A stretch of DNA of 32,606 bases. Source: Verrucomicrobiota bacterium (lineage in GTDB: Bacteria > Verrucomicrobiota > Verrucomicrobiia > Opitutales > Opitutaceae). Below are positions 1-32,606 of the stretch, one piece after another. A program made the position numbers and the translations under genes. The notes beneath the pieces were generated by a model. The model did not search any database. It was not told the DNA's origin and saw only the letters and a program-made list of their open reading frames with translations. Location: NCBI GenBank assembly GCA_016871595.1, contig VHCY01000017.1:1-32606 (forward strand), given 5' to 3'. Each line of letters begins with the position of its first letter. Position 1 is the stretch's first letter.

Positions 1-950
1 CGCAGGACGGGCGCATCCAGATCGGGGTGGGGGGGAAGCAGCTGGACCTGCGCGTGTCCTCGCTCCCGACGGTGCACGGCGAGAGCATCGTGATGCGCAT
101 CCTGGACAAGGAGGGCCTCACCCTCGGGTTGCCCGAGCTGGGGTTCTTCAGTGACGACGCCGCCACCTTCGAGCGACTGATCGCGCTGCCGGACGGCATT
201 TTGCTGGTGACGGGCCCGACCGGGTCCGGCAAGACGACGACCCTTTACGGCTGCCTCCATTACATCAACAAGCCGGACCGGAAGATCATCACGGTGGAGG
301 ACCCGGTGGAGTACCAGTTGAACGGCATCAACCAGGTGCCGGTGCGGCACGACGTGGGGATGACCTTCGCGGCGGCCCTGCGGGCGATGCTCCGGCAGGC
401 GCCGAACGTGGTGATGGTGGGTGAGATCCGCGACTTGGAGACGGCGGAGATCGCGATCAACGCCTCCCTCACGGGGCATATGGTGTTCTCGACCCTGCAC
501 ACGAACGACGCGCCGGGGGCGGTCACGCGCCTGATCGACATCGGCGTGAAGCCGTTCCTCGTGTCCACCTCGCTGCGGGCGGTGATGGCGCAGCGCCTGG
601 TCCGCAAGATCTGCCGGCACTGCAAGCGGGCGGTCACTCCGGACGCGCGGGAACTGCGGGCGCTGAACATTAGCCCGGCGCAGGCGGAGCACGCGACCTT
701 CGCGCAGGGGGAGGGCTGCGGGCAGTGCAACGCGACGGGCTACCGCGGCCGGATGGGCATCTTCGAGATCCTGGTGGTGAACGACGAGCTGCAGAAGATG
801 ATCTACGCGAACGTCGGCACCCAGCGGTTGCGCGAGCGGGCGCGGGCGCTCGGGATGCGGACGATGCGCGAGGACGGCGCGCGCAAGGTCACCGGCGGCC
901 TCACCACCATCGAGGAGGTCGTTTCCATCACCGTCGGCGACTCCACCTGA
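1..950 (+). CDS. PilB/GspE-type secretion or pilus assembly ATPase, C-terminal part
   Basis: This is the C-terminal part of a hexameric ATPase that powers type IV pilus assembly or type II secretion; the gene starts upstream of the window and the frame is open from base 3. The visible part begins with QDGRI, as in PilB/GspE proteins. Numbering from the GTG at 27, Walker A GPTGSGKT lies at about 63-70, the Asp box is ITVEDPVEY, the Walker B region reads VVMVGEIRD and the His box is STLHTND. Two CxxC pairs (CRHC and CGQC) form the zinc-binding tetracysteine motif found in PilB/GspE but not PilT. Unusually, the segment before Walker B is RQAPN instead of the common RQDPD. pilT follows after 13 bp, and a second complete PilB-type gene lies two genes on. 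I cannot tell PilB from GspE without the N-terminus. Confidence 0.93.
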
Positions 951-963
951 GCCCCATCCGGCG

Positions 964-2046
964 ATGAAGTACGAGATGAACGATCTTCTGGACCTGATGG
1001 TGGAGCAGGGCGCGTCCGACCTGCACCTCAGCGTCGGCCAGCCGCCGGTGCTGCGGGTGAACGGCGCGATGACGCCGATCGACGGCCCGGCGCTGACCCC
1101 GGCGGACACCGAGCGCCTGATGCAGGCGATCACGCCGGAGGCGCACGTGAGCTCGGTGCGGATGCAGGGGGGCGCGGACTTCGGCCTGGCGTTCGGGGAG
1201 CAAGCCCGTTTCCGCGTCTCGGCCTTCCGGGCGAAGGGCAATTACGGCCTCGTCCTGCGGCAGATCCCGAACCGGCTGCTGTCGCTGCGTGAGGTCGGCC
1301 TGCCGGACAAGGTGCGGGAGCTGCTGCACCGCACCCGGGGGCTGATTCTGGTCACCGGGCCGACGGGCTCCGGCAAGTCGACGACGCTGGCGGCGATGAT
1401 CAACTACATCAACGAGCAGCGGGACGGCCATATCATCACCATCGAGGATCCGATCGAGTTCCACCACCCGCACAAGCGGTGTCTGGTGACCCAGCGGGAG
1501 GTGCACACCGACGTGCCGGGCTTCGCGGAGGCAATCCGCCGCGGCCTGCGCCAGGATCCCGATGTGATCCTAGTGGGCGAAATGCGGGATCTGGAGACCA
1601 TTGAGGCCGCGATCACCGCGGCGGAGACGGGGCATCTGGTGCTGGGCACCCTCCACACCAACAGCGCGGCGAAGACCATCGACCGCATTGTGGATGCGTT
1701 CCCGGCGCAGACCAAGGAGATGATCCGCACGCAGCTCTCCTCCTCGCTGGTGGCGGTGATCTCCCAGGTGTTGTGCCGCAAGGTCGGCGGGGGCCGGGTG
1801 CCGGCCTTCGAGATCATGATCAACACCACGTCGATCGCCGCGCTGATCCGGGACAACAAGGCGTTCCGCATCCCCTCGGACATCCAGACCGGGGCGAGCC
1901 TCGGGATGATCACCCTCGACAACCACCTGACGGCGCTGGTGCAGCGGGGCGCGGTGCGCGCGGAGGACGCGATCGACCTGGCGCAGGACCCGCAGCTGAT
2001 GCGCGAGAAACTCCTGCCCGGCGGCGGGCGGCCCCGGACCCTTTGA
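964..2046 (+). CDS. pilT: PilT, type IV pilus retraction ATPase
   Basis: PilT is the cytoplasmic hexameric ATPase that depolymerises type IV pili, giving twitching motility and DNA uptake. The 360-residue product has the family's usual length. Walker A GPTGSGKS is at residues 132-139, the Asp box is ITIEDPIEF, the Walker B region is [14 protein letters not shown] and the His box is GTLHTNS. The C-terminal stretch [19 protein letters not shown] is typical of PilT. The zinc-binding cysteine pairs of PilB are absent, as expected. The start ATG is 13 bp after the upstream ATPase gene, and the product begins [20 protein letters not shown], the normal PilT N-terminus. The next gene starts 4 bp after the stop, so one transcript is likely. 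A PilU-type paralogue is possible but PilT fits best. Confidence 0.95.
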
Positions 2047-2050
2047 CCCC

Positions 2051-3748
2051 ATGTTCGCGTCCCACAGCCCGGCGATCTACGATTTCCTGAAGGAGCACCG
2101 GCTGGTCCCGCCGGCGCAGCTGGAGGAGCTCAACGAGGAGCACAAGGCCACCGGCAAGTCCCTGGCCGACGTGGTGGTGGACCTCGGCCTGCTGGAGAAG
2201 GAGGACCTGCTGCGGCGCATCGCCGACCAGCTGGGCTACGATTACGTGGCCGAACTGCCGGCGCAGTTCCCCGGCGACGCCATCGCGGCGCTGACGGGCC
2301 GGCTGGCCCGCGACTACGGGGTGATGCCGCTGCGGGCGGACGAGCGCACCATCGACCTGCTGGTCGCGGATCCCTTCAACACGCAGGCGGTGAGCGACCT
2401 GTCCTTCGCGCTCGACCGGAGCGTGCGCCTGCACTTCGCGGACCCGGACAAGGTGGAGGTCCAGATCCGGCAGCATTACGGCGAGGACGAGGACACGATC
2501 GACGATGTCCTGCAGGAGATCAGCACGGGCAAGGTGGCGGCGGACGCGGGGGCGAGGGAGCTCTCGGAGCGCGACCTTGAGTCGATGGCGGACCAGACGC
2601 CCATCATCAAGTTCGTCAACCTGGTGATCGGCCAGGCGATCCGGGACAAGGCGAGCGACATCCACTTCGAGCCGTTCGAGCACGAGTTCAAGATCCGCTA
2701 CCGGATCGACGGCGCCCTGTACGAGATGGCGCCGCCGCCGCGGCAGCTGGCCGTGCCGATCGTCTCGCGCGTGAAGGTGCTCGCCAGCCTGAACATCGCC
2801 GAGCGGCGGCTGCCGCAGGACGGGCGCATCAAGATCAGCTTCGGCGGGCGTCAGGTGGACCTGCGCGTCTCCACCCTGCCGACCCAGTTCGGCGAGAGCG
2901 TGGTGCTGCGCGTGCTCGACCAGTCGGCGGTCCGGCTCGACATCGGCCAGCTGGGGATGGCGCCCGAGGTGCTGGAGGGCATCCACGAGATCGTGCGGCG
3001 GCCGAACGGCATCTTCATCGTCACGGGCCCCACCGGCTCCGGCAAGACCACGACGCTGTACAGCGCCCTGCGGCTGGTGAACACGGTCGACCTCAAGATC
3101 CTGACGGCGGAGGATCCGGTGGAATACGAGATCGAGGGCATCATGCAGGTGCCGGTGAACGCCCTGGTGGGCCTGACCTTCGCGGCGGCGCTGCGCTCGT
3201 TCCTGCGGCAGGATCCGGACGTCATCATGGTGGGTGAGATCCGCGACCTGGAGACGGCGCAGATCTCGATCCAGGCCTCGCTGACGGGCCATCTGGTGCT
3301 CTCGACGCTGCACACCAACGACGCGGCGGGTGCGGTGACCCGGTTGGTCGATATGGGGGTCGAGTCGTTCCTCATTGCGGCGAGCCTTGAGGCCGTGCTG
3401 GCCCAGCGGCTGGTGCGCCGGATCTGCAAGCAGTGCCGTTCGACCTATGTCCCGACCGCCGAGGTCCTGGGCCAGCTGGGGGTGGGTCGCGACGTGGTGG
3501 GTGACCGGCCCTTCTCCTACGGCAAGGGGTGTCCGACGTGCAGCCAGTCCGGCTACAAGGGCCGGCTGGGCATCTACGAGTGGCTGCGGATGAGCGAGGC
3601 GCTGCGGGATATGGTGACCCGGAAGGCGCCCACCCTCGAGCTGAAGCAGAAGGCGATCGAGCAGGGGATGCGGACGATCCGGGAGGACGGGTTGCGTTCG
3701 ATCCTCGACGGCCACACCACCCTTGAAGAGGTGATCAAGTACACCTGA
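2051..3748 (+). CDS. pilB: PilB-type type IV pilus extension ATPase
   Basis: This complete 565-residue assembly ATPase has the length and domain order of PilB/GspE. Residues about 1-150 form the N-terminal MshEN/GspE-N region, followed by a linker and then the N2 domain ending in LPQDGRI. The ATPase core carries Walker A GPTGSGKT at 326-333, the Asp box ILTAEDPVEY, the Walker B region RQDPDVIMVGEIRD and the His box STLHTND. The zinc motif is CKQC plus CPTC. It lies between pilT (4 bp upstream) and pilC (13 bp downstream), the standard order of a pilus motor locus, so pilus extension is the likely role. It is the second PilB/GspE-like ATPase in the cluster; its Walker B flank keeps the acidic residues lost in the first copy. 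Confidence 0.94.
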   Translation: MFASHSPAIYDFLKEHRLVPPAQLEELNEEHKATGKSLADVVVDLGLLEKEDLLRRIADQLGYDYVAELPAQFPGDAIAALTGRLARDYGVMPLRADERTIDLLVADPFNTQAVSDLSFALDRSVRLHFADPDKVEVQIRQHYGEDEDTIDDVLQEISTGKVAADAGARELSERDLESMADQTPIIKFVNLVIGQAIRDKASDIHFEPFEHEFKIRYRIDGALYEMAPPPRQLAVPIVSRVKVLASLNIAERRLPQDGRIKISFGGRQVDLRVSTLPTQFGESVVLRVLDQSAVRLDIGQLGMAPEVLEGIHEIVRRPNGIFIVTGPTGSGKTTTLYSALRLVNTVDLKILTAEDPVEYEIEGIMQVPVNALVGLTFAAALRSFLRQDPDVIMVGEIRDLETAQISIQASLTGHLVLSTLHTNDAAGAVTRLVDMGVESFLIAASLEAVLAQRLVRRICKQCRSTYVPTAEVLGQLGVGRDVVGDRPFSYGKGCPTCSQSGYKGRLGIYEWLRMSEALRDMVTRKAPTLELKQKAIEQGMRTIREDGLRSILDGHTTLEEVIKYT

Positions 3749-3761
3749 ACCCCGCTGCGAT

Positions 3762-4949
3762 ATGGCCAAGCTCTCCGTCCGTGCCCCCGCTGTCCCCGCC
3801 CCGTCCAGCGCTCCGGCCAAGCCGATGGCGCGGGGCCCCAAGATCGCCCTGCCCGCCGAGGGCGCGCCCGCGCCCGCGCGCCGCCGCAGCCTCTCCTTCG
3901 GCCGCCCGGTCAACGAGAAGGGCCTGACGGTCTTCACCCGGCAGTTGGCGACCCTGGTGAAGGCGGGGATGCCGATGATGCGCGGCCTTGAGGTGCTGGC
4001 GCGCCAGGAGAAGCGGCCGGCGTTCCGCCAGGTGATCGAGGACCTCGCGGACACCATCCGCTCGGGGGGTAACTTCTCGGACGGCCTCTCCGCCCACCCG
4101 AAGACCTTCGACCGGCTCTACGTGAATATGGTGCGCGCGGGCGAGGCGGGCGGCGTGATGGACACCGTGCTGGACCGGCTTTCCGTCTTTATGGAGAAGG
4201 CGGTCAAGATCCGCTCGAAGGTGACCTCGGCGATGGTGTACCCGGCGATCATCAGCGTGGTCGCGGGCGGCATTATGACGGTGCTGATGGTGTTCGTGGT
4301 GCCGAAGTTCCAGGAGGTCTTCTTCACGATGCTGAAGGGCAAGCCGCTGCCGTGGCTGACCTCGGTGGTCGTGGCGGTCGCCAACGTGATGCGCGAGAAC
4401 CTGCTGGGCGTGATCCTGACCCTCGCGGTGGGCGGCACCGCCTTCTGGCTGTTCAAGCGTTCCCGCTTCGGCACGCGGGTCCTGCACTGGATCGTGTTGC
4501 GCGTGCCGGTGCTGGGCGACCTGCTCCTCAAGGCGGCCATCGCCCGGTTCACCCGCACCTTCGGCACCCTGCTGGCCTCCGGCGTGCCCATCCTGCAGGC
4601 CCTCAAGATCACCCGGGAGACCAGCGGCAACGTCCACCTCGCGGACGCGATCAACGTGGTGCACGACCGGGTGAAGGAAGGCGACAACGTGGCCAAGCCG
4701 CTGGAGGCGACCAAGATCTTCCCCGGGATGGTGACCAGCATGATCGAGGTGGGCGAGGAGACCGGGGCGCTGCCGGATATGCTGACCCGGATCGCGGACA
4801 ACTACGACGAGGAGGTGGATAATGCGGTGGCGGCGCTCACCTCCATCATCGAGCCGGTGATGATCGTGTTTATGGCGGTGGGGGTGGGTATCATCGTAAT
4901 CGCGATGTTCCTGCCGATGATTGAGCTGATCAAGAGCCTTAGCGCCTGA
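3762..4949 (+). CDS. pilC: PilC, type IV pilus inner-membrane platform protein
   Basis: PilC is the polytopic inner-membrane platform that couples the PilB and PilT motors to the growing pilus. The 395-residue product contains two T2SSF domains: one begins about residue 55 (FTRQLATLVKAGMPMMRGLE) and the second near residue 260 (ARFTRTFGTLLASGVPILQA). Each is followed by the conserved EVGEETG/RAGEAGG-type segment. Hydrophobic segments lie near residues 165-190, 210-235 and at the extreme C-terminus. The first 45 or so residues are rich in Pro, Ala and Arg and look unstructured; they are not part of the conserved fold. The ATG at 3762 is 13 bp after pilB. A GspF role is possible, but pilT next door argues for a pilus. 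Confidence 0.94.
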   Translation: MAKLSVRAPAVPAPSSAPAKPMARGPKIALPAEGAPAPARRRSLSFGRPVNEKGLTVFTRQLATLVKAGMPMMRGLEVLARQEKRPAFRQVIEDLADTIRSGGNFSDGLSAHPKTFDRLYVNMVRAGEAGGVMDTVLDRLSVFMEKAVKIRSKVTSAMVYPAIISVVAGGIMTVLMVFVVPKFQEVFFTMLKGKPLPWLTSVVVAVANVMRENLLGVILTLAVGGTAFWLFKRSRFGTRVLHWIVLRVPVLGDLLLKAAIARFTRTFGTLLASGVPILQALKITRETSGNVHLADAINVVHDRVKEGDNVAKPLEATKIFPGMVTSMIEVGEETGALPDMLTRIADNYDEEVDNAVAALTSIIEPVMIVFMAVGVGIIVIAMFLPMIELIKSLSA

Positions 4950-4953
4950 GCCG

Positions 4954-5790
4954 GTGAAGTTCGCGATCTGCAACGAGATCTTCCAAGGGTGGCGGCTGGA
5001 GGATGTGTTCACCCATTGCGCGCGGCTGGGCTACGACGCGGTGGAGATCGCGCCGTTCACCCTGGCGCGGGACGTCCGGGACATCCCGGGGGCCGAGCGG
5101 GCGCGGATCCGGGCGGCGGCGGCCGCGGCGGGCATCGGCATCGCGGGCATCCACTGGGTGCTGGTGCAGACCGAGGGCCTGCACCTGACCTCGCCGGATC
5201 CGGCCACGCGGGCGCGCACCGCGGAGTATCTCCGGGAGTTGGTGGCCTTTGGGGCGGACCTAGGGGCGCCGGTGATGGTGGTGGGCTCGCCTAAGCAGCG
5301 GAGCCTCGGCGAGAGGATCACGCCGGAGCAGGGCTGGCAGTGGGCCCAGGAGGTCTTCCGCCCGGCGACGCGATTGGCGGAGGAGCGTGAGTTCACGATC
5401 TGCCTGGAGCCGTTGCCGGCGGAGGATACCAATTTCATCAACACGGCGGCGGAGGCGGTGCGGTTCGCCCGCGAGATGGCGTCCCCCGCGTTTCGGGTCA
5501 TTTTGGACGTCCGGGCGATGAGCCACGAGGCGTTGCCGGTGGCGGACATCCTCCGGGCCTCCCGGGGCGAGTTCGCGCACCTGCATGCGAATGACCGCAA
5601 CCTGAAGGGCCCGGGCTTCGGTGACACCGATTACGTCCCGATCGCCGCGGCGCTGCGGGAGACCGGTTACGACGGGATGGTCTCGGTGGAGGTGTTCTCC
5701 TTCGAGGAGGGCCCGGAAGTGATCGCGGCGCGGAGCCTCGAGCACCTGCGGCGGCACCTCGGACCGGGTCAGGGCGCGGGCGGGAGGTAG
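4954..5790 (+). CDS. Xylose-isomerase-like TIM-barrel sugar isomerase/epimerase
   Basis: The 278-residue protein belongs to the AP endonuclease 2 / xylose-isomerase-like TIM-barrel superfamily, whose soluble members isomerise or epimerise sugars and related polyols with a divalent metal. Likely metal ligands are Glu152 (CLEPLP), Asp185 (ILDVRAMSHE), His211 (HLHANDRN) and Glu246 (VSVEVF). The N-terminus MKFAICNEIF matches the first strand, so the GTG at 4954 is the likely start. It begins 4 bp after pilC and probably shares the pilus transcript, although no functional link is obvious. Its last 22 bp overlap, tail to tail, with the opposing coaD gene. The substrate cannot be read from the sequence. 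Confidence 0.85.
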   Translation: MKFAICNEIFQGWRLEDVFTHCARLGYDAVEIAPFTLARDVRDIPGAERARIRAAAAAAGIGIAGIHWVLVQTEGLHLTSPDPATRARTAEYLRELVAFGADLGAPVMVVGSPKQRSLGERITPEQGWQWAQEVFRPATRLAEEREFTICLEPLPAEDTNFINTAAEAVRFAREMASPAFRVILDVRAMSHEALPVADILRASRGEFAHLHANDRNLKGPGFGDTDYVPIAAALRETGYDGMVSVEVFSFEEGPEVIAARSLEHLRRHLGPGQGAGGR

Positions 5791-6263
5791 GCCTGCCGGA
5801 GCGCGGCGGCGACGTTCGGGGGCACGAATTTCTGCACGTCGCCCCCGAACCGGGCCACCTGCTTGACCAGCGAGGAGCTGGTGTAGCTGAACTCCTCGTT
5901 GGGCATCACGAAAAGCGTCTCGAGACGCGGCTGCAGGTGGCGGTTCATCAGCGCCATGTTAAACTCGAATTCGAAGTCGGAGAGGGCGCGCAGGCCGCGG
6001 ATGATCGCGTCGGCCTGGTTGGCCATGCAGAACTCGACCAGCAGGCCGTGGAAGGTCGTCACCGTGACGTTCGGCAGCCCGGTGAGGTTTGGGACGATCA
6101 TCTCCATCCGCTGTTCCGCGGTGAAAAGGAGCGACTTCCCCGCGGCCCCGCCGACGGCGATGGCGACCGTGACCCGGTCGAAGAGGCGCGCCGCGCGGGA
6201 GAGCACATCGAGATGGCCGTAGGTGATCGGGTCGAAGGTGCCGGGGTAGATGCAGTGGCGCAT
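5769..6263 (-). CDS. coaD: Phosphopantetheine adenylyltransferase
   Basis: CoaD transfers AMP from ATP to 4'-phosphopantetheine, the penultimate step of coenzyme A synthesis. The 164-residue product has the normal length. It begins MRHCIYPGTFDPITYGH, containing the nucleotidyltransferase motif (T/H)xGH, and carries IIRGLRALSDFEFE and the C-terminal EEFSYTSSSLVKQVA signature. The frame stays open upstream, but the ATG at 6263 gives the canonical N-terminus. It follows the carboxypeptidase gene on the same strand with a 37 bp gap, so they may be co-transcribed. Its 3' end overlaps the convergent sugar isomerase gene by 22 bp, so the last codons of both are constrained together. Confidence 0.96.
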   Translation of the reverse strand: MRHCIYPGTFDPITYGHLDVLSRAARLFDRVTVAIAVGGAAGKSLLFTAEQRMEMIVPNLTGLPNVTVTTFHGLLVEFCMANQADAIIRGLRALSDFEFEFNMALMNRHLQPRLETLFVMPNEEFSYTSSSLVKQVARFGGDVQKFVPPNVAAALRQAYLPPAP

Positions 6264-6300
6264 GACGGGGAAGGCGGAGGACGGCCCGGGGGTGGGGGAC

Positions 6301-7287
6301 TCAGCGGCCGGGCAGCTTGAAGCGGACCGTGGTTTCCCCGTCGGCCGGGGCGGCGGGAGGCGCGGGCGGTTTGGGCGCGGGCTGGACCGGCGCGTCCTCG
6401 GGCGAGGGCGGCGGGAGCGCAAGGAACCCTTTCTCCAGCAGTTCCGCGATCTTGATGTCGCGGGTCTTGCTGTCCGGGGAGCCCATCGTGACCACGATGA
6501 CCCGGCGCCCGTTGCGGAAGGCGGTGGCGGCGAGGCAGAAGCCGGCCCCGCGGGTGAAGCCGGTCTTGAGGCCATCGACCCCGGCGACCTTCCCGAGGAG
6601 GTGATTGTGGTTCACCATATCGATCCGCTTGGGACCGGGGCGGAAGGTGCGCTGCTTGACCGAGGTGTAGGCGAGGACGTTGGTCTGCCGGATCAGCTGG
6701 AGGCTGAGGGTGGCGAGGTCGCGCGGGGAGGTCAGGTCGCCGTCCTCGATCTTGCGGCTGGAGGGCGGGAGCCCGTGCGGGGAACGGAAGAGCGTCTGGG
6801 TCATCCCCAGCTCGCGGGCGCGGGTGTTCATCAGCCCGACGAACGCCTCACGGGATCCGGCGAGGTGGATCGCGAGCGCGACCGCGGCGTCGTTGGCCGA
6901 GGCGATCATCAGCGCGTGGAGGAGATCCTGGACGGGGAAGACCTCCTTTTCCGCGAGGTAGACCTGCGAGCCGCCGGTGCGCGCGGCCTCCGCGGTGGTG
7001 GTCACGGCGGTCTGCAGCGTGAGGTCCCCGCGGCGCAGGCGATCGTGGACAATGAGAAAGGTCATCAGCTTGGCCACGCTGGCGGGCGGGCCGCGGTAGT
7101 CGGCGCGGTCCGCGAGGAGGGTGCGGCCGCTGCCGGCGTCGAGGACGATCGCGCCCTTGTAGGCCGTGGCGTCGGCAGCCTCCTCCGGCCGGGTGGGGGC
7201 GGAGCGCCGGTTCTCGGCCGCGCGCGCGGCCCACGGCACTGCGGCGCCGAGGAGCAGCTGCAGGCAGGAGCGACGGGACAGGGACAT
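6301..7287 (-). CDS. D-alanyl-D-alanine carboxypeptidase (peptidase S11)
   Basis: This is a low-molecular-weight penicillin-binding protein that trims the terminal D-Ala from peptidoglycan stem peptides in the periplasm. The 328-residue product has all three active-site motifs: SVAK (Ser70-Lys73), SAN (130-132) and KTG (241-243). The N-terminus, MSLSRRSCLQLLLGAAVPWA, has paired arginines before a hydrophobic stretch and an AxA-type cleavage region, so export, possibly by the Tat system, is likely. The last 35 or so residues are rich in Pro and Ala and probably disordered. The open frame runs far upstream, but only this ATG gives a signal peptide. coaD follows on the same strand. A DacA/DacF-like role is inferred from the family. 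Confidence 0.92.
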   Translation of the reverse strand: MSLSRRSCLQLLLGAAVPWAARAAENRRSAPTRPEEAADATAYKGAIVLDAGSGRTLLADRADYRGPPASVAKLMTFLIVHDRLRRGDLTLQTAVTTTAEAARTGGSQVYLAEKEVFPVQDLLHALMIASANDAAVALAIHLAGSREAFVGLMNTRARELGMTQTLFRSPHGLPPSSRKIEDGDLTSPRDLATLSLQLIRQTNVLAYTSVKQRTFRPGPKRIDMVNHNHLLGKVAGVDGLKTGFTRGAGFCLAATAFRNGRRVIVVTMGSPDSKTRDIKIAELLEKGFLALPPPSPEDAPVQPAPKPPAPPAAPADGETTVRFKLPGR

Positions 7288-7298
7288 GGCGCGAGGAA

Positions 7299-7311
7299 GG
7301 CCAAATTGGCC
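7299..7311. repeat. Short perfect palindrome in a divergent intergenic region
   Basis: GGCCAAATTGGCC consists of 6-bp arms around one central base. It lies in the 135-bp region between the divergent carboxypeptidase and NHL-protein genes, 11 bp upstream of the carboxypeptidase ATG. It is one of the few AT-containing patches in that region. It could be an operator, but a chance palindrome cannot be ruled out. I found no convincing -35/-10 pair nearby. Confidence 0.25.
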
Positions 7312-7422
7312 GGGGCGGCGAGCCGAATCCCGGTCCGCCGCAGCGGGGACTTGCGCCCGCGGCGCGGCGCGGGTGTCGTGGCGGCGGATCTTCCGCTCCC
7401 GCCGCGTTTCCCCCGTACGCCT

Positions 7423-10056
7423 ATGTCGCTCCGCCGCCTCCGTCCCACCGCCGCCCTGTTGGTGCTCCTCAGCCCCGCCGCCCTCCGCGCCGAGAGTTAT
7501 TCGGTGACCACCTTCGCCGGCACGTCGAACGTGGCGGGCGGCGTGGACGGGACGCCCGGCACCTTCAATTCCCCCTATGGCCTCGCGGTCGACAACGCGC
7601 GGAACGTGGTGGTGGCCGACACCATCAACAACACCGTGCGGCGCATCACGCCGGGCCGCGTGGTCTCCACCCTTGCCGGCAGCCTCGGCCAGCCGGGGTT
7701 CCTCGACGCGACGGGCGCCGCCGCGCGCTTCAATTTCCCGGTGGGCGTGGCGGCGGACGGGGCGGGCAATGTCCTCGTGGCGGACGCGCGCACCTTCACG
7801 ATCCGGCGGGTGAGCGGTGCCGGGGTGGTCGCGACGTTGGCGGGCGCCGGCCTGCAGGCGGGAACGGCGGACGGTCCCGCGGCCTCGGCGCGTTTTCTCC
7901 TGCCTTACGGCATGGCGGTGGACGCCGCGGGGAACGCCTATGTGGCCGAGGGTGGGTCGCACGTGATCCGCCGGATCAGCGCGGCCGGGGTCGTCACCAC
8001 CCTTGCCGGCACCGCGGGGGCCTCGGGCTTCGCGGACGGCACGGGCGCGGCGGCCCGGTTCAACGTCCCCTGGGGCATCGCGGTGGACGCGGCGGGGACG
8101 GTCTATGTGGCGGACAGCGAGAACCACGTGATCCGGCGGATTTCGGCCGCGGGGGTGGTGTCCACCGTCGCGGGCCAGAATGGCGTGACGGGCTACGCCG
8201 ACGGGGCCGGCGCGGTCGCGCGCTTCCATCAGCCGCGCGGGTTGGCGGTCGATGCGGGGGGCAACCTTTTCGTGGCGGACCACGGCAACCACACGGTGCG
8301 GCGCATTTCGGCCGCGGGCGTGGTGGAGACGATCGCCGGTTCCCCGGGGATCACCGGGGACGCCGACAGCGTGGGCGCGGCGGCGCGGTTTTATTACCCG
8401 GCGGCGGTGGCGGTGGACGGCAACACGGTGTACATCGCGGATTCCGGCAACAACCTGATCCGGCGCGCGGTGCCGGCGAGCGCGGCGGCGTTGCCGGTGA
8501 TCTCGATCCACCCCGTGGAGCAGCAGGTGGCCGTGGGGCAGTCCGTGACCTTCCGCGTGGTCGCGAGCGGAGGGGGCCTCACTTACGCTTGGTTCAGGAA
8601 CGGTTTCGCGATCCCGGGCGCCACGGCGGCCACGTTCACGTTGGCGGCGCCGACCCTCGACGACGAGGCGTCCTACCGGGTCCGGGTCAGTGGACCGGGC
8701 GGGGCGGTGGACAGCGAGCCGGCGGCATTGACCGTCTGGCCGGTGGGCACCGGCGGCGTGGCGATCACGGCGCGTCCGCTCGGGCAGTCGGTCGCGGTGG
8801 GCGAGGCGGCCAGCTTCGCGGTCACGGCGACCGGCAGCGGCCTGACCTACCAGTGGCTGCGCAACGGCACGGCGCTCGCGGGGGCCACGCGGTCGACGTA
8901 CGCGATCGCCGCGGCGCAGACGGCGGACGCGGCCGTCTACGGGGTGCGCGTGAGTGCCGGCGCGGTGTCGGAGACGGCCTTCGCGAAGCTGGTGGTCGGC
9001 GGCGTGAGCGGGGGCGCGGTGACCTTGGTGAGCGAGCCGGCGGGGCGCAGCGTGGCGGCGGGTCAGGCGGTGACCTTCAGCGTGCAGGCAGGAGGGGCGG
9101 GACCGTTCACCTACCAGTGGTTCAAGGACGGGGCGGCGCTGGCGGGCGCGACGGCGGCGACGCTCGCCCTGCCCGCGGTGCAGGTTTCCGATGCGGGCAC
9201 CTACGCGGTGCGGGTCAGCGCGGGCGCGGCGTTTGTCGTCAGCTCCGGGGCGGTCTTGACCGTGCAGGGCCCGGCGGGTCCGGCGGCGCGGCTGACGAAC
9301 CTTTCGGTGCGGACGAACCTCGAGGCGGCGGCGACGCTGATCGTGGGGGTGGCGGTGGCGGAGGGGCCGCGGGAGGTGCTGTTCCGGGCGGTGGGCCCGG
9401 CGTTGGCGGCCTTCGGGGTGCCCGGGGTGCTGGCGAACCCGCGGATCGAGATCTACAACGGGGCGGGCGTGCGCGTGCAGGAGAATGAGGACTGGCAGGC
9501 GGGGCTCGCGCCGGTGTTCGCGGCGGTCGGCGCCTTCGCCCTGCCCGCGGGCAGCCGGGATGCGGCGCTGGTCGCACCGCTGACGCCCGGCGGGTTCACC
9601 GCGCAGGTGCCGGGGGCGGCGGGCGGGGTGGTGCTGGTCGAGGCCTACGAGACCGGCCCGGCGGGCGCGGCGCGGCTGATCAACGTGTCCGCGCGCAACC
9701 GGGTCGGCACGGGCGACGACGTCCTCATCGCGGGCTTCACCCTCGCGGGGAGCGGCGCGAAGCCGCTGCTGATCCGCGCGGTCGGACCGGGGCTGGCGGC
9801 CTTCGGGGTGCCGGGCACCCTGGCGGACCCGAAACTGGAGATCTACAATGGTGCCGGGGTGAAGGTGGCGGAGAACGACACTTGGGATCCGGCGCTGGCC
9901 GCGACCTTCGGGAGCGTGGGGGCCTTCCCGTTGCCGGCGGCCAGCCGCGACGCCGCGCTGCGGACTGAACTGCCCCCGGGGAGCTACACCGCGCTGGTCA
10001 AGGGCGCGGATGGCGGCACGGGTGAGGCGCTGGTGGAGGTCTACGAGTTGCGCTGA
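7423..10056 (+). CDS. Secreted NHL-repeat, Ig-like domain protein with tandem C-terminal module
   Basis: The 877-residue product starts with a signal peptide (MSLRRLRPTAALLVLL, cleaved near ALRA). Residues about 28-352 form six NHL repeats of roughly 55 residues. Each has the pattern TLAG, then ADG.GAAARF, then P.G.AVDAAGN.YVAD, then H.IRRIS, and together they should make a six-bladed propeller. Three Ig-like domains follow (about 358-437, 445-526 and 533-616), each with the core pattern Y.W.(R/K)(N/D)G. They lack the usual cysteines. The end (about 621-746 and 749-877) is two copies of a module with RAVGP.LAAFGVPG, (R/K).EIYNGAGV and SRDAAL motifs. The start was chosen for the signal peptide; the frame is open upstream. 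A cell-surface or extracellular binding role is likely, ligand unknown. The next gene starts 70 bp downstream. Confidence 0.85.
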   Translation: MSLRRLRPTAALLVLLSPAALRAESYSVTTFAGTSNVAGGVDGTPGTFNSPYGLAVDNARNVVVADTINNTVRRITPGRVVSTLAGSLGQPGFLDATGAAARFNFPVGVAADGAGNVLVADARTFTIRRVSGAGVVATLAGAGLQAGTADGPAASARFLLPYGMAVDAAGNAYVAEGGSHVIRRISAAGVVTTLAGTAGASGFADGTGAAARFNVPWGIAVDAAGTVYVADSENHVIRRISAAGVVSTVAGQNGVTGYADGAGAVARFHQPRGLAVDAGGNLFVADHGNHTVRRISAAGVVETIAGSPGITGDADSVGAAARFYYPAAVAVDGNTVYIADSGNNLIRRAVPASAAALPVISIHPVEQQVAVGQSVTFRVVASGGGLTYAWFRNGFAIPGATAATFTLAAPTLDDEASYRVRVSGPGGAVDSEPAALTVWPVGTGGVAITARPLGQSVAVGEAASFAVTATGSGLTYQWLRNGTALAGATRSTYAIAAAQTADAAVYGVRVSAGAVSETAFAKLVVGGVSGGAVTLVSEPAGRSVAAGQAVTFSVQAGGAGPFTYQWFKDGAALAGATAATLALPAVQVSDAGTYAVRVSAGAAFVVSSGAVLTVQGPAGPAARLTNLSVRTNLEAAATLIVGVAVAEGPREVLFRAVGPALAAFGVPGVLANPRIEIYNGAGVRVQENEDWQAGLAPVFAAVGAFALPAGSRDAALVAPLTPGGFTAQVPGAAGGVVLVEAYETGPAGAARLINVSARNRVGTGDDVLIAGFTLAGSGAKPLLIRAVGPGLAAFGVPGTLADPKLEIYNGAGVKVAENDTWDPALAATFGSVGAFPLPAASRDAALRTELPPGSYTALVKGADGGTGEALVEVYELR

Positions 10057-10126
10057 CCGGCGCGCGGCGAACTTCTGTTTTGCGTGGGCGCCGGGGAGCG
10101 CTCATCCCTGACGTTTCCCCGCCGCG

Positions 10127-12601
10127 ATGAGAACCCTTCCCGCCCTGATCCTGCCGCTGGTGGCCGCCGGTGCCGCCGTCGGCGGGGAACCGGCCCCCGG
10201 TGCCGCGCTTCGCCAACAGCTCGCGAGCTTCGCCACGACGGGGACCCTGCTGCACGTCGCCGCCCACCCGGATGACGAGAACACCCACCTCATCACCTAC
10301 TTCGCCCGGGCGCGCGGCTACCGCACCGGCTACCTCTCGCTGACGCGCGGCGATGGCGGGCAGAACGAGATCGGGCCGGAGTTTGACGCGAAGCTGGGCG
10401 TGGCCCGCACCCAGGAACTCCTCGAGGCGCGCAAGCTCGATGGTGGCGTCCAGTTCTTCACCCGCGCGATCGACTTCGGCTATTCCAAGTCAGCCGAGGA
10501 GACCCTGCGTTTCTGGGACCGGCGCGAGGTGCTGGGCGACGTGGTGCGGGTCATCCGGCAATTCCGGCCGGACGTGATCGTGACGCGCTTTTCCCCGCGG
10601 GGCGGCGGCACGCACGGGCACCACACCGCCTCGGGCATTCTGGGCGTGGAGGCCCTGCAGTTGGCGGCGGATCCCGCGGCCTATCCGGAGCAGATCGCGG
10701 AGGGTTTGCAGCCGTGGCGGGCGCGGCGGGTGGTCCTGAACAGCGGGGGTCCCGGCCGCGGGGGCGGCGAGGGGGCGCTGCGGCTCGACATCGGTGGTGC
10801 CGATCCGGCGACCGGCGAGGGCCTCGGGACCATCGCGGGCCGGAGCCGCGCGCGGCACATCACCCAGGGCTTCGGAAGCTTCGGCGCGCGCGGGGGCGGG
10901 GCGGGGCCGAATGAACAGTCCTTCACCGTGCTCGGGGGCGAACCCGCGACGCGGGACCTGTTCGACGGCGTGGACGTGACCTGGGGCCGCTACGGGCCGG
11001 CCGGTGCGCAGTTGGCGGAGGCGATCGAGGGGGTGCGGCGCGACTTCCGGCCGGAGCAACCGGCGGCGAGCGTGCCCGCGCTGTTCGCCCTGCGGCGGCG
11101 CCTGGATGCCCTGCCGCAGGACGCCCTCGTCGTGGACCGGCGGCGGCAGCTGGAGGGAATCATCCAGGAGTGTCTGGGCCTGCGTGCGCAGGTGACGGCG
11201 GACCGGGCCGAGGTGGTGCCGGGCTCCCCGCTGAAGTGGAATCTGGAACTGGCGGCTGGCGCGGTCGCGGTGCGGCTGCGCGGGGTGCGTCTCGGCGAAC
11301 GGGAGTTGCCCGAGGGCCGCGGGGAGGTCGCGCCCGGGGGCGTCTGGCGGCTCCAGACGGAGGCGCGGGTGCCGGCCGACCAGCCGTTGACGAATCCCTA
11401 CTGGCTGCGGGAGGAAGGGGCCGCGGGACTGTTCACGGTGGCGGACCGGAGCCTCATCGGCCGCGCGGAGGATCCGCCGGCGTTCAGCTGGACGTTCACC
11501 TTGGAAATCGGCGGGGAGTCGTGGTCGCTGGTCGTGCCGGGTGAGGCGGCGGAGACGGGGGAGCGCGCGGGACGCCGCCGCGGCGTGGCGGTGGTGGCGC
11601 CGGTGGTCTTCCAATTGGCGCACGAGGTGGAGTTGTTCGCCCCGGGGGCGACGCGGGAGGTGAAGGTCCAACTCACCCGCGAGGGAGAGCCGCTGGCCGG
11701 GCGGCTGGTCGCGGAGACGGGGGACGGGTGGAAGGCGGAAGTCCCCGCGCCGGAATTCCGCGCGGGTTCGGGTGCGCCCGCCTCCGTGACCGTGCGCGTG
11801 ACGGCCCCCGCGGCCGGGGGGAGCGCGCGGTTAAGGCTCCTTGCGGAGGTGGAAGGGCGGCGTTACGCGGGGCAGCGCGCGGAGATCCGTTACCCGCACC
11901 TCGCGCCGCAGGTCCTGCAGCCCCCGGCGGTCGTCCGATTGGTCGCGGCGGACGTGCGGGTGGGGGCGCGGCAGGTGGGTTACCTTCCGGGGGCGGGCGA
12001 TGACCTGGAGCGGGCCCTCGTCCAACTCGGGTGCACGGTCCGGCGCCTGCAGGGGAAGGACCTCTCGCTTGGCGGGCTGGCGGGCCTCGATGCGGTGGTG
12101 ATCGGCGTGCGCGCGTTCAACGAGCGGGACGATCTCGCCGCGAATCTGCCCGGCCTGTTCGCGTGGGTCGAGCAGGGGGGGACCGTGGTCGCCCAGTACA
12201 ACCGGCCCAATGGCCTGGCCGCCCCGAACCTGGGACCGCACGCGCTCTCGATCCAGGGACCGGCGCCGCAATTGCGGGTGACGGACGAGCGGTCGCCGGT
12301 GAATTTCCTCCTGCCGGCGCACCCCGTGCTGAACCGCCCGAACCGGATTGGCCCGGAGGATTTCGCGGGCTGGGTGCAGGAGCGAGGGGCGTACTTCCCG
12401 AGCAGTTGGGATGAGACCCGCTGGGAGGCGGTGCTGGCGCTCGCGGACCCCGGGGAGGCGCCGCTGCGGAGCGGGCTGCTGGTCGCGCGGCACGGGCGCG
12501 GACGCTACGTCTACACGGGGCTCGCGTTCTTCCGCCAGTTGCCCGCGGGCGTGCCGGGCGCCTACCGCCTCCTCGCCAACCTCCTCTCCCCCGAGCGATG
12601 A
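10127..12601 (+). CDS. Large secreted PIG-L/LmbE-type deacetylase-like protein
   Basis: This 824-residue protein has a signal peptide (about 1-20) and an N-terminal PIG-L domain of the zinc-dependent N-acetylglucosaminyl deacetylase superfamily. The metal motif AHPDDEN (His47, Asp50, Glu51) and a second His cluster THGHH (162-166) are present. Family members remove acetyl groups from GlcNAc conjugates. The middle looks like beta-sandwich domains, and residues about 605-820 resemble a class-I glutamine-amidotransferase-like or ThuA-like fold (for example GYLPGAGDDLERAL and GGTVVAQYN). BshB enzymes are only about 230-250 residues and cytoplasmic, so this is a distinct subfamily. Its stop overlaps the next start as ATGA (12598-12601), indicating translational coupling. 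I infer an extracytoplasmic hydrolase linked to the downstream symporter; the substrate is unknown. Confidence 0.85.
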   Translation: MRTLPALILPLVAAGAAVGGEPAPGAALRQQLASFATTGTLLHVAAHPDDENTHLITYFARARGYRTGYLSLTRGDGGQNEIGPEFDAKLGVARTQELLEARKLDGGVQFFTRAIDFGYSKSAEETLRFWDRREVLGDVVRVIRQFRPDVIVTRFSPRGGGTHGHHTASGILGVEALQLAADPAAYPEQIAEGLQPWRARRVVLNSGGPGRGGGEGALRLDIGGADPATGEGLGTIAGRSRARHITQGFGSFGARGGGAGPNEQSFTVLGGEPATRDLFDGVDVTWGRYGPAGAQLAEAIEGVRRDFRPEQPAASVPALFALRRRLDALPQDALVVDRRRQLEGIIQECLGLRAQVTADRAEVVPGSPLKWNLELAAGAVAVRLRGVRLGERELPEGRGEVAPGGVWRLQTEARVPADQPLTNPYWLREEGAAGLFTVADRSLIGRAEDPPAFSWTFTLEIGGESWSLVVPGEAAETGERAGRRRGVAVVAPVVFQLAHEVELFAPGATREVKVQLTREGEPLAGRLVAETGDGWKAEVPAPEFRAGSGAPASVTVRVTAPAAGGSARLRLLAEVEGRRYAGQRAEIRYPHLAPQVLQPPAVVRLVAADVRVGARQVGYLPGAGDDLERALVQLGCTVRRLQGKDLSLGGLAGLDAVVIGVRAFNERDDLAANLPGLFAWVEQGGTVVAQYNRPNGLAAPNLGPHALSIQGPAPQLRVTDERSPVNFLLPAHPVLNRPNRIGPEDFAGWVQERGAYFPSSWDETRWEAVLALADPGEAPLRSGLLVARHGRGRYVYTGLAFFRQLPAGVPGAYRLLANLLSPER

Positions 12602-12762
12602 AGCGCCCCGCCGACCCGGTGCCCCCGGCACGGGCCCCTGACGAGGACGAGCCGCCCGGGTTGCCGGGCCTGTCGCGCTGGAGCCACGTCTACGTGCTGA
12701 TCCTCATCGTCTTCGCGCTGCTCGTCGTGGGCCTCGCTTGGTTCACCGCGCATTACCGATGA
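12598..12762 (+). CDS. Small single-pass membrane protein (54 residues), function unknown
   Basis: This short gene lies between the PIG-L and symporter genes and overlaps both by an ATGA (12598-12601 and 12759-12762). That arrangement strongly supports it being translated. The product has a Pro- and acid-rich N-terminus (residues 1-25, including APDEDEPPGL), then SRWSHVY and a hydrophobic segment of about 19 residues (31-49, VYVLILIVFALLVVGLAWF), ending AHYR. The charge pattern suggests one membrane span with a short tail. I do not recognise a family. Its position suggests an accessory or stabilising subunit of the following SSS symporter; this is inference only. Confidence 0.75.
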   Translation: MKRPADPVPPARAPDEDEPPGLPGLSRWSHVYVLILIVFALLVVGLAWFTAHYR

Positions 12763-14447
12763 ACGCCCTCGACTGGCTGGTGCTGCTGGGGACGATGCTC
12801 GGCATCGCGGCCTACGGCACCTGGAAGTCGCGGCGGACGGAGCAACTCGACGCCTACCTGCGGGGCAACCAGGGGACGCGCTGGTTCACGATCGGCGTCT
12901 CGGTGGCGGCGACGCAGGCGAGCGCGATCACCTTCCTCTCGATCCCGGGGCAGGGTTTCGAGAGCGGGCTGGGCTTCGTCCAGAATTACTTCGGCCTGCC
13001 GCTCGCGCTGATTCTGGTCTGCGCCGTGTTTCTCCCGGTCTACCGCAAGCTGGGCGTCTACACGGCCTACGAATACCTCGGGCGCCGCTTCGACGGGAAG
13101 ACGCGGCTCCTCGGCGCGGCGCTGTTCCTCCTGCAGCGCGGGTTGGCGAGCGGGGTGACCATCTACGCGCCGGCGATCATCCTCTCGACCGTGCTGGGCT
13201 GGCCGATCGACGCGACCATCATCGGCACCGGCCTGCTGGTGGTCGCGTACACCGTCACGGGCGGCAGCGTGGCGGTGAGCCTGACGCAGAAGGGGCAGAT
13301 GGCGGTGATCTTCGGCGGGATGGTGGCGGCGTTCGTGCTGCTCTGGCAGCGCCTGCCGGAGGACGGCCTCGCGGTGGCCGGGGCGCTCGGGCGGCTGGAG
13401 GCGGTGGACTTCTCCCTTGATCCCGACCGCCGCTACACCTTCTGGAGCGGCCTGCTGGGCGGGCTTTTCCTGTCGCTCTCCTACTTCGGCACCGACCAGT
13501 CGCAGGTGCAGCGCTACATCGGGGGGGCGGGCCTGCGCGAGGGGCGGCTGGGGCTGGTCTTCAACGCGCTGCTGAAGATCCCGATGCAGTTCCTCATCCT
13601 GCTGCTCGGGACGATGATGTTCGTCTTCTACCACTTCCAGCCGGCGCCGGTCTTCTTCAACCGCGCGGAATGGGAGCGGCACGCCGCGGGACCCGCCGGG
13701 GCGCGTTTCCGGGAACTGGAGGAGCGCCACGGGGTGGCCCACGCGCAACGCCAGGCGGCGGCGCGGGCCTGGCTGGCCGCCCGCGAGGCCGGTGATCCCG
13801 CGGTGGAGGCGCCGGCGAAGCAGGCCCTCAAGGCGGCGCAGGCGGGGGTCGACACCGTCCGCCGCGAGGCCAAGGCGGCGCTGGTCGCGGCGGACCCGCG
13901 GGCCAAGACCAAGGACTCCGACTACGTCTTTATGCACTTCATCCTCGGGCAAATGCCGCCCGGGCTGGTGGGCCTGCTCGTCGCGGTGATGTTCGCCGCC
14001 GCGCTCGGTTCCAAGGCGGGTGAGCTCAACGCGCTGGGCACCACCACGGCGGTCGATTTCTGGCGCCACCTGCGGCCGCGGGCCGTCGTGGACGAGGCCC
14101 GCGAGGTCCGGATGGCGAAGGTGTTCACCGCCGGCTGGGGCCTGTTCGCGATCGGCTTTGCCCTGTTCGCGCGGTTCTCCGAGAACCTCATCGAGGCGAT
14201 CAACATCCTCGGATCGCTCTTCTACGGTGTGGTGCTCGGGCTGTTTCTGGTCGCGTTTTTCGCGCGGCGGGTCGGTGGCACGGCGGTCTTCTGGGGTGCG
14301 ATCGCGGCGCAGGTGCTAGTGCTGGTGCTCTACCGGACCCTCAGCATCTCCTACCTCTGGTACAACCTGATCGGCTGCGGCGCGTGCTTCGGCCTGAGCC
14401 TCGCCCTGCAGGCGTGCCTGCCGCGGACGGGGAAGGAGGCGCGATGA
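12759..14447 (+). CDS. SSS-family sodium:solute symporter
   Basis: The 562-residue product is a polytopic inner-membrane protein of the sodium:solute symporter family (LeuT fold), starting MNALDWLVLLGTM. Family features include KSRRTEQLDAYLRGNQ after TM1, the ATQASAITFLSIPGQGF segment and SYFGTDQSQVQRY. Between about residues 298 and 386 there is a soluble, Ala/Glu/Arg-rich insertion likely to be helical. It is followed by DYVFMHFILGQMPPGLVGLLVAVMFAAAL. From memory, this insertion position and the following segment resemble the SSS proteins found beside PIG-L genes in Bacteroidetes. An alternative in-frame TTG at 12738 exists, but the ATGA overlap favours 12759. It is coupled to the next gene by another ATGA (14444-14447). 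The transported solute is unknown. Confidence 0.9.
   Translation: MNALDWLVLLGTMLGIAAYGTWKSRRTEQLDAYLRGNQGTRWFTIGVSVAATQASAITFLSIPGQGFESGLGFVQNYFGLPLALILVCAVFLPVYRKLGVYTAYEYLGRRFDGKTRLLGAALFLLQRGLASGVTIYAPAIILSTVLGWPIDATIIGTGLLVVAYTVTGGSVAVSLTQKGQMAVIFGGMVAAFVLLWQRLPEDGLAVAGALGRLEAVDFSLDPDRRYTFWSGLLGGLFLSLSYFGTDQSQVQRYIGGAGLREGRLGLVFNALLKIPMQFLILLLGTMMFVFYHFQPAPVFFNRAEWERHAAGPAGARFRELEERHGVAHAQRQAAARAWLAAREAGDPAVEAPAKQALKAAQAGVDTVRREAKAALVAADPRAKTKDSDYVFMHFILGQMPPGLVGLLVAVMFAAALGSKAGELNALGTTTAVDFWRHLRPRAVVDEAREVRMAKVFTAGWGLFAIGFALFARFSENLIEAINILGSLFYGVVLGLFLVAFFARRVGGTAVFWGAIAAQVLVLVLYRTLSISYLWYNLIGCGACFGLSLALQACLPRTGKEAR
14433..14439 (+). promoter_or_regulatory. Strong Shine-Dalgarno sequence before the BshC-like gene
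   Basis: AAGGAGG ends 4 bases before the ATG at 14444 and lies inside the last codons of the symporter gene. Most starts in this window have no clear Shine-Dalgarno sequence, so this one stands out. It supports the chosen start and suggests extra initiation on top of ATGA coupling. Confidence 0.5.
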
Positions 14448-15208
14448 GCGCGGGCCCCGTCATCTGCCTCGGCCAGCAGCCCTGCGGCTTTTTCCCGCGG
14501 CGTTTCCTCGCGGCGAAATTCACCACCGCGCGCCGGCTGCAGGCGGAGCTGGGAGGGGAGATCGTGTTCTTCTACCACGACAGCGACCACGATCCGCGGG
14601 AGACGCAGACCCTGCTGCGGCACCGGCGGACGGGCGAACTCGCGACCCTCAACTTCGCCTTCGAGAACCGCCTGCAGCGCAAGTGGTCGCCGCTCCACCT
14701 CAAGCGGATCCCGGCGGGTTGGCAGGCGGGGATGCTGCGGCAACTCGGGGCCTACGCCCCGCCGGAGTCCATTGCGGCGTTCAAGGCGGCGGAGGGTGTG
14801 AACGTCGCCGACTTCTGCCTCTCCGTCTACCGCGGCCTCGGTCTGCTCGAGGGCATCCGGGTCGCGCGCTCCTCCGATCCGGCCTTCCGCCGGGCCGCGG
14901 GCGCGATCGGGGACTGCTTCGTGGACCTGCCGCACGAGGGGGAGGTGGTGCGGGCGCGCCGCGTCGGCGGCGGGTTCCGGCTGCACGAGGGGGGGGACGC
15001 CTACCGGGAGCTGCCGGACGCCCCCTTCGGCGCGGAGCAGGTGTCGCCGACGCGGGACACGCGCCTGCGCTGGATGCAGTCGGTGATCCGCTGCACCCAC
15101 TACGTGGCGGGGGCGGGGGAACAAGCGTACTTGCGCCGCGAGGACGCGCCTGAGATCACCTTCGTGCCCCGCGATGCCATCGACCGCCCGGAAGAAGCCC
15201 TCGTCTGA
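14444..15208 (+). CDS. Short BshC-like protein (putative cysteine-adding step of bacillithiol-type thiol synthesis)
   Basis: The 254-residue product resembles BshC, which adds cysteine to GlcN-malate in the last step of bacillithiol synthesis. Matches, judged from memory of the family, are GQQP at residues 10-13 (BshC: GQQPGL), a DHD at 48-50 after hydrophobic IVFFY (BshC: EDHD), and near the C-terminus SPTRDTRLRWMQ followed by YVAGAGEQAYL at 220-230 (BshC: YVGGPGE.AY). Classical BshC has about 540 residues with a coiled coil; more than half is missing here. The two neighbours downstream are BshB- and BshA-like, which strongly supports the assignment. The start has an excellent Shine-Dalgarno sequence and overlaps the symporter stop. 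Its 3' end overlaps the next gene by 35 bp. Whether it is a true ligase is untested. Confidence 0.6.
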   Translation: MSAGPVICLGQQPCGFFPRRFLAAKFTTARRLQAELGGEIVFFYHDSDHDPRETQTLLRHRRTGELATLNFAFENRLQRKWSPLHLKRIPAGWQAGMLRQLGAYAPPESIAAFKAAEGVNVADFCLSVYRGLGLLEGIRVARSSDPAFRRAAGAIGDCFVDLPHEGEVVRARRVGGGFRLHEGGDAYRELPDAPFGAEQVSPTRDTRLRWMQSVIRCTHYVAGAGEQAYLRREDAPEITFVPRDAIDRPEEALV

Positions 15209-15914
15209 GCCCGCCCCGCTCCTCGCCCTCGGGGCGCATCCCGATGACGTCGAGTTCGGTTGCGGCGCGGTGCTGGTGCAGGCGGCGCGGGCGGGTCGTC
15301 CGGTCCACGTGGTGGTCTGCACGCGCGGCGAGGCCGCGAGCCACGGCACCCCTGCGGGGCGGGCGCGCGAGGCGCGGCGCGGGGCGGCGCTGATGGGCGC
15401 CACGCTGGAGTTCCTGGTCCTCGGGCGAGATGCGGCCCTCGAGGCGCGGCCATCCGCGGCCCGGGCGCTGGCGGGCCTGATCCGGCGGGTGCGCCCGGAG
15501 ATCGTGCTCGCGCCGACCCTGGAGGGGGACCAGCACCCGGACCACGTCGTCCTCGGACGGCTCGCGCGCGACGCGGCCCGTTTGGCCCGTTTTGGCAGGC
15601 TGGCCGGCCTCCGCGGTGTGCCCCACGCCATCGGGCAGCTTTTCCACTATGCGGTCACGCCCGACGCCGAGCCCGCCGGGGGCGGCCGCATTGTGGTGGA
15701 TGTTTCCGCGCCGGAGGTGGTGGCCGCCTGGACCGCCGCGATGACCGCGCACGCTTCGCAGCTGCGGACGCGCAATTACGTGGAACTGCAGCTTGCCCGG
15801 GCGCGGGTGCTCGGGCTGCGGGCCGGCGTAGAGCACGCCCAAGCGTTGTTCCCCGCGAGCGCCCCGCTGGTCACTGGGCTGGACGGCCTGACGCGCGCGG
15901 CGCGCCGGTTCTGA
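15174..15914 (+). CDS. bshB: BshB-type PIG-L deacetylase (GlcNAc-malate deacetylase)
   Basis: This 246-residue cytoplasmic PIG-L enzyme has the length of BshB, which removes acetate from GlcNAc-malate to give GlcN-malate. The zinc motif GAHPDDVEFGCG (His22, Asp24, Asp25) and the second motif GDQHPDHVVLG (His121, Asp123, His124) are intact. There is no signal peptide, unlike the large PIG-L protein upstream. TRGEAASHGTPAGRAREA matches the BshB1-type pattern. The chosen ATG lies 35 bp inside the preceding gene; no better start precedes the conserved strand LLALGAHPDD. bshA follows after 1 bp. This direct context with bshA makes bacillithiol-type synthesis more likely than another GlcNAc deacetylation. 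Confidence 0.85.
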   Translation: MPSTARKKPSSEPAPLLALGAHPDDVEFGCGAVLVQAARAGRPVHVVVCTRGEAASHGTPAGRAREARRGAALMGATLEFLVLGRDAALEARPSAARALAGLIRRVRPEIVLAPTLEGDQHPDHVVLGRLARDAARLARFGRLAGLRGVPHAIGQLFHYAVTPDAEPAGGGRIVVDVSAPEVVAAWTAAMTAHASQLRTRNYVELQLARARVLGLRAGVEHAQALFPASAPLVTGLDGLTRAARRF

Positions 15915-15915
15915 G

Positions 15916-17067
15916 ATGGCCGCCGAGCGACCCCTGCGCATCGGCATCACTTGCTACCCGTCTGTGGGCGGGAGCGGGATTCTGGCCTCGGCGCTTGGGG
16001 AGGAGCTGGCGCGACGCGGCCACGCGGTGCACTTCATCAGTTACGAGCGTCCGTTCCGCCTTTCCGCCGCGACCCCGGGCATCCACTTCCACCCGGTCGT
16101 CATCAACGACTACGAGCTGTTCCGCTACCCGGACTACACGCTGCCGCTCTCGGTGCGGATGGCGGAGGTGGCGCGGGCGCACGCCCTCGACGTGCTGCAC
16201 GTGCACTATGCGGTGCCGCACGCCACCGCGGCGATCCTGGCGCGGGCGATGGCCGGCCCCGAACGGGCGCCGCGGGTCGTGACCACGCTGCACGGCACCG
16301 ACACGACTTTGCTGGGTCGCGATCCCGGCTACGGGCCGGCGATCCGCCACGCGCTGCTCCAGTCGGACGCGGTGACGACGGTCTCGGGGTGGCTGCGGGA
16401 CGAGACGCGACGGCTGCTGGCGGTGGAGTGTCCGATCGACGTGATCCCGAATTTCTTCGCGCCGCGGCCGGTCACGCGGTCGCGGGCTGAGGTGCGGGCG
16501 GAACTGGGGGTGGGGGAGGAGCCGTTGCTCGTGCACCTCTCGAATCTTCGTCCGGTCAAGCGCTTCGACCTCCTCTTGGAGTCGTTGGCGCGGGTGCCCG
16601 CCGGGAGGCCCTGGAAACTGCTGGTGCTGGCGGGCGGGGATTTTTCACCGTACGCGCCGCTGGTGCGCCGGCTAGGGCTGGAGTCGCGGGTCGTGGTGCG
16701 GGCAAGCGTCTTCGACGTCGAGGACCACCTGCAGGCGGGTGATCTGGGACTGTTCACCTCGGAGTCCGAGAGTTTCTGCCTCGGCTTGCTCGAGGCGATG
16801 TGGTTCGGCTGCCCGAGCGTCTCGACCGCGGTGGGCGGCATCCCGGAGGTGGTGGAGGATGGGCGTTCCGGGCTGCTGGTCTCCGCGGCGGATCCGGAGC
16901 CGCTGGGGGCGGCGGTGACGTCGCTGCTGGACGATCCGGAGCGGCGGCGCCGGATGGGGACCGAGGCGCGGCGGCGGGCCGAATCCGTGTTCTCCGCGGC
17001 GGCGGTGGTCCCGGGGTATGAGGCGCTCTACCGCCGGGTGTTGGCGGCGCCGGCGGGTCCCGCCTAG
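15916..17067 (+). CDS. bshA: BshA, N-acetyl-alpha-D-glucosaminyl L-malate synthase
   Basis: BshA is a GT4 retaining glycosyltransferase that joins GlcNAc from UDP-GlcNAc to L-malate, the first step of bacillithiol synthesis. The 383-residue product is close in length to the Bacillus enzyme (about 377). It begins IGITCYPSVGGSGILASALG and contains HVHYAVPHA, TTLHGTDTTLLG (His126), VIPNFF and HLSNLRPVKRFD. The EX7E motif is E285-E293 within ESESFCLGLLEAMWFGCPSV, followed by GGIPEVVEDG. These stretches match BshA closely, not just GT4 enzymes in general. The ATG is 1 bp after the bshB stop. The order here, short bshC-like, bshB, bshA, encodes the whole pathway in reverse step order. Confidence 0.93.
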   Translation: MAAERPLRIGITCYPSVGGSGILASALGEELARRGHAVHFISYERPFRLSAATPGIHFHPVVINDYELFRYPDYTLPLSVRMAEVARAHALDVLHVHYAVPHATAAILARAMAGPERAPRVVTTLHGTDTTLLGRDPGYGPAIRHALLQSDAVTTVSGWLRDETRRLLAVECPIDVIPNFFAPRPVTRSRAEVRAELGVGEEPLLVHLSNLRPVKRFDLLLESLARVPAGRPWKLLVLAGGDFSPYAPLVRRLGLESRVVVRASVFDVEDHLQAGDLGLFTSESESFCLGLLEAMWFGCPSVSTAVGGIPEVVEDGRSGLLVSAADPEPLGAAVTSLLDDPERRRRMGTEARRRAESVFSAAAVVPGYEALYRRVLAAPAGPA

Positions 17068-17135
17068 GCACGCGACGGTCCTCCACTCCGGCCTCGCCTC
17101 CGGCGGGTCGCCGCGATTTGCTCCGCGTCTTTGTC

Positions 17136-17420
17136 ATGCCCACCTACGAGTATGCCTGCCAGAAGTGCGCCCACACGTTTGAGCAGTTCCAATCGATGCG
17201 CGATGATCCGCTGGTTCGTTGCCCCTCGTGCGGGAAAAAGAGCCTGAAGCGCCTCCTCGGCGGCGGGAGCGGGCTGATCTTCAAGGGGTCCGGCTTCTAC
17301 ATCACGGATTACCGCAAGGGCGGCGCACCCAAGGGGGGCGAGGGCAAGGGCGGCGGTGAGAGCAAGGGCGGCGACGCGAAACCCTCGACCCCGGCTAAGC
17401 CGGCGGGCGGAAAGCCCTGA
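17136..17420 (+). CDS. FmdB-type zinc ribbon protein
   Basis: The 94-residue product starts MPTYEYACQKCAHTFEQFQS, the signature of the FmdB/CxxC_CxxC_SSSS zinc ribbon family. Zinc ligands are Cys8, Cys11, Cys29 and Cys32. Members are small regulatory-type proteins of uncertain function, named after a gene in the formamidase operon of Methylophilus. The conserved SGFYITDYRKG follows, and the last 30 residues are a low-complexity tail of Gly and Lys blocks (GGEGKGGGESKGGDAK). An earlier in-frame start exists at 17118, but the ATG at 17136 gives the family N-terminus. It lies 68 bp after bshA and 6 bp before the next gene. Confidence 0.9.
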   Translation: MPTYEYACQKCAHTFEQFQSMRDDPLVRCPSCGKKSLKRLLGGGSGLIFKGSGFYITDYRKGGAPKGGEGKGGGESKGGDAKPSTPAKPAGGKP

Positions 17421-17426
17421 TTTCCC

Positions 17427-18026
17427 GTGCGGTCGAAACAGCTGATCGCGGAGGAAACGGGCTGGAGCGGCGTGGCGTGGGCCGCGGCCGGGGCCGTGTC
17501 GCTGGGAGTCCTGGTGGCCGGGATCGTGCTCGCGTTCTGGCCGGTTCCCGCGGGCGAGGGACCGGTGGCGGGGACGGCGCGGTACGTGGCGGGCGCGGTG
17601 GACGCGGAGCGGGCCCGGGAGGCGCCGGTGCGGCGCGAGTCCCTGCGGGCGGGACAGGACGTGACTTTCACGGAGCCCGAGCTGAACGCGCTGCTTGGGC
17701 GGACCAAGGGTGGCGAGAGGCCGAATGTGCGGCTCGCCGAGGGGCGGGTCCAGTTGGCGCGCGCGCTGGCGGGGCCGGGCTGGCCGGCCAAGGTCCAACC
17801 TGTGTTGCAGGCACGTGCTGAACCGGTTCGCGCCGGCGCCGGCTGGGCGCTCCAGGCCCGGGAGGTTTACCTGGGCGGGCTTGCGCTGCATCGCCTGCCC
17901 GTGCTCGCCGAGCTCGCGTGGCGCGAGTCCCTGGAACCGTTGTTACCGCCGGAGTTGCGCGCGGCGTTGCCGGGGGCACGGGAGCTGGAGGTTGCCGGGT
18001 CGACGCTCCGGCTGCGTCGGCCGTGA
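17427..18026 (+). CDS. Hypothetical membrane-anchored protein
   Basis: I do not recognise this 199-residue protein. It has a short charged N-terminus, one hydrophobic segment at about residues 14-37 (WSGVAWAAAGAVSLGVLVAG) and an extracytoplasmic remainder. It contains DVTFTEPELNALLGR, a pattern like that of small lipid- or sterol-binding-type periplasmic domains, and a C-terminus predicted to be strand-rich (LEVAGSTLRLRR). The start is a GTG 6 bp after the FmdB-like gene. Its stop overlaps the next start as GTGA (18023-18026), so the two are probably co-translated. Nothing identifies a function. Confidence 0.75.
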   Translation: MRSKQLIAEETGWSGVAWAAAGAVSLGVLVAGIVLAFWPVPAGEGPVAGTARYVAGAVDAERAREAPVRRESLRAGQDVTFTEPELNALLGRTKGGERPNVRLAEGRVQLARALAGPGWPAKVQPVLQARAEPVRAGAGWALQAREVYLGGLALHRLPVLAELAWRESLEPLLPPELRAALPGARELEVAGSTLRLRRP

Positions 18027-19171
18027 ATCACGTCCGGTGGCTCGTGCTCGGCTTGCTGGCGGTCCTGCCCCTACGCGGCGCCGCTCCCGTCTTGGCTGCC
18101 AGCCTCGCGGGCCGCTTCGAGGTGGCCTCGATGGATGCCGCCGTGGCGCATCGGGTCGCGGCCGCGGCGGAGGAGGGCTGGCGGGTGCTTACGGCGCCGC
18201 TGGGCCTGCCCCCGGCATTCCCTTCGCCGGTGTTCGTGCGCGTCGTGCCGGCCGGAACGCCCGGGGCGCCGCCGACGCACGACGTCGCGGTGGAAGCCGG
18301 CGGCCTGGTGACCCTCTGGCTGGGGCCGCGCGCGCAGGAGGGCCGGGCGCTGCGGGTGGCGTTGGTGGACGCGCTTTTGCACCGGCTGGGCGTGGCCTGG
18401 CACGGAGCGACGGTGCAGCCGGTGGTCGCCTCGTGGCTAGTGCTCGGGGCCGCGGGGTGGTGGGAGACGCGGGTCGACGGGGCGCGGCTCGATGCGCTGC
18501 GCGAGGCCTCGCGGCGGCACCCGCCGCCGGAACTGGTCCGCCTCCTTGACGGTACGAGGGGTGTTTCCGGAACCGAGGGGGAAGCCGCGGGTGCGATCTG
18601 GCTGTTCACCTTCCTGTTGGCGGAGTCCGGCCGGGGCGGGGAATGGCCGCGGCTGCTCGCCCGCCTGCTGGCTGGCGGTGATCCGCAGGCGATGGTGGCG
18701 CAGGCTTACCCCGGCCGTTTCGGGGGGCCGGACGAGCGGGAGCTCTGGTGGCAGACTGGCTGGCATTATCACCTGCGGCAGCGGGTGCTCCCCGGCCTCG
18801 AGGCAGAGGAGGCGCGCGAGTTGCTGGCGACGCTGGCGCGCTTCGTGTTCGCCGACGAGGCCGGCGCGGACCGGTTGCCACCCCTGGCGGAGGTGCTCGC
18901 TCGGCGGAGCGAGCCGTTGGTGGCCGCGGAGCTCGCCCGCCGCGGTGTGGACCTCGGACGGAGCATCGCCGGGATGCATCCGTTCTATCGCAACGCCGCC
19001 CTGACCTTGGCCGAGGCTTTCGCGCTGGGGGCGGGGCCGGAGGCCGACCGGCGCCGGGAGGCCCTCCTCGCCCAGTGGGAACGGGATTGGGCAGATGGCC
19101 GTGCGCTTGAGGCTGCGACGACCGAAGCGCTGGATCGCTGGGAAGCCCGCCGCCGCGGGCCCGCGCGCTGA
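18023..19171 (+). CDS. Secreted protein, possible degenerate gluzincin-type metalloprotease
   Basis: The 382-residue product starts at a GTG overlapping the previous stop and has a signal peptide (MNHVRWLVLGLLAVLPLRG). Its layout recalls peptidase-MA-like gluzincins: an N-terminal strand-rich part, then a helix where HExxH would be (VALVDALLHRLGVAW), then VASWLVLGAAGWWETR. In active members the latter reads roughly PxWLxEGxAxYxE. HExxH is absent here, reading LLHRL at the corresponding place. The rest is helical and rich in Arg, Ala and Leu. I infer a non-catalytic relative, but the similarity is weak and by eye only. It is coupled to the preceding membrane-anchored protein, so the two may act together at the envelope. 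MurJ follows 51 bp downstream. Confidence 0.6.
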   Translation: MNHVRWLVLGLLAVLPLRGAAPVLAASLAGRFEVASMDAAVAHRVAAAAEEGWRVLTAPLGLPPAFPSPVFVRVVPAGTPGAPPTHDVAVEAGGLVTLWLGPRAQEGRALRVALVDALLHRLGVAWHGATVQPVVASWLVLGAAGWWETRVDGARLDALREASRRHPPPELVRLLDGTRGVSGTEGEAAGAIWLFTFLLAESGRGGEWPRLLARLLAGGDPQAMVAQAYPGRFGGPDERELWWQTGWHYHLRQRVLPGLEAEEARELLATLARFVFADEAGADRLPPLAEVLARRSEPLVAAELARRGVDLGRSIAGMHPFYRNAALTLAEAFALGAGPEADRRREALLAQWERDWADGRALEAATTEALDRWEARRRGPAR

Positions 19172-19222
19172 GGTTTTGGCTAAGTCTTGCGGGCGGGCGC
19201 CGCCGTTCCGCAGAGTGGAGGC

Positions 19223-20821
19223 GTGTCCAAGAGCTTCCTCAACATCGGGGTGGTGGCGGGCGCCACCCTGGCGTCCCGCTGCTTGGGGCTGGTGCGGGAC
19301 GCGCTGGTGACCGCGGTGTTCGGCCTCGAGGCGCTGGCCTCGGCATTCTACACCGCCTTCACCCTGCCGAATCTTTTCCGGCGGTTGCTCGGCGAGGGAG
19401 CGCTCACGGCGGCGCTGGTGCCGACGCTGCAGCAGGAGATCCGCGCGGCGCAGCGCGAGGCGGCCTTCCTGCTAGTGAACCGCGTTGCGAGCTGGCTGCT
19501 GGTGATCACGGGCAGCATCGTGGCGGGTGGAATGCTCGTGCTGGCGTTCGTGCCGCGGTGGCTGGCGGGAGGGGCCGGCTGGACCGGGGTAGGCCCGGCG
19601 CTGGAGCGGTGGCTGGTGGCCGCAGACCTCGCGGTGATCCTTTTCCCTTACCTAGTTTGCATCTGCCTCGCGGCCGTCTTCAGCGCGGCGCTCCAGACCC
19701 TGAACCGCTTTCTGGAGCCGGCGCTTTCACCGGTGTGGTTGAACCTCGCGATGATCGGCTGCCTTGGCGGCGCCGCGTATGGGGGCTGGGCGGCGAGCCC
19801 GGGGGGCCGGATGCATTGGCTTTGCGGGGGCACCCTGCTCGGGGGGCTGCTGCAACTGGTGGTGCCCGCTTGGGCGCTGCGGCGCGAAGGCTGGCGCCCG
19901 CGGTTCGGGCTCGGGGTCGATGACGGCCTGCGGCAGATCCTGCGCCTGATGGCGCCGACCGTCTTCGGCTCGGCGATCCACCTGATTAACATCTCCGTCT
20001 CGCGGCTCGTGGGGTTGTCCCTCAACGACTCGGCAGTCGCGATCCTCAATCTGGCAACGCGGCTGATGGAGTTACCGATCGGGGTGTTCACGCTGGCGGT
20101 CTCGACGGTCGTCTTCCCGCTGATCGCCCGGCACGCGGCGGCGGGGGAGTGGGATGCCTTCGCGGCCTCCTACCGCAAGGGGATGCGGCTGATCCTCGTG
20201 ATCAACCTGCCTGCCGCGGCGGGGCTGGCGCTGCTCGCCGAGCCGATCGTGCGCGTGCTCTTCCAACGGGGCGAGTTCGGCCCCGCCGACACCGCGGCGA
20301 TGCGTCCCGTCCTCGCCATCTTCGCGGCGGGGCTGCCCTTCCTCGCCTTCACCACGCTGGTCCTGCGCGCCTTCTATGCGGAGAAGGACACCGCCACGCC
20401 GGTCCGCGCGGCGGCGCTGAGCTTCATCGTCAACCTCGGCCTCAGCCTGATCCTGATGGGCAGGTGGGGGACGCTCGGCTTGGCGGTGGCGAGCAACGTG
20501 GCCTTGGCGGTCCAGGCGGTGCACCTGCAGTTGATCCTGGCGCGCCGCCGCCCGGGGCTGGCGTTCCACCACCTGCGGCGCGACCTCGGCAAGATCCTCC
20601 TCGCCACTGCCGCGATGGCCGGGATGGTCCGGGCGACTTACCTCGGGTGGCAGCAACTGGCTCCCGCGGGGCGGGCGGCGGATGCGGCTGGTCTCGTCCT
20701 CACCATCGGCTGCGCGGCCGGATTCTACGCCCTCCTCCTCTGGGTGCTCCGCCTCGAGGGCCGGGAGGAACTGGCGGCGATGGGGCAACGTTTCCGTGAG
20801 CGGATCGGGGGGGCGCCGTGA
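19223..20821 (+). CDS. murJ: MurJ, lipid II flippase
   Basis: MurJ flips lipid II across the inner membrane during peptidoglycan synthesis. The 532-residue polytopic product of the MOP superfamily begins MSKSFLNIGVVAGATLASRCLGLVRDALV, including the family's SRxLGLxRD motif. It continues with FYTAFTLPNLFRRLLGEGAL and PTVFGSAIHLINISVSR, as in MurJ. Length and about 14 hydrophobic segments fit. The start is a GTG with GGAGG immediately before it, only 1 base away, which is unusually close. An in-frame TTG at 19187 is the only alternative, but the family N-terminus supports the GTG. The last four bases overlap the next gene as GTGA. Confidence 0.93.
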   Translation: MSKSFLNIGVVAGATLASRCLGLVRDALVTAVFGLEALASAFYTAFTLPNLFRRLLGEGALTAALVPTLQQEIRAAQREAAFLLVNRVASWLLVITGSIVAGGMLVLAFVPRWLAGGAGWTGVGPALERWLVAADLAVILFPYLVCICLAAVFSAALQTLNRFLEPALSPVWLNLAMIGCLGGAAYGGWAASPGGRMHWLCGGTLLGGLLQLVVPAWALRREGWRPRFGLGVDDGLRQILRLMAPTVFGSAIHLINISVSRLVGLSLNDSAVAILNLATRLMELPIGVFTLAVSTVVFPLIARHAAAGEWDAFAASYRKGMRLILVINLPAAAGLALLAEPIVRVLFQRGEFGPADTAAMRPVLAIFAAGLPFLAFTTLVLRAFYAEKDTATPVRAAALSFIVNLGLSLILMGRWGTLGLAVASNVALAVQAVHLQLILARRRPGLAFHHLRRDLGKILLATAAMAGMVRATYLGWQQLAPAGRAADAAGLVLTIGCAAGFYALLLWVLRLEGREELAAMGQRFRERIGGAP

Positions 20822-21780
20822 GGTTCCGGCCGGACGGATTCCTGCTCGGGATGGTCGCGGCGGCGGCCTTGGCGTGGCTGTGGCCCGCTCCCGGGGCGAC
20901 CGGTGGTGCGCTCCGGCCGGAGCTGCTCACCAAGGCGGGGGTTGCGCTCCTCTTCTTCCTGCACGGGCTGGCCCTTTCGTTCGGCGCGCTGCGCGCCGGG
21001 GTTTTGCACTGGCGTCTGCACCTGCTCGCCCAGGGCTGCGTGTTCCTGCTTTTCCCGCTCCTTGGGCTGGTGCTTTACCACGTGCTGGCGGGCCAGTTGG
21101 CGGAGCCGCTGCGGATGGGCCTCTTCTTCCTCTGCGCGGCCCCCTCGACGGTTTCCTCGTCCGTCGCGATGACGGCCGCGGCGCGGGGCAACGTTGCCGG
21201 ATCCGTGTTCAACGCCACCGCCTCCAGTCTGCTCGGGATCGTCCTGACGCCCCTCTGGGTGGCGGCGGTCCTCGGGGCCGCGGGCGAGATTCGCCCCCTG
21301 GGGCCGGTGATCTGGGATCTCGTCCGGTGGCTGCTGCTGCCGTTGGCGGCCGGGCAGGCGCTGCGGCCGTGGTGGGGCGCGTGGCTCGCGGCGCGCAAGG
21401 CGCGGATCGGGTACGTCGACCGCGGCGTGATCCTGTTCCTGGTCTACACCTCGTTCTGCGACTCTTTCCAGGAGGGAGTCTGGAGCCGGCAGGGACCCGG
21501 GTCGCTCGCGCTCGTCCTGGCGCTGAGCCTGGCGGTGCTCGCGGCGATGCTGGGCGCCGCCTCCGCCGTTGCCCGGCTCGCGGGGCTGGCGCGCGAGGAC
21601 CGGGTCGCGCTGGTGTTCTGCGGCTCCAAGAAGTCGCTCGCCGCCGGGGTGCCGATGGCGAAGCTGATCTTTGGCGCGCACCCGGCCCTCGGGATGATCC
21701 TCCTGCCCCTGATGGTCTATCACACCGTGCAACTGGTCGCGGGCGGGATGCTGGCGCGGCGTTGGGGCGAGGAGCGGTAA
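20818..21780 (+). CDS. SBF-like transporter (bile acid:sodium symporter superfamily, YfeH type)
   Basis: The 320-residue product has about 9-10 hydrophobic segments and matches the SBF-like branch of the bile acid:sodium symporter superfamily (Escherichia coli YfeH type). Characteristic stretches are ALLFFLHGLALSF, FFLCAAPSTVSSSVAMTAAA, ARGNVAGSVFNATASSLLGI and FCGSKKSLAAGVPMAKLIF. The middle pair of segments holds the family's substrate/ion-binding crossover. Substrates of this branch are poorly defined. It starts at a GTG overlapping the murJ stop, so the two are translationally coupled; a functional link is not evident. It ends in TAA, followed at once by a possible hairpin. Confidence 0.85.
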   Translation: MRFRPDGFLLGMVAAAALAWLWPAPGATGGALRPELLTKAGVALLFFLHGLALSFGALRAGVLHWRLHLLAQGCVFLLFPLLGLVLYHVLAGQLAEPLRMGLFFLCAAPSTVSSSVAMTAAARGNVAGSVFNATASSLLGIVLTPLWVAAVLGAAGEIRPLGPVIWDLVRWLLLPLAAGQALRPWWGAWLAARKARIGYVDRGVILFLVYTSFCDSFQEGVWSRQGPGSLALVLALSLAVLAAMLGAASAVARLAGLAREDRVALVFCGSKKSLAAGVPMAKLIFGAHPALGMILLPLMVYHTVQLVAGGMLARRWGEER

Positions 21781-21802
21781 GCCCCGCGGCTTGCGCCGGG
21801 GC
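21781..21802 (+). terminator. Possible hairpin terminator
   Basis: GCCCCG and CGGGGC can pair around a 10-base loop immediately after the stop of the SBF-like gene. There is no T-run, so this would be a weak or factor-assisted terminator. In DNA this rich in G and C, such a 6-bp stem can arise by chance. Confidence 0.3.
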
Positions 21803-21834
21803 GGCGCGCGGCCCAGCTTCGCGCCTTTCCACCG

Positions 21835-22488
21835 ATGACTCCGTCCTCCCCCGCCCACCTGCTCGAGGCCCTCCGCTGGCGCTATGCCACCAAGCAGTTT
21901 GATCCGGCGCGCGCCATCCCGGAGCCAACCTGGGCGGCACTGGAGGAAAGCCTGGTGCTCACGCCGTCCTCCCTCGGGCTCCAGCCGTGGCGGTTCGTGG
22001 TCGTCACCCAGCCGGAGTTGCGGGAGCCGCTGCAGGCCGCCTCTTACGGGCAGAGCCAGCCCCGGGACTGCTCGCATTTCGTGGTCTTCACGGTCCGGCG
22101 CGGGCTGGACGCGGCGCACATCGACCGGCACGTCGCGCGGACCGCCGCGGTGCGCGGGGTGGCGGAGGAGTCGCTGGCCAAGTTCCGCGGGATGATGGCG
22201 GGCAGCGTCGAGCGGGCGCGCCGCGAGGGCACGCTGGACACGTGGCAGGACCATCAGGCCTACATCGCGCTGGGCCAGTTCATGCTGGCGGCGGCGCTCC
22301 TCGGCGTGGACACGTGCCCGATGGAGGGCATCGAGCCCCGCAAGTACGACGAGATCCTCGGCCTGGCCGGCACGGGCTACGGCACGGTCGTGGCCTGCGC
22401 GGCGGGCTACCGCTCGGCGGGGGACAAGTACGCGGCGGCCCCGAAGGTGCGCTTCCCGCGCGCCGAGGTCGTGGACGTCCGCCCCTGA
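21835..22488 (+). CDS. NAD(P)H-dependent nitroreductase, NfsB-like
   Basis: The 217-residue protein is an FMN-dependent oxidoreductase of the nitroreductase superfamily, closest by eye to NfsB (dihydropteridine reductase/oxygen-insensitive nitroreductase). Supporting stretches are LRWRYATKQFDP near the N-terminus, TPSSLGLQPWRFVVV (FMN-binding region), AYIALGQFMLAAALLGVDTCPMEG and GTVVACAAGYRSAGDKYA near the C-terminus. It should be a cytoplasmic homodimer reducing quinones, nitroaromatics or related acceptors with NAD(P)H. It is monocistronic by position, 54 bp after the SBF-like gene and convergent with the sulfatase gene. Confidence 0.92.
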   Translation: MTPSSPAHLLEALRWRYATKQFDPARAIPEPTWAALEESLVLTPSSLGLQPWRFVVVTQPELREPLQAASYGQSQPRDCSHFVVFTVRRGLDAAHIDRHVARTAAVRGVAEESLAKFRGMMAGSVERARREGTLDTWQDHQAYIALGQFMLAAALLGVDTCPMEGIEPRKYDEILGLAGTGYGTVVACAAGYRSAGDKYAAAPKVRFPRAEVVDVRP

Positions 22489-22520
22489 ATCGTGCCGGCT
22501 GGGACGCGGCGTCCGCGGGA

Positions 22521-24062
22521 TCAGCGCGCGTTGTCGTTGATGGGGCGTTCGACGACGAACGGGGCCGGGAAATCGGCCGCGCGGTCACCGGCCCGTCCGC
22601 GGAGGCGTTTGTTCTGCGACGCGCCGAGCGGCGGGTTGAGCGGGATCTCCATCCCGCCGAGCTCGCCCATCATCCGGTAGAGCTGCCGCTCCATCGCCAC
22701 CGCCGTCTCGCGGTGCGCGGGATCGTGGAGGAGGTTGCGCTGCTCCTCCGGATCCGTCTGCAGGTCGTAGAGCTCGTCGGTGTCCCAGAGCCCGTAATAG
22801 GTGATGTATTTGAAGCGGTCGCCGCGGAGCGCGAAGACGGTGGGGGACTGGGGGAAGTTCTTCTCCCAGTAGTACACGTACAGGAAGTGCTCGCGCCAAG
22901 GGATGGAGCGGCCCTGCGCGAGGGGCAGGAAGCTGCGGCCGTCCATATGCGCGGGCGTGGCAAGGCCCATCGCCTCGAGGATCGTCGGGGCGACGTCGAG
23001 GTTGGCGACCACCTGATCGATCGCCTTGCCGCCGGGGAAGAGGGAGGGGCATTGCATCAGCATCGGGATGCGGATCGAGGCCTCGTAGGCGACGCGCTTG
23101 TCGATCAGGCCGTGTTCGCCGAACATAAAGCCGTTGTCGCCCATATAGAGGATCAGGGTGTCGTCGTGGACGCCCTTCGCCTTTAGCTCGGCGAGGATCC
23201 GGCCGACGCTGTCGTCGACCGCGAGGAGGGTCTCGCAGTAGCGCTTGTAGTAGCGCTCGATGTCGAGGTCGCTGTGATAGGGGAAGTCGACCCCGTGCCA
23301 GGAGTTGCGCTGGTCGCGGAGCCAGCGGGGCTTGCCGGCCTGGGTGGCCGGGTCGGTGGCCGCCGCGGGCCGGCGCCAAGTCTTGTGGCTCAGGCGACCC
23401 TCGTGGCGCGCGGCCGGGGTGAAGTTGGCGTGCACCGCCTTGTGGGAGAGGTAGAGGAAGAACGGCTTCCCGCCCGCGGGCTGCTCGCGGATGAAGTCGA
23501 GCGCGTAATCGGTGAGCTCGTCGGTGATGTACCCGCGCTGCGGCACGCGGCGGCCGTCGACGTTGAGGGTGTAATTGGGCGTCGGGGGCAGGTACTCGCC
23601 CTGGCCGCGGAAACTCACCCAGCGGTCGAAGCCCGGCTGCGGTTGGTCCCCCTCGCCGCCCATATGCCACTTGCCGAAGAAACCCGTCCGGTAGCCCGCC
23701 CGTTGCAGGTACTGCGGGAAATAGACCGTGCCCGGGGGGATCGCGCGGTTGTTGTCGATCACGCGGTGGCGGAAGGTGTACAGCCCGGTGAGGATCGAGG
23801 CCCGGCTCGGGGAGCAGAGGGAGGTCGTGACCAGCGCGTTGCGGACGTGCACGCCGTTGCGCGCGAGGGAGTCGAGGTGCGGGGTCTCGGCCAGCGGGTG
23901 GCCGAGGAAGCCGAGCGCGTCGTAACGGTGGTCATCGACCAGAATGAGGATGACGTTGCGCGGCCGGGCCCCGGAGAGGGGCTCCGGGCGAATTTCGACG
24001 GGGGTGGCGGCGGTCGCGGCGAGCGCGAGCCAGGGCAGCAGCAGGAGGTGCAGTCGGTTCAT
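22521..24062 (-). CDS. Secreted type I sulfatase
   Basis: This 513-residue sulfatase (formylglycine-dependent, S1 family) has a signal peptide (MNRLHLLLLPWLALAATAAT). The active-site motif LCSPSRASILTG places the formylglycine cysteine at Cys83, with Ser-Pro-Ser-Arg following. NVILILVDDHRYDALG carries the metal-binding aspartates (Asp43, Asp44), FFGKWHMGG the conserved lysine, and MGDNGFMFGEHGL the second metal site (Asp-Asn). It should hydrolyse sulfate esters outside the cytoplasm, probably on polysaccharides. The start ATG is 10 bp after another sulfatase gene on the same strand, so they form a pair. No sulfatase-maturating enzyme gene lies in the window. The exact substrate cannot be inferred. 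Confidence 0.95.
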   Translation of the reverse strand: MNRLHLLLLPWLALAATAATPVEIRPEPLSGARPRNVILILVDDHRYDALGFLGHPLAETPHLDSLARNGVHVRNALVTTSLCSPSRASILTGLYTFRHRVIDNNRAIPPGTVYFPQYLQRAGYRTGFFGKWHMGGEGDQPQPGFDRWVSFRGQGEYLPPTPNYTLNVDGRRVPQRGYITDELTDYALDFIREQPAGGKPFFLYLSHKAVHANFTPAARHEGRLSHKTWRRPAAATDPATQAGKPRWLRDQRNSWHGVDFPYHSDLDIERYYKRYCETLLAVDDSVGRILAELKAKGVHDDTLILYMGDNGFMFGEHGLIDKRVAYEASIRIPMLMQCPSLFPGGKAIDQVVANLDVAPTILEAMGLATPAHMDGRSFLPLAQGRSIPWREHFLYVYYWEKNFPQSPTVFALRGDRFKYITYYGLWDTDELYDLQTDPEEQRNLLHDPAHRETAVAMERQLYRMMGELGGMEIPLNPPLGASQNKRLRGRAGDRAADFPAPFVVERPINDNAR

Positions 24063-24072
24063 CGGGTAAAGT

Positions 24073-25491
24073 TCACCACCGGGGTTCGGCCTGGGTGCGG
24101 TTCCACGCCTCCCAGCGGGCCGCCAGTTCCTGCACCAGGGCGGGTTCGCGCGCGGCCAGGTCCTCGGTCTCTCCGGGATCACGGCCGAGGTGGTAAAGTT
24201 GCCACGCGCCGGCACGCCCGCGCGCCGGGTCGCGCAGCAACTTCCAGTCGCCGGACCGCAGGGCGGCCCGGGGGCCCATCCGCCAGTGCAGGGTGCGCTC
24301 CCGCGCCGGTTGTCGCAGCGCCGCGGCCAGGTCCTCCCCGTCGAGGCCGAGCTCCGCGGGGGAGCGTCCCGTGGCAGCGAGGATGGTGGCGGCGAGGTCC
24401 AGGGAACTCACGGGACGCGTTTCCACGCGGCCACCGGGCAGCCCCTCCGGCCAGCGCACGAGGAACGGCACGCGGATCCCGCCCTCGAGCAGGGAGCCCT
24501 TCTCGCCGCGGAGGGGCGTGTTGCGGGAGGTGAGCTCGCGGGTCGCGCCGCCGTTGTCTGAGAGGAACGCGACGATCGTGTTGCCGTCGAGGCCGTGGTA
24601 ATGGAGCCGGGTGAGGATCTCGCCCACGCCCTCGTCGAGCTGCGCGAGGAGCGCGGCGAAGATCCGGCGATGCAGGTCCGGCAGGTGCGGGAAACGCGCG
24701 AGGTGGCGGTCCGTCGCCTGCAGCGGCGAGTGCACCGCGTTGTACGCCACGTAGAGGAAGAAGGGCTGGGCGGAGTGGCGTTCGATGAAATCGCACGCCT
24801 CGCGGGTGAGGGCGTCGGTGAGGTGCTGCGGCTCGTCGACCGGCTGGCTGCCGCGCAGCAGCGGGTTGTCGGCGTCATAATCGGGCTCCTGCGTGCCCAT
24901 ATGCGTGGTCCAGACGGTGCGCCCGTCCGGGGAGGTCCAACGGCCCTCCCCGCCGTCGGGCAGGCGGAGCCGGCGGAGCCAGGTGATGCCGCCGTTCCAC
25001 GGCCGCTGGGCGTAGGTGTGGCCCTCGTGGAGGAAGCCGTAGAACTCGTCGAAGCCGCGCCGGAGCGGGTGGTACGCGGCGGTGCCCCCGAGATGCCACT
25101 TGCCGATGGCGGCCGTGGCGTAGCCGGTCGCGCGGAGGTGCTGCGCGAGGGTGCGTTCGCCGGCCGGCAGACCGACCTTGGGGTCGGCGTTGACGGCGCC
25201 GATGGCGTTGCCCTCGAAGCCGAAGCGCGTCTGCTGGCGTCCGGTGAGCAGGCCCGCGCGCGAGGGCGCACAGACGGAGGCGGTGACGTAGCCCTGAGTG
25301 AAGCGCAGGCCCTCCTCCGCGAGGCGATCCAGATGCGGGGTGGGGATCTCGGTGCCGCCGTAGGCGCCGAGTTCCCCGTAGCCGAGGTCGTCGGCGACGA
25401 TCAGCACGACGTTCGGGCGCGGCGCGGGCGTGGTGGCGCCGGGCGCGGCGAGGGGCAGCAGCAGCAGCGGAAGCAGGCGGCGTACGGTCAT
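24073..25491 (-). CDS. Secreted type I sulfatase
   Basis: The 472-residue sulfatase starts MTVRRLLPLLLLPLAAPGAT, a signal peptide. The catalytic motif VCAPSRAGLLTG gives Cys74 as the formylglycine residue, with Ala-Pro-Ser-Arg following. NVVLIVADDLGYGELG holds the metal-binding aspartates, AAIGKWHLGG the conserved lysine and LSDNGGATR the second metal site. It resembles the arylsulfatase-like S1 subfamilies more than the downstream copy does, and the two differ clearly in sequence, so they are unlikely to be a recent duplication. An upstream in-frame start exists, but this ATG gives the signal peptide. It is the first of a two-sulfatase unit, 10 bp apart. Confidence 0.95.
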   Translation of the reverse strand: MTVRRLLPLLLLPLAAPGATTPAPRPNVVLIVADDLGYGELGAYGGTEIPTPHLDRLAEEGLRFTQGYVTASVCAPSRAGLLTGRQQTRFGFEGNAIGAVNADPKVGLPAGERTLAQHLRATGYATAAIGKWHLGGTAAYHPLRRGFDEFYGFLHEGHTYAQRPWNGGITWLRRLRLPDGGEGRWTSPDGRTVWTTHMGTQEPDYDADNPLLRGSQPVDEPQHLTDALTREACDFIERHSAQPFFLYVAYNAVHSPLQATDRHLARFPHLPDLHRRIFAALLAQLDEGVGEILTRLHYHGLDGNTIVAFLSDNGGATRELTSRNTPLRGEKGSLLEGGIRVPFLVRWPEGLPGGRVETRPVSSLDLAATILAATGRSPAELGLDGEDLAAALRQPARERTLHWRMGPRAALRSGDWKLLRDPARGRAGAWQLYHLGRDPGETEDLAAREPALVQELAARWEAWNRTQAEPRW

Positions 25492-25564
25492 CGGGGTGGC
25501 CGAATCTGAGCCGGGGGATTCCCGGCTGCCAAGGCGCAACCGCCACCTGAATGAGTCCCGCTCC

Positions 25565-25813
25565 TCAAGTGTCCTGGCCCCAGCGCCAACGGGGCCGTTC
25601 GCCCTTCCACCAGCACACCGCGATCAGGCCGGCGGCATTAACGACCACTGCGGCGACGAACCATCCGGGGTGCCGGGGCAGCAGCGCGACGGCGGCCCCC
25701 TGCGTGGCGAAGAAGGCCACGATCACCGCCCAGCCCTGCCAGCGGCGGGGCACCCCCCAGCCCCAACCATAGGTCTTCAGCGGGAACCAAGCTTGTTCCG
25801 GAGGTAGCGGCAT
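25565..25813 (-). CDS. Small two-span membrane protein, function unknown
   Basis: The 82-residue product has two hydrophobic segments, at about residues 25-45 and 50-67. It contains a distinctive aromatic motif (KTYGWGWGVPRRWQGW at 13-28) and ends CWWKGERPRWRWGQ. I recall similar short uncharacterised proteins with the YGWGWG and CWWKGE motifs in several phyla, but no function. The ATG at 25813 gives the conserved N-terminus; the frame is open far upstream only because of base composition. It lies 73 bp upstream of the sulfatase pair on the same strand and diverges from the hydrolase gene. Confidence 0.75.
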   Translation of the reverse strand: MPLPPEQAWFPLKTYGWGWGVPRRWQGWAVIVAFFATQGAAVALLPRHPGWFVAAVVVNAAGLIAVCWWKGERPRWRWGQDT

Positions 25814-25921
25814 CCGCAGACAAAAGGCCCGGGCCGACGGAACCGCAAGGGCGGACCGGCGGTGAATTCGATTGGCCCGCGGGCGCGGCTCCTGCTCTGC
25901 TCCGCGCACCCCCTCCGCCCG

Positions 25922-28084
25922 ATGCGCCTGCCCCTGCTCCTCTCCATCCTCCTGCTCACCTCCCTGCCGGCCGCCGTGCCGCGGGTCCTGCCGCCGGGGC
26001 AGTTGCCCGACGACATCCGCCTGCAGCCCCCGAAGGATCTCGACGGTTATTTCCCGTTCACGCCCCCCACCACCACCGCGGAGTGGGCCGCGCGGAGCGC
26101 GCAGGTCCGGCGGCAGATCCTGGTTTCGCAGGGCCTTTGGCCGATGCCCACGCGCGGACCGTTGCAGGCAGTCGTCCACGGGCGGATCGAGCGCGAGGAC
26201 TACGCGGTGGAGAAGGTTTACTTCGAGAGCGCGCCCGGGTTTTTCGTCACCGGCAGTCTCTACCGTCCGTTGCGTCCCGTGGGGCGCGTGCCCGCGGTCC
26301 TCTTCGCGCACGGCCATTGGAAGGACGCCCGCCTCTCGGAGGAGACCGAGGCCAAGCTGCGCCAGGAGATCGCGACCGGGCAGGAGCGTTTCGAGCAGGG
26401 CGGGCGCAGCCGTTTCCAGGCGATGTGCGTGCAACTGGCGCGGATGGGCTGCGTGGTCTGGCAGTGGGATATGCTGAGCGACTCCGACGCGCGGCAGTTC
26501 TCGGCGCAGGTGATCCACCGTTTCGCCAAGCAGCGGCCGGAGATGAACACGGTCGAGAACTGGGGCCTCTACAGCACGCCCGCCGAGTCGCGTTTGCAGA
26601 GCGTGATGGGCCTGCAGACGTGGAACGCGGTGCGCTCGCTGGATTTCGTGCTCAGCCTGCCGGAGGTGGATCCGGAGCGGGTGGCCATCACCGGCGCGAG
26701 CGGCGGGGGCACGCAGACGATGCTGCTCGCGGCGATCGACCCCCGGGTGAAGCTCTCCTTCCCCGCCGTGATGGTCAGCACCGCGATGCAGGGCGGCTGC
26801 ACCTGCGAGAATTCCTCCCTGCTCCGCATCGGCACCGGCAACGTGGAGTTCGCCGCGCTCTTCGCGCCCGGGCCGCAGGGGATGACGACGGCGAACGACT
26901 GGACGCGCGAAATGTCGACCAAGGGCTTCCCCGAGCTGCAGCGCCTGTACGCGCTGCTGGGCGCGCCGAAGCACGTGCACCTGCACCGCGGCGAGCACTT
27001 CCCGCACAACTACAACGCCGTGTCGCGCTCGGCCTTCCATACCTTCCTCAACCAGCACTTCCGGCTCGGCCAGAAGGAGCCGGTCATCGAGCGCGACTAC
27101 GTGCCGCTGACCCGCGAGCAGCTGACGGTCTGGGGCCCCGGTCACCCGGCCCCGAAGGAGGAGGATCCCAAATTCGAGCGCGGGCTGCTGCGCTGGTTCG
27201 CGGAGGATGCCCGCCGCCAGCTCGAGGCCACCGTGCCGCAGCCGGCGCGGTTCCGGGAGCTGGTCGGCGGCGGCTTCGCGGCGGCGCTCGGGCGCGACCG
27301 CGACGCGGCGGGTGTGATCCGCTGGATCCCGGGAACGAGCATCGAACGCGGGGACTTCCGGGAACTCGCGGGCCGCGTGCGCAATGAGACGCACCGCGAG
27401 GAACTGCCGGCGGTGCTGCTGGAGCCGGCGAAGGCTTCCGGGCGCGTGGTGCTCTGGGTGGATCCCGCCGGCAAGTCCGGGCTGCGCGACGCTCACGGTG
27501 GCCTGCGTCCGGAGGTTTCCCGGCTGCTCCGGGCTGGGCACGCGGTGCTGGCGGCCGATCTCCTGTTCCAGGGCGAGTTCGTCGCCGGGGACGAAGCGCC
27601 GCGGCAGACCCGGGTGGTGCGCAACCCGCGGGAATCCGCGGCCTACACCCACGGTTACAACTCCTCCCTGTTCGCCCAGCGCGCGCACGACCTTTTGACG
27701 CTCGCCCGCTTCGCCCGCGAACGCCCCGGCATCCGGCAGGTGGACCTGCTGGGTCTCGGGGAGCTGGGTCCCGTGGCCGCCGCGGCCCGCGCCGTGGTGG
27801 GGGGGGAGATCGCGCGCGCGGCGGTGTTCACCGGCGGCTTCCGTTTCGCGTCGCTGCTCGACTACCGCGACCCGCGGTTCCTGCCGGGCGGGGCCAAGTA
27901 CCTGGATGTCCCGGGCCTGCTGGCCCTCAGCGCGCCGCATCCGCTCTGGGTCGCCGGTGAGCCCGAAGGCGAGGCGATCGCGTCCGGCGCCTACGCCGCG
28001 GCGGCGGGTGCGGCCAACCTCCAGCGCCACCGCGGTCCCGCGGAGGGCGGATTGGCCGCCGCGCTGGACTGGCTGCTGCGCTGA
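25922..28084 (+). CDS. Large secreted alpha/beta hydrolase
   Basis: The 720-residue protein has a signal peptide (MRLPLLLSILLLTSLPAA) and an alpha/beta-hydrolase domain. The nucleophile elbow is TGASGGG, with Ser260 predicted as the nucleophile. VPAVLFAHGHWKD supplies the oxyanion region, and HLHRGEHFPHNYN may hold the catalytic His. The sequence YFESAPGFFVTGSLYRP recalls acetyl xylan esterase or Abhydrolase_7-type proteins. A second, less conserved half (about residues 400-720) contains another hydrolase-like region (VLWVDPAGKSGLRDAHGG and AVLAADLLFQGEF) without an obvious nucleophile elbow. A longer frame from a GTG at 25862 exists, but the ATG at 25922 gives the signal peptide. Together with the sulfatases opposite, polysaccharide ester cleavage is plausible. 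Confidence 0.85.
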   Translation: MRLPLLLSILLLTSLPAAVPRVLPPGQLPDDIRLQPPKDLDGYFPFTPPTTTAEWAARSAQVRRQILVSQGLWPMPTRGPLQAVVHGRIEREDYAVEKVYFESAPGFFVTGSLYRPLRPVGRVPAVLFAHGHWKDARLSEETEAKLRQEIATGQERFEQGGRSRFQAMCVQLARMGCVVWQWDMLSDSDARQFSAQVIHRFAKQRPEMNTVENWGLYSTPAESRLQSVMGLQTWNAVRSLDFVLSLPEVDPERVAITGASGGGTQTMLLAAIDPRVKLSFPAVMVSTAMQGGCTCENSSLLRIGTGNVEFAALFAPGPQGMTTANDWTREMSTKGFPELQRLYALLGAPKHVHLHRGEHFPHNYNAVSRSAFHTFLNQHFRLGQKEPVIERDYVPLTREQLTVWGPGHPAPKEEDPKFERGLLRWFAEDARRQLEATVPQPARFRELVGGGFAAALGRDRDAAGVIRWIPGTSIERGDFRELAGRVRNETHREELPAVLLEPAKASGRVVLWVDPAGKSGLRDAHGGLRPEVSRLLRAGHAVLAADLLFQGEFVAGDEAPRQTRVVRNPRESAAYTHGYNSSLFAQRAHDLLTLARFARERPGIRQVDLLGLGELGPVAAAARAVVGGEIARAAVFTGGFRFASLLDYRDPRFLPGGAKYLDVPGLLALSAPHPLWVAGEPEGEAIASGAYAAAAGAANLQRHRGPAEGGLAAALDWLLR

Positions 28085-28085
28085 G

Positions 28086-28097
28086 GCCGGCGCCGGC
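28086..28097. terminator. Palindrome between convergent genes, possible terminator
   Basis: GCCGGCGCCGGC is a perfect 12-bp palindrome filling the 13-bp gap between the hydrolase stop and the rdgB stop on the opposite strand. It has no separate loop and no T-run. Its position suggests a shared transcription end, but the evidence is slight. Confidence 0.25.
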
Positions 28098-28732
28098 TTA
28101 GGCCGAGCCCAGAACGCCGTGGCGGAAGGCCGCCGCGAGGGCGGACCACGCGCGGGCCCGATGGCTCAGGCGGTTCTTCGCCGCGTCCCCGAGGCGAGCC
28201 AGCGTGGCCGTTTGGCCTTCGGGGATGAAGAGCGGGTCATAGCCGAAGCCGCCGCCGCCGTCCGGTGCGAGCGCGAGGCGTCCGGCGCAGCGGCCCTCGA
28301 ACAGGCTTTCGCGGCCCGCGGGATCCAGCAGGCACAGCACGCACACGAAGTGGGCGCCCCGCGCGGCCGGGGGCACGCCCGTCATCGCCGCGACGAGCTT
28401 GGCAAGGTTGGCGGCCGGATCCCCGGCGGGGCCGGCGTAGTAGGCGGATTCCACCCCGGGCGCGCCCTCGAGGGCATCCACGCAGAGGCCGCTGTCGTCC
28501 GCGAGGGACCAATGGCTGGCCGGCAGGCGCGCGCGCAGCGCCCGGGCCTTTTGCCGGGCGTTGCCGGGAAAGGTGCCGGTGTCCTCCGCCACGGCCGGCA
28601 TCCCGCCGAACGCGGTGGCGGAAAGGATCTCCAGCGCGAGGCCGGAATCCGCCGCGAGGGCCCGCATCTCGGCCGCCTTGTGCGGGTTGCCGGAGGCGAG
28701 GACGAGACGCAGGGGCTCCTTGGCCGAAGGAT

Positions 28733-28736
<4 letters not shown>
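28098..28736 (-). CDS. rdgB: RdgB/HAM1-type non-canonical purine NTP pyrophosphatase
   Basis: RdgB hydrolyses dITP, XTP and related purine nucleotides to monophosphates and so keeps damaged bases out of DNA. The 212-residue product contains [17 protein letters not shown] (substrate-binding SxNxxK), [18 protein letters not shown] and [12 protein letters not shown], all family hallmarks. The start is a GTG whose last two bases are shared with the stop of the response regulator gene upstream (GTGA). A longer open frame reaches to about 29144 but overlaps that gene and is not coding. Coupling of this house-cleaning enzyme to a regulator gene is unusual and may be incidental. It converges with the hydrolase gene. 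Confidence 0.95.
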
Positions 28737-30229
<1,493 letters not shown>

Positions 30230-30314
30230 AGCGGTCGGCCGGCTGGCGGGCGCGGCGGGCCGGGCCGCACTGCGCGCTCGCCATCCTGGCGCTCGGCGGG
30301 TTGTTTCGCCGACG

Positions 30315-31079
30315 ATGCTTGGCTGGTCAACGAACCTTTTCCGCGTGGCGGGGATCCAGCTCTCGCTGCACTTCTCGTTTTACCTGCTGCTGGGGTTCAA
30401 CGCGTGGCAGGGTTGGCGGGAGGCGGGCTGGGCCGGGTTGTGGTGGCACAGTGGGATCCTGGTGGCCTTCTTCGTTTGCGTGGTGTTGCACGAGCTCGGT
30501 CACTGCTTCGCCGCGCGGCGCTACGGGGTCGGGGTCTCGCGGATTTTGCTCCTGCCCATCGGCGGCGTGGCCGAGTTCGACGGCATCCCGCGGGAGCCGC
30601 GGCGCGAAGTGGTGATCAGCCTCGCCGGACCGACGGTTAACTTCGTCCTGTCCGCTGGGCTCTGGCTCGCGCTTCGCGGGTTGCCTGCGACGGAGGTACT
30701 GCCCAACGCGCTCCCGGATCTCGCCGCGTCCCTAGAATTCCTGCTGACCTGGAACCTACTGATGGGAACCTTCAATCTGGTCCCGGCCTTCCCGATGGAC
30801 GGGGGGCGTGTGCTCCGCGCGTTGCTGGCGGGGAAAATGGACTACGTGCGCGCCACCTTCTGGTCGGCCACCGTCGGCAAGATCGTGGCGGTCGCGGGCG
30901 CGGTGGCGGCCTACTTCCACCAGCCGCTGGCGATCCTGCTGTTCCTGTTCGTGTTCATCGTGGGCGAGATGGAGTACCGGGGCGCGAGGCGGCGCGCGGA
31001 GGAGGAGGGACATTTCCGGCTGACGGTGGAGCGTCTCCGCGCCCAAAGCCTCGCCCACGGGACGCGCCCCCCCGTCTGA
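30315..31079 (+). CDS. Site-2-type intramembrane metalloprotease (M50 family)
   Basis: The 254-residue polytopic protein is an M50 zinc protease that cleaves substrates within the membrane. HELGH at 59-63 holds two zinc-binding histidines and the catalytic Glu60. The third ligand is Asp161 in [19 protein letters not shown], the standard NxxPxxPxDG motif. Five to six hydrophobic segments fit the SpoIVFB-like group. There is no PDZ domain as in RseP, and no C-terminal CBS domains. The ATG at 30315 gives [20 protein letters not shown], a typical start. It diverges from the response regulator gene across an 85-bp gap that may hold both promoters. The substrate is unknown. Confidence 0.92.
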
Positions 31080-31097
31080 GGCCCGCGGAGGCGGGCC
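31080..31097. terminator. Hairpin between convergent genes, candidate bidirectional terminator
   Basis: GGCCCGC and GCGGGCC form a perfect 7-bp stem with a 4-base GGAG loop, starting right after the protease stop. It lies in the 31-bp gap before the converging PQQ-like gene. There is no T-run on either side, so strong intrinsic termination is uncertain, but position and perfect pairing favour a terminator. Confidence 0.45.
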
Positions 31098-31110
31098 CGG
31101 GTCGCGCGAG

Positions 31111-32469
31111 TCAGCGCGCGGTGAGGTCGAAGGCGGCGATCTCCTCGTCGTTGCGGACAAGGACGGCGCGGTTGGCAAAGGCGGGATGGGACCAGTGCAC
31201 TTCGCGGACGCCGGCGCGGTTGGTCGGCTTCACCAGCTGGGCCCGGCCGAGTTCCTCGCAGCCCGCCGGCGTGAGGCGCAGGATCAGCAGCTGCCCGAGC
31301 TCGTTGTAGAGGAAGTAACGGTCCTCGTGCCGCACCAGGAAGGCGGTGACGTGGCGGGCGGGCTTCCCGTTGGCGGTCGTGGGCGCGAGCGTTTCCCAGA
31401 GTCGCTCCCCGGTCTCGAGCCGCAGGCCGCGCAGCTGGCCGAAGGCGCAGACGCCGTAGATGTGGCCATCGGCGATGAACGGGGTGCCCATCAGGCTGTG
31501 GAGGCCCTCGGTCCTCGTCTCGCTCGGGCCGCGGATGCTCCAGACCTCCGTGGCCTCGGGACGGTCCGCCGCCAGCCGCAGCAGCTTCGAGCCGTCGAAA
31601 AAGGTGGAGAGCAGGAGCAGGTCGCCGGCGAGGCGCGGTGAACCGATGGCGTGCGCGAGCTTGGTCTTGAAGGGCACGCTCCAGAGCACCTCCCCGGTCG
31701 CGGGCCGGAGCCCGGAGATGGCTTCCGCGTCCCACGCCAGCACCTGGCGGGTGCCGCCGGCCTCCACCACCACCGGAGTGGAATAACCCGGCTCCCGCGG
31801 GGGCAGGGCCCGCCAGCGGATCTCGCCCGTGCGTTTGTCCAGCGCGTGCAGGGTGTGCGCGTCGCCGCCGGTCAGGCACAGCAGCAGGTCACCCTCCACC
31901 ACGGGCGCCGAGGCGAAGCCCCACAGCGGGGTGCGGGCGGCGAAGTCGCGCGGGTAGTGCCGGGACCAGAGCACGCGGCCGGTCGCCGCCTCCAGGCAAT
32001 GCAGGTGACCCTCCGCGCCCAGGGTGTAAACCCGGTCCCCGTCCACCTCGGGCGCCGCGCGCGGGCCGGAGGGGTAGCTCAGGTCGTACGGGCAGTCGTA
32101 CTCGTGCGTCCAAAGGATGCTCCCGGTCCGCTCGTCGAGGCAGACGATGCGCTCGACGCCGGGTTCGGCCATCCGCTTGAGGGCGCCGCCGGTGTTGCCG
32201 CGCGTCTGCGAGCGCGGCCGGTCGAGCAGGAAAACGCGACCGCCGGCGACGACGGGACTGCTGTAACCTGCGGCGATGGGGGTGCGCCAGCGCACGGGTG
32301 GTCCCCCGGGAGGGAACGCGGCCAGCACGCCGGTTTCCCGCCAGACGCTGTCCCGCTGCGGGCCGTGCCAATGGGGCCAGTCTACGGCCCGGGCGGTGCT
32401 GGTCAGAGCGGCGGTGAGCAGCAGGAAAACGAACGCTCCCACCGGGGAGGGAGGGAGCGTTCGGGACAT
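31111..32469 (-). CDS. Secreted PQQ-like beta-propeller repeat protein
   Basis: The 452-residue protein has a signal peptide (about 1-28) and a PQQ-like beta-propeller. The start of the mature part, DWPHWHGPQRDSVWRETG, is the motif seen in many planctomycete and verrucomicrobial outer-membrane-assembly-lipoprotein-like (BamB-like) propellers. Repeats carry the blade signature (A/C)LD..TG...W, as in CLDERTGSILWTHEY, CLEAATGRVLWSRHY, ALDKRTGEIRWRALP and GLRPATGEVLWSVPF. No PQQ-dehydrogenase catalytic residues are evident, so it is probably a binding scaffold. There is no lipobox, so it is likely periplasmic. It converges with the protease gene. A BamB role is not supported beyond fold similarity. 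Confidence 0.88.
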   Translation of the reverse strand: MSRTLPPSPVGAFVFLLLTAALTSTARAVDWPHWHGPQRDSVWRETGVLAAFPPGGPPVRWRTPIAAGYSSPVVAGGRVFLLDRPRSQTRGNTGGALKRMAEPGVERIVCLDERTGSILWTHEYDCPYDLSYPSGPRAAPEVDGDRVYTLGAEGHLHCLEAATGRVLWSRHYPRDFAARTPLWGFASAPVVEGDLLLCLTGGDAHTLHALDKRTGEIRWRALPPREPGYSTPVVVEAGGTRQVLAWDAEAISGLRPATGEVLWSVPFKTKLAHAIGSPRLAGDLLLLSTFFDGSKLLRLAADRPEATEVWSIRGPSETRTEGLHSLMGTPFIADGHIYGVCAFGQLRGLRLETGERLWETLAPTTANGKPARHVTAFLVRHEDRYFLYNELGQLLILRLTPAGCEELGRAQLVKPTNRAGVREVHWSHPAFANRAVLVRNDEEIAAFDLTAR

Positions 32470-32481
32470 TGGCGGGGGAGG

Positions 32482-32503
32482 GGCGGGCGGCGGCCGGCCC
32501 GCC
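32482..32503 (-). terminator. Possible hairpin after the partial minus-strand gene
   Basis: GGCGGGC and GCCCGCC pair as a 7-bp stem around an 8-base loop, 3 bases past the stop of the minus-strand gene at the window edge. There is no T-run. It lies between that gene and the PQQ-like gene start, where a terminator or attenuator would make sense, but GC richness makes chance stems common. Confidence 0.3.
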
Positions 32504-32506
32504 GGC

Positions 32507-32606
32507 TCAGCGGCCGAGGCTGGCGCGCAGGCTCGCGAGTTGGCCGGCGCTGCCGAGCAGCTGGTTCCGGCTGCCGATGAACTTGGCGTACTCGTCGATG
32601 AAGACC
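32507..32606 (-). CDS. Partial unidentified CDS (C-terminal 32 residues)
   Basis: The last 32 codons of a minus-strand gene run in from the window edge and end in TGA at 32507-32509. The visible residues are a Leu/Ala/Ser-rich, probably helical end (VFIDEYAKFIGSRN then QLLGSAGQLASLRASLGR). Codon use matches neighbouring genes. It is too short for identification. The 37-bp gap to the PQQ-like gene on the same strand suggests possible co-transcription. Confidence 0.5.
   Translation of the reverse strand, partial: VFIDEYAKFIGSRNQLLGSAGQLASLRASLGR

Follow-up and report, generated by a model that had tools for sequence, protein, structure and literature searches.

A gene that lies directly before bshB- and bshA-like genes in an Opitutaceae bacterium very probably encodes a compact, divergent BshC made of the core of the enzyme only, which would most likely catalyze the last step of bacillithiol synthesis, the ligation of cysteine to GlcN-malate. 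Bacillithiol is a protective thiol, and BshC is thought to add the cysteine in this last step. The protein is homologous to BshC, with the same predicted fold, its gene is in an operon with bshB and bshA, it co-occurs with BshA and, in the genomes sampled, it is never found together with a full-length BshC.

The short gene and its neighbours

The window, which is the whole stretch of DNA that was analysed (32,606 nucleotides), comes from a genome of 444 contigs which is 89.7% complete. The short gene occupies positions 14444..15208 on the + strand: it starts with the ATG at 14444, with AAGGAGG just 5' of it, and ends with a stop codon at 15206-15208. Its product is a half-size BshC-like protein of 254 aa, a proposed cysteine-adding ligase on the basis of the reading frame, the motifs, the fold and the profile matches. 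The preliminary description had noted three landmarks, GQQP, DHD and YVAGAGEQAY, in a 254-residue reading frame directly followed by bshB- and bshA-like genes. The sequence confirms them, in this order, at residues 10-13, 48-50 and 220-229, and D48-H49-D50 directly follows a predicted strand (39-44). An alignment of 40 short proteins shows no variation in GQQP, DHD or G-x-x-E-x-x-Y. The conservation of the gene and of its motif set is far beyond chance, because relatives occur in 91 of the 150 family genomes examined and the three motifs are invariant in the 40 rows. The 111 short genes that were extracted, including that of the window, encode 88 distinct proteins, with lengths of 253-288 aa (the start codons were chosen by a script).

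The remark that a cysteine, Cys14, stands where BshC usually has a glycine also holds: its column corresponds to the glycine that ends GQQAG in six full-length BshC proteins. Yet the residue is a serine in 3 of the 40 rows, so Cys14 is not strictly required, and it was dropped as a candidate essential residue. Two other cysteines, C125 and C217, are invariant in the 40 rows and are not among the invariant columns of full-length BshC. That the conserved cysteines of the short protein bind a metal is a guess.

The short gene is followed by a gene for a bshB-like PIG-L deacetylase of 246 aa (15174..15914, + strand), whose ATG at 15174 overlaps the end of the short gene by 35 bp, and then by bshA (15916..17067, + strand). 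The bshB-like protein matches TIGR04001 with an E-value of 6.9e-39 and 133.9 bits, below the cut-off of 182.5, and its PDB matches include the GlcNAc-malate deacetylase 6p2t. Judged from its sequence, it is a clear match to BshB1, though below the curated cut-off. The 383 aa product of bshA, a predicted N-acetyl-glucosaminyl-L-malate synthase, scores 387.8 bits against TIGR03999, over the cut-off of 273.7. The short gene shares with full-length bshC the genomic link to bshA and bshB. The gene order was compared at 131 short-gene loci, many of which have short flanks and some of which may be counted twice if their genome was fetched twice: the short gene is followed by bshB and bshA at 119 loci, by bshB at 9 and by bshA at 2, and it is alone at 1. 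At three loci (L009, L098 and L167) bshA comes directly after the short gene, with no bshB between them.

On the other side, a gene for a sodium:solute symporter of the SSF family (12738..14447, + strand; PF00474, E-value 1.6e-34) shares its last 4 bp with the beginning of the short gene; it is preceded by the gene of an 824 aa PIG-L protein (10127..12601, + strand; PF02585). Of the 64 well-flanked loci, whose flanks reach 4 kb or more upstream and 5 kb or more downstream, 63 have the symporter upstream and 56 have the complete order PIG-L protein, symporter, short gene, bshB, bshA. When the eight other window genes were compared over the same loci, four emerged as conserved neighbours: bshB, bshA, the symporter and the 824 aa PIG-L protein.

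Relation to full-length BshC

Neither Pfam nor NCBIfam has a family that matches the protein of the window at E ≤ 1. When the 40 aligned proteins are scanned singly, 7 match PF10079, the BshC core, at E ≤ 0.01 (best E-value 8.6e-6; the other 33 have no such match), and 5 match TIGR03998, the NCBIfam model of BshC (best E-value 1.4e-4). Apart from these BshC models, the sole match among the 40 is one to DUF6980, with an E-value of 0.0088. One relative, L111, reaches 25.4 bits against PF10079, below the Pfam cut-off of 27, and the only PF10079 match in the 150 family genomes, which is also under the cut-off, falls inside the short gene of the genome that L111 comes from (G078). The protein of the window attains neither the PF10079 gathering threshold nor the TIGR03998 cut-off for curated BshC membership, and L111 misses the former; the short protein is therefore counted as a new BshC variant. 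That this variant is real is well supported, and its function is probable.

The profile-profile comparison proposed in the preliminary description was carried out with hhalign. The 40 short proteins match five full-length BshC proteins (from Bacillus, Deinococcus, Paenibacillus and two Verrucomicrobiota) with an E-value of 3.4e-4, at a probability of only 38%; residues 3-230 of the short protein align to residues 82-357 of BshC, with the motifs collinear. Against an alignment of six full-length proteins the score is 37.3, whereas 200 column-shuffled controls all score lower (mean 16.1, best 26.2), and a control with the reversed alignment scores 16.7. The alignment of short proteins is shallow (Neff 2.2). 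Searching the PDB sequences with the profile of one alignment of the short family (A1) did not find the BshC entry 4wbd and gave nothing credible. A phmmer match in the PDB sequences to the mitoribosomal protein mS38, over about 45 residues (best E-value 0.002), was rejected as chance.

The AlphaFold2 model of the short protein has a mean pLDDT of 95.1 and a pTM of 0.91. Foldseek returns as its top match 4wbd, the BshC of B. subtilis (E-value 2.1e-9, probability 1.00, TM-score 0.65 by query length), with an rmsd of 6.5 over 311 columns. It is the only PDB match of the model at E ≤ 0.001, and the class I aminoacyl-tRNA synthetases come next, from 1.6e-3. The comparison thus predicts the Rossmann-like core fold of BshC in the short protein, and it bears out, together with the PF10079 and TIGR03998 matches, the compact BshC-like identity that had been proposed.

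The likeness to BshC extends to the motifs. GQQ, DHD-x-x-E and G-x-x-E-x-x-Y are collinear and invariant in the 40 short and the six full-length proteins, the last of them near the end of the core. According to the alignments, read by eye, the spacing within DHD-x-x-E and G-x-x-E-x-x-Y is the same in both, and a lysine follows 15 residues past the G of GQQ, without gaps (G10...K25 in the short protein, G89...K104 in Bacillus). The difference lies in size: the short protein has 254 aa, whereas the six full-length proteins compared have 521-554 residues and about 520-555 is typical of BshC. It lacks the N-terminal part of about 80 residues, a core-internal stretch of 37 residues (as aligned by hhalign) and, since it stops after the core, the C-terminal coiled-coil domain (PF24850). 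In other words, the short protein amounts to the Rossmann-like core of BshC alone.

The coiled coil of full-length BshC is reportedly required for dimerization (PMC4360819), which would be consistent with the short protein being one subunit of an enzyme whose N-terminal and coiled-coil parts are supplied by a second protein. This is very improbable: PF24850 is found in none of the 150 family genomes at E ≤ 0.001, in a search that is positive in three control genomes, and the genes conserved around the short gene at the well-flanked loci are only the four named above. The PF24850 search likewise gives no support to a BshC split in two, the coiled coil being encoded at another place in the genome; a diverged partner is conceivable.

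MshC, the cysteine ligase of mycothiol synthesis, is described as a paralog of cysteinyl-tRNA synthetase (PMC2922099). The reaction proposed for the short protein is of the same type, the transfer of a cysteine to an amino-sugar, by an enzyme with a class I synthetase-like fold. In contrast, no MshC chain is present among the 50 Foldseek matches listed for the short model, and the pathway genes next to the short gene fit the BshA and BshB models best, and the MshA and MshB models more weakly.

Distribution in the family and the phylum

BshA is found over the cut-off in 88 of the 150 family genomes, each of which has the short gene as well (Fisher p 1e-38, with the 150 genomes treated as independent and their relatedness uncorrected). 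In the three other carriers, BshA is cut by contig ends or possibly lies beyond them: it is cut at the start of a contig in G088 and is in two pieces on two contigs in G129, and the locus fetched from G028 ends about 600 bases past the short gene. In some genera, the short gene and BshA are jointly absent from certain genomes and both present in others (absent from G093 and G147 in g37, and from G044, G075, G098 and G135 in g44). One genome, G079, has two copies of bshA over the cut-off, on contigs C27 and C34, and the short gene on C43.

The short protein could also be the decayed, inactive remnant of a BshC, as it has about half the length of the enzyme and the protein of the window matches no curated family. 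This explanation is hardly credible, considering that the relatives keep 50-94% identity and many invariant polar residues, that the predicted model is compact and of high confidence, and that every BshA-positive genome of the family has the gene.

A full-length bshC was sought, as the preliminary description had advised, and none was found in the genome of the window, at its 89.7% completeness. None of the 150 family genomes, several of which consist of a single contig and are listed as 97-100% complete, has one over the cut-off. In a sample of 288 genomes of the phylum, 19 have BshA over the cut-off: 17 of these have the short gene and 2 a full-length BshC, none has both and none has neither. 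Of the 17, two genomes belong to a different family of the order and one to a different family of the class. The nearest named relatives of the window protein, five loci with 91-94% identity, come from metagenome genomes labelled Opitutaceae, Opitutia or Verrucomicrobia; the best 80 of 269 relatives in a scan of genome contigs all have titles read as those of Verrucomicrobia organisms. A search of plasmids gave no credible relative, only one chance match with an E-value of 0.4.

The suggestion that these proteins form a separate BshC subfamily in the Verrucomicrobiota stands with a refinement: the short type is present throughout the BshA-positive genomes of the family, and it is specific to a lineage, since three other Verrucomicrobiota genomes carry full-length BshC. 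These three genomes, which belong to another family (L162, L163 and L164), have the order methyltransferase-like gene, full-length bshC, bshB, bshA. The methyltransferase-like gene may encode an N-methyl-bacillithiol synthase. In the 20 kb fetched from these loci, nothing matches the 824 aa PIG-L protein or the symporter at E ≤ 1e-4.

Other genes of thiol systems were also looked for. A bacillithiol disulfide reductase of the YpdA type, which would have supported the assignment, was not found in the 150 family genomes at E ≤ 1e-60. Regarding glutathione as an alternative, the GSH-synthetase domain PF02955 occurs in 13 of the 150 genomes (12 over the cut-off) and is absent from that of the window.

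Proposed function and significance

Following the steps described for B. subtilis (PMC4360819), BshA would make GlcNAc-malate, and the bshB-like deacetylase would free its amine to give GlcN-malate. The short BshC would then activate cysteine with ATP in a Rossmann cleft around GQQ, DHD and G-x-x-E-x-x-Y, which are the presumed acting residues, and join it to the amine of GlcN-malate to form bacillithiol or a close relative.

Alternatively, an enzyme with the same fold could ligate an aminoacyl or acyl group other than cysteine to GlcN-malate, giving a relative of bacillithiol with no thiol or with another thiol. The proximity of the fold to class I aminoacyl-tRNA synthetases, a fold family of varied amino-acid specificity, is consistent with this proposal, as is the by-eye observation that the short protein keeps only part of the invariant positions of BshC. 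The substrate pocket may also differ, in view of C125 and C217. Such an enzyme is nevertheless improbable, since the short gene adjoins bshB and bshA, where BshC is expected, and since no genome among the 288 of the phylum has it together with full-length BshC.

The cysteine ligase remains the preferred assignment, and the conserved upstream genes may be related to it. The 824 aa protein has a PIG-L domain at residues 42-176 and a long beta-rich part; its N-terminus, judged by eye, is signal-like, and so is that of many of its relatives. Its top structural matches are LnmX and MshB, and its best NCBIfam match, far below the cut-off, is the mycothiol conjugate amidase Mca. It is found at E ≤ 1e-60 in 88 of the 150 family genomes, 86 of which are among the 91 carriers of the short gene; five carriers lack it, and the two non-carriers that have it, G068 and G138, are only 76% and 70% complete. 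This protein is possibly an exported conjugate amidase and the symporter may take back the freed part, so that the two would form a periplasmic conjugate-recycling pair. A broader proposal, which is rather unlikely as a whole, is that the core-only BshC needs neither the N-terminal region nor the coiled coil for its activity, and that the Opitutaceae have an unrecognised bacillithiol pathway in which it is the only cysteine ligase. An exported PIG-L conjugate amidase and a sodium symporter would be coupled to this pathway and would jointly recover GlcN-malate or its conjugates from the periplasm.

A 2018 survey counts the Verrucomicrobia among the major lineages for which a low-molecular-weight thiol is neither documented nor predicted, and its orthologs had to be of similar length and to share 30% identity or more (PMC6282198). 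A 2025 survey of BshA-C requires a coverage above 80%, and the strings Verrucomicro and Opitut do not occur in its main text (PMC12719100). The filters on length, identity and coverage of both surveys are expected to miss the short protein. The open-licence papers on bacillithiol or low-molecular-weight thiols that mention Verrucomicrobi or Opitut, mostly screened as listings, did not reveal any description of a short BshC. As for the reaction, according to a 2015 review, the activity of BshC had not then been shown in vitro and the mechanism of cysteine ligation was then still unknown (PMC4360819).

A natural BshC with no coiled coil would be a small target for solving the ligation mechanism, and would show which parts of the enzyme are dispensable. 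If the short protein works as a BshC, the organisms that carry it would make bacillithiol or a close relative, and it may thus fill a gap in a group for which no thiol of this kind had been predicted.
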